This document shows, piece after piece, positions 1 to 64,000 of a stretch of DNA of 64,000 nucleotides (position 1 is the first letter of the stretch; each line of letters opens with the position of its first letter). The stretch comes from Gammaproteobacteria bacterium (GTDB lineage Bacteria > Pseudomonadota > Gammaproteobacteria > Pseudomonadales > Cellvibrionaceae). The translations under genes were made by a program, and so were the position numbers. A model generated the notes under the pieces. That model was not told where the DNA came from and did not search any database. It saw nothing but the letters and a program-made list of their open reading frames with translations. The stretch lies in assembly GCA_004173475.1 (NCBI GenBank), contig SEBU01000007.1, forward strand, positions 124,001 through 188,000. The letters run 5' to 3'.

Positions 1-2
1 CC

Positions 3-3000
3 ACTATGCGCGGAATTCAGCTTGCAGTAAAAGCCGGAGCAACTCTAATGAATATAAAGAGTGATAGTTCGGGTGATAATTTTGAGTCGTCTTTGCTGCA
101 AATGGGCATTGGGCACAGTGCACCCTCAGTATTTGTTAAGCAAGAGTACGACATATTCGGTCGTAAGCTAGTTGGCTGGAAATACACGGGTACGGACGCT
201 GCCAATGCCGCGTTCCAAATTTTTATAGGAAATATCAGTAGTTACAGCGCTAGCGATTATCGATCCAACAGCTATATCTACAGAGCAAATAATGGGATCA
301 ATAATTTTTTTAGTAACTTCGATAGTAGCGAAAATCAACTTATTTCTCAAATTAACATTGAGGACAATCCGCAACAATATAGTGTCAATGTCTCTGGTGC
401 CACAGGTATGACTCTAGTAGGCACTCCAACATTGTCGGGAGTGGATGCGAGTAAATTTACCTACGTAAGTGCAAGCAAACCATCTGATGATATTTTTAAA
501 TTTAACGTGCGTGAAAATTCGAATTTGGCTAACGGAACTTACAATTTTACTGTTGCATTTTCGTATACAAAAAGCTCAAGCACATATTCTGCCTCTTCAA
601 ACATTGCGCTAACAATTGCTCCAAGCCGAGTGGATTTTAATTGCAATGGAGTGAATTACAGTCAGATTACCTTGGCTGATGCATTAAGCAAGTTGCAAAC
701 TTGTTTTAACGTTACAGTAAATGCTAATTCAGATTTTATGAATTTTCTTGATAGGAACAAATCATTTAATCCGGATGTTGTTTTCTATAAAAGTATTTCA
801 CCGATTCCGACATTGGAAGAGTACGGATGGGATTTTGTATCCTATGTAAGAGACCACCTATATCGCAACACTAATACAAGTGTAAGAGCAAGTTATACCG
901 CCCCCTCCAAGTTAGTTAAAGGCCCCAATTATCTTTTTAATGTTTATATTGAAGATACTGTAAATACCTCAAACAGTAATGTTGTTTCTTCAGCCTATAT
1001 AATAAAAAATGAGAGTATGCGTTTAGTGGCAGGGGGTGGATATGTACCTGAGGGCGTACCTGTTGTACCTGCTACTGACACAGCTGGTGTAGTTAAAGTA
1101 TCTGGTTCTCCTGTAAATGTATCAGGAGCAGCATTTAACAACGAAGTATTTACAGACAAAAATTTGGTTTCAATTGCCAATAACGATGTAATTCGTACAC
1201 CTTCAACAGTAGACCCAGTAAGTACAGTAACTGGCAATATGTACCATGACGAAACTGATATTGTTATTGAGGGCAAAGGTCTGCCTTACGCCTTCACTCG
1301 TACCTACAATGCAAATGACACGTCTACTGATGGACCAGGGTCGAGCAATACGAGCTATCTACCATTGAGTCAAGGTTGGACTCATTCGTACAATATGAAA
1401 CTGGTCAGTAACGATTACGGTCGCTATCCGAACTACGATTCAACGCTCGCTCCTGAAAACACAAATGCAAAAACCTCTTCAATAACCTATGTGGATGAAC
1501 GTGGCGGCGAAGCAAATTATTTGCTGGATGACAGTATCACTACTTCACAGCCCATCTCACCTAGAGCCGGTTTTGATAAATTACTATTAAACACTCCGTC
1601 CACAGGGCTGCATCAAGTAACTTATAACAATGGTTCGATATATACTTTTGATAGCCAAGGAGTAAATATTCGTGTACCGGGCACAGTTGCGCGCTTGTCA
1701 AAAATTCAAGACGCATACGGCAACCAATTAATTTTTACCTACACCAACAATAAACTCACAGCTATCACTGACAATATGTCTTTGGTTGGGCGTAGCGGTT
1801 TAACTTTGAGTTATTACACGACAGGTAACGATATTGGTCGTTTGCAATACATTACTGATTGGTCTGGGCGGAGATGGGAATATCTATATACAAATTCACA
1901 ATTGACGAAAGTAGTGAATCCTTTAGGTAATGCGATGACATATACCTATGTTTCTGGAACACATTTGTTAAAAGATATTATTCATCCAGAAGATCGTAAT
2001 GGTAAACAAAAAACCATGACCTTTAGTTACTACGAAAATGGTCAGGCTTATAGTTATGTGGATAAAAATGGAAGCAAAGAATCGCTTATTTACGATTTGT
2101 TTCGTCGTAAAACGTCTATCACTAACCCTTTGGGTTTTATCACAGAACACAGTTATGACAGCAATGGTGCTCTATTAAAGTTAGTAAACCCTGATAATGG
2201 GATTCACCTTTTTGAAAACAATGCCGATGGTCTTCGTTACATTAAATACAATGCGTTAGGTCAACGTACACGTTATTCATACAACACCTCTCGTTCGTTA
2301 GCCGGTGTAGCATCTAATACTAATGGTCAGGTAACACGTGAAGAGGATGCGCTGGGTAATACGACGGACTATGATTACGGTGTTTATGGACAAATTACTA
2401 CAGTCAAAAATAAAAACGGAAAGTATTTCACTAATTCATATTACGCAACTACAAATGCTTCATCTGGAGCATTAGCCGGAAAATTACAAAAAACTACTGC
2501 AGCACAAGCGACGGTTAATGGAGTTGTTTATACGAATGTTCAATTAGCTGAATTTAAGTATTATCCAGACGGCACTCTTAAACAAAAAATTGAATACATA
2601 GACCCTGCACAATCTTCTAAATTTCGCGTAACTGATTACTCCTATAATTATGCTAACGATGGATCGTACTCTTCCGCTATTAAAGTAACAGCTAGTGGTG
2701 TGCAGATTACTTCTCAACTTGTTTACGACAAACTATGGCGATTAAAAACATCAACGGTTTCGCGTCGCACTAGTTTTATAGATGCTACGCAGCTCAGTTT
2801 AGTCACATCTTATGATTACGATAACTTGGGTCGATTGACTACTACAACAGATCCCGTGGGCAATATTGCCGAAACTATTTACGATAAAAATGGGCAAGTT
2901 AAAAAAGCTCTTGTGCGATATAAACTATTATCCTCAGGCAATTCACCCATTAAACCGCAATGTTATACGGACTCGGCATTTACTGGTTATCACACGTGCG

Positions 3001-5747
3001 TGCTTGTCGACAATACATACGATGCAGCAGACCGTTTAATCAAATCTAGCAATGTCATGGGTGCAGCTACTCGGTATGAATATGATGCAATGGGTCAAGT
3101 TAAAAAAGTAACTAATGATCTAGGCAATAGTTTGTATTATGAGTATGACGCTGCGGGTCGTCGTACCAAAGTTACTGACGAAAAAGGTTATTCGATAAAA
3201 ACTAAATATGATTTGGCAGGAAATGTAGTTGAAGTTACCGATCCCAATAATCAAAGTGTGAAAAATACTTACGATATCTTGGGTCGACCTTTAACAATCA
3301 CTTCTCCGGAAGGAAGGGTTACCAAGTTTGAAAGTTACGATGCTAATGGCAATCTAACACGTATGGTAGATGCAAATGCTATGGCTGGTTTGCAACCTAG
3401 AAATAGTCAAGGCGCGAGTTTATTTAATCAGTATGATGAATTTGATCGCGTGGTATTTTCTCAAAATGCTAAAAATGAAGCGACTAGATATACTTTTGAT
3501 TTGCTAGGTAATCGCACTGGTGTTGTTGACGCTTTGAATCAAACTACTAAATTCAATTACAACGACCTGGGTTTGCTTACAAGTATCGTTGACCCAATTA
3601 TTGAAAGCCCTAGTGATAAAATTGTTTCTTTTGAATATGACGAGTTAGGTAATCGTCTGCTGTATACCGATAGATTGGGACGTCAAACTCGCAGTACATA
3701 CGACAAACTCAATCGATTAGTTAAAGTAGATTATTTATCTGATTTTAAAACAGCTTCAATTGCCTATGACCAATATGGCGATAAGGTTTCAACCAATATA
3801 GGTGGTCAAGTTTATTCTTATGCTTACGATGCAGCCCATCGGTTGTTGGGTAAAACAGATGCACGCAAAAATCTTACTATGAGCTGGGCATACGATAAGG
3901 TTGGCAATCTGATTAAGAAAACTAATTATCAAGGCGAGGTCCAGAGTTACACGTACGATAAAAGTAATCGCCTTGTGTCTATGTCTGCCGGTAATCCCGT
4001 TTATATTCAGGCATCCTATCATTACGATCCTGCAGGAAGGTTGCTAAGCAGAATATTATCGAGCGGTGCTTCAACTATCTACAATTATTCCAATGATGGC
4101 TTTTTAACGTCAATGAAACAAATAAGTGCTGATGGAACACAAGTGGATTTGCGTGCATACGAATACGATAATGTAGGCAATATTAAGAAGCTGACAATTA
4201 ATGGAACTGAAGTCATTAATTATGGATACGACGCAGCTTATCGGTTGCTGTTAGCTGATTCAAATATCAATACACATGATTTAAGTTACACCTATGATGC
4301 AGTAGGTAATCGCAAAACAAAAACGGTTAATGGCGTGACCCAAGCTTATATATACAACAACGTCGGCAATCGTCTGAATGAAATTCGTCAAGGAACTACT
4401 ACTGGCTCGTTAACTTACAGCTTTGGTTATGATGACAATGGCAGCATGGTTAGTAAAAGAAATGCGTCAGGTCAGGAATTGCTTCGCTTGGCCTATGATC
4501 AACGTGGCCTCGCAAGTTCTGTTTCGGAAATCACCAAAGGTAATACCGCGTTTACTTACGATGCAAATGCTTACCGTATTAGCAAACAAAACAGTGCTGA
4601 AACTAAAAATTATTATTTAGACGGCGAGCATTTGGAATCTATCTACAACCAAAAAGATGAGTTACAAGTAACCTATTTAAGAGGTGCGGTGATTGATGAA
4701 ATTATTAACGGTTTTGAGAAAAATGTTAATGGTGTAATGGAGAACCGTACCTTCCATCACGATCAAGTTAATTCTGTGGTGGCCGTTACGGATCACAATG
4801 GTAAAACGGCTCAAACACAAAGCTATGGTCCGTTCGGTGAATCATTTGGTTCGACAGGCACTAGTAAAAACTCTATGCAATTTACGGGGCGTGAGCAAGA
4901 TGCAGAGACTGGTCTCTATTATTATCGCGCGCGTTATTACGATCCGGAGCTGGGACGCTTCATTTCTGAAGATCCGATTGGATTTGATGGTGGGGTTAAT
5001 TTTTATGCATATGTCAATAACAATCCACTCAATGGCAGGGATCCTACGGGAAATGTCGTAGAGACAGCTTGGGATGTTTTCAACGTTGGCCTTGGTGCGT
5101 ATTCTCTTCAGGATAACATTCGTAATGGAAGTTACGGTTGGGCAGCATTGGATGCAGTTGGTCTCGCTTACGATGGTATTGCAACAATGGTTCCGTTCCT
5201 TCCTGCAGGAGCTTCAGCTGGATTTCAAGCCCTTCGTGCAGGTAATAGCGTCGTAGATTCGGCGCACATTGGCATGGACGTAGCTTCTGCAGCCAATGCT
5301 GCAAACTCTGCTGCAAAAGGTTCTACAGCAGTAATTAACACCGGATTTGATGCGGCTCGAGAAGGAACACGTATTCATGGCGAAGTAGGAGACGCTTTAA
5401 ATCTTAGTGACCTTTCTACAAATGCATTCAAAGGCTCTAATGGCGCTAAAGGAATACAGCCAGATTTATACTGGGAGGGTTCAGGCCTATGGCTGGATCT
5501 TACCACAGCGGGTCAATGGACTAATCATGTTAATAAATATGAGTCCAGCTTCGGTACAGGTATTCCACTAATATATGAACGTGGAATGGGGCTTACTAAT
5601 ACTAGCTCCATGCCAAGTTTTATGGGAGCTACAACTTTTACTGGACAAGCATTATTTGGGAGTGAATCGTCGGCAGCCAATGGAGGGTTTGTTCTTTATC
5701 CGAACAAACTAAATAACAACATGGCAAATGCGGTTTATCAGAAGTAA
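3..5747 (+). CDS. Rhs/YD-repeat polymorphic toxin protein, 5' end outside the window
   Basis: Residues are counted from the first ATG at 6, but the frame is open to the window edge and no signal peptide or ribosome site is seen, so the true start lies upstream. A DUF6531-like entry region is near residues 400-470, followed by many YD/RHS repeats (YDxxG patterns) to about 1560. The RHS core follows (HHDQVNSVVAVTD near 1583, GLYYYRARYYDP near 1636, NPLNGRDPTG near 1672). In this family the repeats build a shell that encloses the C-terminal toxin, which is cut off near the DPxG motif. The variable tail (about 1682-1913) has AREGTRIHGEVGDAL, then QPDLYW (D1820) and WLDLTT (D1831). This spacing recalls restriction-endonuclease-fold toxins (PDx..DLKT), but the usual Lys is Thr. 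Toxin class is inference. The gene after it is the expected immunity position. Confidence 0.9.
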   Translation, partial: TMRGIQLAVKAGATLMNIKSDSSGDNFESSLLQMGIGHSAPSVFVKQEYDIFGRKLVGWKYTGTDAANAAFQIFIGNISSYSASDYRSNSYIYRANNGINNFFSNFDSSENQLISQINIEDNPQQYSVNVSGATGMTLVGTPTLSGVDASKFTYVSASKPSDDIFKFNVRENSNLANGTYNFTVAFSYTKSSSTYSASSNIALTIAPSRVDFNCNGVNYSQITLADALSKLQTCFNVTVNANSDFMNFLDRNKSFNPDVVFYKSISPIPTLEEYGWDFVSYVRDHLYRNTNTSVRASYTAPSKLVKGPNYLFNVYIEDTVNTSNSNVVSSAYIIKNESMRLVAGGGYVPEGVPVVPATDTAGVVKVSGSPVNVSGAAFNNEVFTDKNLVSIANNDVIRTPSTVDPVSTVTGNMYHDETDIVIEGKGLPYAFTRTYNANDTSTDGPGSSNTSYLPLSQGWTHSYNMKLVSNDYGRYPNYDSTLAPENTNAKTSSITYVDERGGEANYLLDDSITTSQPISPRAGFDKLLLNTPSTGLHQVTYNNGSIYTFDSQGVNIRVPGTVARLSKIQDAYGNQLIFTYTNNKLTAITDNMSLVGRSGLTLSYYTTGNDIGRLQYITDWSGRRWEYLYTNSQLTKVVNPLGNAMTYTYVSGTHLLKDIIHPEDRNGKQKTMTFSYYENGQAYSYVDKNGSKESLIYDLFRRKTSITNPLGFITEHSYDSNGALLKLVNPDNGIHLFENNADGLRYIKYNALGQRTRYSYNTSRSLAGVASNTNGQVTREEDALGNTTDYDYGVYGQITTVKNKNGKYFTNSYYATTNASSGALAGKLQKTTAAQATVNGVVYTNVQLAEFKYYPDGTLKQKIEYIDPAQSSKFRVTDYSYNYANDGSYSSAIKVTASGVQITSQLVYDKLWRLKTSTVSRRTSFIDATQLSLVTSYDYDNLGRLTTTTDPVGNIAETIYDKNGQVKKALVRYKLLSSGNSPIKPQCYTDSAFTGYHTCVLVDNTYDAADRLIKSSNVMGAATRYEYDAMGQVKKVTNDLGNSLYYEYDAAGRRTKVTDEKGYSIKTKYDLAGNVVEVTDPNNQSVKNTYDILGRPLTITSPEGRVTKFESYDANGNLTRMVDANAMAGLQPRNSQGASLFNQYDEFDRVVFSQNAKNEATRYTFDLLGNRTGVVDALNQTTKFNYNDLGLLTSIVDPIIESPSDKIVSFEYDELGNRLLYTDRLGRQTRSTYDKLNRLVKVDYLSDFKTASIAYDQYGDKVSTNIGGQVYSYAYDAAHRLLGKTDARKNLTMSWAYDKVGNLIKKTNYQGEVQSYTYDKSNRLVSMSAGNPVYIQASYHYDPAGRLLSRILSSGASTIYNYSNDGFLTSMKQISADGTQVDLRAYEYDNVGNIKKLTINGTEVINYGYDAAYRLLLADSNINTHDLSYTYDAVGNRKTKTVNGVTQAYIYNNVGNRLNEIRQGTTTGSLTYSFGYDDNGSMVSKRNASGQELLRLAYDQRGLASSVSEITKGNTAFTYDANAYRISKQNSAETKNYYLDGEHLESIYNQKDELQVTYLRGAVIDEIINGFEKNVNGVMENRTFHHDQVNSVVAVTDHNGKTAQTQSYGPFGESFGSTGTSKNSMQFTGREQDAETGLYYYRARYYDPELGRFISEDPIGFDGGVNFYAYVNNNPLNGRDPTGNVVETAWDVFNVGLGAYSLQDNIRNGSYGWAALDAVGLAYDGIATMVPFLPAGASAGFQALRAGNSVVDSAHIGMDVASAANAANSAAKGSTAVINTGFDAAREGTRIHGEVGDALNLSDLSTNAFKGSNGAKGIQPDLYWEGSGLWLDLTTAGQWTNHVNKYESSFGTGIPLIYERGMGLTNTSSMPSFMGATTFTGQALFGSESSAANGGFVLYPNKLNNNMANAVYQK

Positions 5748-5763
5748 TTGAGGTAATTTGAAA

Positions 5764-6234
5764 ATGAGTTATCACATACAAATATTGCGAAAAAGAAATG
5801 GCAAATTAGATTCAATTTTAAAATCAGAAATTGAAAAATTAGTTAAACAAATGCCAAATTTTAGAATAGAGTCCCCTTCGTTAAGTTCTGCTGAGTTGGA
5901 CCTGATAATGTTGAAAAATGGAGTAGATAAATATCGTCTTACTTTGCAAAATGGTCAATTGTGGGCTAAAAATCCAGATGAAGTTTTAATCCAGGCTATG
6001 ATAGATATGTCCAAATATCTCGGCGCTAGAGTAAGGGGAGACAACTTGGAGACGTACGAATCATTGGGTGTTACTTATATTCATGCAGATGATAATTTGG
6101 AGTTTCATAGTGGTCAGAAAACCTCTGATTTTTATTTGAAACGACACAAACGGATTAAATCTTTTTGGTGGTTTGTAAGATTTTTTTTAGTTCTCATGTT
6201 TCTATTATCCGTATTTATTTCTTATAACAAATAA
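5764..6234 (+). CDS. candidate immunity protein for the Rhs toxin, C-terminal membrane anchor
   Basis: I do not recognise the family. The 156-residue protein starts 16 bases after the Rhs stop. The ATG at 5764 is preferred over the in-frame TTG at 5758 because GAGG at 5750-5753 is correctly spaced for it. The body is charged and soluble. A single hydrophobic segment with Trp/Phe clusters (FWWFVRFFLVLMFLLSVF) occupies the last 25 residues, so it looks like a tail-anchored membrane protein with its bulk in the cytoplasm. Position directly behind an Rhs C-terminal tip is the standard place for the cognate immunity gene, and that is the only basis for the function. It could instead be an unrelated orphan reading frame maintained with the toxin. 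Confidence 0.6.
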   Translation: MSYHIQILRKRNGKLDSILKSEIEKLVKQMPNFRIESPSLSSAELDLIMLKNGVDKYRLTLQNGQLWAKNPDEVLIQAMIDMSKYLGARVRGDNLETYESLGVTYIHADDNLEFHSGQKTSDFYLKRHKRIKSFWWFVRFFLVLMFLLSVFISYNK

Positions 6235-6446
6235 ATTCATATCAACGAGTATAAAAAACCTACTTTTAAATTGTTAGTAAATGCGAGTCGATGAAAAACG
6301 CAGAAGCAATTCAAAATCATCGTGCATCGAGTTATTGATTACGTTAAAAGATTTTGTTGGACATCTAAAGGTAACATGTAGTTATTTTTTGTAGCGCGTT
6401 ATTAAATTTTAAGTGCGAGAAAATAAGCACTTCAAGGGGAATCCAG

Positions 6447-8078
6447 TTGAAAGTAGAAAAAAGCATAATTTATAAAGGATTAATATGTATTGCTTTCAGT
6501 GCGAGCTCATTGTTTGCAAGTTCCGCATTCGCTTTGGACGTCAATACAGTCAAAACCACGGTTAACAATGGTGTGTCCGTATTGCAGTCTACCCAAAGTG
6601 CCACAGACGGCGGTTGGAGTAGCTTGGAAGATCTAGCTTATGTGAATACTGCAGCAGCAATTGAGGCATTACGTGCAGCAAACCAGCGTAACGGTGCTTA
6701 TTATGGTGGTGTTGCATGGTTGGAAAATCACAATGCAAACAATACAGATCTCAACGCAAAAAAAATAAGTGCATTAGTGAGGCATGGTAACAACATAACT
6801 CCAGATCTCGGATTAATGCAGTCTTCTAAACAAGACACTGCCCAAGGCGGTTGGGGGCTTAGCAAAGGCTATTTTAATAGCCCTCTAGAAACCGCTCTGG
6901 TATTGCAAGCTTTGTCTGATGCAAAAGACACAACCAACCAAAATGCTGCTGTCACTTATTTAGTGGCGAACCAGAAAGCAGATGGTGGGTGGTCTGTTGT
7001 AGGTGCTAGCGGTAGCGATTATTGGGTAACAGCAGAAGCAGTAATTGCCCTGGTAAATAACCAAACTCAAACAGGTGTTGCCTCTGCATTAACCCGCGCA
7101 TCCGCTTATTTGGCGAGCGTGCCACCAGCTTCCGTTAACAGCATTGTATTGGCTAAAACGACATTGGCTCTATTTAAACTAAACGGTATAAATTCAGTAG
7201 TGGACTCTTTGGTTTCTTCATTATTAAGCAAGCAAGTTACGTCCGGTAACTGGGGCGATATATTAAGTACAGCAAATGCAATTACGACTTTAGCTTATTG
7301 TGCTGGGCTCAATACATTTAGTGAATCTTCTACAGTCGTAATTGATCAAGAACAATTGCGCACGAATATCAATAGACAACTCGGTTATGCAGCCTACGGC
7401 AAATTGACTTTAGCCGATATTCGCAGCTTGAAGAGTTTGGATTTGCGCTCTTCTAATATAAGTAATCTTAACGGCTTACAAGGAGCTACAGGTTTAACGA
7501 ACATAAAAGTAAATGCTGGCACAAATATATCCGCAATTTCAGGGTTAGGTATTAGTGTTTTTGTCGATAGTGATTCTGACGATATTGCAGAAGCTAGCGA
7601 TAATTGCCCAACGGCGAGTAACGTTAATCAAATTAATATGGATGGGGACGCTTGGGGTGACGCCTGCGATTCAGATATAGACGGCGATAAAATGCCAAAT
7701 ATTTGGGAGCTGCAGTACTCCTTCAATCAAAGCAATGCGAGTGACGCTACTACCGACGCTGATACTGATCAGATGACAAATCTTTCTGAATACTTGGCTG
7801 GTACTAACCCCCGCGTAAATGATACGGACACGGACGGGTTGCTTGATGGTGTGGAAGTAAAATTCGGTTTAAATCCGCTGGATAACACCGACGCTGCCAA
7901 AGACTTCGATCTCGATGGTTTAACAAACGCACAAGAAATTGCACGCAAGACCGACATTAATAATCCTGACACTGATCGTGACAATTTGAGTGACGGTGCT
8001 GAAGTCTTGGCAGGCCGGAATCCTCTACTAAATGAGCCAGCGTTAATCGTGATTATTTCAGGATTATTATTGAATTAG
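6447..8078 (+). CDS. secreted protein with terpene-cyclase-like alpha-alpha repeats, LRR-like segment and TSP3 calcium repeats
   Basis: Start is TTG at 6447, chosen for the AAGGGGA site at 6434-6440 and because it gives a clean signal peptide (hydrophobic core, cut near SAFA-LD, residue 29). Residues about 45-290 hold four units of the prenyltransferase/squalene-cyclase type (DGGWSS, QGGWGL, DGGWSV, SGNWGD), each followed by an Ala-rich helix, suggesting an alpha-alpha barrel. A leucine-rich piece (LKSLDLRSSNISNLNGL) is near 330-350. From about 370 on, Asp-rich thrombospondin-type-3 or EF-hand-like calcium motifs repeat (DSDSDDIAEASDNCP, DTDTDGLLDGVEV, DFDLDGLTNAQEI). A short hydrophobic tail ends the protein. 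No cyclase DxDD motif is visible, so binding or adhesion is more likely than catalysis. Exact role unknown. Confidence 0.8.
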   Translation: MKVEKSIIYKGLICIAFSASSLFASSAFALDVNTVKTTVNNGVSVLQSTQSATDGGWSSLEDLAYVNTAAAIEALRAANQRNGAYYGGVAWLENHNANNTDLNAKKISALVRHGNNITPDLGLMQSSKQDTAQGGWGLSKGYFNSPLETALVLQALSDAKDTTNQNAAVTYLVANQKADGGWSVVGASGSDYWVTAEAVIALVNNQTQTGVASALTRASAYLASVPPASVNSIVLAKTTLALFKLNGINSVVDSLVSSLLSKQVTSGNWGDILSTANAITTLAYCAGLNTFSESSTVVIDQEQLRTNINRQLGYAAYGKLTLADIRSLKSLDLRSSNISNLNGLQGATGLTNIKVNAGTNISAISGLGISVFVDSDSDDIAEASDNCPTASNVNQINMDGDAWGDACDSDIDGDKMPNIWELQYSFNQSNASDATTDADTDQMTNLSEYLAGTNPRVNDTDTDGLLDGVEVKFGLNPLDNTDAAKDFDLDGLTNAQEIARKTDINNPDTDRDNLSDGAEVLAGRNPLLNEPALIVIISGLLLN

Positions 8079-8196
8079 AAAAAATTAATTTTGCGCTATA
8101 ACGAGTAAAAAACGAAATAAACACACTTGGAAACTCCCATGCATCATCGTTGGTCTTCGGAAGGTCATGAGAAACACTACATATGAAGTTAACAAA

Positions 8197-8529
8197 ATGA
8201 AACGAATTATTTGCACATTTATCGGCGCATTATTCCCTTTGGTCGCATTTTCTGCCGATATATCACTTCCGTCGCAAACCATATCAGTAATTCAAACAGG
8301 CTGGGGTGGAGAGGGCTTTTTCATCAAGTTGAATGGTGGCGTACAAGCGCCAGGGTGTAATAGCCAAATGTATTTAGTCCCGAAGTTGAACAATCCGATG
8401 TATAACGATCTTTTGTCCATTTCGCTTTCAGCATTTCATGCCAAAACAAAGTTGAGCTTAAGGGTTAAAGGATGCGAAATGGCTAACGATTTTTCCTTAA
8501 ATGTAATCGCGATCTCATTGTCTGAATAA
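8197..8529 (+). CDS. small secreted protein, paralogue of the next gene
   Basis: Unrecognised family. Start placed at ATG 8197 because the protein then opens with a normal signal peptide (MKRIICTFIGALFPLVAFSA, cut before DIS); the earlier in-frame ATG at 8167 adds ten polar residues. The mature part is about 90 residues with two cysteines, one in APGCNS and one in VKGCEM, probably a disulfide, flanking beta-strand-like segments (LLSISLSAF, KLSLRVKGC). The same plan occurs in the protein starting at 8590, so the two are diverged tandem duplicates. The layout (early Cys, helix with SxALxA pattern, strand ending in GC) is seen in small exported proteins related to OB-fold toxin B subunits, but similarity is too weak to claim it. 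Confidence 0.6.
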   Translation: MKRIICTFIGALFPLVAFSADISLPSQTISVIQTGWGGEGFFIKLNGGVQAPGCNSQMYLVPKLNNPMYNDLLSISLSAFHAKTKLSLRVKGCEMANDFSLNVIAISLSE

Positions 8530-8589
8530 GCCCTAAACAATATATGTAAATTAATATCTTTAAGCTCAGTGTCAAATTCTGGAGAGAAA

Positions 8590-8937
8590 ATGAAAAATTT
8601 AATTGCTGCAGTGATTTTTTCCATTAGTCTTATTAGTTTTCCAGTTTTTTCTGGAGAGTGGCTGGACGTGAATCTAAATCAAATTGAGTTAACGCCTACA
8701 AATGGTGGGAATTACGCGGAGGGCATATGGTTTTCTAGTCCGACTCCGTATGCCACGTCTTTGACATGTGCAAACAATCGATATATCACTATAAAGGACA
8801 CAAAATTAGCTGATCGTACTCTTTCTATTGCGCTATATGCAAAGGCCACATCTGCGAAAATCAGAGTTTATGTAAATGGTTGCGATTCTCAAGGTTATTT
8901 AAATGGCATTCAATCAATGCTAATTACTTCGCAGTGA
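8590..8937 (+). CDS. small secreted protein, paralogue of the preceding gene
   Basis: Start at ATG 8590 with a good GGAGAG site at 8581-8586; this gives a signal peptide MKNLIAAVIFSISLISFPVFS cut before GEW. The mature protein is about 94 residues with a Cys in SLTCANN and a second in VNGCDS, matching the cysteine placement of the upstream protein, and shared patterns LSIALYA / LSISLSA and IRVYVNGC / LSLRVKGC. Identity outside these is low. The two genes are 60 bases apart and on the same strand, so probably co-transcribed. Function unknown; export to the periplasm or outside is the only safe statement. Confidence 0.65.
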   Translation: MKNLIAAVIFSISLISFPVFSGEWLDVNLNQIELTPTNGGNYAEGIWFSSPTPYATSLTCANNRYITIKDTKLADRTLSIALYAKATSAKIRVYVNGCDSQGYLNGIQSMLITSQ

Positions 8938-9049
8938 CCCGCTAATCTTTTGGCTGGTTTGGGCGTTTGAATTGTAAGGTGCGCTAATATTAGCTGTTTG
9001 CAGATCTAGAGGTGCTAGGAGAAACCTGCGGCAATGAAAATGGGTGTAC

Positions 9050-9075
9050 GCGATTTCATATCGCCCAGTTTTTTT
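9050..9075 (+). terminator. weak intrinsic terminator candidate
   Basis: Five-base stem GCGAT (9050-9054) and ATCGC (9060-9064), then a seven-T run at 9069-9075. It lies between the convergent ends of the secreted-protein pair and cheB. The stem is short and four bases separate it from the T run, so the call is tentative. Confidence 0.35.
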
Positions 9076-9106
9076 CTTGCTAAATGTGACGACCTTGCAT
9101 TTAAAC

Positions 9107-10183
9107 TTAAACCCTACCAAGAATTGCCTGCCAAATTTCCTGCAATGGCAAAATTTTTTGCGCCGCACCTAATTTGATTGCTTCTTTCGGCATGCCGAAT
9201 ACTATACAAGTTTCTTCGTCCTGGGCTACGGTGGTTGCCCCAGCGTCAGCCATTTCCTTTAAACCGCGTGCGCCATCGTCGCCCATTCCCGTCATGATAA
9301 TTCCGGTGGCGTTTTTGCCTGCAAACTTTGCGACTGACCGGAATAAAACATCCACTGATGGTCGGTGACGGTTGATTAAGGGGCCGTCAACCACCTCAAC
9401 GTGATAGTTCGCTCCACTACGTTTTAACAACAAATGTTTTCCGCCTGGTGCTATTAACGCGAGACCAGGAATGAGTCGTTCGTTTGGCCGTGCTTCGCGA
9501 ACGGTGATTTCACAAATACTATCTAAACGCTCTGCAAATGAAGCGGTAAATTTTTCAGGCATATGTTGGACGATCAAAATTCCTGGACACACTCGCGGAA
9601 GGCTTCGTAAAACTGTTTCCAAAGCTTGTGTGCCACCTGTGGATGTTCCAATGGCTACAATGCGTTCAGTTGTTTGCGCCATAGCTTGACCATCACGGAC
9701 TGCTGGGAGGATTTCGTCCGCATTAAATTTTTGTGTGCTGCGACGCTCCGTATCTTGCGCCGTACGTTGATGAACACGGGCTTTCGACGCAGCGCGTACT
9801 GCCATCGCGAGATCCGACGCAGATTCTTCCAAAAATCCTTTCAATCCCATTTTCGGTTTGGTGATAATTTCTACTGCACCGGCGGCCAAAGCTTGAAGGG
9901 TTGTTTCAGCACCACGTTCGGTTAGCGATGAGCACACCACAACCGGAGTAGGGCGTTCGGCCATTAATTTTTTCAGAAATGTAATGCCGTCCATTCTGGG
10001 CATTTCGACATCTAGCAAAATGACATCGGGCCATTCCTGGGAGAGTTTGTCCAAGGCAAAAATGGGATCCGATGCTGCGCCTATAACAACGATATCCGGT
10101 TCATTATTTAAAATCGCAGAAAGAACTTGTCTCACTACCGCTGAGTCATCTACTACAAAAACTTTTATTTTTTTTAAAGGCAT
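9107..10183 (-). CDS. cheB: CheB protein-glutamate methylesterase/glutaminase
   Basis: Removes methyl groups from chemoreceptor glutamates, and its activity rises when the receiver domain is phosphorylated by CheA. The N-terminal receiver has the acidic pair D12-D13, phosphoacceptor D58 ([11 protein letters not shown]) and the conserved Lys in ITKPK. A linker of about 50 residues leads to the esterase domain with S181 in GTSTGGT, H207 in QHMPEKF and the Asp in MGDDGARG near 303. The Ser-His-Asp spacing equals that of Salmonella CheB. Length 358 is normal. It is the last gene of the chemosensory operon and overlaps the end of cheD by ten bases, implying translational coupling. Confidence 0.97.
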
Positions 10184-10677
10184 TTTTTATTGGCGTCCAA
10201 TGCTTGATGTCTGACCCACACGTTGCCATTCCATACGTCAAAAATAATTAATCTATGACCTAGAGAGCCTACGTCGTGGGACGTCAGTTTTAACTTGTGT
10301 TTAGCAATAAAATCTTCAGCTACAGCAATATTGTTTTTGCAGATATTAAGTCCGGAATTTGCGGAGCGATCTGGAAACATGTGACCAGCACCAAACAATT
10401 TAATTTGATATTCACTTAAATGTGTTTGATTTCTACGTGCTTCACGTATAAAAAGTTCAAAAGCTTCTTCGGCATATTTCCCCTCTAGCGGACCTGTACG
10501 GTAGGGTCTGGATGGCAGCATGTAGTGACACATACCGCCTATAAATAATTTCGGGTGCCACATGGTGATTGAAACACACGAGCCCAACAAGGTTTTGATT
10601 CGCGTGGCGGAATTTCCAAAATAGAAATCACCGGGTTGCAGCACTACATCTATAGCGTTTGCTGGTCTGCTTTTCAT
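10174..10677 (-). CDS. cheD: CheD chemoreceptor glutamine deamidase
   Basis: Converts receptor glutamines to glutamates and in many bacteria interacts with CheC or CheY. The catalytic Cys34 lies in LLGSCVS and His51 in GGMCHYMLP; their 17-residue spacing matches the Thermotoga enzyme. GAGHMF near residue 100 supports the family fold. Length 167 is typical. It overlaps cheR by four bases and cheB by ten, so the three adaptation enzymes form a tightly coupled module. The presence of CheD without CheC in view fits receptor deamidation as its main job. Confidence 0.96.
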
Positions 10678-11480
10678 GGCTTTTTGTAAATCGACGGAGA
10701 AATTATTTGTAGGCGGTCGGTAATACCATTAAGGCTCTCGGAATGACTTACAAATAAATATCCGCCAGATTTTAAGTGTGGCAACAATCGTTCGATGACT
10801 TTGCACTTCGTATCTTGGTCGAAATAAATCATCACGTTGCGGATAAAAATTAGATCAAATTGACCTACGTCTGGCAGGTTCTCATTAAGGTTAATTTGAG
10901 CAAAGCTAACTTTGTTTCTCAGGTTACGTTCGACTAGAAACGTACCTTCCTGACCTCCCGTTCCTTTGAGGCAATATTTAGACAGCATGTCAGTAGGAAT
11001 TGTTCGCGCGCGCGCTATGGGATAGTGACCACCACGCGCAATTCGCAACATGTCAGTGCTGATGTCGGAACCAAAAATTTCCCAAGCCGTGGACGTTAAT
11101 TCATTCGCCAGAGTCATTGCAATACTATACGCCTCTTCACCGGATGAAGAGGCGGCACTCCATACTCTGAATTTTTTGGCTGGTATGAGTGTGGGAAGAA
11201 TTTTCTCACTCATGAACTCAAAATGTTTCGGCTCGCGAAAAAAGTAAGTTTCATTGGTGGTGAGTAAATCGATTGCTATCTGAAGCTCTTCAGCGGCAGC
11301 GTGACTTCGTATGAACTGAAAATAATCACCAAAACTTTTTAAGTCTAGATGTTTCAGACGTTTTGATAGTCGACCCGCTACCAGCGCCTTCTTTGCTGAT
11401 GAAAGATTGATTCCAGTAGACTGGTGAAGCCACGACTGGAACAGTTTGAACTCGCTATCTTTTAACTGGGTTTGATGCAC
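10674..11480 (-). CDS. cheR: CheR chemotaxis protein methyltransferase
   Basis: Transfers methyl groups from S-adenosylmethionine to receptor glutamates. The N-terminal helical domain (residues 1-80) recognises receptors. The SAM-binding region shows VWSAASSSGEEAYSIAM near 100 and FDLIFIRNVMIYFD near 210, both standard for CheR. Length 268 is usual. The receptor two genes upstream ends with EFTRF, which fits the aromatic pattern of a CheR docking pentapeptide, so this enzyme probably acts on that receptor. The gap to cheW is 58 bases and shows no terminator. Confidence 0.96.
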   Translation of the reverse strand: MHQTQLKDSEFKLFQSWLHQSTGINLSSAKKALVAGRLSKRLKHLDLKSFGDYFQFIRSHAAAEELQIAIDLLTTNETYFFREPKHFEFMSEKILPTLIPAKKFRVWSAASSSGEEAYSIAMTLANELTSTAWEIFGSDISTDMLRIARGGHYPIARARTIPTDMLSKYCLKGTGGQEGTFLVERNLRNKVSFAQINLNENLPDVGQFDLIFIRNVMIYFDQDTKCKVIERLLPHLKSGGYLFVSHSESLNGITDRLQIISPSIYKKP

Positions 11481-11538
11481 GTGTTTGGCTTCGCTGAAAA
11501 TCTGTCATGGTTGTTGATTTATTAAATTTGAAACTTAT

Positions 11539-12075
11539 TCAAAGCGCAGTTGGGTTTTCATTCGCGCTTACATCGGATAGTAGGGCCATTTCATCGACAG
11601 ATAGAACACGATTTACGTCTAAAACAATGACAAAGTTACCGTTTACCTTGGCCATGCCGCTAATAAAATCGACACGAATTTTTGCACCGAAACTGGGTGG
11701 AGGTTCGATTTCGCTGCTGGGAATTTCCATGACCGCTGACACGGCATCCACCATAACGCCCACGTCTTGATTATTTCCGTCGTCGCCATGAGCTTCGATA
11801 ATGACGATGCAGCTGCGTCGGGTAACATCAGACACTTTGCGGCCAAACCGTGCCGACAAATCAATAACCGGTACCACCGCACCGCGTACATTTATAACGC
11901 CGCGCACAAAGCTCGGCATCATAGGTACGGAGGTCATTTGGCTATATTCGATTATTTCTTTAATGGCAAGAATTCCTATGGCGAACATCTCACCACTTAA
12001 CGAGAATGTAAGATATTGTGCGTCTTCATTTTCGTTGGTGTTAGTTGAACGAATTGCAATACTACGGTCGCCCAT
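11539..12075 (-). CDS. cheW: CheW chemotaxis coupling protein
   Basis: Links receptors to CheA in the signalling array. The 178-residue protein shows the CheW fold: YLTFSLSGEMFAIGILAIKEII, then RGVINVRGAVVPVIDLSARF and VGVMVDAVSAVMEI. The ATG at 12075 is preferred over the GTG at 12087 because GGAGG sits a few bases before it; the GTG would overlap the stop codon of the receptor gene upstream. An N-terminal stretch of about 20 polar residues precedes the fold. It lies between the receptor and cheR genes, as in other chemosensory operons. Confidence 0.95.
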   Translation of the reverse strand: MGDRSIAIRSTNTNENEDAQYLTFSLSGEMFAIGILAIKEIIEYSQMTSVPMMPSFVRGVINVRGAVVPVIDLSARFGRKVSDVTRRSCIVIIEAHGDDGNNQDVGVMVDAVSAVMEIPSSEIEPPPSFGAKIRVDFISGMAKVNGNFVIVLDVNRVLSVDEMALLSDVSANENPTAL

Positions 12076-12086
12076 GATCGCCTCCA

Positions 12087-13736
12087 CTAAAACCGGGTGA
12101 ATTCATGTTCAGAATAACCAGTCGCGTTTGCTTGAGCATTTTGTCGAGTAAAGCTGCGATTGTTTTGAACTTGTTTTTTATCGTTAGAATTTTTTTGCGG
12201 ATGCGTTTTAAATTGTTTTGTCATTCCGCTATTTTCCACCGTAAAAAAACTCATCGCTTGTTGTAGTTGTTCGGCCTGGCTACTCATCTCTTCTGATGTT
12301 GCTGCGAGTTCTTCGCTGCTGGATGCATTTTGCTGTGTGATTTGATTAAGTTGCGTCATAGCTGTGTTTATTTGACTGACGCCACTTGCTTGTTCTTCGG
12401 ATGCAGCGCTAATTTCCTGAACCAAATCAGAGGTTTTATTTATTGATGGGACTATTTCGTCTAATAATTTGCCTGCTTTTTCTGCGAGCTGCACACTACT
12501 GGAAGACAGCTCTCCAATTTCCTGTGCCGCAACCTGGCTACGCTCAGCCAATTTGCGAACTTCCGCAGCCACTACCGCGAAACCTTTACCATGTTCACCT
12601 GCGCGCGCAGCTTCGATGGCGGCATTAAGTGCAAGCAAATTAGTTTGGTAGGCGATGTCATCAATAATCCCAATTCGTTGTGCGATTTGTTTCATAGCGC
12701 CAACTGTTTGCTGCACAGCTTGGCCGCCCTCGGTGGCTTCTTTTGCCGCTTTGCTGGCCATGCCGTCAGTCACTTTCGCATTTTCAGTATTTTGATTGAT
12801 ACTCGCGCTCATTTGCTCAACCGAAGCACCGGTTTCTTCGACGCTAGCGGCTTGCTCGCTGGTGGCTTGGCTCATTGATTGTGCGGTAGAACTTACTTGT
12901 TCCGAGGCGCTGGCTAAACTGTCTGCTGAGCTGCGCACTTCAGTAATAATAGAAGCGAGTTTCGCCACCATATTTTGCATGGCGCCCATAAGAATTCCTG
13001 TCTCATCTTTTGAGCTGACATCGATGCGCACAGTTAAGTCACCATTGGAAAGTCTGGTTGCTGCATCAGCGGCTAAGGTCAACGGCTTGGAAATAGTTCT
13101 TGAGATAAAAATAGCCAATATAATGCCCGCCAGTAATGCACCTATTAACACTGCAATAATAGAAACTCGCGAATTTTTATAAAGTTCGTCCCCACGTTTT
13201 TTCGCGGCTTCTGCGCCTTTATCATTTAGCTCGACCATTTTTTCAGCTATGCCGATGACCTCATCAAAAGCGTTACGAGAAGTGCCCGCAAAATATGATG
13301 CGGCTTCCTGTTGTTGGTTTTGTTTTGACAGGCCTAATAGTGTTTTATCCGTTTGCTGATATGCGGTCCAACTGGCATTAAGTTTTGCAAATAACGCTTT
13401 ATCCTCGTCGTTGGATAACATGCTGCCATAAATGGATAATTGGCTTTCCAGCTTGCGGCCAGCATCAGCTGCTGCTTGTTCCATTGCAGCTTTATCTTCA
13501 GTTTTTTCAGTCAATAAATGTCTCGCTTCCTTTAAGCGATACTCCGCCAGGTAAAATCTTGTTTTTTGCGCAGCAGCTAAAGAAGGCATCCAGTTATCGG
13601 CAATTTCAGTTGTAGTGCTATTTACTTCAGCCAGCTGAACTATTGAAAAAATTCCCATGCCAGCGGTTAGTACTAACACCACTAAAAACGATGAAATCAA
13701 TTTGCTACCAATTTTTAAATCATAAAACCAGTTCAT
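12087..13736 (-). CDS. methyl-accepting chemotaxis protein, four-helix-bundle sensor type
   Basis: Transmembrane chemoreceptor of 549 residues. Start at 13736 ([13 protein letters not shown]) has an AGAGG site seven bases ahead; the longer frame to 13838 runs into cheA and is discarded. Two membrane segments (about 13-32 and 190-212) enclose a periplasmic helical domain of the 4HB_MCP type. A HAMP domain ([19 protein letters not shown]) follows, then the signalling hairpin with tip [20 protein letters not shown]. After a polar tail the protein ends EFTRF, matching the x-[aromatic]-x-x-[aromatic] docking site for CheR. The ligand cannot be predicted. It is the only receptor in the operon with a real periplasmic domain. 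Confidence 0.95.
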
Positions 13737-13758
13737 GGGTATACCTCTTTCAAAAAAA

Positions 13759-15957
13759 CTAACGAAGCTGAGCGGCACTTTGTCGTACCGGACCGCGATT
13801 TTCGGTTTGAGTAATCTGGTGAACCATTGCGGGTACATCCAAAATTAAAGCGACTTCTCCGTTGCCTAATATCGTAGACCCGCTAATTCCTCGCAGGCCA
13901 CTGAATAATTTTCCTAAGGGTTTGATAACGGTTTGGAACTCGCCTTGAAATTCATCCACCACCAAACCTGCGGATTGGTTTGCGGTGCGAACCACAACGA
14001 CATTTTCTCTGCGTCCGGTGTAGTCGGGCATGTCAAAATGATTTCGTAAGTAAACCAGCGGTAAAACTTCACCGCGAAGATTTAAATGATTCCGTTCGCG
14101 GGCGGTGTTTCGTTGCGCATCCGAAAGTTCAACGCATTCGCGAACGAGATCGAGTGGGACGACGTAACTGGCTTGGCCCACACCCACGAGAAATCCGTCG
14201 ATGATTGCGAGAGTGAGAGGCAAGCGAATGCGCACCATGGTGCCTAAACCTGGTAGGCTATCGAGATCGATGGTCCCGCGTAGTGACGTGATATTTCGTT
14301 TGACGACATCCATACCGACGCCGCGGCCGGACAAATTGGTGACTGTCTCTGCGGTGGAAAATCCTGGCTCAAAAATTAATTTGTAAATCTCTTGATCTGT
14401 CAAAGAGGCGTTAGCAGAAACTAGCCCAGCTTCTATCGCTTTGCTCAAAATTCTGTCGCGATTTAAACCGCTGCCGTCATCCGAAATTTCAATAACTATG
14501 CAGCCTGAATCGTGGTAAGCATTTAATTTTAACGTGCCTTTCGCAGGCTTGCCTGCAGCCGTGCGGCGGGCAGGGGATTCGATTCCGTGATCCATACTAT
14601 TGCGCAGTAAATGCATTAGCGGATCAGCAATTTTTTCGACAACTGTTTTGTCAACTTCGGTATCAGCGCCAGCAATTACTAGTTCAATTTCCTTTCCTAA
14701 TTCCTGACTGACATCGCGCACAACTCTCTGGAAACGATTAAAGGTTTCGCCGATAGGCACCATGCGCAACCGCAATGCACTGTCACGAATTTCCTCTACC
14801 AGATCAGTAACAACTGAACTCGCTTCGTGAAGTGAAGCGTTACCGGAATTTCTTGCTATGAGACTCGCTCCAGCACCAGCAATAACTAATTCGCCAATCA
14901 GATTGATAAGGCTATCGAGCTTGTCTGCCTGTACACGAATAAAATGATTTTCTTTGCTCTTTTGATCTTTAATTGTAGTTTGCTTATCAAGGGCAGCCTT
15001 AACTAATTCCGGTTCTACCGAGCCTTGCGCAACCAAAATATCGCCAAGCAAAGCATTCTTGCCTGACACTTCCGCTTCATTGCGCTGAAACTCCAAACTT
15101 TGTTCTAACTCTTGCGGCGTTAAGGCACCACTTTCTACAAGAATTTCACCGAGACGAGTGTTGGATTCAGGGAGCGATTTTATAAGCTCCATGTATTCGG
15201 TTAATTTGCTGTGAGGTGGCAATATGTGAACAACACAATCCTCATTAACGAAACGAAAAACATCCGCGATAGAATTTTTGTCTGCGGTTGAATCGAACTC
15301 GATTTCAAAACCTAGGTAGCAGGATTCGGGGTCCATCAAATCCGCGTCGGGCATGGTGTCGAATAAAGTGGTGATACGAACAATTTTTCCGAGTGATGAT
15401 AAAAAGCGAATGAATGATGATGGCTCCATGCCATTGCGAAAAACTTCGGGGCCAAAACGCAGCGATATATGCCACAAGTTAGAAGCAACATTCCCCTCAT
15501 TATATAATTCAACTTTCGGCACGGTCGGTTCGACATTCGATAAAATACTGACGTGTTGAATTGGCCGGTAAAGCGCAAAGCCATTTAAAAGCCCTTGCTC
15601 GCGTTTGACAGCAGCTTCACCAAGTTGGCCCTTTTCTACTGCAAAGACGGTAATCAATTCGTTTAAGTGATCTCCGCTTTCAAGAAGTAACGCAATAAGC
15701 TTTTTATCAATAAGGGTATCGCCGCTTCTCACGTGATCAAGCACATCTTCCATCACATGAGTAAAGCTAACGATTTCGTTTAACCCAAATAAGCCAGCAG
15801 AACCTTTGATGGTATGCGCAGCACGAAAAACTTCGTCGATAGTTTCGCTATCAGTAGGTTCGTTTTCTAAATGGAGTAGGGCAGCTTCCATGGTTTGCAA
15901 AAGCTCGCGTGCTTCCTGAATGAAAACCTGAATGACCTGATCTAAATCAAAACTCAT
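13759..15957 (-). CDS. cheA: CheA chemotaxis histidine kinase with LGEILV repeat insert
   Basis: Autophosphorylates at H48 ([10 protein letters not shown]) in the N-terminal HPt domain and passes phosphate to CheY and CheB. Residues about 145-265 form an unassigned regulatory region in the place of the usual P2 domain. Then two copies of a short helical repeat, [20 protein letters not shown] and [20 protein letters not shown], lie before the dimerisation helix ([12 protein letters not shown]). The ATPase part has MDHGIES, DDGSGL and GRGVGMDVV boxes. A CheW-like domain ends the protein. Length 732 is typical. It overlaps the STAS gene by four bases (ATGA). All catalytic boxes are intact. Confidence 0.96.
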
Positions 15958-16307
15958 ACATTCCTCCTTTCAGAGGTTTGATCCACGTTCGTCTCAGTAG
16001 GAATTAACAGCGGATCACCGAAAAAACCAGCTATGTCATAAAGCTCAAAAAGTTGAAGAACTGATTGGCTGTGGGCTTTCATCTTTAATTCACAATCAGT
16101 ACGTTTTGCTTCACGTTTCGCGAGTATTAGAATTTGTAAGCCGGCGCTATCAAATTCGTCGACTTCGGAAAGATCTATTTCAAGGCTGGACGATTCCGCG
16201 ACACAAGATAGAAGTTCGTTTTTAAGTTCGGCGGCGCTATAAATATTGATGTCACCAGCTAGTGCAACCGAAGTTTGCGAATCATTTTTCTCAACAGTAA
16301 TATTCAT
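15954..16307 (-). CDS. STAS-domain protein of the chemosensory operon
   Basis: A 117-residue single STAS domain of the anti-sigma-factor-antagonist type. The conserved serine is S54 in the loop DEFDSAGLQIL, the position phosphorylated in SpoIIAA-like proteins. The N-terminal strands and helix (VALAGDINIYSAAELKNEL) fit the fold; the last 20 residues are polar and outside it. It lies ten bases after cheY and overlaps cheA, so it is made together with the signalling core. In related bacteria such STAS proteins accompany CheA, but their role there is poorly defined. No serine kinase or phosphatase partner is in the operon. Confidence 0.88.
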   Translation of the reverse strand: MNITVEKNDSQTSVALAGDINIYSAAELKNELLSCVAESSSLEIDLSEVDEFDSAGLQILILAKREAKRTDCELKMKAHSQSVLQLFELYDIAGFFGDPLLIPTETNVDQTSERRNV

Positions 16308-16317
16308 AAGCTGATTC

Positions 16318-16683
16318 TTAGCTGGCTAGCATGGCGACAGCTTGAAGTATTTGCTCTGGCTTGAAAGGTTTAACGACCCAGGCTTTCGCACCTGCTGCTT
16401 GCCCGGATTTTTTCTTTTCATCAGAAGCTTCCGTAGTGAGCATAATTACCGGGGTAAATTTGCAAGTAGGTTTTTGCTTCATCTCTTTTAAAAAAGTTAG
16501 CCCATCCATACGCGGCATGTTCACGTCAGAGATCACCAAGTTAACTTTTTGACTGTCAAGTTTTTTAAGCGCATCTTCTCCGTCACAAGCTTCCACAACG
16601 GAATAACCAGCACCTTTCAGTGTGAGGCCGAGAACTTGACGAATGCTCGCTGAGTCATCAACAATTAAAATTGTTTTGGACAT
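16318..16683 (-). CDS. cheY: CheY-type single-domain response regulator
   Basis: Receiver domain without an output domain, 121 residues. Acidic pair D9-D10, phosphoacceptor D53 (ISDVNMPRMDG), conserved Thr in MLTTEAS and Lys in WVVKPFKPEQI are all present. In the family the phosphorylated form binds the flagellar switch or another effector. It lies directly after the receptor gene with eight bases between and just before the STAS gene. As no flagellar gene is in view, the output could be motility or another process, as with alternative chemosensory systems. Confidence 0.94.
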   Translation of the reverse strand: MSKTILIVDDSASIRQVLGLTLKGAGYSVVEACDGEDALKKLDSQKVNLVISDVNMPRMDGLTFLKEMKQKPTCKFTPVIMLTTEASDEKKKSGQAAGAKAWVVKPFKPEQILQAVAMLAS

Positions 16684-16691
16684 TGTGGCTC

Positions 16692-17930
16692 CTAAAAGAA
16701 AGTTATTTCGCTATTGCTTGATTTGGATTCGTTTTTGCCGTGGTGTACAGCCACTTGCTCAAGTGTTGTATAGGTTTTCGTAATAGCTCTTAGCCACTCG
16801 TCCACATTCACTGCTTCAATATTTTCGCCACGCAATAGTTTTTGATTTTGAGACGAGACAAGTTCGGAGAACTTTTCCATGTTACTGGTAACGCTATTAA
16901 GAATTTGACTGACACGGTCCTGAAACTGAAGATTTACCATGATATTCTCTACATCTTTTTGGACGGTAGCATTTTCCTCCCCGAGCAATTGCGCGGACTT
17001 AATGATGCGATCGCTTGAGGAGTGAAATTGTTTAAGCACTTGTTGTACTGACACTTCGGAGTTGGCTAACCGCTCGCCGTCATGTCTGGAAAACTCCGCA
17101 GTGCGATCAAGAGTTTGCTGAAGCGTTTCATTGGCTTGCTCAATGCGCTTACCAATGCGAGCGCCGGTTTCACCAGAACGTGTTGATAGCGTGCGAACCT
17201 CATCCGCAACAACGGCAAAACCTCTACCGTGTTCCCCGGCACGCGCAGCTTCAATCGCAGCGTTGAGTGCAAGTAGATTGGTTTGTGAGGCTATACCTGC
17301 CACCTCAGAACCCATAGAACGAAGCTCTTCAGTGATTTTCGACAATTGGGTTATTTCTTTTAAAAGTTCGTCGCGATTATTGATCGCTTGACTCAATGTC
17401 ATAGTCATTTGGCCAAGCTCTTCAGTTGCGAAAACAATCACATTGCTTAATCCTGCGCCGCTTTCATCCGCACCTACTGATGTTTGTGATGCGACTAACG
17501 CATTTTGCAAGCGGTCATAGATATCAGAAAACCTACGCGACAATTCTGTAACGCTTTCGTCCATTTGATGTTGAGCGAGTTCAGTCTGGCGCTTCCAAAC
17601 CGGAACTAGTTTCTCTAGAAATTCTTGATAATTGGAAGTGACTTTAGAAAGGCGCGCTGATTCAGCATCCATCTGTAAGTATTCTTTCGAAACATTTTCA
17701 TGCAGAAGATTTAATGATTTAATTTTTAAAAAGGCCGATACACCCGTTAATACACAAGTAATAACGACAACTGCAGACACAACGTGCAATACAAAACTGC
17801 TGAAAAGGAGATTTATAAAAAAAGTTGCCACTGAGATCGTTAGAACAATGCCGAGAACATTTAATGCAAGCTTTCCTGCTTCGCTTGATTCCATAATTGT
17901 TTGTTGGGAAACCGAAGCTTTGAAATTCAT
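16692..17930 (-). CDS. methyl-accepting chemotaxis protein without periplasmic domain
   Basis: First gene of the operon, about 412 residues. The start is uncertain: ATG at 17930 leaves about 43 bases of leader after the predicted promoter, whereas a TTG at 17963 would leave about ten. No clear ribosome site precedes any of them. Two adjoining membrane segments (about 20-60) are joined by a very short loop, so there is no external sensor. A long coiled region leads to the signalling tip [20 protein letters not shown] and the return helix. It probably senses an internal or membrane-borne cue, or takes input from a partner protein. No CheR docking pentapeptide is seen at its end (EITFF). Confidence 0.9.
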
Positions 17931-17979
17931 AGCGGCAACTATCAGAAAGATTGAGAAATGCAATTAGATTTGTAGCTAA

Positions 17980-18008
17980 GTTATAGACTTGCATTTCGCC
18001 GGTGTCAA
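17980..18008 (-). promoter_or_regulatory. sigma70-type promoter of the chemosensory operon
   Basis: On the minus strand, perfect -35 TTGACA (18003-18008), a 17-base spacer and -10 TATAAC (17980-17985). Predicted transcription start near 17973. This is the best promoter match in the window and would drive all nine chemosensory genes. It is not of the flagellar sigma28 type. Confidence 0.75.
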
Positions 18009-18174
18009 AATCATTTTGGTAAAAAATCTGCGCTAATGTTTTACGCGACAGCTAAAGATTTCGTTGTAAAAATTTAGTTGTCGTCGCAATTCACCTTGTC
18101 ATATTTTATTGAGGCGCTAAGCTAGTTGTATATTTCTACGCACTAAAATTTCAACATATCCGTTAAGGACATAT

Positions 18175-18594
18175 ATGCCTTTAGTCAGACTCATCTACGG
18201 CAGCTCAGTGACCGAAAAATTTACTGGTGACGAGATTCGTAACCTTCTGGTTGAATCGAGAAAAAATAACGCCAAAAAAAACATTACCGGTATTTTGTGG
18301 TTTAACAGAAATTATGTAATGCAGGCTTTGGAGGGGGATGCGGCAGACGTAAATGCTCTGTATTTAAAAATCTCTACAGATGCAAGGCACAAATCACTTA
18401 TGTTGCTTGACTATAGGCCTATCAACAAGCGGGAGTTTTCCCGCTGGTCGATGGGTTTAGTGCCAGAGATTAAACGAATTAAAGAAATCTTAATAATTTA
18501 CACTGCGAAAGGCGAATTTAATCCTTATACCTTGGTTGGCGACATTGCTACCGACTTTTTAATTTCATTAAGAGAAGAAGTCGTAAGTGAATGA
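18175..18594 (+). CDS. BLUF-domain blue-light photoreceptor
   Basis: A 139-residue short BLUF protein that binds FAD and senses blue light. The key residues are all present: Y8 (LIYGSS), N32, Q50 (YVMQALEG), W91 and M93 (RWSMGL). Their spacing is the same as in the cyanobacterial receptor PixD/Slr1694. About 40 residues after the BLUF core form C-terminal helices, as in other short BLUF proteins that act through protein partners; there is no attached EAL or cyclase domain. AAGGA at 18165-18169 supports the start. It is transcribed divergently from the chemosensory operon, sharing a 210-base intergenic region, which suggests a link to light-guided behaviour (inference). Confidence 0.95.
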   Translation: MPLVRLIYGSSVTEKFTGDEIRNLLVESRKNNAKKNITGILWFNRNYVMQALEGDAADVNALYLKISTDARHKSLMLLDYRPINKREFSRWSMGLVPEIKRIKEILIIYTAKGEFNPYTLVGDIATDFLISLREEVVSE

Positions 18595-18596
18595 CG

Positions 18597-19850
18597 TTAG
18601 GGATTTTCTTTGCTCAGCGGCTGCCATTTCAAGTAAGTAGCGGATCTCCATAGCCATTCAATTGGCCCATAATTAAAACTTTTTAACCAATATTTACAAA
18701 ACATTATTTGCACAGCGAATATTGCGCAACAAATAACAATGTTGGTAGCTGGAGATGTTTTTAGAAATAACCCGAGGCCAAAACTAAAGAATAATAAAAC
18801 TCCGAAAATAGTTTGTGTCAGATAGGAGGTTAATGCCATTTTTCCGATGTAAGAAAGCGGTACGAATCGGTTATTCCACTTTGGCTTTAGCATTAACAAG
18901 CAGATGCTCGCGATATAAAAAAATGTTAAGCCGCTGTTGAACCCGTCCACGAAGTAACCTGCAAGCCAGCGCAGCCAATGTGAATTTTTCATATCGATGG
19001 AAAGTAGGTGTGCAATTATCGCAAGTGCAATACCTGCTGCGGCAAGGGCTATTAACCCAAGGCCCAAACTCTTCCATATTTTTCTAAACAGTTCCTGATT
19101 TTTCTCTATATCTGTAAACCATTGTTGTTTACCGGCCAACATACCTAATAAGAAAAACCCGAAAGTTATGAATAATCGGCCGGAGGTTAATTGGTAGTCC
19201 AGCTTTTCTTTCCACGCGTGCATATTGTGGTTGACTACTTCAGCGAATGTAGCTTGGTTCATTACGGCATAATATTTAGGGCCATCAGTGACGAAGTTGT
19301 TTGGAATAAATTCTATAGTGCCATGCATCAATATGGACACGGCTTCAATGATTTTGGTTGGAATATTTAAAATGAATGCTACACCGAGGATAAGTAGTAG
19401 TTTATTACTCAAGTTGCGCGCGAAGAGCAAGATAAAACCGAGCGGCACGTAAATTGTTAATATGTCTGCTCGCCAAAATGCATGATGTATTAAACCTATT
19501 ACACCGAGAATCGCAAGTCGCCACACAAAACGTAACACAACGTTTTCATGTTTTGCAGCGAGAGCCTGCATTTGAATATAAAAGCTTAACCCAAATAAAA
19601 ATGAGAACAGAGAAAAAAACTTCCCGATGAAGAACAGCATATAAAGGCCGATGGCAATTCCACTTGGAATATTCATGTTGGTTCGGTATACCTCTTCCGG
19701 AAGAGGGCCACCAGGATACCAAAAGATCATGTGCGCATAGAAGATTCCAAAAAGTGCAAAACCGCGTAGAACATCAACGATCAATATGCGACTTTGCAAT
19801 TGTTGCGTGGGAATTTCAGGTAGGGGTTTAATGAAACTAACATTGCCCAT
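18597..19850 (-). CDS. DUF418 family inner-membrane protein (YeiB-like)
   Basis: A polytopic membrane protein of 417 residues with about ten hydrophobic segments. The N-terminal region (RILIVDVLRGFALFGIFYAHM) is the hallmark of the DUF418/YeiB family, and the C-terminal part GPIEWLWRSATYLKWQPL carries the family's conserved tail. An AAGGA site lies seven bases before the start at 19850. Family members are distant relatives of membrane acyltransferases and some are tied to antibiotic-like compound export, but no function is firmly assigned. It ends two bases from the BLUF gene, converging with it. Confidence 0.88.
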   Translation of the reverse strand: MGNVSFIKPLPEIPTQQLQSRILIVDVLRGFALFGIFYAHMIFWYPGGPLPEEVYRTNMNIPSGIAIGLYMLFFIGKFFSLFSFLFGLSFYIQMQALAAKHENVVLRFVWRLAILGVIGLIHHAFWRADILTIYVPLGFILLFARNLSNKLLLILGVAFILNIPTKIIEAVSILMHGTIEFIPNNFVTDGPKYYAVMNQATFAEVVNHNMHAWKEKLDYQLTSGRLFITFGFFLLGMLAGKQQWFTDIEKNQELFRKIWKSLGLGLIALAAAGIALAIIAHLLSIDMKNSHWLRWLAGYFVDGFNSGLTFFYIASICLLMLKPKWNNRFVPLSYIGKMALTSYLTQTIFGVLLFFSFGLGLFLKTSPATNIVICCAIFAVQIMFCKYWLKSFNYGPIEWLWRSATYLKWQPLSKENP

Positions 19851-20115
19851 AGCTTTTCCTTTATAAAGTTTATTTATTGTAAAATTTCAAAACCGATATT
19901 TTTAAGACGTTCCAGGTAGCCGCCTGGATTCAGTAGCGCGATTTATTTTTAACTTATAGGGTGGCGAATGTGCTGCAAACCTATCGACCGCTGCGCCTAA
20001 TTATTTCGATGTCTGGCTAGACAGCGTGGTAATATGCGCGCCCATTCGGTTCATCTTGTCGCAATTGATACGCGATACGCTGTTGTGCACAGGTTTGTTA
20101 TTTAAAAGGTACACC

Positions 20116-20448
20116 ATGAAAAAGACGTTTAAGCTCCATATTGAAGGCAAAAATAGTGACCGCTTGCTAGATGCTATAAAACATGAGGTTCGCAAATATG
20201 TGAAGCGCGAAAAGCGAAAGGTCTTGCCTGCGGGTGCCAACTATTGGGCGTTCGATTGCAAGTTTGGCACAAGCGCGGACGCAGCAGAAGTTTTGCATTT
20301 AGGGGAAATTACTAAACAAATGGACGCGGTGGCGAAAAATGGCGGCGATAGTTTTTATGTTGAAATTTTAGCGCGTCCGGCCGTCCGCACTCCACGCGAA
20401 CGAGAAGAAGCTGCAGAAGATTCTGATGACTCTGACTTTGACGATTAA
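20116..20448 (+). CDS. DUF6172 family small conserved protein
   Basis: A 110-residue protein with a very basic N-terminal half (HEVRKYVKREKRKVLP) and an acidic tail (EEAAEDSDDSDFDD). The core WAFDCKFGTSADAAEVLHLGEI and DSFYVEILARP match small conserved gammaproteobacterial proteins assigned to DUF6172. ATG 20116 is chosen because AAAAGG at 20104-20109 precedes it; the longer GTG frame from 20026 has no such site. The mixed charge suggests nucleic-acid or protein binding, but nothing definite is known. Followed by a strong terminator shared with the convergent rhlE. Confidence 0.75.
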   Translation: MKKTFKLHIEGKNSDRLLDAIKHEVRKYVKREKRKVLPAGANYWAFDCKFGTSADAAEVLHLGEITKQMDAVAKNGGDSFYVEILARPAVRTPREREEAAEDSDDSDFDD

Positions 20449-20474
20449 ATAAGCGAAAGAGTTTTGGTTCCTAC

Positions 20475-20505
20475 GCCGCAGAATTAGATTCTGCGGCTTT
20501 TTTTT
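20475..20505 (+). terminator. intrinsic terminator after the DUF6172 gene
   Basis: Ten-base perfect stem GCCGCAGAAT (20475-20484) / ATTCTGCGGC (20488-20497), loop TAG, followed by eight Ts to 20505. It ends directly at the rhlE stop codon on the other strand. Confidence 0.9.
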
Positions 20506-20506
20506 G

Positions 20507-21802
20507 CTACTTGGGTGCTCGCGGCTTTTTAGGAAAGCTTTTTTTAGCCGGGATATTTGCGGTTTTACCGCCGCCGCGCCTGACTTGGGCCGGTTTATCG
20601 GCACGACTTACCGCTTTTTTGGATGCAGGAGCCGCTTTTACTTTGCGTTGATCCGTAGGTGGTAATTCAGTGACATCGAAACCCTTCACTCGTAATCGTT
20701 TGATGCGACTGCCTATTAAATCTTCAATAAGAGTAAGTTTGTATTCTTCGGCAGGGCACACGAAAGAAATGGCGGTGCCCTTAGCACCGGCGCGGCCGGT
20801 GCGACCTATACGATGCACATAATCTTCAGTAAAGAAAGGCAGGTTTAGATTCACGACAAAATCTAGCCCCTGAATATCCAACCCCCTTGCTGCAACCTCG
20901 GTAGCCACTAAAACCTGGAGTTTGCCATCTTTAAAGTCCTGCAAAGCACGGCGGCGAGAGCCTTGCGTTTTTTCGCTATGAATAACAGCAGCATCAACGT
21001 TGTCTTCCTTGAGCGCTGCTATAAGTTTGTCGGCTTCTTCGCGTGTACTGCTAAAAGCCATCACCTGGTACCAGTTTTGTGTCCGCAAAAGATGGACGAA
21101 TAATTCGTATTTTCGTGCATCGTCGACCGGATAAACCAGGTGTTCGATAGTTTCTGCAACGGCATTACGTTTAGAAACAGCCACAATCACGGGTTTATTC
21201 ATGGCTTGTTTGGCCAGATTTGTCACCAGGGGTGAGCTGGTCGCTGAGAAAAACAGGGTCTGATGTTTGCGGGTGATGCCGGTAAGTAATTTGTGGATAT
21301 CATTAACAAAACCCATGTCTAGCATGCGATCGGCTTCGTCCAATACGGCAAACTCAACCTTCGCGAGATTAATATTTCCTTCTTCGACATGTTCGAGTAG
21401 TCGTCCCGGCGTCGCCACCAGAATATCGGTTCCCGCACGTAGCTTGGTTGCCTGACTACTCGCTTTAACTCCACCGTAAACCGTAACAATCTTATAGTTT
21501 AAAAATTGACTTAACTGTTGAATGCTTTCGGCCACCTGTTGTACCAGTTCGCGAGTTGGCGCAAGTACAAGCATTCGCGTGTTCATGGCCTCCGGCGCTT
21601 TGGGTTTATCAACCATATGTTGCAACAGGGGTAGAGCGTAAGCTGCTGTTTTACCGGTACCTGTCTGCGCCGTAGCCAGCATGTCACTGCCGCGTCTCGC
21701 AATAGGGATCGCCTGCTGTTGAATGGGGGTCATCTGTTGGTAACCAATGACTTTTATGGCGTGGAGGAGTTCGGGGGCGAGGCCCAGTGAGGCAAAATTC
21801 AT
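20507..21802 (-). CDS. rhlE: RhlE-type DEAD-box RNA helicase
   Basis: ATP-dependent RNA remodelling enzyme of 431 residues. Motifs in order: Q motif (GYQQMTPIQQQAIP), I AQTGTGKT, Ia PTREL, II DEAD in VLDEADRMLDMGF, III SAT, then IV-VI in the second RecA-like domain ending in HRIGRTGR. The tail from about 375 is Lys/Pro/Ala-rich and disordered, as in RhlE, and likely binds RNA. Close in length to E. coli RhlE. Gene symbol rests on the motif spacing and tail; related DEAD-box subfamilies cannot be fully excluded. No clear ribosome site is visible ahead of the ATG at 21802. Confidence 0.92.
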   Translation of the reverse strand: MNFASLGLAPELLHAIKVIGYQQMTPIQQQAIPIARRGSDMLATAQTGTGKTAAYALPLLQHMVDKPKAPEAMNTRMLVLAPTRELVQQVAESIQQLSQFLNYKIVTVYGGVKASSQATKLRAGTDILVATPGRLLEHVEEGNINLAKVEFAVLDEADRMLDMGFVNDIHKLLTGITRKHQTLFFSATSSPLVTNLAKQAMNKPVIVAVSKRNAVAETIEHLVYPVDDARKYELFVHLLRTQNWYQVMAFSSTREEADKLIAALKEDNVDAAVIHSEKTQGSRRRALQDFKDGKLQVLVATEVAARGLDIQGLDFVVNLNLPFFTEDYVHRIGRTGRAGAKGTAISFVCPAEEYKLTLIEDLIGSRIKRLRVKGFDVTELPPTDQRKVKAAPASKKAVSRADKPAQVRRGGGKTANIPAKKSFPKKPRAPK

Positions 21803-21926
21803 AGCGTATTAATCGAAAATATTACAAAAAGGGCTCGCAGTATAACAGACGCAGACTGATCTTATGGCCAGCAACTTGGGCTTGCGATCCTGTATATTGC
21901 CGCTTCTAAATAATGAAAAACATTTT

Positions 21927-22373
21927 ATGAGTTTATCGCCAGCTCTTTTAAATATTTTGGCAATCATTGCTGATTGCTACACGCCGCTTTTAGCGCTTAT
22001 TGCGCTTGTGCGTATTGTGAACGGCTGGCGGGAAGGCAAACGAGCTCATGCTGCATTGTTAGTGTGTTCCGTTTTTATTGTGTACATGTGGATGTACATT
22101 GATGAGCAGCTGCAGCTCTGGGTGCGTTTTGGACTTGATTACTCAACTCATACTGCGGCTGCATTTGCGCTGGTGGTTTTGATTAGCAACGACACCAGCG
22201 CGACGTATCGACCTCAGCTAAGCGCGTCACTACTTGGTTACGGATGCTTAATGTACGTGCTCGATTATCATTCCTGGGGCGACATGATCGCAACTTTGCT
22301 GGTTATTGCGGCTTGTCTACTGGCTATTATTTATTCTTTGGGCCGCAAGCCGCAACTGCCCCAAGTTGGTTAA
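21927..22373 (+). CDS. small polytopic membrane protein, possibly a degenerate PAP2-like protein
   Basis: Unrecognised membrane protein of 148 residues with about five hydrophobic segments. ATG 21927 is preferred because the upstream in-frame extension to 21864 is polar and reads through the presumed promoter region. STHTAAAFALVVLI and DYHSWGDMIATLLVIAA weakly echo the second and third motifs of PAP2 lipid phosphatases (SGHTA..., HxxxDxxxG), but the Ser-Gly and Arg residues needed for catalysis are missing. Treat the PAP2 idea as speculation. The downstream DUF1820 gene is on the same strand 111 bases on. Confidence 0.65.
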   Translation: MSLSPALLNILAIIADCYTPLLALIALVRIVNGWREGKRAHAALLVCSVFIVYMWMYIDEQLQLWVRFGLDYSTHTAAAFALVVLISNDTSATYRPQLSASLLGYGCLMYVLDYHSWGDMIATLLVIAACLLAIIYSLGRKPQLPQVG

Positions 22374-22484
22374 ACCTTTTCAGCAGGGGCTTTATGACGG
22401 GTAAAATAGGGCGAGAAATCTATCTGGCTATGGTATTCTGCGAACCCTTTACCAGTTTATCCTCGTGTTAATTTAGAGATAGTT

Positions 22485-22826
22485 ATGGCAGTAAAACCCG
22501 TTTACCGCGTTATTTTCCTCAATCAAAGTCAAGTATACGAATTGTTTGCCAGCGCGATTTACCAAAGTGAAATGTATGGCTTTATCGAGGTAGAAGAGTT
22601 TGTATTTGGCGAGCGTAGCCAAGTACTTATTGATCCCGCTGAAGAAAAACTTAAACAAGAGTTCGCCGGAGTGAAGCGGTCCTACATTCCCATGCATGCC
22701 ATAGTTCGTATTGATGAGGTGGAAAAAGAAGGCCCCGCCAAAATTAGTGAAGTAAAAAGCGGTAGTGACAAAATTGCTCAATTCCCCTATGGCGGATTTA
22801 TTCCGAATCCAAATTTAGGCGAATAA
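22485..22826 (+). CDS. DUF1820 family protein
   Basis: A 113-residue conserved gammaproteobacterial protein. The opening PVYRVIFLNQSQVYELFA, the central FVFGERSQVLIDPAEEKL and the C-terminal FIPNPNLGE are typical of DUF1820. No cysteines, membrane segments or catalytic motifs are seen; it should be a soluble cytoplasmic protein. Function unknown. It is followed by a strong terminator, so transcription of this small group ends here. Confidence 0.9.
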   Translation: MAVKPVYRVIFLNQSQVYELFASAIYQSEMYGFIEVEEFVFGERSQVLIDPAEEKLKQEFAGVKRSYIPMHAIVRIDEVEKEGPAKISEVKSGSDKIAQFPYGGFIPNPNLGE

Positions 22827-22848
22827 CCATTGCGCAGTTAATAATCTC

Positions 22849-22873
22849 AAAAGCGGCTTAGGCCGCTTTTTTT
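22849..22873 (+). terminator. intrinsic terminator after the DUF1820 gene
   Basis: Nine-base stem AAAAGCGGC (22849-22857) / GCCGCTTTT (22862-22870) with loop TTAG, and a T run to 22873. Confidence 0.92.
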
Positions 22874-22946
22874 ATGCGCGTTGCTAGGTGATACTTAATT
22901 ATTATCGAATTAGCATCCTCACGTAGGTTAGAGATTAGAACCAGCA

Positions 22947-22963
22947 TGCAAAAGCATTTTGCA
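22947..22963. promoter_or_regulatory. operator-like palindrome upstream of the FGGY kinase gene
   Basis: Perfect inverted repeat TGCAAAA-GCA-TTTTGCA, 36 bases before the kinase start. Size and place fit a dimeric repressor or activator site. No regulator gene is adjacent, so the binding protein is unknown. Confidence 0.4.
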
Positions 22964-22998
22964 AGGCTACATTTGATTTTTATTCGGCTGAAATATTT

Positions 22999-24525
22999 AT
23001 GACTAAATCACTAGTCCTCGCTATCGACCAAGGTGGCCAGAGTTCACGCGTTGCAGTTTATACCCTAAATGGTGAACAACTACATTGCTTTTCTGCACCT
23101 TGCGCCACCTCGCACAAGCGCGTTAGCGAATTCGAGTATATTGAGCAAGATCCGGTAGTAATTTTGTCTGGAATAAAAAATTGCATTGAAAAAATTCATC
23201 ATGTTTTAGGTGACGATACCAAACATATTACCGCAGCCGGATTTGCAGGGCAGGGCTCATCTTTATTATGTTGGGATACTAAAACGGGCGAAGCTTTATC
23301 TCCGGTGTTGAGTTGGCAAGACGTTCGCGGGCATTTATTTTTAGAGTCGATACCTCTAGCAAATGAACAAGCTCGTGAGCTAACCGGGTTGCGAGTATCC
23401 CCCCACTACGGTGCGAGTAAAATGCGCTGGTGCCTGGATAATAATTGTCAGGCACAAGATGCGTTAAAAAATAATTCACTTAGCATCAGTCCGATTGTCA
23501 GTTATATTTTTTGGCATTTAACCGGTAAGAGTTGTGTAGATCCCGGTCATGCTCAGCGTACACTTTTGTGGAATTTAAAAAGTAGTAATTGGGACGAGCA
23601 ATTGCTTGGCCTATTTAAAATTCCACGCAATATTTTGCCTGAGTGTAAGTCGCATAACGGTAACTTCGGAAATCTCAGGTTGTCAGCTTATCAAATACCC
23701 TTCAAGGCCAGCGCGCGCGATCAGGGTGCCTCTTTATTTTGCCGCGGACTACCAGATCAAAGTGTTTGTTACGTGAATATCGGCACAGGTGCTTTTATTC
23801 AACGAGTAGCGAGCACTTTGGATGCTCCAGAGGGTTTACTGGTGAGCCCTTTATGGTTACCGGAAAACGATAGCCATGAAACTATCGAGCTTTCATCACC
23901 AACTTGCTATGCCGCTGAACTTGCCGACGATTTTAAATTGCCCCATCTTTTAAACACCCGAGAAAAATCTTTGTATGCGTGGGAGGCAACCGCAAACGGC
24001 GCTGCTTCGGCTATAGCTTTTATGCAAGAGCAGACGGGTTTGAAAATTACACCAGATGACATTAATAACGCGTTAAATATAGAACCGGCTCATGACTGTT
24101 TTTTTTTAAATGCTATAGGTGGCTTGGGCGCACCTTATTGGCGTACCGATTTAGCATCGGTATTTAGCGATATTCTCGTCCCGCATGAAAAAATTCTTGC
24201 TTGGCTTGAATCAATTATTTTTCAAGTTTCGGTCAATGTTGACTTAATGAATCAAATGGGTTCCGCCCAAAAGATTTATATCAGCGGTGGTTTCAGTAAT
24301 GCAAATGTTTTATGCCAAAAAATTGCCGACGTAACGCAAATCCCTGTTCATCGCAGCGAAAATGCTGATGCGACATTACAGGGTATTGCATGCATGGCCG
24401 CATGTATTCCTGCTTCGTGGAAAAGTGACCTGAAGGAAGATATTTTTAAACCTTGCTTAAATCTTCATTTGCGTTCTCGATTTGAACATTGGAAACAATT
24501 GATGGAGGCCTGGTTAGCACCATAA
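22999..24525 (+). CDS. FGGY-family carbohydrate kinase, glycerol-kinase-like
   Basis: ATP-dependent sugar or polyol kinase of 508 residues. The phosphate-1 loop is AIDQGGQSSRVAVY, and AGFAGQGSSLLCWD, VLSWQDVRG and AIGGLGAPYW follow the FGGY fold through both actin-like domains. IYISGGFSNANVLCQKIADV is the adenosine region. The N-terminal loop has DQGGQSS rather than the DQGTTSS of true GlpK, so glycerol as substrate is plausible but not proven. The gene for a glycerol-3-phosphate-dehydrogenase-like flavoprotein follows 173 bases later, which supports a kinase-then-oxidase route. No uptake facilitator is adjacent. Confidence 0.88.
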   Translation: MTKSLVLAIDQGGQSSRVAVYTLNGEQLHCFSAPCATSHKRVSEFEYIEQDPVVILSGIKNCIEKIHHVLGDDTKHITAAGFAGQGSSLLCWDTKTGEALSPVLSWQDVRGHLFLESIPLANEQARELTGLRVSPHYGASKMRWCLDNNCQAQDALKNNSLSISPIVSYIFWHLTGKSCVDPGHAQRTLLWNLKSSNWDEQLLGLFKIPRNILPECKSHNGNFGNLRLSAYQIPFKASARDQGASLFCRGLPDQSVCYVNIGTGAFIQRVASTLDAPEGLLVSPLWLPENDSHETIELSSPTCYAAELADDFKLPHLLNTREKSLYAWEATANGAASAIAFMQEQTGLKITPDDINNALNIEPAHDCFFLNAIGGLGAPYWRTDLASVFSDILVPHEKILAWLESIIFQVSVNVDLMNQMGSAQKIYISGGFSNANVLCQKIADVTQIPVHRSENADATLQGIACMAACIPASWKSDLKEDIFKPCLNLHLRSRFEHWKQLMEAWLAP

Positions 24526-24698
24526 AACTGCCTCCGCATTTCCGGAGCTGAGTGGTGTGTTTTTAAATGCCTCAACCTTAGGTAGAATGAAACGGCATTT
24601 TACTTAGTACTTAATTGACGAATGTAACCTATTATTAGGCATAAGATTCATATGAAACTCCGCTAAGCTATAAGCTCATGTAAGGTTGGATTCCGTAG

Positions 24699-25874
24699 AT
24701 GAAATATGATTTGGTGGTTGTAGGGGCCGGTATACAGGGAGCTGGTGTTGCGCAGGCGGCGGCCGCAGCTGGTTACACAGTACTCGTCCTTGAACAATCG
24801 TCGCCAGCTGCGGGCACGTCGAGTAAATCTTCTAAATTAATTCATGGCGGTTTGCGTTATTTGGAAACGGCGCAATTCGGTTTAGTGCGTGAAAGTCTGC
24901 ATGAGCGTGCATTGCTGCTTAAATTGGCACCTGATCTGGTAAAGCTCAAGCCACTCCACATCCCCGTTTATAAAGATACTACGCGTGGCCCTCTTACAAT
25001 TCGCAGCGGTTTGAGTCTTTATGCATTGTTGTCGGGGCTTGACGCTAACGCCAGGTTCCACAGCCTTCCTTCTTCTCAGTGGGATTCGTTGGAAGGGCTC
25101 AGGCAGGATGATTTACAGGCAGTCTTCCGTTATTACGAGGCACAAACTGACGATGCCGCACTTACGCGCGCAGTGCTGCACTCAGCAATTGAGCTGGGCG
25201 CAGAATGCGAAATGCCCAGCCGGTTTGTTAATGCTTATGTGAATTCCAAAAGTTGTGTGGTCGAGTTTGAAAGTGAGTTTGGTTTCAAAGCCGTAAGTTG
25301 CCGCGTGCTGGTAAATTGTGCAGGGCCTTGGGCTAGCGATGTAATTTCCCGCATCGAGCCTGGTATGTATTTGCCTAAAGTTGATTTGGTGCAGGGCAGC
25401 CATCTTCTATTGCCGCCGTTGTTACAACATTATTTTTACCTTGAAGCACCGCAAGATAAACGCGCTGTTTTTGTGTTGCCCTGGCAGGGAAAATTAATGG
25501 TGGGAACAACAGAAAAAGTTCATTACGGCACGCCTGATGGTGCCCAGTGTTCCGCTGAAGAGCGGGAATATCTTTTAGATGTTCTTTCGCATTACTTTCC
25601 GGATTTAACAGTTGACCCAAACACAGTTGATAGTTTCGCGGGTTTACGGGTATTGCCTCGCAATAACAAAACTGCGTTTTCGCGAACCCGTGAAGTGCTT
25701 TTCGAGGTTGATGATGAAACCTCTCCGCGCGTGATTTCGGTAATGGGAGGCAAGCTAACCACCTACAGACATACAGCGCTTATGGTACTGGATAAGGTTA
25801 AGGCATCCTTACCTGTTAAAGAGCGAGTTGCCGACACCAGCCGCATTCCACTTTCGCCCGTAAGTTGGATTTAA
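24699..25874 (+). CDS. FAD-dependent oxidoreductase, glycerol-3-phosphate-dehydrogenase-like, short form
   Basis: Flavoprotein of 391 residues of the DAO/GlpD type. The FAD-binding start is VVVGAGIQGAGVAQAAAAAG, followed by TSSKSSKLIHGGLRYLE, which is characteristic of GlpD/GlpA. VNCAGPWASDV, LPWQGKLMVGTTE and VMGGKLTTYR complete the fold. It stops about 100 residues short of GlpD, lacking the C-terminal helical domain, so membrane docking to quinone may differ. Substrate inferred as glycerol-3-phosphate or a related polyol phosphate from motifs and from the preceding kinase. Start at ATG 24699, with only a loose ribosome site. Confidence 0.85.
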   Translation: MKYDLVVVGAGIQGAGVAQAAAAAGYTVLVLEQSSPAAGTSSKSSKLIHGGLRYLETAQFGLVRESLHERALLLKLAPDLVKLKPLHIPVYKDTTRGPLTIRSGLSLYALLSGLDANARFHSLPSSQWDSLEGLRQDDLQAVFRYYEAQTDDAALTRAVLHSAIELGAECEMPSRFVNAYVNSKSCVVEFESEFGFKAVSCRVLVNCAGPWASDVISRIEPGMYLPKVDLVQGSHLLLPPLLQHYFYLEAPQDKRAVFVLPWQGKLMVGTTEKVHYGTPDGAQCSAEEREYLLDVLSHYFPDLTVDPNTVDSFAGLRVLPRNNKTAFSRTREVLFEVDDETSPRVISVMGGKLTTYRHTALMVLDKVKASLPVKERVADTSRIPLSPVSWI

Positions 25875-25905
25875 ATTTAAAGTTTCTCCAATCAAAATAA
25901 AAACA

Positions 25906-25934
25906 TTGGTAGTAACGAAATCTACCGTTAAAAT
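25906..25934 (+). promoter_or_regulatory. predicted sigma70-type promoter of pyrB
   Basis: -35 TTGGTA (25906-25911), 17-base spacer, -10 TAAAAT (25929-25934). The leader to the GTG start would be about 64 bases and contains an 8-bp hairpin, GGTAATCC (25952-25959) / GGATTGCC (25965-25972), with one G-U pair. No T run follows, so it is not a plain terminator. Confidence 0.5.
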
Positions 25935-26004
25935 GCGTCTCCACCATGCCCGGTAATCCTGTCTGGATTGCCATCTTGTCCACCCTCAGCTTTAAGGACT
26001 CACT

Positions 26005-27018
26005 GTGAATTTTACTGGCGCACATATTCTTTCGATCAACCAATTTGAACGTGGTGATATACAACGTGTTTTTGAAGTGGCTGATGCCATGGAACCCTAC
26101 GCCTTACGTCATAAAGTAACACGCGTACTTGAAGGCGCTATTTTGGGGAATATGTTTTTTGAACCGAGTACGCGCACCCGTGTGAGTTTTGGTGCTGCTT
26201 TTAATTTGCTCGGTGGAAATGTTCGTGAGACCACAGGGTTTGAAAGTTCCTCCATCACTAAAGGTGAATCACTTTACGACACCGCGCGCGTGCTATCAGG
26301 TTACAGCGATGTTATCTGCATGCGTCATCCAGCAGGTGGTTCGGTTGCGGAATTTGCGGAAGGGAGTCGCGTGCCGGTAATCAACGGCGGTGATGGACCT
26401 AATGAGCACCCCACACAAGCGTTGTTAGATTTATACACCATTCGCAAAGAACTACATTCAAAAAATCGCACGATTGACGGTATGCGTATTGCGATGATCG
26501 GAGATTTAAAACACGGCCGCACAGTTCATTCACTCAGTAAACTTTTATGTGTATTTAATAATATTCAACTGACCCTTGTATCTCCCACTGAATTGGCGAT
26601 GCCGGAATATATCGTTGAAGATTTACGCAGGGCAGGCCACAACGTAATAGTGACAGATGATCTCACGCAAAGTATTTCGCATATTGATATCGCATACTCA
26701 ACACGTATTCAGGAAGAGCGTTTTAACAATAAAGAAGAAGCCGATTTATATCGTGGTCGCTATCGTTTAAATCAAAGAATATATACGCAGCACTGTGAAC
26801 CTAACACCGTCATTATGCATCCATTGCCGCGTGATTCTCGTGCAGATGCGAATGAGCTAGACAACGATTTAAATTCAAATCCAAACCTGGCTATATTTAG
26901 ACAAACCGATAATGGCGTACTTGTGCGCATGGCGTTGTTCACGCTAGTGCTGAACGTTGTAGATCAAGTGGATAAATATTCGCGTGAAGTAAATTGGCAT
27001 AGTTCGTTGCGTGGTTAG
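26005..27018 (+). CDS. pyrB: aspartate carbamoyltransferase catalytic subunit
   Basis: Condenses carbamoyl phosphate with aspartate, the first committed step of pyrimidine synthesis. FFEPSTRTRVSF binds carbamoyl phosphate; HPTQALLDLYTI and MHPLPRDSRADANELD complete the active site. The GTG at 26005 is the start, preceded by AAGGA at 25994-25998 with six-base spacing. Length 337 is somewhat longer than the E. coli catalytic chain. No pyrI regulatory-subunit gene and no pyrC-like partner follows; the next gene is a glycosyltransferase 18 bases on. The protein may therefore work without regulatory chains, or pyrI lies elsewhere. Confidence 0.96.
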   Translation: MNFTGAHILSINQFERGDIQRVFEVADAMEPYALRHKVTRVLEGAILGNMFFEPSTRTRVSFGAAFNLLGGNVRETTGFESSSITKGESLYDTARVLSGYSDVICMRHPAGGSVAEFAEGSRVPVINGGDGPNEHPTQALLDLYTIRKELHSKNRTIDGMRIAMIGDLKHGRTVHSLSKLLCVFNNIQLTLVSPTELAMPEYIVEDLRRAGHNVIVTDDLTQSISHIDIAYSTRIQEERFNNKEEADLYRGRYRLNQRIYTQHCEPNTVIMHPLPRDSRADANELDNDLNSNPNLAIFRQTDNGVLVRMALFTLVLNVVDQVDKYSREVNWHSSLRG

Positions 27019-27036
27019 TCCAGACCGGATGCATTT

Positions 27037-28323
27037 ATGCTAAACATAGTCATTTATGCATTGGGTACTGGCGGTGATATTGATCCTATGGTTGCGCTTG
27101 GAATTGAGTTAAAGCGCAGAGGGTATAATGTTGCCTTTCTATCAAACGATTATTTTAAGTCAATTGTTGTCGCATCCGGACTTGAATTTGTTTCTGTCGG
27201 CACTATCGATCAATATCATAAAGGCAATAGTGCCGCCGCATGGGAATCAACGAATCACACGGACAACTTCGAACATTATCATGCTCCAGCGTTCGAGCCA
27301 GCGTTTGAGTATGTAAAAAACCTCTCTGCTAAAAATGCGTTGGTTCTCGCGTTAAGTGAAGAAAACGGCGCATCCGTAGCGGCAGAAAAATTCAAAATTT
27401 CTTTTATTAAAATTATTTTATCGCCCAATATAATTTTTTCTGCATCTAAACCTCCAGCTCCCATGAGTTGGGCGATTCCCGCGCGCATTCCTCGCTTCAT
27501 CGTGCGTTTTTTATTGCGCAGGAACCGTAAAACCAAATTCAAAGTTTTGAGCAAAATGCCGCACACTGCTGCCTATAGAGCTACACGCAAACGTTTGCAG
27601 TGCCCGCCGGTGTTTCATACTGAGTCCACAGCTTTACTGCAAATTGGTTTTTTCCCCGAATGGTTTGGAATGCCCGCAGAGGATTGGCCAGAAAATATAA
27701 AACTTGTGGGTTTTCCTTTGCAAAACCGCGCACGTATTGATGTGTGGAAAAAATTGGATGACTTTATTGATCAACAGGGCGCTCCACTGATTTTTACGAC
27801 AGGCACTGGTGTCAGAAATGTTACTGAATTGTTTGAGGAAGGGCGAAAAATTTGCGAGTTATTGCAAGTGCCCGGCGTGTTTGTGGGTGGCAGCGGTGCT
27901 GAACTTTTGCGCGAGTCTGCACTGTGTTCGCATATGGATTACATAGATTTTGAATACGCGCTGCCAAAAGCCTTGGCAATTGTTCACCATGGCGGAATAG
28001 GTACAACAGCGCAGGCAATTAAAGCAGGCGTTCCCCAATTAATTCGGCCCTTAAAATATGACCAGCCAGATAACGCTGATCGCGTTTACAAATTGGGTTT
28101 AGGTACCTATGTAATGCCCGAACGATTTAAAGCGGAACAGGTCGCTCCGATGATTGACACGATGATACAGCAGGCCAAAAATTCTAAAACATTGCGTCAC
28201 TATGCAGCGGATGTTAGCAACAGCAGCGCAATCATGGATGCCTGCGATTTAATTGAGCAAGCGTATAAAACGAAGGAAAAAATATCTGGCGATTTATTGC
28301 AGGAAAATGCGGTGCACTCCTGA
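27037..28323 (+). CDS. GT1-type glycosyltransferase (UGT/sterol-glucosyltransferase-like)
   Basis: A 428-residue GT-B enzyme. The N-terminal acceptor domain begins IVIYALGTGGDIDPMVALG with the GTGGDxxP pattern common in MGT/UGT-type enzymes. The C-terminal donor-binding region is ALAIVHHGGIGTTAQAIKAG followed by a Gln-Asp near KYDQPDNADR, as in the nucleotide-sugar signature. Acceptor unknown; lipids, sterol-like compounds or small aromatics are usual in the family. It begins 18 bases after pyrB on the same strand, so it may be co-transcribed, although no functional link is evident. Confidence 0.88.
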   Translation: MLNIVIYALGTGGDIDPMVALGIELKRRGYNVAFLSNDYFKSIVVASGLEFVSVGTIDQYHKGNSAAAWESTNHTDNFEHYHAPAFEPAFEYVKNLSAKNALVLALSEENGASVAAEKFKISFIKIILSPNIIFSASKPPAPMSWAIPARIPRFIVRFLLRRNRKTKFKVLSKMPHTAAYRATRKRLQCPPVFHTESTALLQIGFFPEWFGMPAEDWPENIKLVGFPLQNRARIDVWKKLDDFIDQQGAPLIFTTGTGVRNVTELFEEGRKICELLQVPGVFVGGSGAELLRESALCSHMDYIDFEYALPKALAIVHHGGIGTTAQAIKAGVPQLIRPLKYDQPDNADRVYKLGLGTYVMPERFKAEQVAPMIDTMIQQAKNSKTLRHYAADVSNSSAIMDACDLIEQAYKTKEKISGDLLQENAVHS

Positions 28324-28451
28324 ACAAGCGAATGCACTTAGGCTTAACAAGGTTCAATATTTAGGCGCTGCGCCTCTTCCTATTGCGCAAAAATGAATGC
28401 ATTTAGAGATTAAGCTAGCGCATACAAACTAATAAAGCGTGTGGACGATAA

Positions 28452-28871
28452 TTAACCGCAAGAAGCCTCTGGGTCAAGATAGTAGGCGGCGTGTTTATCT
28501 TTGTGGCGATACATCCCTAGTAGATGGAATATCCAAGCACCTTTGCGTCCTTCTGTTACTTCCAAAGGTTTCCCAAATAAACCTTCGGCAATAAAATCGA
28601 TTTTCTTCCTATCGTAAGGGTGCGCAAAAGGGCTTTCGCCAGGTGAGTTTTTAACGGGATAAGATGTAAACAAACAACTATTGATCTTATCGCACTTGGT
28701 ATCTTTAGCTACCGCAAACGTTATAGTATCTCCCGGTGCGAATAATTCGGGCATGGTGTTTATCGGAAGTGGATCTTTAGTTGTTAAATCAGTAACCTGA
28801 AAATCGACGTTAGTCACTACTTTTTTTCTAGGTTTTTTATTAAATAATAAAGTAAAACTATAATCAGCCAT
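28452..28871 (-). CDS. unrecognised 139-residue protein downstream of the Ser/Thr kinase
   Basis: I recognise no family. No signal peptide or membrane segment. The sequence looks beta-rich at the start (YSFTLLFNKK, VDFQVTDLTTKDPLPI) with LFAPGDTITFAVAKD, and has two cysteines close together (TKCDKINSC) and one near the end (EASCG). Aromatic and His residues cluster late (IFHLLGMYRHKDKHAAYYLD). AAGGA lies seven bases before its ATG at 28871. It follows the kinase gene by 30 bases on the same strand, so it is almost surely in the same operon and could be a kinase substrate or effector (inference). Confidence 0.7.
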   Translation of the reverse strand: MADYSFTLLFNKKPRKKVVTNVDFQVTDLTTKDPLPINTMPELFAPGDTITFAVAKDTKCDKINSCLFTSYPVKNSPGESPFAHPYDRKKIDFIAEGLFGKPLEVTEGRKGAWIFHLLGMYRHKDKHAAYYLDPEASCG

Positions 28872-28901
28872 CTTATGTTCCTTCTTAGATTATTACGTTA
28901 A

Positions 28902-31175
28902 TTAAAAGGCATTAGTGCTACGGCGCAGATCCAGTAAATCCGGCTCGGCTTCAATTAGCTTTACCGGAAAACCTAGAGCGATTGCTTTGGTAAGCGCCGC
29001 AGTGGCTGCGTTACGTTCACCTAACAACTCATAAGCTAAACCTACACGAAAATGAACACTAGCACTTTTTGGAGCGAGTGCAATTACACGCAATAACATA
29101 GATTTTGCCTGCTCGCGATCATCCAATCGCGCCATATACAATGCCATGCGCGAAATAAGCATGACATCTTCTGGCCTACGCTCTAATTGTGGTGTCAATA
29201 AATCTCGCGCCTTGCGATAGGCTTTATGTGCTTCTGTTTCGCGCCCAGGAATCCAACGCAAGGTGTCTGCCAAATTAGCCCAGGCAAGATAACTGCCTGG
29301 GTTGCCTTTAGTTGGTGATACTGCAGCCTCGAAGGCTGCGGCGGCATTCACATAATCCCCGCGTATAAACAGGGCGTTACCAAGGTTGCCATGTAGCCAA
29401 GCGCTGGAGCGTATCTGTAACCCTTGCTGCAAAATCTGCATGGCTTCATCTGCACGATTTTGACGCTCTAACGCAATGTAGAGGCTGGCATAGGCGTAAA
29501 CGGCATCAGGTTGTAATTGAATACTTAATCGGAAAGCTTTTTCTGCTTCCTTATAGTTATTTAGATCGACATAAATAGTCCCTAATTCATCGGCGAAAAA
29601 ACGCTCCTGGGGAAATTGCTCTAAACCTTGTTGCGCGATCTGAATTGCTTCTTCGTAACGCTGGGCAGAGCGAAGTGCGGAAACTTTACCGCGCCATGCA
29701 AAAATATTCGTGGGCTCAAGTGTAAGTGCTCGTGCAAATGCGGCAAATGCTTTGTCGTGCTCGGCTTTGATCGTAAATACGCGACCCAGTGCAACATGAA
29801 CTAAGGCTAACTGCGTATTTAATTGTAGTGCCTGTTGGGCGCTAGCATCCGCTTTTTGCATCCAGATGGGATCTTCACTGTCACCGCTGTATCTATAGCT
29901 GTAAACCAGTGATAAACCTGCGACGGCAGCAGCGTTGTCTGGAGTGTGTGAAAGAATTCTGTTAAAACTTTTTTCCGCCGTGTCCAGACTGCCAGGTCTA
30001 TCAAATAATTTAAGTGCTTCAAGTCCCTGGTTAAGTTCCATCGCTTGCGAGTAAGGTTTAAGCGGTTCATCTGCAATAAGATTGTCGCTATCTTGCGTTA
30101 ATTGGTGTTGCAGTTGCCATATTAAAGCGCCTGCAAACATCGTGAACGCAACACCAATAAAGACAACGGTTATCCTATTGGTTCGAATATAATCTTTTAA
30201 TCCCTGCACCGCGGATACTTTATTTTTTCTTATGCCAGATTCAAACGTAGAATTTTTTGAATTGCGAATACCTGAATGGCTTATCTGCCCGTGCGATAAA
30301 ACCTCCGTAGTATCGATTTCTACACCTGAATTTAATAAAAGTAGTTGGTAGAGTTTTTCACATTGCGCTGCGACCCAATGCGTATTGGCTGGTCTGTTGT
30401 CAGGATTTTTACTGAGTAATTGGCCCAATAACTCCACAACTTCTGATGGTAAATCCGGATTTGTTTTTGTGGGTGGAATGGGCGGATGAGAAATAATTCG
30501 CTGCATCAATTGCAGTTTATTTTGTGTGTCACCAAACGGATGCACACCGCATAAAAGTTGGTAGGCAAGTATTCCGAATGAAAATAAATCGCTGCGATTA
30601 TCCAATTCTTCACCCATGGCTTGTTCGGGTGACATGGAGCCATAACTTCCCGTAACGTGATCCGTCAGTGTCGCGTTAAAATCTTGCGATTTGGCGATGC
30701 CGAGATCAGTAATCTTGGCGAGCTTGTGTTTGTTAATTAAAATATTTTCAGGCTTTAAATCGCGATGAATAATTCCTGCATCATGCGCAACGGCCAGGCC
30801 TTGTGCGATTTGTGTGAGCCACTGCATACGCTGTGTGAGTGGAACAATATGCTCGCGCAAATGTTGTTGCAGGTTTTGCCCTTCCACATATTCCATAACC
30901 AACGCAAGTTGATCGGATGTTTCAAGATAGTCGTAAATTTGAACAATGTGTGGATGATTGAGTTTGGCAAGCAATAGCGCTTCACGTTTAAATCGTTCGC
31001 GATAATGATTTTCTAATAATTCAGCTCGTAAACATTTGATCGCAACCTGACGATCCAGACGTGAATCGCGTGCGAGATAAACAAGCCCCATACCACCGCG
31101 GCCTATACGGCTGATAATGGAGTAGTGGCCAACCTGCGTTAACTCCGCATTGTTGTGTAAGGGTGATTGTGTCAT
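28902..31175 (-). CDS. transmembrane Ser/Thr protein kinase with TPR repeats
   Basis: PknB-like kinase of 757 residues. The kinase domain (about 17-290) has GRGGMG, catalytic Lys47 in VAIKCL, HRDLKPEN with D139, and DLG (D157) in place of the common DFG, with activation loop ending in SPEQAMG. All catalytic residues are present, so it should be active. One membrane segment (about 335-355, VVFIGVAFTMFAGALIW) follows a polar juxtamembrane stretch. Residues about 370-750 form TPR repeats, placed outside the inner membrane if the topology is normal. It starts 27 bases after the FHA gene. An FHA partner encoded next door suggests phospho-threonine signalling between them. Confidence 0.94.
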   Translation of the reverse strand: MTQSPLHNNAELTQVGHYSIISRIGRGGMGLVYLARDSRLDRQVAIKCLRAELLENHYRERFKREALLLAKLNHPHIVQIYDYLETSDQLALVMEYVEGQNLQQHLREHIVPLTQRMQWLTQIAQGLAVAHDAGIIHRDLKPENILINKHKLAKITDLGIAKSQDFNATLTDHVTGSYGSMSPEQAMGEELDNRSDLFSFGILAYQLLCGVHPFGDTQNKLQLMQRIISHPPIPPTKTNPDLPSEVVELLGQLLSKNPDNRPANTHWVAAQCEKLYQLLLLNSGVEIDTTEVLSHGQISHSGIRNSKNSTFESGIRKNKVSAVQGLKDYIRTNRITVVFIGVAFTMFAGALIWQLQHQLTQDSDNLIADEPLKPYSQAMELNQGLEALKLFDRPGSLDTAEKSFNRILSHTPDNAAAVAGLSLVYSYRYSGDSEDPIWMQKADASAQQALQLNTQLALVHVALGRVFTIKAEHDKAFAAFARALTLEPTNIFAWRGKVSALRSAQRYEEAIQIAQQGLEQFPQERFFADELGTIYVDLNNYKEAEKAFRLSIQLQPDAVYAYASLYIALERQNRADEAMQILQQGLQIRSSAWLHGNLGNALFIRGDYVNAAAAFEAAVSPTKGNPGSYLAWANLADTLRWIPGRETEAHKAYRKARDLLTPQLERRPEDVMLISRMALYMARLDDREQAKSMLLRVIALAPKSASVHFRVGLAYELLGERNAATAALTKAIALGFPVKLIEAEPDLLDLRRSTNAF

Positions 31176-31202
31176 TCGGTTATCGATATTGAGGTTGTGT
31201 GG

Positions 31203-32198
31203 TTACGAAGCTGATTGCGGCGATGCCAGGGTGAGCGAAGCGCCTTTGTATATTTTAAATTTTTCACACCCGAATCGAATTTTACCACTGCGTCTTTCTA
31301 ATAAACATTGTAGTCCGACAACTGTTGGTATGCTGTCAGCGATTTGTTTGCGGAGCCGAAAAATATAAATATTCATGTGTGTCGCATCCAATCCCAATTC
31401 GCTCGCAAGTTGATCGGTGTAAATCCAGCCTTGGCTTTTAATATCCAAACCTCGTGCCGTGTCGGCAGCACGGACGCGAGCGAGATGCGCTAAAAGGTAA
31501 TGATGATTGCGAACCGCCAAATCAATTTTATGTTCGCTGCTGACGAGTTCCAGCTGAGTGCTCTCTTCATCAAGGCTTAAATTAAATACAAATTCCATGT
31601 CGCCTAAATGTTGGGTTTGAAAAATGTGAGCTTCAGTTGGGCCACAAATTTGGGCACGCATGAGCTGCCATTGTGTAGTACCCAGCTGAATTAAATCACC
31701 ATCATTTAATTCGTAAGACATGTGCTCACGTTGAGCATTTAGCATTTCCATTTGCCACTGTTGATGTTGCTCATCAAAATAGATAGCTAATTCCGGCGCG
31801 TTGGTATCAGGCAGGAGGTGGTAACGACTTAGATAAATAGGTTGAGGTGTCGCGCCTGAAACCCCGTCCATTGGCCAAAGCATATCGGCAGGAGGTTCAA
31901 GATCGACAACCTTAAATCCCGGGTCATTTAATTCTGCTAGATGAAATTTGTCGTTCACGCGTAAAACTTGCGATTCATTGCCAGTTGAATTATTAAGCAA
32001 TGTGCCGTTAAACCAGGTTCCGTTTAAACCCAAATTTTTAATTCGCCAATCTTGGCCGTCCCATTCAATGGCAGCATGTAATTTAGAAATATAGGGTTTG
32101 TCGATGCGGGTATCTACTGCATTGGCCAGGCGACCGAAAGTATGATGGGGTGCAAGCGCAATGTATTTGTTGTTGGCGATGTCGAAAATATATGCCAT
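31203..32198 (-). CDS. FHA-domain protein with C-terminal OmpR-type winged helix
   Basis: A 331-residue protein beginning with an FHA phospho-threonine-binding domain: FGRLANAVD, YISKLHAAIEWDG and IKNLGLNGTWFNG give the conserved Gly-Arg, Ser, His, Asn and Asn-Gly residues. A middle segment (110-215) resembles a second, degenerate FHA-like beta sandwich. The C-terminal 90 residues fit a Trans_reg_C winged helix (YTDQLASELG, MNIYIFRLRKQIADSIPT, SGKIRF). The start is uncertain between ATG 32198 and GTG 32210; neither has a good ribosome site. First gene of the kinase operon. It could read the kinase's phosphorylation state and bind DNA (inference). Confidence 0.85.
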   Translation of the reverse strand: MAYIFDIANNKYIALAPHHTFGRLANAVDTRIDKPYISKLHAAIEWDGQDWRIKNLGLNGTWFNGTLLNNSTGNESQVLRVNDKFHLAELNDPGFKVVDLEPPADMLWPMDGVSGATPQPIYLSRYHLLPDTNAPELAIYFDEQHQQWQMEMLNAQREHMSYELNDGDLIQLGTTQWQLMRAQICGPTEAHIFQTQHLGDMEFVFNLSLDEESTQLELVSSEHKIDLAVRNHHYLLAHLARVRAADTARGLDIKSQGWIYTDQLASELGLDATHMNIYIFRLRKQIADSIPTVVGLQCLLERRSGKIRFGCEKFKIYKGASLTLASPQSAS

Positions 32199-32419
32199 AG
32201 GGTAGTGCACACAAGTTTTATAAGTCTAATGAGTGTGTTTAATCCCTTACCGAACTTCCCTAGTCACCTGAATCCACATGTAATAGCGTGTAATGGGCAA
32301 GTGTTTAACAAGCGCATAGATTGCCACAGTCTAGTCAAGGTTTCATCCGTTTATAGGGACGCAGAAGGTCATCAGGGAATTTGCGAACGGGGAAACTCTT
32401 GCTGTTGTGGAGTCAAGCA

Positions 32420-33646
32420 ATGATTTCGGTATTTAAAAACCCTACATCTAATAAGCCGGTCGCTAAAGCGGTATTCGCATTTGATGAGCAATCGGGTGCG
32501 AAATGGGTGCCCCTCAATAAAAGTTTTATTACGCTTGCTAAAATTATTTTGCAATCTGCCTCTGAACGTATGGGCATAAAAAGTATTGCAATAACCTTAC
32601 GCTGCATTACCCACCAAGGTTACCGCCACTTGTTACTGGCTGACGAAGTTCACGAAACAACCGCTACCGCGTTCGGTTCTATCGAAGAATTTATTATCTC
32701 CAATGAAGATTCATTGACGCCCAGAAATGAACGCTTTAGTGATGTAGATTGCGTTTCTGTGCCGCTGGATTATCAAGGGCATCGCCTGGGGTATGTCCTA
32801 GCTACTTTGCCCACGTCCAATTTTATAGGGCAACTTAATACGCCGTCCGCTCGTTCTATTGAAGCTGGGCTCCATCTTGTGGAGAGCGAAATAGGGTCAA
32901 TCATCACTCGTTACCAAACGCGCTATCGCGCTATTTTTATTTATGGAGACCAAGGCTACTGGATTGGGAATAGTTTGGCGTTACGGCAATTGGATAAACG
33001 CATCGAACAATTGAAGGAAATTACCAAGCCCATATTGATTCGCGGAAATAAGGGCACCGGAAAAATTATTGCGGCTCGTAGTATCCATTGCTCTCGTCAT
33101 AAAGGCATTTTGCCATTTATTGAATCGTCTTGTAATGAATGGGAGGAGGGCGCTGCCGCCAGTATTTTGCAAGCGCTCTATGCCTATGCAAAAGGCGGGA
33201 CCTTGTATTTGCGAAATATAGATACTTTGTCCGCAGACAATTTTCGCGTGCTTCAACGCTTTTGGGTCACGATAAGGCAAGAATTGGAAATTAAAGGAAC
33301 CAGTGAATCTGTGTCTATTATTTTCTCCGTAAGTCGTAAGCACTATGCGACCAATACGACCAATGCCGGCGACATAGGAGAATGGTTAAAAACAAATACG
33401 GTAGACCTTGTCCTGCCAGATTTAGCCGAACGACGGGAGGATTTACGTGATCTGGTCGCTTTTTATATTCGTGACTACGCACTTTCAGTTGAATTCGATT
33501 TTACGGATCACGCTTGGCGTTTACTGGAAGCATTTAGTTGGCGAGAAAATGTGGCCCAATTAAAACGTGTTATTCAAAAAGTCGCTTTGGTGACGGAAGA
33601 ACCCCTAATACCCGTCGGTTTATTAGAACCCTTGCTTAAGGATTAG
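32420..33646 (+). CDS. degenerate sigma54-activator-like AAA+ protein
   Basis: A 408-residue protein resembling an NtrC-type enhancer-binding protein that has lost its activity motifs. The N-terminal 180 residues may be a GAF-like sensor. Walker A survives as RGNKGTGKIIAA, but the region where GAFTGA should contact sigma54 is deleted, Walker B reads GGTLYLRNID in place of GGTLFLDEI, the arginine-finger segment is unrecognisable, and sensor II is WRENVAQL in place of WPGNVREL. There is no C-terminal Fis-type DNA-binding domain. ATG 32420 is supported by GGAG at 32409-32412. It is divergent from the FHA-kinase operon. Probably a regulatory adaptor, not a transcription ATPase. Confidence 0.82.
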   Translation: MISVFKNPTSNKPVAKAVFAFDEQSGAKWVPLNKSFITLAKIILQSASERMGIKSIAITLRCITHQGYRHLLLADEVHETTATAFGSIEEFIISNEDSLTPRNERFSDVDCVSVPLDYQGHRLGYVLATLPTSNFIGQLNTPSARSIEAGLHLVESEIGSIITRYQTRYRAIFIYGDQGYWIGNSLALRQLDKRIEQLKEITKPILIRGNKGTGKIIAARSIHCSRHKGILPFIESSCNEWEEGAAASILQALYAYAKGGTLYLRNIDTLSADNFRVLQRFWVTIRQELEIKGTSESVSIIFSVSRKHYATNTTNAGDIGEWLKTNTVDLVLPDLAERREDLRDLVAFYIRDYALSVEFDFTDHAWRLLEAFSWRENVAQLKRVIQKVALVTEEPLIPVGLLEPLLKD

Positions 33647-33673
33647 CAGGAAAATACTATAAAGGAATATGAG

Positions 33674-33704
33674 AAACGCCGCGTAGGATGCGCGGCGTTT
33701 TTTT
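33674..33704 (+). terminator. intrinsic terminator after the degenerate AAA+ gene
   Basis: Ten-base stem AAACGCCGCG (33674-33683) / CGCGGCGTTT (33691-33700), loop of seven, T run to 33704. It abuts the mscS stop codon on the other strand and may also slow transcription from that side. Confidence 0.9.
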
Positions 33705-34515
33705 ATTGACGAACATTTATATTCATTTGCGGAAACGGGATGGTTATTTTATGTTCATCAAATGCAATTTTTATTTTTTCATTTAATGTCGATTTTACAG
33801 GCCCATAATCTTCGGTTTTTACCCAAGGGCGAACAACAAAATTTACGCTACTCGCAGCTAACTCACCTACGGCGACTTCAGGCACCGGCTCACTTAGCAC
33901 TCGCTCATCTTCAGCTAATACCTTTGAAATGATTTCTTTTACCAGGCGAATATCATCACCGTAGCTGACACTAAAGATCATATCTATTCTGCGGGTTCTG
34001 CGTGCTGAATAGTTGATAATATTTCCGCTGTAAATTGATCCGTTGGGAATGATCACTTCTTTGTTGTCACCCGTATAAAGTTTGGTAGAAAAAATCCCAA
34101 TTGAATCAATGGTGCCTGAAGTCCCGGCGGCTTCGACAAAATCGCCTGCTTTAAAAGGTCGAAAAATTAACAACATAAAGCCCGCTGCAAAATTTTGTAG
34201 TGATCCCTGTAACGCCAAACCAATCGCTAGCCCTGCAGCCCCCAGCATCGCGATTAATGAGTTTGTATTGACTCCCAAGTTATCCAGTACGGCCACTAAT
34301 ACCATAATTAGTAGAAGTGCACGCACGAGAGATTGCAAAAAATCAATTAAAATTTTATCGAGCTTGGTGTGACCTAACAACTTGCCAAGCATGCCGCTCA
34401 CTATTTTAGCGACTATCTGACCAACAATAAAAATCGTTAAAGAAATGGCGACTTTTACTGACCACGGAACAACATGAACTTCAAAAAAACTCATGGCTTG
34501 TGCTTCATCAAACAT
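33703..34515 (-). CDS. mscS: small-conductance mechanosensitive channel, MscS family
   Basis: Tension-gated channel that releases solutes on osmotic downshock. 270 residues with three membrane segments in the first 125. The pore helix is Gly/Ala-rich (LIAMLGAAGLAIGLALQGSLQNFAAG), as in MscS. The beta domain has the FKAGDFVEAAGTSGTIDSIG region and IIPNGSIYSGNIINYS, followed by the C-terminal alpha/beta cage domain. A GAGAG site precedes ATG 34515. It starts 18 bases after rsxE on the same strand and may be the last gene of the rsx operon. Confidence 0.94.
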   Translation of the reverse strand: MFDEAQAMSFFEVHVVPWSVKVAISLTIFIVGQIVAKIVSGMLGKLLGHTKLDKILIDFLQSLVRALLLIMVLVAVLDNLGVNTNSLIAMLGAAGLAIGLALQGSLQNFAAGFMLLIFRPFKAGDFVEAAGTSGTIDSIGIFSTKLYTGDNKEVIIPNGSIYSGNIINYSARRTRRIDMIFSVSYGDDIRLVKEIISKVLAEDERVLSEPVPEVAVGELAASSVNFVVRPWVKTEDYGPVKSTLNEKIKIAFDEHKITIPFPQMNINVRQ

Positions 34516-34533
34516 AATAACTCTCTTAATAAT

Positions 34534-35274
34534 TTACGCTACGGTGCCGGTGGTACGCACGCGTTTGCCGCCTTTAATAATTTCGTTCGACGGCTCACTG
34601 GTCGCTTTCTTTTGTTTCAAATAATGGTCTATGTAATTTTTCGCCGCCATTAAAAAGCCCACAACGATAAAAGCGCCGGGAGGCAAGAGCGCGAGAATCA
34701 TCTGCGGATAATCCTGACCGAAAATATCCAGGGTCCAGCTGGCAGCACGCGGGCCAAATAATAATTGCATATTGTTAAAAATCATTCCCGTGCCGAGAAG
34801 CTCACGAATAATACCAACGCAGACAAGTACTAGAGTGAATCCTAACCCCATCATAAAACCATCCAGGGCTGCAGGAAGAACACGATTTTTGCTGGCAAAA
34901 GTTTCCGCGCGGCCAAGCACCGCACAGTTGGTTACAATTAGCGGAATAAAAATTCCTAGTATTTGGTATAGCTCGTAAGTGTAGGCTTTCATTAAAAGTT
35001 CAATACAACTAACGAGCGACGCGATAATCATAACGAAAGCCGGAAGGCGAATAGTATCGCTGATTTGATGCCGAATTAAAGACACCGCGATATTGGAAGC
35101 TGTAAGCACCATGAGCGTTGCCAAACCAAGCCCCAAAGCATTCACAACAGAAGCACTTACAGCCAATAGCGGACACAAGCCCAACACTTGTACCAGAGCC
35201 GGGTTATTTTTCCACAGACCTTTTGTAACTATATCCTGATAATCAATGGAGTCTCGGTTAGATTCATCAGTCAT
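34534..35274 (-). CDS. rsxE: RsxE/RnfE, membrane subunit of the Rnf-type electron transport complex
   Basis: Integral membrane subunit of 246 residues with six hydrophobic segments. [17 protein letters not shown] and the second-half motif [16 protein letters not shown] carry the conserved cysteines of the RnfA/RnfE pair that hold an intramembrane iron-sulfur centre (established for the family). The complex couples NADH and ferredoxin-type redox reactions to ion flow, and in E. coli keeps SoxR reduced. The start overlaps the rsxG end by eight bases, so translation is coupled. The charged C-terminal tail of about 30 residues is longer than a minimal RsxE. Confidence 0.95.
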
Positions 35275-35908
35275 GCTTCTTCTCCGAATTTTTTACAAAT
35301 AATTCGTCGTGATGCGAATCAACGAACTCTAACACTTGGCGAATTTGATTCACAACCGCTCGCGGTGTAATAGTCGCGCCGGCAAACTGATCAAAATCAC
35401 CACCATCCTTTTTTACTTTCCAACGTGAGCTTGCAGGAGCGGTTAAAGACTTTCTGTTAAAATCTAATATCCATCGACTTTTTGCCAATTCAATTTTATC
35501 GCCGAGCCCTGGCGTTTCATGGTGATCAATGACTCGCAACCCGGCAATACTACCGTCAGCATTAACGCCAACAATCATGCGGATATCGCCACCGTAACCG
35601 TCTGGCGCTACCGCTGGGATAATCACCGCAATTGTCTCGTCCGTATGACGAGCTACATAAATATCGCCACCACTTTTTAGGCCCAAACCTTCCCAGGCTG
35701 AAGCCGGCACTTTAATTGTCTCACTTAAAATATCATTGGTATGGCGCTTTTTAGGCACAATTTCAAAGAGTGCTCTTTGTTGCGCTTCGCGTTCAGCCTT
35801 TAAGATGCGATCCTTAGTGAGGTCTGCCGTAAATGCCAGCAATCCGGTTGTTACCAATGCAAAAACACCAAGCAATAAACTGCTTTTCCTCATGGACGAA
35901 AAAATCAC
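35267..35908 (-). CDS. rsxG: RsxG/RnfG, FMN-carrying subunit of the Rnf-type complex
   Basis: 213 residues with one N-terminal membrane anchor ([18 protein letters not shown]) and a periplasmic FMN-binding domain. The covalent FMN site is the Thr in [11 protein letters not shown] near residue 178, matching the S/A-GAT-x-T/S motif of RnfG and Nqr[13 protein letters not shown] is also conserved in the family. It directly follows rsxD, with no bases between stop and start, and overlaps rsxE, the standard D-G-E order. Confidence 0.95.
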
Positions 35909-36973
35909 CTATTTCGTCTCCTTGTCTTTTGCAATCACAATGCGCGATTTGCTGTGACCATAAGTGCGCGGCGTTGTGTAGTAGTCAATAAAAGGCGCGG
36001 CAAAATTTAAAAACAATACGGCGAAAGCTACGCCATCTGGATATCCTTTTCCCCAAACACGAATTACATAAATTAAAATTCCTATAGCTGCGCCGTAAAT
36101 GATGCGGCCTTTTTTGCTCACAGCAGAAGTAACCGGATCAGTCACGATAAAAAAAGCGCCAAACATGGTTGCACCTGACAGCAAATGAAACAAGGGCGAA
36201 CCACCACTGTTTGAACTACCATTGTCGTAAAAAATAACTGACATTACCGCAAGTGAAATTAACATTGAAATGGGTGCATGCCAGGTAAATATCTTTCTAT
36301 AAAGTAAAAATAAACCACCGGCTAAAAAGGCAATATTAACCCACTCCCACGCCGCACTGGCGAAAGAACCATTCGCTAACAATGGTTCTTTTTTATAAAA
36401 TTCTTCAAGGGCAAGAGATGAATTTTGTTTCATCACATCCAACACTGTGGCTGATGAATAAGCATCTATAGTCGAGCCAAAGAAAATTTTATTTAGCGCC
36501 TCACTGATACTAACAACATGAGACCCGTCGATATTGTGCGGCGTTGCCCATTGGGTCATAGGAATCGGAAAAGATATAAGTAAAATAACATAAGCGACCA
36601 TTGCAGGATTAAACGGATTTAACCCCATGCCACCATACAATTGTTTCGCGAGCACAATTGCGCAAAACGTACCCACAACAATTAACCACCACGGGCAATA
36701 GGGCGGCAGGGAAATCGCAAGTAAAAAAGCGGTTACCAGCGCGCTGCAGTCGCTAAGATAAAAACTCACCGGACGTATACGCAGCTTTAATACCATCGCC
36801 TCGAATGCGAGTGCGCTGACGCTTGCGATAATCAGGTTTAAAAAAACACCTATGCCAAAAAAATATGCCAAGGTGAATACACCGGGCAGAGTTGCGTAAA
36901 TAACCAACCGCATTATTTGACCGGTTGTTAAGCGCCCGTGAGCGTGGGGTGATGTAATATTTAACAAGGCCAT
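35909..36973 (-). CDS. rsxD: RsxD/RnfD, FMN-binding membrane subunit of the Rnf-type complex
   Basis: 354 residues with about nine membrane segments. The likely covalent FMN threonine is T176 in YSSATVLD. A later conserved block LLSGATMFGAFFIVTDPVTS matches NqrB/RnfD. GGMGLNPFNPAMVAYV is another family block. Start abuts the rsxC stop. Together with RsxG it forms the flavin path through the membrane. All expected features are present. Confidence 0.95.
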   Translation of the reverse strand: MALLNITSPHAHGRLTTGQIMRLVIYATLPGVFTLAYFFGIGVFLNLIIASVSALAFEAMVLKLRIRPVSFYLSDCSALVTAFLLAISLPPYCPWWLIVVGTFCAIVLAKQLYGGMGLNPFNPAMVAYVILLISFPIPMTQWATPHNIDGSHVVSISEALNKIFFGSTIDAYSSATVLDVMKQNSSLALEEFYKKEPLLANGSFASAAWEWVNIAFLAGGLFLLYRKIFTWHAPISMLISLAVMSVIFYDNGSSNSGGSPLFHLLSGATMFGAFFIVTDPVTSAVSKKGRIIYGAAIGILIYVIRVWGKGYPDGVAFAVLFLNFAAPFIDYYTTPRTYGHSKSRIVIAKDKETK

Positions 36974-39064
36974 TTATTCGCTATTACTCTTATTTGAATT
37001 AATAAGTTCCTTAAATTCGTTTTCTGTTTCTTCGATTTTTTGTTTTATTTTCTCAACTGCCAATTGCAGGGCGTTTGCACTTGGGCTATTTTCAGTTTTG
37101 GCTTGTTCAGCTTTTTCAATTGCTTTGATCAGGCGCGCCTGCAAGGCTTCAATATTTGCGCGCAACTTTTCTTCGGGCGATTGGGTTGGTTTTGGTTGAG
37201 GGCGAACCTCTGCTCTTAGTATTGGATCTTCAGCTACTTGCGTATTCGATTCTAAAAACTCGTTTAATTTTTTTTCAGCTTCAACGAGTTTCAATTGTGC
37301 CTGTTTGATACGCGATTGCTGACGCACCAATTGCTCTTCCGTAATGGGGAACTCTGGGTTTTTAGGTTTAAGAGGAACTTGGGCACTTTCGAGACTATTC
37401 TTAGCGGCAGCAAGGATACGTTCCAATCGAGCTTTTTGTTCCTCGTGCCTCGGTTGATAATCGTTACTTTTAGGGTCCGACGTCACGGTTGTTTCAACAA
37501 GAGGTATGGTGCTTGCTGAAATAAGCTCATTGCTAACCAAAGTAGTCTCGGTATTTAATTTTTGTTCTGCCAATTTTAATTTAACTTCGTCGGCTGCTTT
37601 TTTTCGAGCAAGACGTTTATTTTCTTTTTCCGCTTCTTCTTTTTCGATGCGCGATTTTCTAAATTCAAATCGTTGCCGTGATCGATCGGCTTTTTCTTTT
37701 TCGCTCTTATGATTTCGAATATTGCCTTTGGCCGCGCGATAGTATTGCACCAGGGGAATTTTGCTAGGGCACACGTAGGAGCAAGCCCCGCACTCAATGC
37801 AATCGAAGATATTGTGCGCTTCTAATCGCTCAATATCTTCTGCTTGTGCGTACCAAAATAGTTGCTGAGGTAACAGACTGGCTGGACAGGCTTCTGAACA
37901 TAAACCGCAGCGAATACATGCTTGCGCTGGTGGCGGTAGCGGTAGTTCTTGCTTGCTGGGGGCTAGGATGCAATTAGTCGTTTTGATAACCGGGGCAAGC
38001 AAGTCAGGGAGAGTAAATCCCATCATTGACCCACCGATGATAACGCGCGAGGCTTTGGTCTTTTCAAAACCGTGGTGTTGTAAAACAAAATCAATTGGTG
38101 TGCCCATAAGCACATTGATATTTTGTTGTGTTGCGAGCGACTCGCCCACAATGGTTGTCACACGCGAAATTAATGGTTCGCCAAATCGCACCGCGCGCCA
38201 GGCTGCGGTCACAGTCCCTACGTTAACGCACACCGCACCTATATCCGCAGAATGATGTCCTGAGGGCGTTTCGCGACCAGTTAATATCTGGATTAATTGC
38301 TTTGCTCCACCGGAAGGATATTTGGTAGGTATTACTGCAAGCTCGACCCCTGCATGCTCAGCCGGAGGTTCCGTATTTTTAATCGCTTTGTCTAAAGCAG
38401 CGATAGCTTTTGGTTTGTTATCTTCCACAGCAATTATAATACGCTGCGGGTTATGTAAAATATGACTAATCAAAAAAGTCCCAGCGACAATCTCTTCTGC
38501 GCTTGTCTGCATAAGCATATCGTCTGCCGTGATGTAAGGTTCGCATTCGGCGCCATTAATAATGAGAGTGTCTATCTCTTGCGTAGTTTTAGTTGTGAGC
38601 TTTACAGCTGTTGGAAAACCCGCACCCCCTAAACCTGCAACGCCTGCTGTGCGAATTTTTGCGAGCAAATTAAACGGCTCTATCGTTAAATAATTTTCGC
38701 AAGTTTCTGTAGCAATAAATCTATGTAAACCATCAGTTTCAATTTGAATACATTGGCCCTTCAGTCCTGATGGATGAGGTAGAACGAATTGATCAATTGC
38801 GACAACTTTTCCAGAACTGGATGCGTGAACATTTGCACTGAAAGTACCGTCCGCCTCTGCGATTAATTGCCCCGCTAAAACCTTGTCACCCACTTGCACG
38901 ACAGGTTTCGCAGGTGTCCCTAGATGTTGGTTTAGCGGAATAATAAGCTGCGGAGGAATAGGCAGATTGCCCAAAGGTAGTTGCGTCGATTGCGTTTTAT
39001 TTTCAGGTGGATGAATACCACCAGGAAAGTCCCATAATTTAATGGAGTTATGTTTAGTATTCAT
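36974..39064 (-). CDS. rsxC: RsxC/RnfC, NADH-side iron-sulfur flavoprotein subunit
   Basis: 696 residues. The N-terminal half has the NADH/FMN-binding fold (AGVAGLGGAGFPTAVKL, INGAECEPYITADD). Two 4Fe-4S motifs follow: CIRCGLCSEACPASLLP near 385 and CIECGACSYVCPSKIPL near 425. From about 445 to the end the protein is a highly charged Lys/Glu/Ala-rich coiled-coil extension with Gln/Pro breaks, comparable in kind to the long tail of E. coli RsxC. Start overlaps the rsxB stop by one base (TAATG), implying coupled translation. Confidence 0.95.
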   Translation of the reverse strand: MNTKHNSIKLWDFPGGIHPPENKTQSTQLPLGNLPIPPQLIIPLNQHLGTPAKPVVQVGDKVLAGQLIAEADGTFSANVHASSSGKVVAIDQFVLPHPSGLKGQCIQIETDGLHRFIATETCENYLTIEPFNLLAKIRTAGVAGLGGAGFPTAVKLTTKTTQEIDTLIINGAECEPYITADDMLMQTSAEEIVAGTFLISHILHNPQRIIIAVEDNKPKAIAALDKAIKNTEPPAEHAGVELAVIPTKYPSGGAKQLIQILTGRETPSGHHSADIGAVCVNVGTVTAAWRAVRFGEPLISRVTTIVGESLATQQNINVLMGTPIDFVLQHHGFEKTKASRVIIGGSMMGFTLPDLLAPVIKTTNCILAPSKQELPLPPPAQACIRCGLCSEACPASLLPQQLFWYAQAEDIERLEAHNIFDCIECGACSYVCPSKIPLVQYYRAAKGNIRNHKSEKEKADRSRQRFEFRKSRIEKEEAEKENKRLARKKAADEVKLKLAEQKLNTETTLVSNELISASTIPLVETTVTSDPKSNDYQPRHEEQKARLERILAAAKNSLESAQVPLKPKNPEFPITEEQLVRQQSRIKQAQLKLVEAEKKLNEFLESNTQVAEDPILRAEVRPQPKPTQSPEEKLRANIEALQARLIKAIEKAEQAKTENSPSANALQLAVEKIKQKIEETENEFKELINSNKSNSE

Positions 39065-39666
39065 TAGGCAGCCCGGCCTTGCTGAATTTTATCGGAGGCA
39101 ATTACATTTATTGAGGTGGCGTCGGGTAATTTCCACGTCCAGTTTGTTGCTACTGGAATCATATCAATACAATCAACAGGGCAGGGTTCAACGCATAAAT
39201 CACAACCCGTGCATTCATCCGCAATAACAGTATGCATTTGTTTTGCCGCACCAAGAATGGCATCTATGGGGCATGCCTGAATACATTTGGTACAACCAAT
39301 ACATTCGTCTTCACGAATAAAAGCTACTTTTTTTTCTTCAGCCTCAATGCCATGCTCGGCATCTAACGGCGGTGCCTCCATGTCTAACAAATTAGCCAAC
39401 GCATTAATGGTCGCCTGGCCACCAGGCGGGCATTTATTAATTGCTTCGCCATCTACTATGGCTTGCGCGTAGGGTTTACAACCGGGATACCCGCATTGGC
39501 CGCATTGTGTTTGCGGTAGAATATTATCTACTTGCTCAACAATAGGGTTACTTTCAACTTTGTAACGCACAGCTGCAAAACCAAGGATGGCCCCGAACAA
39601 CAACGACAAGCTCACTAACGCAATAAGCGCTGAAATAATGGAGTGATTAAGAATTAATTCAAACAT
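39064..39666 (-). CDS. rsxB: RsxB/RnfB, ferredoxin-like subunit of the Rnf-type complex
   Basis: 200 residues. An N-terminal membrane helix (about 8-28) is followed by a 4Fe-4S motif [17 protein letters not shown]...CPPGG and two ferredoxin motifs [16 protein letters not shown] and [16 protein letters not shown]. It passes electrons between RsxC and the membrane. Between it and rsxA lies an unusual cyclotransferase-like gene. The usual C-terminal extension is short. Confidence 0.95.
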
Positions 39667-39679
39667 GATTTAACTTTTT

Positions 39680-40033
39680 TCATGTCAGTTGTGGCGCATA
39701 GCGCTTATCGAGGTAAACCCATGCGGAGATTCCGGATGCGAGCTTAACGGTCACACGCTTGTAATTATCAACCTCGTAATTGTCTGCATGTTGCAGCTCT
39801 TCAACAGTAATTAGAAAAAGGGTGCCTTCCACTCGATCTGATTCTGCTCCGGAAAATTTAGCAATCGGATGATGTGTAGCACCGCTGGTGGACACAATCT
39901 CGGCATCCTCTATTGCAATCATCTCCAATGAAAAACCGTGTAGCACGTCCGGCGTACCTTTTAATGAACGCCCGAACGTTGACAATTGAACGTTTTCAAG
40001 TTGTAAGGTGCCGTATGAAAATAAATGTTCCAT
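39680..40033 (-). CDS. gamma-glutamylcyclotransferase/AIG2-like protein inside the rsx operon
   Basis: 117 residues of the GGCT-like (AIG2) fold. The substrate-binding loop is LFSYGTLQLENVQ, and the general-acid position is probably the Glu in VEGTLFLI or EELQHADNYE near 80; which one is active cannot be settled by eye. DNYKRVTVKL and AWVYLD are typical closing blocks. Family members release 5-oxoproline from gamma-glutamyl amino acids or glutathione, or act on gamma-glutamylamines. The ATG overlaps the rsxA stop (TAATG) and the gene ends 13 bases before rsxB, so it is a true operon member. Confidence 0.85.
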   Translation of the reverse strand: MEHLFSYGTLQLENVQLSTFGRSLKGTPDVLHGFSLEMIAIEDAEIVSTSGATHHPIAKFSGAESDRVEGTLFLITVEELQHADNYEVDNYKRVTVKLASGISAWVYLDKRYAPQLT

Positions 40034-40620
40034 TAACGTGCCGCCAATCCTGAGAAACCCATAAATGCTAACGACATTAAACCAGCGGTAATCATTCCAA
40101 TAGCGGCTCCTTTGAATGGCTGCGGTACATCTGCAACCGCAAGGCGTTCGCGCATAGCCGAAAATAAAATTAACACCACCGAAAAACCCACGGCGCCGCC
40201 AAATCCGTACATTGTAGATTCAAAAAAATTGTGCGCTTTTTGCGTATTTAACAGGGCCACGCCAAGTACGGCACAATTTACTGTAATCAATGGCAAAAAC
40301 ACCCCCAACACGCGATACAAGAGTGGGCTGGTTTTTTCCATAAACATTTTTACGAATTGAACTACTGCGGCTATGACTAAAATAAATGCAATTGTTCGCA
40401 AGTATTCCAAACCCATTGGTGATAGAAGCCAGTGGTCAACCAGATAGGTACACACGGAAGCGAGGGTCATTACAAATGTTGTGGCAGCACCCATGCCAAT
40501 AGCAGATTCAAGTTTGTTGGATACTCCCATAAACGGACACAAACCTAAAAACTGCACCAGCACAAAATTATTGACTAATATTGTGCCGAGCAAAATCAGG
40601 AAAAATTCGTTGATGGACAT
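40033..40620 (-). CDS. rsxA: RsxA/RnfA, membrane subunit of the Rnf-type complex
   Basis: 195 residues with six hydrophobic segments. [19 protein letters not shown] and [17 protein letters not shown] carry the two conserved cysteines equivalent to those of RsxE, with opposite membrane orientation. First gene of the rsx operon. A GAGGA site lies six bases before ATG 40620. The 96 bases upstream, between it and the metG stop, contain a perfect ten-base inverted repeat (see separate entry). Confidence 0.95.
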
Positions 40621-40662
40621 AAAATATCCTCATGTAAAAACTATTTGCACCGCATGGGAAAC

Positions 40663-40701
40663 ATTCAACGAAACTAAGATCAGACTTATCCTTCGTTGAA
40701 T
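40663..40701. promoter_or_regulatory. inverted repeat between metG and rsxA
   Basis: ATTCAACGAA (40663-40672) pairs exactly with TTCGTTGAAT (40692-40701). Inside, TAAG (40675) and CTTA (40685) can extend the structure. As RNA it could end metG transcription, but no T run follows. As DNA it could be an operator: on the minus strand a weak -35 (TTGAAT) overlaps one arm, with AATAGT 17 bases further as a possible -10 for rsxA. Confidence 0.4.
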
Positions 40702-40716
40702 TTATTCACCATCAAA

Positions 40717-42756
40717 TTACATCACGCGTTGACCCGGTTTTGCGCCCGCATGTGGTTCAAGCAAATAAATTTCTTTTTCGCCAGGGCCAGCTGCCAATAC
40801 CATGCCTTCGCTCACCCCGAATTTCATTTTGCGCGGTTTGAGGTTGGCGACGAGAACAGTGAGCTTGCCAATTAAATCTTTTGGATCATAGGCGCTTTTA
40901 ATACCGGAAAATACATTGCGTTTTTCGCCACCCAGATCAAGTGTTAAACGTAAGAGCTTGTCCGAGCCTTCAACGTGTTCTGCGTTTTCAATTAACGCGA
41001 TGCGTAAATCTATTTTTGCGAAATCATTAAAATCAATTTCAGCGGCAATAGGATCTTCAGTGAGTGCTGTTTTTACTGAATCTGTTTTTGGTGTTGCTGC
41101 CGCTATAGCTTCCTTAGTAGATTCAAGCATTGCGTCTACCTTTTCTTTTTCAACTCGTGTGAGCAAGGGTTTAAATTCGTTAATTTTATCCTGTCTGCGG
41201 AACTGGACCGGTGCATTCCAAGAAAGTGATTCACCTAAAAATAGTTCCGCATCTGCTGTCAAAGTGGGCACAACAGGCTTTAGGTAAGTCAGAATTGCTC
41301 GGAACATATTTATTCCAAGTGTACAAACTTGTTGAGTTTTTGATTCGGCGCCCGCTTGTTTTGCAAGTTTCCAAGGTTCTTGTGCGGCAATATATTCGTT
41401 AGCTAAATCTGCCAGGGCCATAACCTCGCGCATAGCCTTGCTGAAATCGCGCACTTCGTAATGGGCAGCGATTGATTCGCCCGCATCGACAAATTTCGCC
41501 CATAGTTCAGGATTTTCAATCTCGTTGGCGAGTGTGCCGCCAGCGTTATTAATAAATTTTGCAGTCCGACTCGCTATATTGACAACTTTACCCACGAGAT
41601 CACTATTGACCCGTTGAATAAAATCCTCAAGATTCAGGTCTATGTCATCCACTGCGCTCGTTAACTTCGCGGCAAAGTAATAGCGTAAATACTCGGGATT
41701 TAAGAACTCCAGATATGTTTTCGCGTTAATGAACGTACCTCGCGACTTGCTCATTTTGGTGCCATTAACAGTTACGAAACCATGCACACAAATTTGCGTC
41801 GGTGTACGCAATTTTGCTGAGTGCAACATGGCCGGCCAAAATAAAGCATGGAAGTTCACAATATCCTTCCCGATAAAATGATAAACCTCAGCGGTTGAGT
41901 CCTGCTTCCAATATTCCATCCAGTCGATGCCATTTTTGTCGGCGTAATTTTTCAAGCTCGCGATATAGCCTATAGGGGCGTCCAACCACACATAAAAAAA
42001 CTTTCCCGGTTGGTTGGGAATTTCAAAACCAAAATAGGGCGCATCGCGGGATATATCCCATTCCTGTAAACCGCCGTCGAGCCACTCAGCCATCTTGTTG
42101 GCGACTTCATCTTGTAAATGGCCTGCGCGAGTCCAGCTTTTCAAAAAATCGCTGAAAGCAGGCAAGGTGAAGAAAAAATGCTCAGAATCTTTAGCGACAG
42201 GCGTGGCGCCAGAAATCGTTGATTTAGCGTTGATCAAATCCATGGGTGAATAGGTCGCGCCGCATTTTTCACAATTGTCACCGTATTGATCTTCGCTTTT
42301 ACATTTTGGGCACGTGCCCTTGATGTAACGGTCGGCTAGAAACAGTTGTTTTTCCGGGTCATAGGCTTGGGAAATGTTGCGGCTCGCGATATGTCCGTTG
42401 GTTTTCAAGCGATCATAAATCATGTATGACAGATCGCGATTTTCATCCGAGTGGGTGCTGTAAAAATTAGCAAAATCGATATTGAAGCCGGCAGACACGG
42501 TTTCATGATCGCGTTTGATATTGGCAATGTGTTCTTCCGGACTGATACCTTTTTCTTCGGCCTTCAACATAATCGCAGTGCCGTGCGCGTCATCGGCACA
42601 GAAATACAAGCACTCGTTACCGCGTAAATTTTGAAATCTCACCCATATATCCGTCTGTATCTGCTCAAGCATATGGCCGAGATGCAAGTCACTGTTGGCG
42701 TACGGAAGGGCACTGGTAACGAGGATTTTACGAATATCAGTCTTTGGAGAGGTCAT
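40717..42756 (-). CDS. metG: methionyl-tRNA synthetase
   Basis: Charges tRNA-Met with methionine. 679 residues, close to the E. coli enzyme. The class I HIGH-type motif is HLGH (residues near 22-25), KMSKS appears in [11 protein letters not shown], and the zinc knuckle has [20 protein letters not shown]-terminal tRNA-binding OB domain ([36 protein letters not shown]) follows a linker near 550-575. AGGAAA lies upstream of ATG 42756. It precedes the rsx operon with a 96-base gap, the same order as in pseudomonads. Confidence 0.98.
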
Positions 42757-43040
42757 GGGTTTCCTGCGAATTCTACGGGCTGTACCTGAGCATATTTGAA
42801 GACAAGGAAGCTTGGCCTGGCCACATCAATAAGGGTTCATAGCGGCGATTTTGCTATGATTTGAACGGCGCGCACTATACCATTTTTCGCACCGCATTTC
42901 AGACGAATCTTGGTCTGGCAAAGCTGAATACTTTTTATGCGGTAGAAATCAAAAACTATTGCCGTAGCGCCTTCTTTGCAAGGATATTTATAGTGCCTGA
43001 GCTGTCTGACCTTACATCTTGATCTTATTTGGAGACTATT

Positions 43041-43409
43041 ATGGAAGACCCCTTAAACTCACAAAGTGAATTTAACAATCTCCCGGTGGCTGTTTCACAG
43101 GATTCGAAAAATATTGCCCTGCTTATGTGGCTCGGTACTATTTTCTTTAGTTTTATTCCCGCCCTGGTAATTTATTTAATAAAAACGGAGGATCGGTATT
43201 TGGCAGACCAAAGTAAGGAGGCCTTAAACTGGTCTATTACGGTATTTATTGCAACTGTCGTTGGATGGGTACTCTGCATTATTCTTATAGGGTTTCTGGT
43301 TCTGTTTGCCGTGGGAATTTTAAATATCGTATTTTGTATTTTGGGTGTACTAGCGACTTCTGACGGCAAAATGTTCCGTGCCCCCTTTGCAATCAGGTTG
43401 ATTAAGTAA
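43041..43409 (+). CDS. DUF4870-type small membrane protein
   Basis: 122 residues with a polar N-terminus of about 25 residues and three membrane segments. The block DRYLADQSKEALNWSITVFI matches the conserved loop of the DUF4870 (Tic20-like) family, and the protein ends with the short tail FAIRLIK. ATG 43041 is preferred over the in-frame TTG at 43029 because GGAG at 43031-43034 precedes it by six bases. Function unknown. Single-gene unit with its own terminator, divergent from metG. Confidence 0.85.
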   Translation: MEDPLNSQSEFNNLPVAVSQDSKNIALLMWLGTIFFSFIPALVIYLIKTEDRYLADQSKEALNWSITVFIATVVGWVLCIILIGFLVLFAVGILNIVFCILGVLATSDGKMFRAPFAIRLIK

Positions 43410-43446
43410 GTCCAACTTAGTAGTCCTGTCGTTTTACTCCTCCATA

Positions 43447-43474
43447 AAGGGCACTTTCGTGCCCTTACATTTTT
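43447..43474 (+). terminator. intrinsic terminator after the DUF4870 gene
   Basis: Eight-base stem AAGGGCAC (43447-43454) / GTGCCCTT (43459-43466), loop TTTC, then ACA and five Ts. Confidence 0.8.
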
Positions 43475-43675
43475 AAATGCACCATTCTTTTTCAGTTATC
43501 GCGAAAGTTTTTGATTTTTTTCACACTTGCATCAAAACAGCGCTAATAATAAAGGTATTAGGAGGCGTGCTTTTTTGTGGTGCGTTTGTTTCATTAAACT
43601 CCCGTAAATCGCCTAATTTTGTTGGCACGTATTTCGCTCCATTTCATTCACCGATAATAAGTTCGTAGGTGTCAA

Positions 43676-45094
43676 ATGGCTAAACCTGTTTTTTATGATG
43701 AGATGATGGTTGCCCCCGAAGCCTTAAGGCCTCATTACCAAGCCTACGGTCAGTGGTTGAATAATTTACCGAAGGACCGATTAGCGCGAAAAAAAGCTGA
43801 AGCAGATTTAACGTTTCATCGTTTGGGAATTACTTTTGCGGTCTATGGAGAGGAAGCTGGCACTGAGCGGTTGATCCCTTTTGATTTACTACCCAGAGTC
43901 ATTCCCGCAGACGAATGGAAAATGTTACAAAAAGGTTTGGAGCAACGTGTTAATGCATTGAATTTATTTTTGCATGACATTTATCACGGCCAGGAAATTT
44001 TACGCGCCGGAGTTGTGCCTGCGGAACAAATTTTACGGAACGCGCAGTATCGCCCTGAAATGCAAGGTGTGGATGTACCCAATAATATTTACGCCCACAT
44101 TGCGGGTGTAGACATGGTGCGTGCGGGTGCAGGTGAGTTTTATGTGCTGGAGGATAATTTACGCGTACCCTCCGGCGTATCTTACATGCTCGAAAATCGC
44201 AAAATGATGATGCGATTATTTCCTGAATTATTTGTTAAGCATGCAGTTGCACCCGTGCAACATTATCCAGATATGTTGTTGGATAATTTACGTATTTGCG
44301 CTCCACAAGGTGTAGAGAATCCAACGGTTGTTGTATTAACACCAGGAAGTTTTAATTCTGCTTATTTTGAACACGCGTTTTTAGCGCAGCAAATGGGCGT
44401 TGAACTGGTGGAGGGGCGTGATCTATTTGTGCGAGACGATTCTGTTTATATGCGCACTACGCAGGGACCGAAACGTGTTGATGTCATCTATCGGCGTTTG
44501 GATGATGATTTTTTAGATCCGCTCGCATTTCGTCAGGATTCAATGCTCGGGGTGGCCGGATTATTGTCAGTGTATCGCGCCGGTCGCGTAACGCTAGCAA
44601 ACGCCATTGGCACTGGTGTGGCCGATGATAAATCTATCTATCCCTACGTGCCCGATATGATTCGCTTTTATCTGGACGAAACTCCGATTTTAAATAATGT
44701 TCCTACGCATATGTGCAGAAAACCCGAAGAATTGGCTTATGTGTTGGATCATTTAGATGAGTTGGTTGTGAAAGAAACTCACGGCGCCGGCGGCTATGGC
44801 ATGTTGGTAGGGCCTGCTGCTACAAAAGCCGAAATTGAAGAGTTTCGATCACATCTCATGGCGAACCCCAACAAATATATTGCCCAACCTACGCTTGCCT
44901 TATCGACGTGTCCGATCTTTGTGGATTCCGGTATCGCGCCTCGTCACATAGATTTACGACCTTTTGTTTTATCAGGTAAAGACATTCGTATGGTTCCGGG
45001 CGGTTTAACGCGCGTAGCTTTACGCGAAGGTTCACTGGTCGTGAATTCATCGCAGGGTGGAGGCACAAAAGATACTTGGGTGCTGGAGGAATAG
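43676..45094 (+). CDS. circularly permuted ATP-grasp protein of the Anbu cluster
   Basis: 472-residue protein of the CP-ATP-grasp type (former DUF404/DUF407). Blocks GITFAVYGEEAGTERLIPFDLLP, VLEDNLRVPSGVSYMLENR, VDVIYRRLDDDFLDPLAF and VVKETHGAGGYGMLVGP are characteristic. The last is the Gly-rich ATP-binding loop with its Lys, and RHIDLRPFVL lies near the C-terminus. These enzymes are thought to make amide or peptide-like bonds, though the product is unknown. AGGTG precedes ATG 43676. First of four genes (with alpha-E, transglutaminase and Anbu) that occur together in many bacteria. The 210 bases upstream hold no convincing gene. Confidence 0.93.
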   Translation: MAKPVFYDEMMVAPEALRPHYQAYGQWLNNLPKDRLARKKAEADLTFHRLGITFAVYGEEAGTERLIPFDLLPRVIPADEWKMLQKGLEQRVNALNLFLHDIYHGQEILRAGVVPAEQILRNAQYRPEMQGVDVPNNIYAHIAGVDMVRAGAGEFYVLEDNLRVPSGVSYMLENRKMMMRLFPELFVKHAVAPVQHYPDMLLDNLRICAPQGVENPTVVVLTPGSFNSAYFEHAFLAQQMGVELVEGRDLFVRDDSVYMRTTQGPKRVDVIYRRLDDDFLDPLAFRQDSMLGVAGLLSVYRAGRVTLANAIGTGVADDKSIYPYVPDMIRFYLDETPILNNVPTHMCRKPEELAYVLDHLDELVVKETHGAGGYGMLVGPAATKAEIEEFRSHLMANPNKYIAQPTLALSTCPIFVDSGIAPRHIDLRPFVLSGKDIRMVPGGLTRVALREGSLVVNSSQGGGTKDTWVLEE

Positions 45095-45163
45095 GTGTTG
45101 GAAGATAGATAAGTTGTAAGAATAAAAAAGTAAATTTTCGCTGCAAAACTAACGGAGAAAAAT

Positions 45164-46111
45164 ATGTTATCACGTACGGCGGATCATTTATTTTGGTTAG
45201 CGCGTTATATAGAGCGCGCTGAAAATATTGCTCGCTTGTTGGATATCACTTGGCAAACATCTTTAGCGCCGCAATCAATTGAAAGCGCAAGCAGGAATTG
45301 GCAAGCCGCGCTTTCGTGTAATGACCTCTTAGCTTCTTACTCAAAAACATATTCCGATGTGACGGCTGAAAATGTCTTGGCTTTTATGGTTTTTGACGCC
45401 CATAACCCCTCGTCAATTTTTTCTTGCTTAAAAGCAGCCCGCGAAAATGCGCACGCCGTGCGTGGAACTTTGACGTCAGAAATGTGGGAGACAATAAATT
45501 CTACCTGGCTCGAAATGTTGAATGTTAGTAAAAGAAAATTACAAGACGAAGAATTTTCGGGATTTTTCGAATGGGTAAAAACCCGCTCGTCGCTTTCGCG
45601 CGGTGTTACTTTTGGCACTATGTTACATGACGACGCATTTTGTTTTATCCGTTTGGGAACATATCTGGAACGTGCTGACAACACGGCACGTTTATTGGAT
45701 GTTAAATATTATTTGATTGCTGAAGGTGAACCGGTAGGAATCGCCGCTGATTATTATCAATGGGGCGCGTTGTTAAGATCAGTATCAGCGTTTGAAATTT
45801 ACCGTCGTGTGTATCGGGATAGTGTGCTGCCCAATAAAGTTGCTGAATTACTTATCATTAATTCCGAGTTACCTCGCTCCTTGACGACATGCATGACCGA
45901 GGTTGCATCGATGTTGGAAAAGCTTGCTAATCAGCATTCAAATGAAACCCAACGCTTGGCAGGGCAGCTCAGTGCACAATTGCGTTACGTAAAAATAGAA
46001 GAAATTTTAGAAGAGGGTTTACATCCCTACTTGGAAAAATTTCAGAATAGAATTTACGATTTAGGCATGCGTATTAGCCATGATTTTTTAATGCCGATGC
46101 GGGCAGCCTGA
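45164..46111 (+). CDS. alpha-E domain protein (former DUF403)
   Basis: 315 residues, all-helical by appearance. The opening LSRTADHLFWLARYIERAENIARLLD and the internal copy of the same pattern FIRLGTYLERADNTARLLDV are the alpha-E signature, with paired Glu/Arg residues. GGAG lies seven bases before ATG 45164. The role in the cluster is unknown; it is always found near the CP-ATP-grasp protein and may form a complex with it. The 69-base gap to the preceding gene shows no terminator. Confidence 0.92.
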   Translation: MLSRTADHLFWLARYIERAENIARLLDITWQTSLAPQSIESASRNWQAALSCNDLLASYSKTYSDVTAENVLAFMVFDAHNPSSIFSCLKAARENAHAVRGTLTSEMWETINSTWLEMLNVSKRKLQDEEFSGFFEWVKTRSSLSRGVTFGTMLHDDAFCFIRLGTYLERADNTARLLDVKYYLIAEGEPVGIAADYYQWGALLRSVSAFEIYRRVYRDSVLPNKVAELLIINSELPRSLTTCMTEVASMLEKLANQHSNETQRLAGQLSAQLRYVKIEEILEEGLHPYLEKFQNRIYDLGMRISHDFLMPMRAA

Positions 46112-46192
46112 TTCACCAATTATACAACCAAACCAAACAAACCGAATCAAATTAAATGAAGTCAAAACAAACGAAAATGAGAGGGAAATTTT

Positions 46193-47068
46193 ATGCTGCT
46201 TAATATTCAGCACGAGACAGTTTACCGTTATTCCACGCCGGTAGATTACACCATTCAACATTTACGTTTAACACCACGTCAGGAGGCGCACCAACAAGCG
46301 ATAGATTGGAAGATTACAACGCCTGGAAAACATCAACGCCATCTCGATGCTTATGGCAATGTTGGGCATATTCTTGTGCTCGACAGGCCCCATGAAGAGA
46401 TTCGCATCAGTGTTTCAGGACAAGTTGAAATATCCAAAGAAAACGCGCATTTGCCGTTAGATGGCGGTGAGGTTCCATTGCTTGTTTACTTACAACCAAC
46501 ACATTTAACAACACCGGATATGGCGATTAAAGAATTGTCCATGACAGCCTATCGCTCAAAGCGAGGCACAATTGATTCCATGTTTAAATTGATCGATGGC
46601 ATTCAGGAATCTGTAGCTTATGTCCCCGGAACAAGTTTAGTCACAAGCACTGCTGCAGAAGTTTTAAATACTGGCGCCGGAGTTTGTCAGGATTATGCGC
46701 ACGTTTTTATTGCGTGTTGCCGTGCACTTGAAATTCCTGCGCGCTACGTGAGTGGTTATATTCATCCGGGTGATACCGATCATGCAGCAAGTCATGCATG
46801 GGCAGATGTATGGCTCGAAGGTACAGGCTGGGTTAGTTTCGATGTGACCAATGCAAACTTTGCTGCATCCGAACATTGTCGCCTTGCGGTTGGGCGCGAC
46901 TATTTGGATGCTTGCCCGGTGCGCGGCGTCCGCCACGGCGGTGGTGCCGAGGCTATGGAGGTAAATGTAAGAATTGCGCATCCGGATTCGGCCGGCGTGC
47001 TGCTACAATCCATAGTGTCTTATCCACCGATTGAGTTGATCTCCGCCAAAGGATTTCAACACCAGTAA
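46193..47068 (+). CDS. transglutaminase-like cysteine protease of the Anbu cluster
   Basis: 291 residues. An N-terminal beta domain (QHETVYRYSTPVDYTIQHLR), common in bacterial transglutaminase-like proteins, leads to the catalytic core: Cys near 165 in GAGVCQDYAHVF, His near 202 in SHAWADVW and Asp near 218 in FDVTNA, the papain-like triad. The pattern RYVSGY is also standard. No signal peptide, so it works in the cytoplasm. AGAGGG precedes ATG 46193. In context it may cut or join a peptide made by the ATP-grasp partner and handled by Anbu (inference). Confidence 0.93.
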   Translation: MLLNIQHETVYRYSTPVDYTIQHLRLTPRQEAHQQAIDWKITTPGKHQRHLDAYGNVGHILVLDRPHEEIRISVSGQVEISKENAHLPLDGGEVPLLVYLQPTHLTTPDMAIKELSMTAYRSKRGTIDSMFKLIDGIQESVAYVPGTSLVTSTAAEVLNTGAGVCQDYAHVFIACCRALEIPARYVSGYIHPGDTDHAASHAWADVWLEGTGWVSFDVTNANFAASEHCRLAVGRDYLDACPVRGVRHGGGAEAMEVNVRIAHPDSAGVLLQSIVSYPPIELISAKGFQHQ

Positions 47069-47090
47069 ATTAATAATGCTCTGAGTCTGA

Positions 47091-47111
47091 CCTTGGAGCA
47101 CTTCTCCAAGG
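47091..47111 (+). promoter_or_regulatory. hairpin covering the ribosome site of the Anbu gene
   Basis: Perfect eight-base stem CCTTGGAG (47091-47098) / CTCCAAGG (47104-47111), loop CACTT. The ribosome site AAGGA (47108-47112) lies in the right arm, ten bases before ATG 47121. Outer bases GAGT (47083-47086) and ACTC (47112-47115) could extend the stem past a four-base bulge. Confidence 0.6.
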
Positions 47112-47120
47112 ACTCGATGT

Positions 47121-47834
47121 ATGACATATTGTATTGGCCTCCAGGTTGACTCTGGATTGGTTTTTTTATCAGACTCGCGCACTAATGCTGGCGTTGATCA
47201 CATTAATACGTTTCGCAAAATAACTGTATTGGAACGCCCCGGTGACCGGGTGATGGTGTTGTTAAGCTCGGGAAACCTTGCGATTAGCCAAGCGGTGATT
47301 AATGAATTAAAACCTATCGATAAAAGTGTATTAAATGACGCTAAAACGATGGTCGAAGCGGCTCGATATATAGGTGACGCTTTGCGTAAAGTTTATGCGC
47401 GCGACGCCGAAGCGTTTAAAGAATTTGGTTTAGAGTTTTCCGCAAGTTTTATTTTTGGCGGGCAGATAAATGGTGAACCGCCAGCGCTATTTCAAATTTA
47501 TGCTGCGGGAAATTTTATTGAAACCACGCGCGAAACACCTTACTTCCAGGTGGGTGAATCCAAATACGGTAAACCAATTATTGATAGGGTGGTACAGCCA
47601 AACACGAGCTTAAAAGATGCGGCAAAATGCGCATTGATTTCCATGGACTCGACTATTCGCTCCAATTTGAGCGTGGGGATGCCGCTTGATTTATTAGTGT
47701 ATGAAACCGATAGTTTGTGTGTAAAAACGCACGTTAGTATAGGTATGGACGATCCCTATTTCCAACAGCTTCGCTCAAGCTGGGGTGATCGCTTACGGCA
47801 AGCCTTCAATGATATGCCAGCGCCAAATTATTAA
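47121..47834 (+). CDS. Anbu, bacterial proteasome-like Ntn peptidase
   Basis: 237 residues of the 20S proteasome fold. After Met removal, Thr2 (MTYCIG) would be the nucleophile, and the block VFLSDSRTNAGVDHINTFRK with its Asp and Lys is the Anbu signature. The protein needs no propeptide, as is known for Anbu. It assembles into open rings in the proteins studied; the substrate is not known. Fourth gene of the CP-ATP-grasp/alpha-E/transglutaminase cluster. A hairpin occludes its ribosome site, so it may be made at a different level from its partners. Converges with the GGDEF/EAL gene. Confidence 0.94.
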   Translation: MTYCIGLQVDSGLVFLSDSRTNAGVDHINTFRKITVLERPGDRVMVLLSSGNLAISQAVINELKPIDKSVLNDAKTMVEAARYIGDALRKVYARDAEAFKEFGLEFSASFIFGGQINGEPPALFQIYAAGNFIETTRETPYFQVGESKYGKPIIDRVVQPNTSLKDAAKCALISMDSTIRSNLSVGMPLDLLVYETDSLCVKTHVSIGMDDPYFQQLRSSWGDRLRQAFNDMPAPNY

Positions 47835-47849
47835 GGCCAATTTTATTTT

Positions 47850-49754
47850 TTAAGGCTCGGTTTGTTTGAGCAAGAGACTTAGAAAATCTTCAGTTGGCAT
47901 GGGGTAATGCATGAAAAATCCTTGTGCCATGGTACATTGATTTTTGACGATAAAATCCAGAGTTTCTTGATCTTCAATTCCTTCTGCAATCACATGCAAA
48001 TCCAGGTGATTGCAGATATCAATAATACTGCGTGCGATTGCGTATTTTTTCTTATTCTGTGTTACGCCAATTAAAAATGAACGATCAATTTTTAGGTAGT
48101 TGATGGGTAGATCCTGCAAATAACTAAACGATGAATAGCCCGTTCCAAAATCGTCGATGGCAAAACGTATACCTAAATCGCGTAATTGATTCATAATGTG
48201 CAACACGCTGTCCTTATCTTCCATGAAGAGCGACTCGGTAATTTCAAGGATAATTCTTTCGCCGTCGACTTTGTATTCCAACAGTTTGCGTTTGATGTTA
48301 TTAACCAGCTCGGTATCTTTAAATTCGCGCGCGGATAAGTTAATAGCTACGGTGATTTTGTCATTAATGCCATTTCGCTTCCAATCAGCTATTTCGCGAC
48401 AGACTTTGTCGAATACCAGTCTTCCAATTTCACTAATGAGATTAGCTTGCTCAGCTACCGCAATAAATTGAGACGGTGGCACTATAGTTCCGTCCAATTG
48501 TACCCAGCGCGCCAGAGCTTCGGCTGCAACAATTTTTCCTGTGCTTAAATTAATTTCAGGCTGTAAATGAATTCGAATTTCATCGGTATTTATTGCAGTT
48601 CGCAGCTTGTCTTCAAGCTCCAACTGTTGCAGCGCCAAACGCTCTAATTCTTCGCTATAGAATTGAAAATTATTTTTACCTAATTTTTTCGCGCGATACA
48701 TCGCCATGTCCGCTTTGCCAATCAAACCGTCAGGCACACTGTCATCGCGCGGATAAATACTAATCCCCATGCTGCAGCTAATAAAATGGTTGTGATTATT
48801 CAGCAGAAAAGGGCGGGTCAGGGATTCAAGGATATTTGCGCACATGCGAGTGAGCCCGGACTGTGAGATAGCGGACTCAATCAATATTAAAAATTCGTCA
48901 CCACCCAAGCGCGCTAAGATGTCACTTTCCCGAACGCAATTGCGCATGCGTTTGGTGGCGATACGCAGTAGCTCATCACCGGCCTCGTGGCCGTCGGTAT
49001 CGTTTACTTTTTTGAAATTATCTAAATCAATAAAGATTATGGCTAATTTTTTATCCTTGTCGACGTTTTCTTTGATAATTGAATCAATTCTTTCAAGTAA
49101 AAAATTGCGATTGGGTAAGCCTGTCAGGGCATCGTGATAGGCCTGATGATGAATTAATTCTTCAATTTTTTTCTCTTCGGTCACATCCCGCAGGCACCAA
49201 ACCCGGCCGATCAACTGATTGTTCTGCAGTTGCGGTAAAGAATGGTATTCAAAAATACGTCCATTAGTGAAATGTAAGGTTCCGGTTAGGCGAATACTGG
49301 GTTCATTCTGAAGTGATTCGATTATTTCGCTTAATTGCCACGGGTTCAATAGCATTTTATGAACGTTTTGCCACGAAATAGTCTGGTTTTTACCCTCATA
49401 TTTAGCGATGTCAGGCAAAAGTTCCTTGCCCATCTTATTGCTTTTAATCAAGCGTCCAAAATTATCCAGAGAAAGGATAATTTCCCCGGTCGCATCAAAA
49501 GTGGCATTGAGCGCAGTGAGTGATTTTTGTAGCTGATCCTGCGTTTCAGTAAGGGTCTGCAATTGCGTGTGCAATAGCTTAGCGCGGTCATTAAGTTCTG
49601 TTTTCGTCAGGGTTAAAGAACTATAAAGCTCCAGCCTGTCAGCCTCAAGTCCTTCATAAGTGTCCGAAATAGCTTTGAGAAATGTAGGCTGTTGAGCCAA
49701 CAAATTAGTATTCCGTGCGTATTGCTGAAGCTGAAGCAATAGTAATTCATGCAT
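47850..49754 (-). CDS. PAS-GGDEF-EAL cyclic-di-GMP protein
   Basis: 634 residues, cytoplasmic. An N-terminal coiled coil (about 40-90) leads to a PAS-like domain, then GGDEF (LARLGGDEFLILI intact) and EAL (EALARW intact, with DDFGTGYSS, YLKIDRSF and EGIEDQ). Both active sites look complete, so it could make or degrade cyclic-di-GMP. The usual RxxD inhibitory site before GGDEF reads RESD (CVRESDILARLGGDEF), so product inhibition is likely. Start at ATG 49754 is chosen over a TTG at 49820; neither has a strong ribosome site. It ends 15 bases from the Anbu gene, converging. Confidence 0.93.
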   Translation of the reverse strand: MHELLLLQLQQYARNTNLLAQQPTFLKAISDTYEGLEADRLELYSSLTLTKTELNDRAKLLHTQLQTLTETQDQLQKSLTALNATFDATGEIILSLDNFGRLIKSNKMGKELLPDIAKYEGKNQTISWQNVHKMLLNPWQLSEIIESLQNEPSIRLTGTLHFTNGRIFEYHSLPQLQNNQLIGRVWCLRDVTEEKKIEELIHHQAYHDALTGLPNRNFLLERIDSIIKENVDKDKKLAIIFIDLDNFKKVNDTDGHEAGDELLRIATKRMRNCVRESDILARLGGDEFLILIESAISQSGLTRMCANILESLTRPFLLNNHNHFISCSMGISIYPRDDSVPDGLIGKADMAMYRAKKLGKNNFQFYSEELERLALQQLELEDKLRTAINTDEIRIHLQPEINLSTGKIVAAEALARWVQLDGTIVPPSQFIAVAEQANLISEIGRLVFDKVCREIADWKRNGINDKITVAINLSAREFKDTELVNNIKRKLLEYKVDGERIILEITESLFMEDKDSVLHIMNQLRDLGIRFAIDDFGTGYSSFSYLQDLPINYLKIDRSFLIGVTQNKKKYAIARSIIDICNHLDLHVIAEGIEDQETLDFIVKNQCTMAQGFFMHYPMPTEDFLSLLLKQTEP

Positions 49755-50258
49755 AGATATGTCTGTCGAGTGTATTATCGCCAGGGGCGTCAATCGGTTA
49801 TTTGGCTGTATTTTAAGCAAATCAATCGTGGCGCTTAAAATTCCTTTTATTGGGGCGCCATTATGCGGTCTTTGCCTACGCTAGGCTAGGTGATTGGCTG
49901 AAATATCTGCAATGCGACCCATTTATAAGTTAAGCGCCTGAAAGTATCGTGCTTAATAAACGAAGGAAACATTTGTTTGGCTCAAAAATAGTCGAATCAT
50001 TAATGCCGAATAACAGTCGTGATCTCGGACAATCTCAACAAATGGTGACGACATCTATTGCTGCTGCGCCACCTATTTCCATCAATTTCATTTATTTCAA
50101 GTTCGATTGACGATATGCCAACTGGCTCGCAAGCCTTTGCTAGCAAGGCGTGTGGATTACAATTAGTGACATTTGTGAATTTTTGTTTCATCGGCGTCTA
50201 TGCCACAATCCGCCCCTATAATTTTTAACTTCATTTCCTTGTCGGGTGGTTCTCTGTA
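49755..50258. other. intergenic region, about 500 bases
   Basis: Divergent region between the GGDEF/EAL gene and the RND adaptor gene. I see no convincing gene: a 63-codon minus-strand frame at 50000-50191 has no ribosome site and no family features. It must contain both promoters. An eight-base palindrome TGCTAGCA lies near 50139. A TATAAT is found at 50217-50222. Confidence 0.6.
50217..50222 (+). promoter_or_regulatory. possible -10 element of the RND efflux genes
   Basis: Perfect TATAAT 37 bases before the adaptor start. No good -35 sequence at 16-18 bases upstream, so the promoter would need an activator or is a chance match. Confidence 0.3.
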
Positions 50259-51497
50259 ATGCGTAAATCCAAATCCCTCATTATCTCCGCCGTAGTTTTA
50301 TTTGTGATATTTCTGCTTTTGTTCTTAGTGAAATTCACACAAATTTTTTCTATGGTTCAAGCGGGAAAAAGCTTTGTTCCTCCACCCGAATCGGTAGGTA
50401 CTTTTACAGCTGAACTGCAAGAATGGCCTAATACTTTCACCGCGATGGGTACTGTTGAGGCGGATGAGGGGATTAATATTTCTGCAGAAGTTGCCGGTAA
50501 AGTTCAAAAAATTCTTTTCAAGTCAGGCGAGCAAGTTAAAGCAGGAACTGTAATTCTCGTTCAGGAATCCGGTAATGAAGCCGCACAATTAAGTGCGGCC
50601 AGCGCGCGCTTACGTCTTGCGGATGCCAATTATGATCGCATGGTTCAGTTGCGTAAAAAAAATACCGTATCGCAGAACGAACTTGATACAGCATTGCAAC
50701 AAAAAGCATCAGCACAAGGTGATGTGGACAACTTAAAGACAACATTAGATAAGAAAAATGTTAAAGCGCCATTCGATGGCCGTCTTGGTATTCGTAAAGT
50801 TGATTTGGGGCAAGACTTGGCGGTAGGCACTGAGATCGTGTCTTTGCAGGCAACTAATCGCGTTCGTGTTAATTTTCCTGTACCACAACATTGGTTGGTA
50901 AAAATGACCAAAGGTTTACCAGTTACTGTTCAACTAGGTGATGGTTCAAATAATGTTGTGAAAGGTGAGGTTACGGCTATAGGTGCAGATATCAATGCAG
51001 CGACGCGCAATGCAACCGTGCAATCTTCGTTAGAAAATGCCGGCAATCAATTTATTCCTGGTATGGCTGTTGAAACGCGTGTGACTTTATCGAATCCACA
51101 GAAGGTTTTGGCTGTACCCACCACTGCAGTTATTTTTGCACCTTATGGCGATACCGTTTTCGTTGTCGAGAAAGATGATGGAAAATCTAACAAAGCTCCC
51201 GCCGACAATACTGAAGTGGATAAATCCAAACAAGAAAAAACCAAGCAAGAAAAATCTGATGATAAAGATGCGAAAAATCAAGCAGCTCAAGCTCCACAAG
51301 GTGGATTGAAAGCACGGCAACAGTTTGTGCGTTTGGGTAAATCCCGTGGCGATTTTATTGAAATTGTTGATGGTCTTAAAGCCGGTGAGCAAGTTGTTAG
51401 CGCAGGTGCTTTTAAGTTAACTAATGGTCAATCAGTTGTTATTAGTAAGACACCACAACCTGACTTTAAAGCAGAGCCAAAACCAATAGATCAATAG
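50259..51497 (+). CDS. RND efflux periplasmic adaptor (membrane fusion protein)
   Basis: 412 residues. An N-terminal membrane anchor (about 9-30) is followed by the lipoyl half-motifs (AEVAGKVQKILFKSGEQV and VKAPFDGRLGIRKVDLG) around a helical hairpin, then beta-barrel and membrane-proximal domains. It lies 86 bases before the pump gene and should link it to an outer-membrane channel. Odd feature: the membrane-proximal domain is split by a Lys/Asp/Gln-rich low-complexity insert at about 310-347, rich in K, E and D. No TolC-like gene is nearby, so a shared channel is likely used. Substrates unknown. Confidence 0.93.
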   Translation: MRKSKSLIISAVVLFVIFLLLFLVKFTQIFSMVQAGKSFVPPPESVGTFTAELQEWPNTFTAMGTVEADEGINISAEVAGKVQKILFKSGEQVKAGTVILVQESGNEAAQLSAASARLRLADANYDRMVQLRKKNTVSQNELDTALQQKASAQGDVDNLKTTLDKKNVKAPFDGRLGIRKVDLGQDLAVGTEIVSLQATNRVRVNFPVPQHWLVKMTKGLPVTVQLGDGSNNVVKGEVTAIGADINAATRNATVQSSLENAGNQFIPGMAVETRVTLSNPQKVLAVPTTAVIFAPYGDTVFVVEKDDGKSNKAPADNTEVDKSKQEKTKQEKSDDKDAKNQAAQAPQGGLKARQQFVRLGKSRGDFIEIVDGLKAGEQVVSAGAFKLTNGQSVVISKTPQPDFKAEPKPIDQ

Positions 51498-51558
51498 TGC
51501 TGGTGTTAAGCGCGTGACCTATTGATGACCCGGACAAATACACAGTAAATTGTTTTTC

Positions 51559-51580
51559 ACTCAAACGTGATTGAGTTTTT
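51559..51580 (+). terminator. attenuator-like hairpin between adaptor and pump genes
   Basis: Six-base stem ACTCAA (51559-51564) / TTGAGT (51571-51576) followed by a five-T run ending three bases before the pump ATG. It resembles a weak terminator and also covers the only ribosome-site-like bases (TTGAG). It may lower pump expression relative to the adaptor. Confidence 0.35.
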
Positions 51581-51583
51581 CAT

Positions 51584-54500
51584 ATGAAATTTACCGATAT
51601 TTTTATTAAAAAGCCTGTGCTTGCCATGGTTGTAAGTCTGCTGATTTTATTAGCGGGACTTCAGGCAGCCAATTCTCTTTCTGTACGACAGTATCCGCGT
51701 AGTGATATCGCCGTAATTACCATCAACACCGTTTATGTGGGTGCGAATGCTGAATTAATTCGTGGATTTATTACTACTCCTATCGAGCGCGCAATTGCAT
51801 CCGCAGACGGCATTGATTACGTCGAATCCAGCAGTGCTATGAGTTTGTCGACAATCAACGTGCATTTACGTTTGAATTACGATCCTCTCAAAGCCATGAC
51901 GGAAATCAGCGCGAAAGTAAATCAGGTGCGTGGAAATTTGCCACCTGAAGCGGAAGTGCCTGCAATTACCGTTGAGGCGGCAGATAGTCAATTTGCGTCC
52001 GCTTACTTAACGTTTAACTCGAAAATTCTTGAACAAAACCAAATTACGGATTTCCTCACGCGATCAATCCAACCGCGTTTAACGGCTATCGCAGGCGTTC
52101 AAAAGGCAGAAGTCTTGGGTGGTCGTACCTTTGCGATGCGCATTTGGTTGAAGTCAGACCGTCTCGCCGCGTTAAATGTATCGCCTTCCGAAGTGCGTCA
52201 AGCATTGGCTAACAACAATGTGCAAGCGGCCATCGGTCAAACACGTGGTAGTTACACGCAAGTGAATTTGCGTGCTGATACGGATTTAAAATCTGTTGAT
52301 GAATTTAAGCGTTTAGTAGTTCGTCATAATGAAGAGGGCACCATACGTTTGGACGATGTGGCCGATGTCGTACTTGGGGCAGAAGATTACAATACCGAAG
52401 TAAATTATTCTGGCGATACAGCCGTATTTATGGGTATTTGGGTTGCACCTAATGCAAACTCTCTGGAAGTTATTCGTAATGTTAATAAGGAAATGGATAA
52501 AATTCAGGCCGACTTGCCATCAGGTTTGAAAGGTGCGGTTGCTTATGACGGAACAAAATATATTGAATCCGCTATTCATGAAGTAATCAAAACTTTATCT
52601 GAAACCCTCATCATTATTGTCATCGTTATTTTCCTGTTTTTAGGTTTCAGTCGGTCAGTAATTATTCCGGTTTTGGCAATACCTTTGTCGTTAATCGGTG
52701 CTTTATTCATTATGCAAATTTGTGGCTTCTCCCTCAATTTGCTCACTTTGCTTTCTATTGTGCTCTGTGTCGGTTTGGTGGTGGATGACGCGATTGTCAT
52801 GGTGGAAAATATTGAACGGCATATTCAGGAAGGTAAGACACCTTTTAACGCATCTATTGTTGCTGCTCGTGAATTGGCGGGCCCTATATTAGCTATGACA
52901 GTGACATTAATTTCTGTGTATGTCCCCATAGGTTTGCAGGGTGGTTTAACAGGAACGCTATTCCGTGAATTTGCGATTACGCTTGCGGGTGCGATTACTA
53001 TTTCTGCGATAGTGGCAATTACTTTGTCACCTATGCTGGGTTCGCGCATGCTCAAATCGCACCGCGAAATTGATGCGCCCTTGGCAAATGTCTTTAATCG
53101 TTTTTCAGGTTGGTACAGCAAAAAATTAGACGTGACCCTGGAGAACCGTGCGGGTGTCTATCTTTTCTGGGTAGGCATAGCACTGCTTTGTTTTCCTTTG
53201 TATTTATTTTCTGCGAAAGAATTGGCGCCCACAGAAGACCAAGGCGTTATTTTTGGTATCGTTGATTCGCAAGCGAATGCCACCATGGATCAATCTTCGC
53301 ATTATGGAAAAATTGTTAACAAAGCTTTCATGGACAATAAAGAAACAGCATTTACGTTTCAGCTGACGTCACCGACAGCCGGTTTTGCGGGTATGGTGTT
53401 AAAACCGTGGGATGAGCGCGATCGCACGGTGTTTGATGTTATGCCAGAAGTGCAAAAATCATTGTCTGAAATTTCGGGGGTTCGCATTCTGCCGATTACT
53501 CCGCCTGCCTTGCCAGGTGGTGGTCAATTCCCGGTTGAGTTTGTAATTGCATCCACGGAAGACTCCAAAGAAATTTATAACTATGCGATTAAGCTTCAGC
53601 AAAAAATGAATGCAAGCGGCATATTTTATTTCAATGTTTTAGACATGAAAGTTGATCAACCGGATTATCAGTTAAGCATTGATCGCGACAAAGTTGCAGA
53701 CCTAGGCTTAAATATGCAGCAAGTGATCAATGATTTGGGCACTTTGCTGGGCGGTGGTTACGTTAATCGTTTCAATATGGCTGGCCAAAGTTATAAAGTT
53801 ATTCCGCAAGTGAAACGCGGTGAACGTTTAACTCCTGAAGATTTAACGAAGTTGTACATCACTGGCCCAGACAATAAATTGATACGTGTTGATCAGATTG
53901 CGTCTTTCAACCATTCAACGGCACCGCGTAGTATTAGTCGTATGCAGCAATTGAACTCAGTAAAAATTAGCGGCGTGAGTGGTAAACCTTTGAGTGAAAC
54001 GCTTGAGTGGCTTGAAAATGAAGCGAGCCAGATTCTACCCAAAAACTATAGCATCGATTACACCGGTGAATCGCGTCAGCTTAAGCGTGAAGGCAACACT
54101 TTTTTACCGGCGTTCTTGATGGCAATTACCATGATATTCTTGGTGCTCTCAGCGCAATACAATAGCTTTCGCGATCCCATTGTTATTTTGGCGGGCTCCG
54201 TACCGCTCGCTATTTTCGGTGCATTGATATTTACCTTTATTAAAATGCCGAATCCACAAATGCCATTTTTCACTGACAGCTTTTCAAGCACTTTGAATAT
54301 TTATTCGCAAGTTGGCTTAGTAACACTCATGGGGTTGATTGCGCGCAACGGTATTCTGGTTGTTGAATTTGCAAACCGTTTGCAGGAAGAGGGCGTCAGT
54401 AAACTTGACGCGATTCGCCAGGCTGCGGTGATTCGTTTGCGTCCAGTGTTGATGACAAGCATTGCAACAGTTGCGGGACATACACCATTGATTTTTGCAA

Positions 54501-54670
54501 GCGGAGCAGGCGCTGAAGCACGTAACTCGATTGGCGTAGTATTAGTTTTCGGTATTGCGATAGGTACGTTCTTTACCTTATTCGTGTTGCCATCCGTTTA
54601 TGTTTTGCTTGCTAAAGATCACCATTTAGACAAACAACGTTTGGCTGACTTGGAGCACGGACAAGCGTAA
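51584..54670 (+). CDS. RND multidrug-type efflux pump, inner-membrane subunit
   Basis: 1028 residues of the HAE1/AcrB type with twelve membrane segments and two large periplasmic loops. Proton-relay aspartates are in GLVVDDAIVMVENIERH of the fourth membrane helix. The start FIKKPVLAMVVSLLILLAG and late block GLIARNGILVVEFANRLQ are typical. Length fits single-polypeptide trimeric pumps. It works with the adaptor encoded upstream; the specific MexB/MdtB-type subgroup and drugs cannot be read from sequence by eye. A hairpin just ahead of its start may tune expression. Confidence 0.95.
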   Translation: MKFTDIFIKKPVLAMVVSLLILLAGLQAANSLSVRQYPRSDIAVITINTVYVGANAELIRGFITTPIERAIASADGIDYVESSSAMSLSTINVHLRLNYDPLKAMTEISAKVNQVRGNLPPEAEVPAITVEAADSQFASAYLTFNSKILEQNQITDFLTRSIQPRLTAIAGVQKAEVLGGRTFAMRIWLKSDRLAALNVSPSEVRQALANNNVQAAIGQTRGSYTQVNLRADTDLKSVDEFKRLVVRHNEEGTIRLDDVADVVLGAEDYNTEVNYSGDTAVFMGIWVAPNANSLEVIRNVNKEMDKIQADLPSGLKGAVAYDGTKYIESAIHEVIKTLSETLIIIVIVIFLFLGFSRSVIIPVLAIPLSLIGALFIMQICGFSLNLLTLLSIVLCVGLVVDDAIVMVENIERHIQEGKTPFNASIVAARELAGPILAMTVTLISVYVPIGLQGGLTGTLFREFAITLAGAITISAIVAITLSPMLGSRMLKSHREIDAPLANVFNRFSGWYSKKLDVTLENRAGVYLFWVGIALLCFPLYLFSAKELAPTEDQGVIFGIVDSQANATMDQSSHYGKIVNKAFMDNKETAFTFQLTSPTAGFAGMVLKPWDERDRTVFDVMPEVQKSLSEISGVRILPITPPALPGGGQFPVEFVIASTEDSKEIYNYAIKLQQKMNASGIFYFNVLDMKVDQPDYQLSIDRDKVADLGLNMQQVINDLGTLLGGGYVNRFNMAGQSYKVIPQVKRGERLTPEDLTKLYITGPDNKLIRVDQIASFNHSTAPRSISRMQQLNSVKISGVSGKPLSETLEWLENEASQILPKNYSIDYTGESRQLKREGNTFLPAFLMAITMIFLVLSAQYNSFRDPIVILAGSVPLAIFGALIFTFIKMPNPQMPFFTDSFSSTLNIYSQVGLVTLMGLIARNGILVVEFANRLQEEGVSKLDAIRQAAVIRLRPVLMTSIATVAGHTPLIFASGAGAEARNSIGVVLVFGIAIGTFFTLFVLPSVYVLLAKDHHLDKQRLADLEHGQA

Positions 54671-54710
54671 TCACAGAGCTGTTTTAAGCTGTTACAATAG
54701 CGTCATCCTT

Positions 54711-54734
54711 AAGGGCACCTCAGGTGCCCTTTTT
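54711..54734 (+). terminator. intrinsic terminator after the RND pump gene
   Basis: Nine-base stem AAGGGCACC (54711-54719) / GGTGCCCTT (54723-54731), loop TCA, T run to 54734. Confidence 0.9.
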
Positions 54735-54763
54735 ATTAGTACGTTTTTGTTTGTGAGGTTCCC

Positions 54764-55864
54764 ATGTCTGTAATTACTCATGCCGTCGTTGAAAATGCTT
54801 TGCAACAAGTAATAGACCCAACAACGGGCCGCGATCTAATTAGCCTTAATGCTGTCAGTGATATTCAAATTAACGGCTCCAAAGTTGACGTCACATTACT
54901 GCTGGGTTATCCCGCAAATAGCGTTCACTCAATTATCGCTGCAAATGTTAACGATGCCTTGAACAAAATTGACGGCGTAGAGCTAGTTGGGTTGGATATA
55001 GGATGGACCGTGTACGCAAATCCCACCGCAAATTCGCAGCAATCATTACCGGAAGTTAAAAATATTATTGCTGTGGCATCTGGTAAAGGTGGCGTTGGTA
55101 AATCCACGACTACTGCAAATTTAGCACTCGCACTAGCAGCGGAAGGTGCGCGGGTTGCAATTCTAGACGCTGATATTTATGGCCCTAGCCAACCGCAAAT
55201 GTTGGGCGCACCTGAGCGTCCACCGCAAGTTATTAAACACAACGAGCAACAATTTATGGTGCCGGTGGAAGCACACGGAATACAGGTAAATTCCATGGGC
55301 TTTATGGTGACCGAAAATACGCCCATGATGTGGCGCGGCCCTATGGTAAGTGGTGCGCTTCAACAACTACTTGCGCAAACTTATTGGCAAGATGTGGATT
55401 ATCTTTTAATTGATATGCCTCCAGGCACCGGCGATATACAAATTACGCTGGCGCAAAAAGTTCCGGTAACCGGAGCGGTCATTGTGACTACGCCGCAGGA
55501 TATTGCGCTGCTTGATGCGAAAAAAGGTATCGAAATGTTTCGTAAGGTGAATGTTCCTGTACTTGGCGTTGTAGAGAATATGGCAATCCATATTTGTCGC
55601 AACTGCGGCCACGAAGAACATATTTTTGGTGAGGGTGGCGGTGAGAGAATAGCGCGCGATTATCAAACGGAGCTATTAGGGTCTTTACCTTTAGATCTAT
55701 CCATTCGTGCTGATGCCGATGGTGGAAAACCTTCGGTCGCTGCTGATCCTGACTCAGCGGTAAGTAAAATTTACCGCGACATTGCACGCAAATTATCAGC
55801 GAATCTTTGGCTGCAACATTTGGATTCGCACGCTATACCTGACATTGAAATTACGGAAGATTAA
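54764..55864 (+). CDS. mrp: Mrp/ApbC iron-sulfur cluster carrier ATPase
   Basis: 366 residues. An N-terminal DUF59/MIP18-like domain (about 1-85) precedes the P-loop ATPase: deviant Walker A SGKGGVGKSTTTANLALALA, then DIYGPSQPQMLG, LLIDMPPGTGDIQITLAQ, and the cluster-binding CRNCGHEEHIFGEGGG with its CxxC. The family carries Fe-S clusters to target proteins. A GTGAGG site precedes ATG 54764. The gene order mrp, (DUF924), dcd resembles pseudomonad mrp-dcd. Cluster-using neighbours such as the Rsx complex would be possible clients, though this is general knowledge only. Confidence 0.97.
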   Translation: MSVITHAVVENALQQVIDPTTGRDLISLNAVSDIQINGSKVDVTLLLGYPANSVHSIIAANVNDALNKIDGVELVGLDIGWTVYANPTANSQQSLPEVKNIIAVASGKGGVGKSTTTANLALALAAEGARVAILDADIYGPSQPQMLGAPERPPQVIKHNEQQFMVPVEAHGIQVNSMGFMVTENTPMMWRGPMVSGALQQLLAQTYWQDVDYLLIDMPPGTGDIQITLAQKVPVTGAVIVTTPQDIALLDAKKGIEMFRKVNVPVLGVVENMAIHICRNCGHEEHIFGEGGGERIARDYQTELLGSLPLDLSIRADADGGKPSVAADPDSAVSKIYRDIARKLSANLWLQHLDSHAIPDIEITED

Positions 55865-55913
55865 TTTGTGCGTGTTTATTTGCCTGATTTAATTTTTAAC
55901 GTGGATATTTGCC

Positions 55914-56453
55914 ATGCATTATCAAACGGTATTGGATTTTTGGTTTAAAGAAATTAACTCGCAGCAATGGTGGGTCAAAGACAAAAACTTTGACCAACTT
56001 ATTGGCGAGCGCTTTTCAGCGGTTCATCGCCAAGCTTCAATGGGTGAATTGTTTGAGTGGCGTGAATGTGCGGAAGGGCGGTTGGCAGAAATTATTGTGT
56101 TGGATCAGTTTTCACGCAATATGTTTCGCGACCGTCCAGAATCATTTGAGCAAGATACGCTAGCTTTGGTTCTTGCGCAGGAAGCAATCTTTAACGATCT
56201 GGACAAAGTAATTCCGATTGAGTGGCGCAGTTTTATGTACATGCCGTTCATGCACAGTGAGTCATTGGTTATTCACGACCACGCGATAAAATTATTTGGT
56301 CAGGAAGGTATGGAATTCAATCTGGATTTTGAGCGCAAGCATAGAGTTATTATCGAAAAATTTGGCCGATATCCACATAGAAACGCCATACTGAAACGTG
56401 AATCTACACAAGCAGAGCTTGAGTTCTTAAAGCAGCCTGACTCAAGTTTCTGA
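55914..56453 (+). CDS. DUF924 family protein
   Basis: 179 residues, all-helical. YQTVLDFWFKEI near the start, LAEIIVLDQFSRNMFRD in the middle, and WRSFMYMPFMHSE and RFPHRN-like GRYPHRNAIL near the end are the family's conserved blocks. TPR-like fold known from structures; function unassigned. It lies 49 bases after mrp on the same strand and probably shares its transcript. Confidence 0.92.
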   Translation: MHYQTVLDFWFKEINSQQWWVKDKNFDQLIGERFSAVHRQASMGELFEWRECAEGRLAEIIVLDQFSRNMFRDRPESFEQDTLALVLAQEAIFNDLDKVIPIEWRSFMYMPFMHSESLVIHDHAIKLFGQEGMEFNLDFERKHRVIIEKFGRYPHRNAILKRESTQAELEFLKQPDSSF

Positions 56454-56703
56454 TTTGAACTCCGCCGTGGCAAATCCGATCGCAATCCTGGTGCCCTAAA
56501 TAAAGTGTCGGTAGGCGCCGGCAGGCAACTTTCCCGGTTATAGCCAGATCCTAAAAAGTACGATGAATGGATAGGCTGGCGCGATTAGACAGTGGCTAGC
56601 AGACGTATCGGTAGAGTTTCCAACGCACAATGGAGTTTTTCTGACGTGCAAAAACCGCTATGATGCCGCCCTGTAACTTTCCCTAATAGATGGTGGAGCA
56701 GTA

Positions 56704-57273
56704 ATGAGCATCAAATCCGATAAGTGGATGCGCCGCATGGCGGAGCAGCATGGCATGATCGAACCTTTTGAACCGGGCCAGGTGCGTTACGATGCCGACG
56801 GTTCTAGGTTAATTTCCTACGGCACTTCCAGCTACGGTTACGATGTTCGTTGCGCAGACGAGTTCAAGATTTTCACCAATGTGCATTCGACCGTTGTTGA
56901 TCCGAAAAATTTTGATGAAAAAAGTTTTGTGGATATCAAAAGCGATGTGTGCATTATTCCACCCAACTCATTTGCTCTAGCTCGGACTGTTGAATATTTC
57001 CGCATCCCACGTTCAGTCTTGACAGTGTGCTTGGGTAAATCTACTTACGCACGCTGCGGCATTATCGTGAACGTCACGCCGCTTGAGCCTGAGTGGGAAG
57101 GGCATGTGACTCTCGAATTTTCCAATACCACGCCGCTACCTGCGAAAATTTATGCGAATGAAGGCGTTGCGCAAATGTTGTTTTTCGAAAGTGACGAAGT
57201 TTGCGAAACATCTTACAAAGATCGGGGCGGAAAATATCAAGGCCAACGTGGCGTAACACTTCCTCGCACTTAA
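56704..57273 (+). CDS. dcd: dCTP deaminase
   Basis: Converts dCTP to dUTP for thymidylate synthesis. 189 residues, near the usual size. [38 protein letters not shown] and the catalytic-Glu block [20 protein letters not shown] are all present. GGTGGAG lies before ATG 56704. The next gene begins 42 bases after its stop, behind a strong hairpin. The 250-base gap before it contains no gene I can support. Confidence 0.97.
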
Positions 57274-57276
57274 GAG

Positions 57277-57307
57277 ATTTGAGCGCTGGTGTAATCAGCG
57301 CTCAAAT
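57277..57307 (+). promoter_or_regulatory. strong hairpin between dcd and the flavoprotein gene
   Basis: Twelve-base perfect stem ATTTGAGCGCTG (57277-57288) / CAGCGCTCAAAT (57296-57307), seven-base loop. No T run follows, so it is not an ordinary terminator. It ends seven bases before ATG 57315, where a ribosome site should be. Confidence 0.6.
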
Positions 57308-57314
57308 AACATCT

Positions 57315-58517
57315 ATGGCTTTACCTCAACAAACAGATGTTTTAATTATTGGCGCTGGTGCAGCAGGTTTAATGTGTGCCGCGAATGCGGCTGCGCGCGG
57401 ACGCAATGTCGTCGTGGTAGATCATGCGAATAAGGTTGGTAAAAAAATTCTCATGTCTGGTGGCGGGCGCTGCAACTTCACCAATATGGAAATCCTTCCT
57501 AAAAATTACCTTTCATCCAATTCACATTTTTGTAAATCGGCGTTGGCTCGTTACACGCAATGGGATTTTATTGCTTTAGTGTTAAAACACGGCGTCGCCT
57601 ACCACGAGAAAAAATTAGGGCAGTTATTTTGCGATCACAAAGCGCAAGATATTCTTGATCTACTGTTAGCTGAGTGTGATCAAACAGGCACGAAAATTTA
57701 TTCGCATTGCAATGTAAAAAATATTGAAGTGCTGAAAGAATCGGAATTACCTAAGCGTTACAAAATCACCACAAGCATGGGTGATATCGTTTGCGAGTCG
57801 CTTGTGATTGCGACTGGAGGCTTGTCGATTCCCACTATGGGGGCAACCGGGTTTGGTTATGAAATTGCTGAGCAATTTGGTTTGAAATTACAGCCGCGTA
57901 TGCCGGGTTTGGTGCCTTTCACCTTATCTCCTGCACAACTAGAATCGCTCAAAGACTGCGTAGGAAATGCTATCGAAGTAAAGGTAAGTTGTGGCGAGCA
58001 ATCTTTTACAGAAAATTTGTTATTTACGCATCGTGGCTTGAGTGGGCCTGCGATTTTGCAAATTTCATCTTATTGGTCGCCTGGGCAAATTGTACGTATT
58101 GATTTACTACCGTCGATAAATTTAAACGATTATCTGCTGGCCCAGCAACAGCAAAGACCTAAAGTGCTGTTGACTACTTTGATGAGTGAGCTCCTGACCA
58201 AAAATATTGCGCAGGTCTTCTGCGATAAAGCGATAGATATTCGCCCCGTCAATCAATACACGCCTAAAGAACTTCAATTGATTGCCGATGTCTTTCATGG
58301 CTGGGACATAATGCCAGCGGGCACCGAGGGCTATCGCACTGCTGAAGTCACCCTTGGCGGGGTGGATGTAGATTGCCTGTCGTCAAAAACCATGGAGGCG
58401 AAATCACAGCCCGGTTTGTTTTTTATTGGAGAAGTCGTTGATGTGACCGGCCATTTAGGTGGTTTTAATTTCCAGTGGGCCTGGGCCTCTGGTTACGCCG
58501 CCGCACAGTTTGTTTGA
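57315..58517 (+). CDS. BaiN/HI0933-type NAD(P)/FAD-dependent flavoprotein
   Basis: 400 residues of the HI0933/YhiN family. FAD-binding start DVLIIGAGAAGLMCAANAA, the family mark KILMSGGGRCNFTNMEI, and the C-terminal VTLGGVDVDCLSSKTMEAK and GFNFQWAWASGYAA. Substrate unknown; the relatives include enzymes of bile-acid metabolism but most have no known reaction. The frame stays open back to 57201 inside dcd, but ATG 57315 gives the correct N-terminus for the family. No Shine-Dalgarno site is visible, only the hairpin. Confidence 0.93.
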   Translation: MALPQQTDVLIIGAGAAGLMCAANAAARGRNVVVVDHANKVGKKILMSGGGRCNFTNMEILPKNYLSSNSHFCKSALARYTQWDFIALVLKHGVAYHEKKLGQLFCDHKAQDILDLLLAECDQTGTKIYSHCNVKNIEVLKESELPKRYKITTSMGDIVCESLVIATGGLSIPTMGATGFGYEIAEQFGLKLQPRMPGLVPFTLSPAQLESLKDCVGNAIEVKVSCGEQSFTENLLFTHRGLSGPAILQISSYWSPGQIVRIDLLPSINLNDYLLAQQQQRPKVLLTTLMSELLTKNIAQVFCDKAIDIRPVNQYTPKELQLIADVFHGWDIMPAGTEGYRTAEVTLGGVDVDCLSSKTMEAKSQPGLFFIGEVVDVTGHLGGFNFQWAWASGYAAAQFV

Positions 58518-58624
58518 AGACTTTTGCTGGTGACTTCACTGAAATACTTTTGGGTAAATAACATTTTTCTGTCACTTTGTTCCAGTAAAATTTTGTAGTC
58601 ATTTTTTGTAATTGATTAGACACC

Positions 58625-59167
58625 ATGAAATTCAGATTCTTATTAAGTTTTATTGTACCGCTTTTTTTGCTACTGACCGCTTGTGCGACTCGTCCGCCGT
58701 TGGAAGCAAATTGGCCTACCGATATACCGCCCCGCGAGTTTTTTATTGCGCATTACGAGTCTGACCTGGAAAACAAAACTAGCCAGGATGTGGATGAATA
58801 CCTGTTATGGGTTATACGCTTTTACAATGGATGGGAGCTTTACCGCAATGGTTGGACTAAAGTTACCGAGGATTCCCTGCACGGCGTAAATGACCCGTCA
58901 TTGAGGCAAGAAATCAGGACAAAAATGGGTTTGATTGGCGAAGGTATCGCTTGCGAGTGGGCGAAAGGTAAAAAGGATAGACGTATTTTAACGCGTCATG
59001 TTGTGGTCTGGGGAAATGCGCTTATTGAATCCATTAAGCGCGATCAGGAATTGGCGCTTATTAATCGTGTACTTGCTGATGTAAACGGCTTATTGCTGAA
59101 TCAAGTTGCGCTTGATGAAGTCAAAGCCGAACGTTATTTCCCGCGCGATGATGATGTATTTATGTAA
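58625..59167 (+). CDS. predicted lipoprotein of unknown function
   Basis: 180 residues. Signal peptide with lipobox LLTAC, so Cys20 would be lipidated after cleavage. TRPPLE follows, with no Asp at +2, suggesting sorting to the outer membrane. The mature part is soluble and mostly helical (VDEYLLWVIRFYNGWELYRNGW, ELALINRVLADVNGLLLNQV). I recognise no family. It is transcribed alone, converging with the holC-linked genes. Confidence 0.78.
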   Translation: MKFRFLLSFIVPLFLLLTACATRPPLEANWPTDIPPREFFIAHYESDLENKTSQDVDEYLLWVIRFYNGWELYRNGWTKVTEDSLHGVNDPSLRQEIRTKMGLIGEGIACEWAKGKKDRRILTRHVVVWGNALIESIKRDQELALINRVLADVNGLLLNQVALDEVKAERYFPRDDDVFM

Positions 59168-59190
59168 GCTAACGTATACTGCAGAAAATA

Positions 59191-59892
59191 TTATTTATCG
59201 AGTTCATCCAATAAATTTTTGGTCATAATTTCCAATCGGTTGCGTAACTCTTTTTCAATTTCCGGCATCATTTTTTCAACAATACTATCGATAATATCTT
59301 GCTGGTGACTGCTGGGCTTTTCACCACTAAAGTTGGCTCCTGCCGACGAAAAAGTATTACCTAATTGTCTGCTTGGAATGCTGCTAGACGAGATTTTTCG
59401 CGCCGTTTCAGTTTCAAATAGCGGTGGTGGATTGTTGCCGTGGAGTCGCGCTCGAATATGTTGCGGTAGGAATGGATTTTCACCCGTGGCTTTTGCAAGG
59501 CCAGCACGATTGGTGTTTTTATTGGTGTCCAGCGAGAATTTATCAGCTGTTACCTCAGCAGTATGTTTCTCAAGTTCGCCGAGTGTCTCTAACAATTCTT
59601 TGCCGATATCGTTCTGCTGATTTTTTTGTCCACCCGCAGATGCCGACGAATTAAAAAAATCCTGCTGCTCTTCAAAAACTTGTTTTACCTCTACTGTAGC
59701 TTTGGGCGCCGAATTTATTGCGGGCGCCAGTGTGGTTGGCGATTCTTGTGCCTTGGTTTCAGCGTCGGGTGCAGTTTTATTTTCAATCACTTCTTGCAAA
59801 ATAGGTATGTCATCCTGCTCTAAAAGTAAGCCTTTTATGGATTCCAATTCATTAAGCATGGCTGCTTTTGTTTTGGTTTTGTTCTCGCCCAT
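59191..59892 (-). CDS. conserved hypothetical protein linked to holC
   Basis: 233 residues, mostly low-complexity and polar, rich in Glu, Gln, Ser and Ala. An N-terminal helix (MLNELESIKGLLLEQDDIPIL) and a C-terminal helix (IVEKMMPEIEKELRNRLEIM) are the ordered parts; the block GENPFLPQHIRARLHG in between is the most conserved-looking. Proteins with this plan sit between holC and valS in pseudomonads; no function is established. ATG 59892 is chosen for the GAGG site six bases ahead. It follows holC by about 56 bases. Confidence 0.78.
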   Translation of the reverse strand: MGENKTKTKAAMLNELESIKGLLLEQDDIPILQEVIENKTAPDAETKAQESPTTLAPAINSAPKATVEVKQVFEEQQDFFNSSASAGGQKNQQNDIGKELLETLGELEKHTAEVTADKFSLDTNKNTNRAGLAKATGENPFLPQHIRARLHGNNPPPLFETETARKISSSSIPSRQLGNTFSSAGANFSGEKPSSHQQDIIDSIVEKMMPEIEKELRNRLEIMTKNLLDELDK

Positions 59893-59928
59893 AAGTAGCC
59901 TCAAATATTTTGTTGGATTTATTATATC

Positions 59929-59967
59929 TAACGTTGATGCTGGTTAGGTTAACGTTGATGCTGATTA
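59929..59967. repeat. tandem direct repeat at the holC 3' end
   Basis: Two copies of TAACGTTGATGCTGxTTA (59929-59946 and 59950-59967), 17 of 18 bases identical, period 21. The second copy encodes the HolC end QHQR-stop; the first repeats it just after the stop codon. Confidence 0.85.
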
Positions 59968-60389
59968 ATAGGATAACCGCGCTGTTTGTAAAATTTATAG
60001 TGTTCACGAGTATTTTCTAAAATTTTTGGATCTTGAATCACAATTTCTGCCACACGTGCAAAACGACTGAAATAGTCAGGAATATGGCTACTCAGATTAA
60101 TCAGTACATCACTATGGGCATTGGTATCGGTGTGTTCAGTGGGTGCGTTTACTCGGTAGGTGATTTCAACCCGCGCTTGTTCGTCTCCACCCAAAATCTG
60201 ATGGGCAATAAAACTTTCCGGCTTAAAACTCCAGAGTAAATCATCTAGCTCCTGAGCTTCTTCCAGAGTGTCAACAATAACCAAAATGCTGTGGCCGAGC
60301 CGTTCTACTTTTTCAATGAAGCGACATACATATAGCCAGCGTGCTTCCACGCTGACATCCTGCAAAATATGAAAATCAATTTGGGTCAT
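59949..60389 (-). CDS. holC: DNA polymerase III chi subunit
   Basis: 146 residues. Chi links the clamp loader to single-strand-binding protein. The start IDFHILQDVSVEARWLYVCRFIEKV and VDTLEEAQELDDLLWSFKPESFIAH are family blocks, and the C-terminal half carries VLINLSSHIPDYFSRFARVAEIV. It follows pepA by 24 bases, the usual pepA-holC order in gammaproteobacteria. A short tandem duplication flanks its stop codon. Confidence 0.93.
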   Translation of the reverse strand: MTQIDFHILQDVSVEARWLYVCRFIEKVERLGHSILVIVDTLEEAQELDDLLWSFKPESFIAHQILGGDEQARVEITYRVNAPTEHTDTNAHSDVLINLSSHIPDYFSRFARVAEIVIQDPKILENTREHYKFYKQRGYPINQHQR

Positions 60390-60413
60390 GGTAACTAAAT
60401 TCTAACGCGCAAT

Positions 60414-61910
60414 TTAATTAATTGAATCCAGTAAGTACTGAACCAACAGAGGTACAGGTCTACCGGTTGCCCCTTTGGCTCCGCCCGATAGCCACGCGGT
60501 GCCCGCAATATCTAAATGTGCCCATGCATAATTTTTGGTGAATCTTGAGAGAAAACATGCCGCCGTAATACTGCCGCCAGCTGGGCCGCCAATATTAGCG
60601 ATATCCGCAAAGTTACTATCCAATTGCTTTTGGTAATCGTCCCATAACGGCATTTGCCACGCACGATCGTGAGCAGTTTGGCCTGCTTTCAAGATGGCTT
60701 GGGCGAGAGCATCGTTGTTGCTGAAAAGTCCGCTGGCATGATTACCCAAGGCGACTACGCATGCGCCGGTCAAAGTGGCTATATCAATTACTGCTTTAGG
60801 TTTGAATCGTTCAGTGTAGGTCAGGGCATCACACAATACCAACCGGCCCTCCGCGTCGGTGTTTAGGATTTCAATCGTCTGGCCAGACATAGATGTCACT
60901 ATATCTCCAGGTTTGGTTGCGCTGCCGCTGGGCATATTTTCGCTGGCAGCAATCACGCCGATGACGTTTAACGCAGGCTGCAATTCAACCAATGTTTTAA
61001 AGGTTCCGAGAACGCTCGCCGCACCGCACATATCGAACTTCATCTCGTCCATATTTGCGCCGGGCTTTAGGCTGATGCCGCCAGTATCAAACGTAATGCC
61101 TTTTCCTACCAAAGCAATAGGTGCGTCCTTTTTACTGCCGCCTTTGTATTCCATGATAATTAATTTAGCCGGCTGATCGCTGCCTGCAGACACGGAAAGT
61201 AGGGAGCCCATACCCAATTCCTGCATGGCTTTTTCTTCCAGCACTTTTACACTGAGCGACATTTGTCCTCGAGCCAGCTTTTTAGCTTCGCTTGCTAAGT
61301 ATGTCGGCGTACAGATGTTGCCCGGCAAATTTCCTAAAGTACGCGCAAGGCTCGTGCCCTTAGCAATGGCTTGACCAATTTTGATGCCTTTATTTGCGCT
61401 TGAAGCATTTGCTTTTGAAACACCCAATGTCACTTTTGCCAGCACGAAACTGGGTTCGGCCGGTTTACTTTTTAAACTATCAGCGCGGTCCTGACTTGCG
61501 ATAAGTGTTTCTGCGGCCTGACGTGCCTGCCATTCAGTGTCTTTGTCCTTAACGCCGATGTCCTCAAGGCTAATACTGATTTCAGTGCAGTGAGTTGATT
61601 TTAGGGAGTCGGGTATTTTTTGTAAGGCTTTGCGGAAATTATCCGAGCTTAGGTTGCCTTGTTTATCCGTAGCGCCAAAACCAACAATTAATAAGCGCTC
61701 AGCAGAAATACCTTGTGGATTTAGGAGCAGCAGCGATTGCGCTGTCTTGCCATCGAACTTTTCGCGTTTGAGGAGTGTCTCCAGATGCCCGGCATCAGCT
61801 GCATTAATTGCGCTGGCAGCGGTGGAAAATTTGCCACCGTCGAAAACGGCAACAACCAGGCATTGGGTGGATTGCTTAACAACGTCCAGAGTTTTAGTTG
61901 TAATTTGCAT
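60414..61910 (-). CDS. pepA: leucyl aminopeptidase PepA
   Basis: Cytosolic dizinc M17 aminopeptidase of 498 residues. ATG 61910 is preferred to the upstream frame to 61970, since it gives the family length and has GGA a few bases ahead. The metal site includes KGITFDTGGISLKPG and NTDAEGRLVLCDAL, which contains the M17 signature. The N-terminal regulatory domain is about 1-170. In some relatives PepA also binds DNA in site-specific recombination; that is family knowledge, not shown here. Divergent from lptF. Confidence 0.97.
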   Translation of the reverse strand: MQITTKTLDVVKQSTQCLVVAVFDGGKFSTAASAINAADAGHLETLLKREKFDGKTAQSLLLLNPQGISAERLLIVGFGATDKQGNLSSDNFRKALQKIPDSLKSTHCTEISISLEDIGVKDKDTEWQARQAAETLIASQDRADSLKSKPAEPSFVLAKVTLGVSKANASSANKGIKIGQAIAKGTSLARTLGNLPGNICTPTYLASEAKKLARGQMSLSVKVLEEKAMQELGMGSLLSVSAGSDQPAKLIIMEYKGGSKKDAPIALVGKGITFDTGGISLKPGANMDEMKFDMCGAASVLGTFKTLVELQPALNVIGVIAASENMPSGSATKPGDIVTSMSGQTIEILNTDAEGRLVLCDALTYTERFKPKAVIDIATLTGACVVALGNHASGLFSNNDALAQAILKAGQTAHDRAWQMPLWDDYQKQLDSNFADIANIGGPAGGSITAACFLSRFTKNYAWAHLDIAGTAWLSGGAKGATGRPVPLLVQYLLDSIN

Positions 61911-62104
61911 TGGGGATTCCTTAAGTAAGGCGAGTAGATGATTCAGTGGCTTCAAACGCAAAAGTCTCAAGACAAAGCCGCGCGGGTACGTGATAATGCC
62001 ACACTTTTATCACCTCTGTTTAGTGGCTTTTAGCCAGCTTCTCGCGACTGTCTCTAACGACACCGGGAATGCGCGGAATTATTATCCGAGAGATTAAAAA
62101 TTAA

Positions 62105-62123
62105 GCAAAATATTTAATTTTGC
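62105..62123 (+). promoter_or_regulatory. small palindrome in the lptF leader
   Basis: GCAAAAT (62105-62111) pairs with ATTTTGC (62117-62123), loop ATTTA, 28 bases before the lptF start. Could be an operator or a leader hairpin; AT-rich, so chance is possible. Confidence 0.25.
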
Positions 62124-62150
62124 GCTAAAAACTGTTGAGGAAAAAACTGC

Positions 62151-63260
62151 GTGATTATTTTTCGCTATCTCAGTAAGGAAGTATTGATCAATACCTTTGC
62201 GGTATGTTTTGCGCTGTTGCTGATTTTTTTAAGTCACCGATTTGTAAATTTACTCGCAGAGGCAGCGGCAGGTAAATATGCAGTCAATGTACTTTTTGAA
62301 ATGATCGCATATCGCATGCCTGGTTTTGTTCAGGTAATTCTTCCTCTCGGTTTTTATATTGCGATTTTATTGGCTTACGGCCGACTCTACATGGAAAGTG
62401 AAATGGTTGTGCTCTTTGCATGCGGTTTAAGTCAGCGGCAATTATTGGCAATTACGATGGCGCCAGCGGCTGTTGTCGCAATTTTAGTATCTTTGTTTAC
62501 CTTTTGGCTTGGCCCGGTAGGTTCTGAACGCTACGCAAAAATATTGGATGAACAGCGCAATCGTAGCGAATTTGATATTTTAAATGCCGGGCGCTTCCAA
62601 AATATCGGTCAGGGTCAAACGGTTACGTACGTGCAAGAGATTGTTGAAAATCACAAGCGCTTAAATGATGTGTTTATTGCGCGCGATGGCGACGCACAAT
62701 CTGCACCTATGGTGATGCTAGCGCGCCATGGTGAACAAGCTGAAAATCCAGAATATGGCCAACGTTATTTGCTATTGCGTGACGGCTACCAATATAAAGG
62801 TAAGCCAGGCAGTGCCGACTTTCGTATAACCCATTTCGCAACCTACGGCCAATATATGCCTCCGGTTGTTTTGAATGGCGACTACACAGACGAAACCGAT
62901 GCAAAATCCACTTGGGAATTATGGTCGTCTAATGATCCAATATTGAGAACCGCGTTCCAGTGGCGTTTATCCCTACCCATCATGGTATTTGTTGTAACTT
63001 TGCTTGCAGTTACTTTCAGTAGGACTAACCCGCGTCAGGGTCGTTATTTGAAAATGTTACCTGCTTTTCTTGTATTTGTTTTTTATTTTATTTTTCTGAG
63101 TACATTGCGCGGAATAATGGAGCAGGGCAAGTGGCCGGTTTTTCCCGGCCTTTGGATAGTGCATGCAGCCTTTCTTGCATTGGGTTGGGTATTATTTAAC
63201 TGGGATAATTTGACGCGTTCGAAACGCCCGGCCACAGCGGGACAAATTAACCATGCGTAA
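62151..63260 (+). CDS. lptF: LptF, LPS export ABC transporter permease
   Basis: 369 residues; one of two permeases that extract lipopolysaccharide from the inner membrane with LptB, LptG and LptC. Start is GTG 62151, with GAGG at 62137-62140. Three N-terminal membrane helices (RYLSKEVLINTFAVCFALLL), a periplasmic beta-jellyroll (about 125-265) and three C-terminal helices (LPIMVFVVTLLAVTFSRTNP). The conserved ESEMVVLFACGLSQ coupling region is present. Overlaps lptG by eight bases. Divergent from pepA, as is usual. Confidence 0.96.
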   Translation: MIIFRYLSKEVLINTFAVCFALLLIFLSHRFVNLLAEAAAGKYAVNVLFEMIAYRMPGFVQVILPLGFYIAILLAYGRLYMESEMVVLFACGLSQRQLLAITMAPAAVVAILVSLFTFWLGPVGSERYAKILDEQRNRSEFDILNAGRFQNIGQGQTVTYVQEIVENHKRLNDVFIARDGDAQSAPMVMLARHGEQAENPEYGQRYLLLRDGYQYKGKPGSADFRITHFATYGQYMPPVVLNGDYTDETDAKSTWELWSSNDPILRTAFQWRLSLPIMVFVVTLLAVTFSRTNPRQGRYLKMLPAFLVFVFYFIFLSTLRGIMEQGKWPVFPGLWIVHAAFLALGWVLFNWDNLTRSKRPATAGQINHA

Positions 63261-64000
63261 AATAACTCGTTATATTTCCGTTACCGTGTTTAACGCGATC
63301 GCGTTGACACTGCTCGTTTTCCTTTCTCTGTTTTTTATCTTTACACTGATTGAACAATTAAACTCGCTACGGGGTAACTACACCGCGTTTGAAGCATTTA
63401 TTTACGTGCTGCTACGCATACCCTTCAACCTGAATATCCTCATTCCGTTTTCATGTTTGATTGGATGTCTTGCCGGTTTGGGTGCGCTTGCGACCTCAAG
63501 TGAATTGGTAATTATTCGTGCGGCGGGCGTATCTACCAAGCGTATTGTATGGATGGCGCTAAGGCCCGCCATATTATTCATGGTGTTGCAATTTTGCATG
63601 GGTGAATTTGTATCGCCTTATACAGAGCAAATGGCAGTCAACCGAAAAGCGATTGCGGTGGGGCATAGTGTTAAGTCGCAACAAAAATTATGGAATCACG
63701 AAACCAACGAATTTATGCATTTCGATGCGGTTTTACCCAGTGGTGTGGTGTATGGTTTAAGTCGTTATCAATTGAATAATGATTACCAATTAACGTCGGC
63801 AAGTTTTACCAGGCAAGCGGTTTATCAGGGTGATCATTGGCAAGAAGAAGATGTTGCTATCACTCACATAGAAAAGGATGCAACACGGGTTGAAAAAATG
63901 GTGTCGCGTCGTTGGGATACACATTTAACGCCAGATTTATTAAATGTGCTCGTGTTGGAGCCGGACAATTTATCTATTCGAAGCTTGTACTACTACACCA
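63253..64000 (+). CDS. lptG: LptG, LPS export ABC transporter permease, 3' end outside the window
   Basis: The first 249 codons are in the window and the frame runs off the edge. It begins MRKITRYISVTVFNAIALTL and contains SELVIIRAAGVSTKRIVWMA, the LptG coupling-helix region, followed by the start of the periplasmic jellyroll. The ATG at 63253 lies inside the lptF end, so the two permeases are translationally coupled. Full length cannot be judged. Confidence 0.95.
   Translation, partial: MRKITRYISVTVFNAIALTLLVFLSLFFIFTLIEQLNSLRGNYTAFEAFIYVLLRIPFNLNILIPFSCLIGCLAGLGALATSSELVIIRAAGVSTKRIVWMALRPAILFMVLQFCMGEFVSPYTEQMAVNRKAIAVGHSVKSQQKLWNHETNEFMHFDAVLPSGVVYGLSRYQLNNDYQLTSASFTRQAVYQGDHWQEEDVAITHIEKDATRVEKMVSRRWDTHLTPDLLNVLVLEPDNLSIRSLYYYT

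Follow-up and report, generated by a model that had tools for sequence, protein, structure and literature searches.

Which genes does a bacterial Ser/Thr kinase control when it is encoded beside a protein with an FHA domain? Many bacteria carry Ser/Thr kinase-FHA pairs, and we know of few whose promoters are known. The pair studied here lies in a 64,000-nucleotide stretch of a Cellvibrionaceae genome (the window), in which a sequence-only reading had proposed a self-contained phospho-signalling system with an unknown output. Here, we argue that the locus encodes a kinase-FHA switch built like EmbR/PknH, with a dispersed regulon, a pseudo-AAA+ target and an exchangeable input cassette, a reading to which we assign a probability of about two in three. 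An output can be proposed, because a predicted operator that co-occurs with the FHA gene singles out the AAA+ gene and dispersed operons as candidate targets.

The locus and its conservation

The features of the locus are as follows.

27037..28323, + strand: GT28-like glycosyltransferase, convergent (EryCIII-like_C, E=1.6e-14)
28452..28871, - strand: 139-residue orphan protein, encoded at the end of the FHA-kinase row by a swappable cassette gene (no family match)
28902..31175, - strand: Hanks-type Ser/Thr kinase with a juxtamembrane linker, one predicted membrane helix and TPRs (Pkinase, E=4.7e-56; TPR)
30297..30314, - strand: juxtamembrane DTTEVL, candidate phospho-Thr docking motif of the T-x-x-aliphatic type (linker motif enrichment)
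31203..32198, - strand: FHA protein with a putative C-terminal winged-helix part (Pfam FHA, E=1.4e-13)
32279..32294, + strand: predicted FHA-protein operator TGTAATAGCGTGTAAT (Cellvibrio alignment; co-occurrence with the FHA gene)
32317..32322, + strand: -10-like TAGATT box facing the AAA+ gene, 22 nt beyond the second repeat (TANNNT spacing)
32423..33646, + strand: pseudo-bEBP AAA+ protein (Sigma54_activ_2, E=1.2e-12)

The four genes in divergent units that had been described were all found as open reading frames, at 28452-28871(-), 28902-31175(-), 31203-32210(-) and 32381-33646(+). Alignment with orthologues places the likely start of the FHA protein at the ATG at 32198 (the listed frame runs to 32210) and that of the AAA+ protein at the ATG at 32423 (the listed frame begins at the TTG at 32381).

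The FHA gene is present in 91 of 144 genomes of the family. The FHA and AAA+ genes are neighbours in 21/21 Cellvibrio genomes, and FHA, kinase and AAA+ genes are kept together in the window and in all 20 other Cellvibrio loci fetched, among differing flanking genes; in one of these loci the kinase, which adjoins the FHA gene throughout, is cut by the contig end. In other genera the kinase adjoins the FHA gene in many loci but not in all. The small gene was found in 11/144 family genomes, ten of them Cellvibrio (10/21). What is self-contained, and what stays adjacent in relatives, is therefore the set of FHA, kinase and AAA+ genes in Cellvibrio; the four-gene set as such, when searched for in other genomes, did not hold. 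Adjoining genes include pyrB, the GT28-like gene, MscS and rnf genes (part of the window's reading frames was annotated), and no type VI secretion gene was found among these named neighbours, in agreement with the earlier reading.

The kinase and the FHA protein

That the kinase is a membrane protein with TPRs, as had been proposed, is borne out by its Pfam matches and by a single membrane helix predicted by hydropathy. The motifs VAIK, HRDLK, DLG and GSxxxMSPEQ provide the catalytic Lys and the HRD and DFG-like motifs, and HRDLK is found in 105 of 117 homologous kinase reading frames scanned. The C-terminal TPRs are probably periplasmic. In the juxtamembrane linker, T-x-x-[ILVMF] occurs in 47/51 dereplicated linkers compared with 27.9 expected from shuffling, an enrichment to be read beside that of a T+1 control (43 vs 29.1 expected), with related linkers not being independent and 37/117 kinase reading frames having no usable linker.

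The FHA protein had been read as a phospho-threonine reader with a DNA-binding-like domain. The first half of this description stands: the FHA domain scores 51.5 bits against a Pfam cut-off of 20.7 and was detected in 26/26 aligned homologues, in which S41, H44, N62 and G63 are invariant and R26 nearly so, residues that we take to contact pThr. The C-terminal part gave no clear match in Pfam, with weak matches in single members of the 26 searched (HTH_29, E=0.01 in 1/26), and none in a PDB profile search. Compared with OmpR/PhoB proteins, it reached an hhalign probability of only 2-3%, but the alignment falls on the recognition helix. Since no BTAD was found among the families of the 26 proteins at E<=1, we do not file the protein as an EmbR orthologue.

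A predicted operator and its promoter geometry

The predicted operator is a 16-bp direct repeat, TGTAAT-N4-TGTAAT, in the divergent intergenic region between the FHA and AAA+ genes. It is aligned in 21 Cellvibrio intergenic regions, being exact in 18 and having one mismatch in 3, and a -10-like box accompanies it there. Outside Cellvibrio, among others in Pseudoalteromonas and a SAR324 MAG, the same element adjoins genes for an FHA protein, a kinase or a DP-EP protein. TANNNT lies exactly 22 nt downstream in 19 of 36 dereplicated sites, and no other spacing accounts for more than 5, the -10 form having been picked after some of the sites counted had been viewed.

The element tracks the FHA gene across genomes. 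Together with the -10, it is found in 70/91 family genomes that carry the FHA gene and in 2/53 that lack it (144 genomes; p=4e-19), while 21 of the 91 have no exact element with -10. By sites, the counts are 151 and 2, respectively, compared with 5 and 3 for a reversed-pattern control. At the level of the class (369 genomes), at least two sites occur in 5/5 genomes with the FHA gene, three of which are of one genus and one of which is the window's own, and in 0/364 without it. From these patterns, the FHA protein appears to recognise the repeat and to switch on the neighbouring gene as well as scattered pilus, envelope and anti-phage operons.

In the window's genome, exact repeats without the -10 requirement number 5 against 2 of the reversed pattern. 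Allowing up to 2 mismatches with the -10 gives 25 sites against 15, which is near the control level, and these sites were set aside. By their positions, the sites with 1-2 mismatches that precede the small gene fall within the coding sequence of the kinase, and they were left uncounted. A sigma54 promoter in the intergenic region was rejected because the GG-to-GC spacing varies, as judged by eye in the Cellvibrio alignment.

A degenerate AAA+ protein specific to Cellvibrio

The AAA+ gene is found in 21/21 Cellvibrio and 0/123 other family genomes, and is therefore not generally a decaying gene. It is split into two reading frames in one Cellvibrio genome. Its core matches the NtrC-family entry 1ny6 (E=4e-23) and VpsR 7v2b (E=1e-21). 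Canonical bEBPs have D-E as Walker B acids and carry GAFTGA and FRxDLYYRL motifs. In our alignment of 17 of the 21 orthologues (4 rows were dropped), the Walker B acids read R-N in 17/17, so that the description of this regulator as degenerate was correct; all 17 retain the GxGK of Walker A, 8 of them with Ala for the first Gly, and GAFTGA, FRxDLYYRL and a C-terminal HTH are absent. The protein is likely unable to hydrolyse ATP or to engage sigma54.

An exchangeable cassette, the proposed input

The 139-residue protein had been called unrecognised, and it has no match in Pfam at E<=1 or in NCBIfam. Its gene is always accompanied by the short form of the kinase, in the window and in all 10 other loci that carry it, and the GT28-like gene adjoins it in all 10 of these loci as fetched; the GT28-like gene thus travels with the short-kinase/small-gene cassette. 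In 10/21 Cellvibrio the place of the small gene is taken by a DP-EP-type gene, and the kinase has another C-terminal half; in one the contig ends. The kinase-sensor type and the small or DP-EP type change together five times on the FHA tree, three of these changes being forced by starred branches. The kinase sensor half with the small (or DP-EP) gene is thus exchanged as one cassette, whose role as input we infer.

The convergent gene of those 10/21 Cellvibrio loci and of other genera falls in or near the DP-EP family (PF08985). The model of its product matches 3njh (SO1698) with E=3e-6; among the next best fold matches are the PixA/AidA entries 4pib and 4lzk, with TM-scores of 0.23-0.35 by query. 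Open-licence literature searches for DP-EP, PF08985, SO1698 and aspartic peptidase found no paper. That the 139-residue protein is itself DP-EP is unproven, a profile-profile comparison with the DP-EP-type set giving 0.8% probability and the model being poor (pLDDT 57), with no fold match at E<=0.001, PixA/AidA included. All that the two kinds of protein have in common is a D-P motif close to the C-terminus. A role of the 139-residue protein as a DNA mimic is not supported, since it is not acidic (pI 8.4, net +2). L23-like PDB matches of its profile (best E=0.0075) and plastocyanin-like Pfam matches in 2/10 small proteins (best E=0.0052) were taken as chance.

Proposed mechanism

In the switch that we favour, a signal would be received by the C-terminal half of the kinase, probably in the periplasm, and the cytoplasmic kinase would phosphorylate Thr residues of its juxtamembrane linker and perhaps the FHA protein as well. 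The FHA protein would dock there through its FHA domain, bind the TGTAAT-N4-TGTAAT repeats, which would stand in for a -35 box, and activate promoters. In the window's genome the operator precedes the divergent pseudo-AAA+ gene and, at a distance, at least one operon, for a chaperone-usher pilus, which are the predicted targets; relatives would have further accessory operons under the same control. The AAA+ protein would be a Cellvibrio-specific target and is a probable feedback partner, and the kinase sensor half with the small (or DP-EP) gene would form the exchangeable input. Our computations support the gene set, its conservation, the operator and its co-occurrence with the FHA gene, the promoter geometry and the exchange of the cassette; we infer phosphorylation, docking, binding of DNA by this protein, the membrane topology, the direction of regulation and what the AAA+ and small proteins do.

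Targets and alternative explanations

Operator-preceded operons in other genomes include Wadjet, Septu and Qat, as well as PspA-flotillin operons, giant SpvB/FG-GAP proteins and FHA/DP-EP genes. Could these share a theme? One may picture a Hanks-kinase/FHA 'danger response', in which anti-phage, antagonism and envelope-repair genes would be placed under one phospho-controlled factor through the direct-repeat operator, with an exchangeable sensor cassette and with horizontally acquired Wadjet, Septu, Qat and further candidates as targets, in Cellvibrionaceae and beyond; we put this forward tentatively and would sooner bet against it. Nearly an even bet is that the FHA protein is a transcription factor of accessory genes without a theme, defence operons turning up among the targets because accessory DNA is rich in them. 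The targets are indeed mixed: Pfam identifies pili, lectin-like, PIN and HNH proteins, and by eye we judged others to be tyrosinase-like, peptidase-like or secreted. Strong PADLOC matches were found in at least 5 of 28 target operons (3 of 31 sites had no usable downstream gene) compared with 1 of 21 control operons, which is not significant (p=0.22). By protein, the counts are at least 10/51 and 1/36 (p=0.02), where proteins of the same operon are not independent. The target counts are lower bounds from the first 25 of 117 families among the matches listed in a scan of all 51 target proteins, and the 20 proteins that were scanned singly had been chosen by eye as defence-like. For the controls, 20 Cellvibrio stretches were taken, mostly at 100 kb from a target, and the 21 operons and 36 proteins came from 15 of them. 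Against a lack of theme, envelope-stress and antagonism-like genes recur in Microbulbifer, where PspA or flotillin genes follow the element in 4 loci and giant fn3/SpvB/FG-GAP-type proteins in several. A defence theme among the targets is suggestive only.

Other explanations concern the machinery itself. OmpR/PhoB proteins are generally suited to direct repeats with a period of 10 bp near -35, and no profile clearly matches the C-terminus of the FHA protein, so that the repeats could be bound by a different response regulator of the OmpR/PhoB type, one that tends to co-occur with the FHA gene, with the FHA protein acting as a phospho-adaptor only. We consider this unlikely, since the element follows the FHA gene even within genera (g13, 3 sites in each of 4 genomes with the gene and none in 4 without; g18, 1/1 and 0/3), follows it again at the class level, and adjoins it in several genera. 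Kinase-FHA pairs and bEBPs also occur in type VI loci, but a pair of that kind, with the AAA+ protein as a remnant sigma54 activator of secretion genes, is extremely improbable here: the named flanking genes include no secretion gene, the AAA+ protein lacks the C-terminal HTH and GAFTGA, and no type VI operon was recognised among the target loci read, which were partly profiled. Scarcely more credible is a kinase-toxin/antidote pair in place of a sensor cassette, modelled on KKP, a kinase-based defence module (PMC11341870). The small gene and the kinase half are swapped together, as addiction-like pairs often are, but a sensor and its ligand protein would equally be expected to be exchanged; moreover, the kinase belongs to a conserved row with the regulator, and there is no phosphatase among the named flanking genes.

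Comparison with known systems

Searches of the open-licence literature found no paper on an FHA/winged-helix/kinase system in Cellvibrio or Pseudoalteromonas, and among the matches listed for FHA, threonine kinases and phage defence none dealt with the window's system; for an FHA domain in Cellvibrio, one genome paper came up. KKP, a kinase-kinase-phosphatase system, links Ser/Thr kinases to phage defence, and its abstract mentions neither an FHA transcription factor nor a regulon defined by an operator (PMC11341870); it has a phosphatase, which the named flanking genes of our locus lack. The AAA+ core resembles those of bEBP/NtrC-type proteins including VpsR, but the window protein differs in its lost Walker B acids and missing C-terminal HTH. 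Likeness to DP-EP (PF08985, 3njh) resides in the DP-EP-type gene of relatives, whereas the window's 139-residue protein is not detectably DP-EP. Bnr1 of Burkholderia cenocepacia, of the PixA/AidA type, is a proposed DNA mimic (PMC9060813); the DP-EP model resembles this fold at low TM-scores. The window's small protein differs from such a mimic in not being acidic.

The closest parallel is EmbR/PknH of Mycobacterium tuberculosis, in which a Ser/Thr kinase and an FHA-containing transcription factor are encoded side by side, as in the window. EmbR is described as docking to the kinase through its FHA domain and as having an OmpR/PhoB-like winged DNA-binding domain, and the same source reports that no phosphorylation of EmbR in vivo was found under normal growth (PMC9239209). 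Our protein differs from EmbR in that its FHA domain is N-terminal, its putative DNA-binding part is C-terminal and without a clear profile match, and no BTAD was detected. The window's system adds to the EmbR/PknH plan a predicted dispersed regulon with a defined repeat, an AAA+ protein and a small or DP-EP gene. A 16-bp predicted operator and a preferred promoter geometry make it possible to find the regulon of this protein family by reading genomes, and the signalling set, formerly without an assigned output, gains testable targets. If the defence and antagonism operons are confirmed among them, the system would be a pathway in which a kinase governs acquired immune systems in trans.

Results

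The FHA protein, Ser/Thr kinase and 139-aa protein genes form one leftward row with gaps of ~30 bases, and the AAA+ gene is divergent from it and read rightward. Family searches matched the FHA protein to the FHA domain (E=1.4e-13), the kinase to Pkinase (E=4.7e-56) and TPRs, and the AAA+ protein to Sigma54_activ_2 (E=1.2e-12), and gave no match for the 139-aa protein. In the window the set is flanked by pyrB, a GT28-like gene, MscS and rnf genes. Alignment of orthologues placed both start codons around the shared intergenic region:

32198, reverse strand: ATG start of the FHA protein
32279-32294: predicted operator, TGTAAT-N4-TGTAAT
32317-32322: -10-like box
32423, forward strand: ATG start of the AAA+ protein

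Elsewhere in the window (22999-24525), a 508-aa ORF has a match to GlpK (glycerol kinase) limited to residues 5-267 and under the curated cut-off.

Among 144 Cellvibrionaceae genomes (the family), the FHA gene is present in 91, including 21/21 Cellvibrio; the AAA+ gene is found in 21/21 Cellvibrio and, at E<=1e-30, in 0 of the 123 other family genomes. The sequence-only reading had treated the four genes as one set. Of this, the FHA and AAA+ pairing holds throughout Cellvibrio, the two genes being divergent neighbours at the window locus and at each of the 20 further Cellvibrio loci that were fetched, but the 139-aa gene accompanies them in only 10 of 21; it occurs in 11 family genomes, 10 of these Cellvibrio, and, in a sample of 390 genomes from the order, in the window's own alone. 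MscS and rnf adjoin the unit in five genomes, the window's included, and in 13 others it adjoins a gene row resembling lysA and dapF (named by eye); the unit has therefore stayed together through a move.

That the AAA+ regulator is degenerate, as also proposed from the sequence, was borne out by 17 aligned rows. All 17 retain Walker A GxGK (the first Gly being Ala in 8), all have R-N for the Walker B acids, and the canonical GAFTGA and arginine-finger motifs are absent from them; the protein ends with its lid domain. These residues mark it as a conserved pseudo-enzyme; among solved structures, NtrC-family proteins and VpsR are closest to it. The gene is broken into two ORFs in one genome (G024).

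In the window and in each of 20 other Cellvibrio genomes, the intergenic region has TGTAAT-N4-TGTAAT with a TATAGAT-like box after it; the repeat is exact in 18 of 21 and has one mismatch in 3. Other genera too, Pseudoalteromonas, Microbulbifer and a SAR324 MAG among them, have this repeat next to an FHA, kinase or DP-EP gene. In 36 dereplicated sites, unselected for a -10 box, TANNNT lies exactly 22 nt after the repeat in 19 and 21 nt after it in 4, the pattern having been chosen after some of these sites were already seen; the next commonest spacing, 32 nt (5 sites), is what tripled repeats would yield. By usual promoter geometry the position of the -35 box would coincide with the second repeat, which suits activation. 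Tripled TGTAAT/TGTGAT-type repeats were observed at 11 Microbulbifer loci (L112, L114, L115, L119, L127, L129, L130, L132, L137, L139, L147), ~520-680 bases upstream of a DP-EP-like gene, ahead of a long leader with no obvious gene. A one-mismatch repeat within the kinase coding sequence (29083-29098), with 1-2 mismatches in relatives, probably reflects coding conservation.

Which protein reads this operator is suggested by co-occurrence. Repeat and -10 box are found together in 70 of 91 family genomes with the FHA gene versus 2 of 53 without it (151 versus 2 sites; Fisher p=4e-19, the genomes being related to each other), and the reversed-pattern control gave 8 sites, 5 in FHA-positive and 3 in FHA-negative genomes; 21 of the 91 have no exact site. 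Within Gilvimarinus, each of four FHA-positive genomes has 3 sites and four FHA-negative genomes have none. In 369 genomes of the class, the FHA gene (E<=1e-20) occurs in 5, three from one genus and one the window's own, each with 2 or 3 sites; the 364 others include 13 with a single site and none with two or more. Counting against the FHA protein as the reader are the 21 family genomes lacking an exact site, the relatedness of the genomes, and its C-terminal domain, for which Pfam and PDB profile searches gave no clear match. Against five E. coli OmpR-family domains only the recognition-helix region of that domain aligned, at 2-3% probability versus 0.1% for an unrelated control profile.

In the window's genome, two exact sites have a -10 box: the AAA+ promoter, and a site 47 bases ahead of a pilus-type operon with spore-coat-U, PapD-like chaperone and usher genes. 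When the box is not required there are 5 exact repeats versus 2 of the reversed pattern. The 21 Cellvibrio genomes hold 52 sites with a -10 box (reversed pattern: one), 18 at AAA+ promoters and 34 elsewhere; 31 of the latter were fetched and 28 had a usable downstream operon. These predicted targets include Wadjet (JetA, JetB, JetC), Septu (PtuA, PtuB), Qat (QatA, QatB) and the candidate systems PDC-M01 and PDC-S06, and others encode lectin-like, PIN, HNH, DUF4238 and secreted proteins. Of the 28 target operons, at least 5 had a strong PADLOC match (E<=1e-15), as did 1 of the 21 control operons (p=0.22); counted by protein, the figures are at least 10 of 51 and 1 of 36 (p=0.02, the proteins not being independent).

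Outside Cellvibrio, 50 stretches covering 52 of the 101 other sites were read. At four Microbulbifer loci (L248, L253, L259, L264; L253 profiled) the site is followed by PspA or flotillin genes; in L259 and L264 it falls within an overlapping called ORF. Giant fn3/SpvB/FG-GAP-type proteins occur at several loci (L254 and L272 profiled, others by opening sequence). At two Microbulbifer loci the operator lies 32 bases before an integrase/recombinase-type gene, with Pfam Phage_integrase and SAM-like domains in L257 and assignment by opening-sequence similarity in L246. In another genus (G040, locus L243) the operator has a contractile-sheath-type gene row downstream of it, with Phage_sheath_1C in the third gene. 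On these data, conflict and envelope stress as a shared theme of the targets is only suggestive. At four Cellvibrio loci (L209, L226, L227, L235) the operator precedes a 148-aa gene, with PG_binding_1 in L209, where the contig ends past it; the genes behind it differ in the other three (DUF4238; PDC-S06; by eye, a membrane and an AAA protein). Possibly an insertion hot spot lies behind this promoter.

The Cellvibrio kinase has two forms with a common catalytic domain and a differing part beyond the membrane helix. The short form (~760 aa) occurs with the 139-aa and GT28-like genes in 10 of 21 genomes and also, outside Cellvibrio, in a single genome (L062). A convergent ~195-aa gene accompanies the long form (~890 aa) in 10 of 21, and one contig was too short for assignment. 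The ~195-aa gene matches Pfam DP-EP (E=5.7e-18 in L048; above the cut-off in 9 of 10), and its model (pLDDT 84) matches solved SO1698 (3njh, E=3e-6) and, less well, PixA proteins; profile comparison, model and fold search gave no tie between the 139-aa protein and this fold. In the family, 15 of 19 DP-EP genes have an FHA gene no more than 10 kb away, and at many loci of other genera similar small genes adjoin the kinase. A TonB-receptor-type gene is near in 10/10 long-form loci (profiled in L048 only) and likewise in short-form L044. On the FHA tree the form switches 5 times, and starred branches (bootstrap 4-6) force 3 of these switches; the kinase-domain tree also has 5. The FHA proteins of L046 (short form) and L051 (long form) are closely similar. 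We infer that the sensor half of the kinase and the small gene form an input cassette. At five loci of Microbulbifer and Pseudoteredinibacter type (L065, L069, L072, L099, L106), the FHA gene is followed by two or three kinase genes in tandem.

T-x-x-aliphatic occurs in 47 of 51 dereplicated juxtamembrane linkers (80 before dereplication) where shuffling predicts 27.9. Enrichment was seen neither for T-x-x-D nor in the S+3, T+2 and T+4 controls, but the T+1 control is enriched too (43 versus 29.1 expected). DTTEVL is the best candidate docking motif in the window kinase.

Discussion

The nearest described system known to us is EmbR/PknH, which PMC9239209 describes as a kinase encoded next to an FHA transcription factor that has an OmpR/PhoB-like domain. 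Compared with EmbR, the present family has a different domain order and no detectable BTAD; what it adds to the pair is a sensor cassette open to exchange, a genus-specific pseudo-AAA+ partner and a predicted dispersed regulon. In view of these differences, we argue from the sequence comparisons, at a probability of about two-thirds (lowered slightly because three of the five FHA-positive class genomes are from one genus), that the set would work like EmbR/PknH without being its orthologue, as a kinase-FHA switch with a predicted dispersed regulon.
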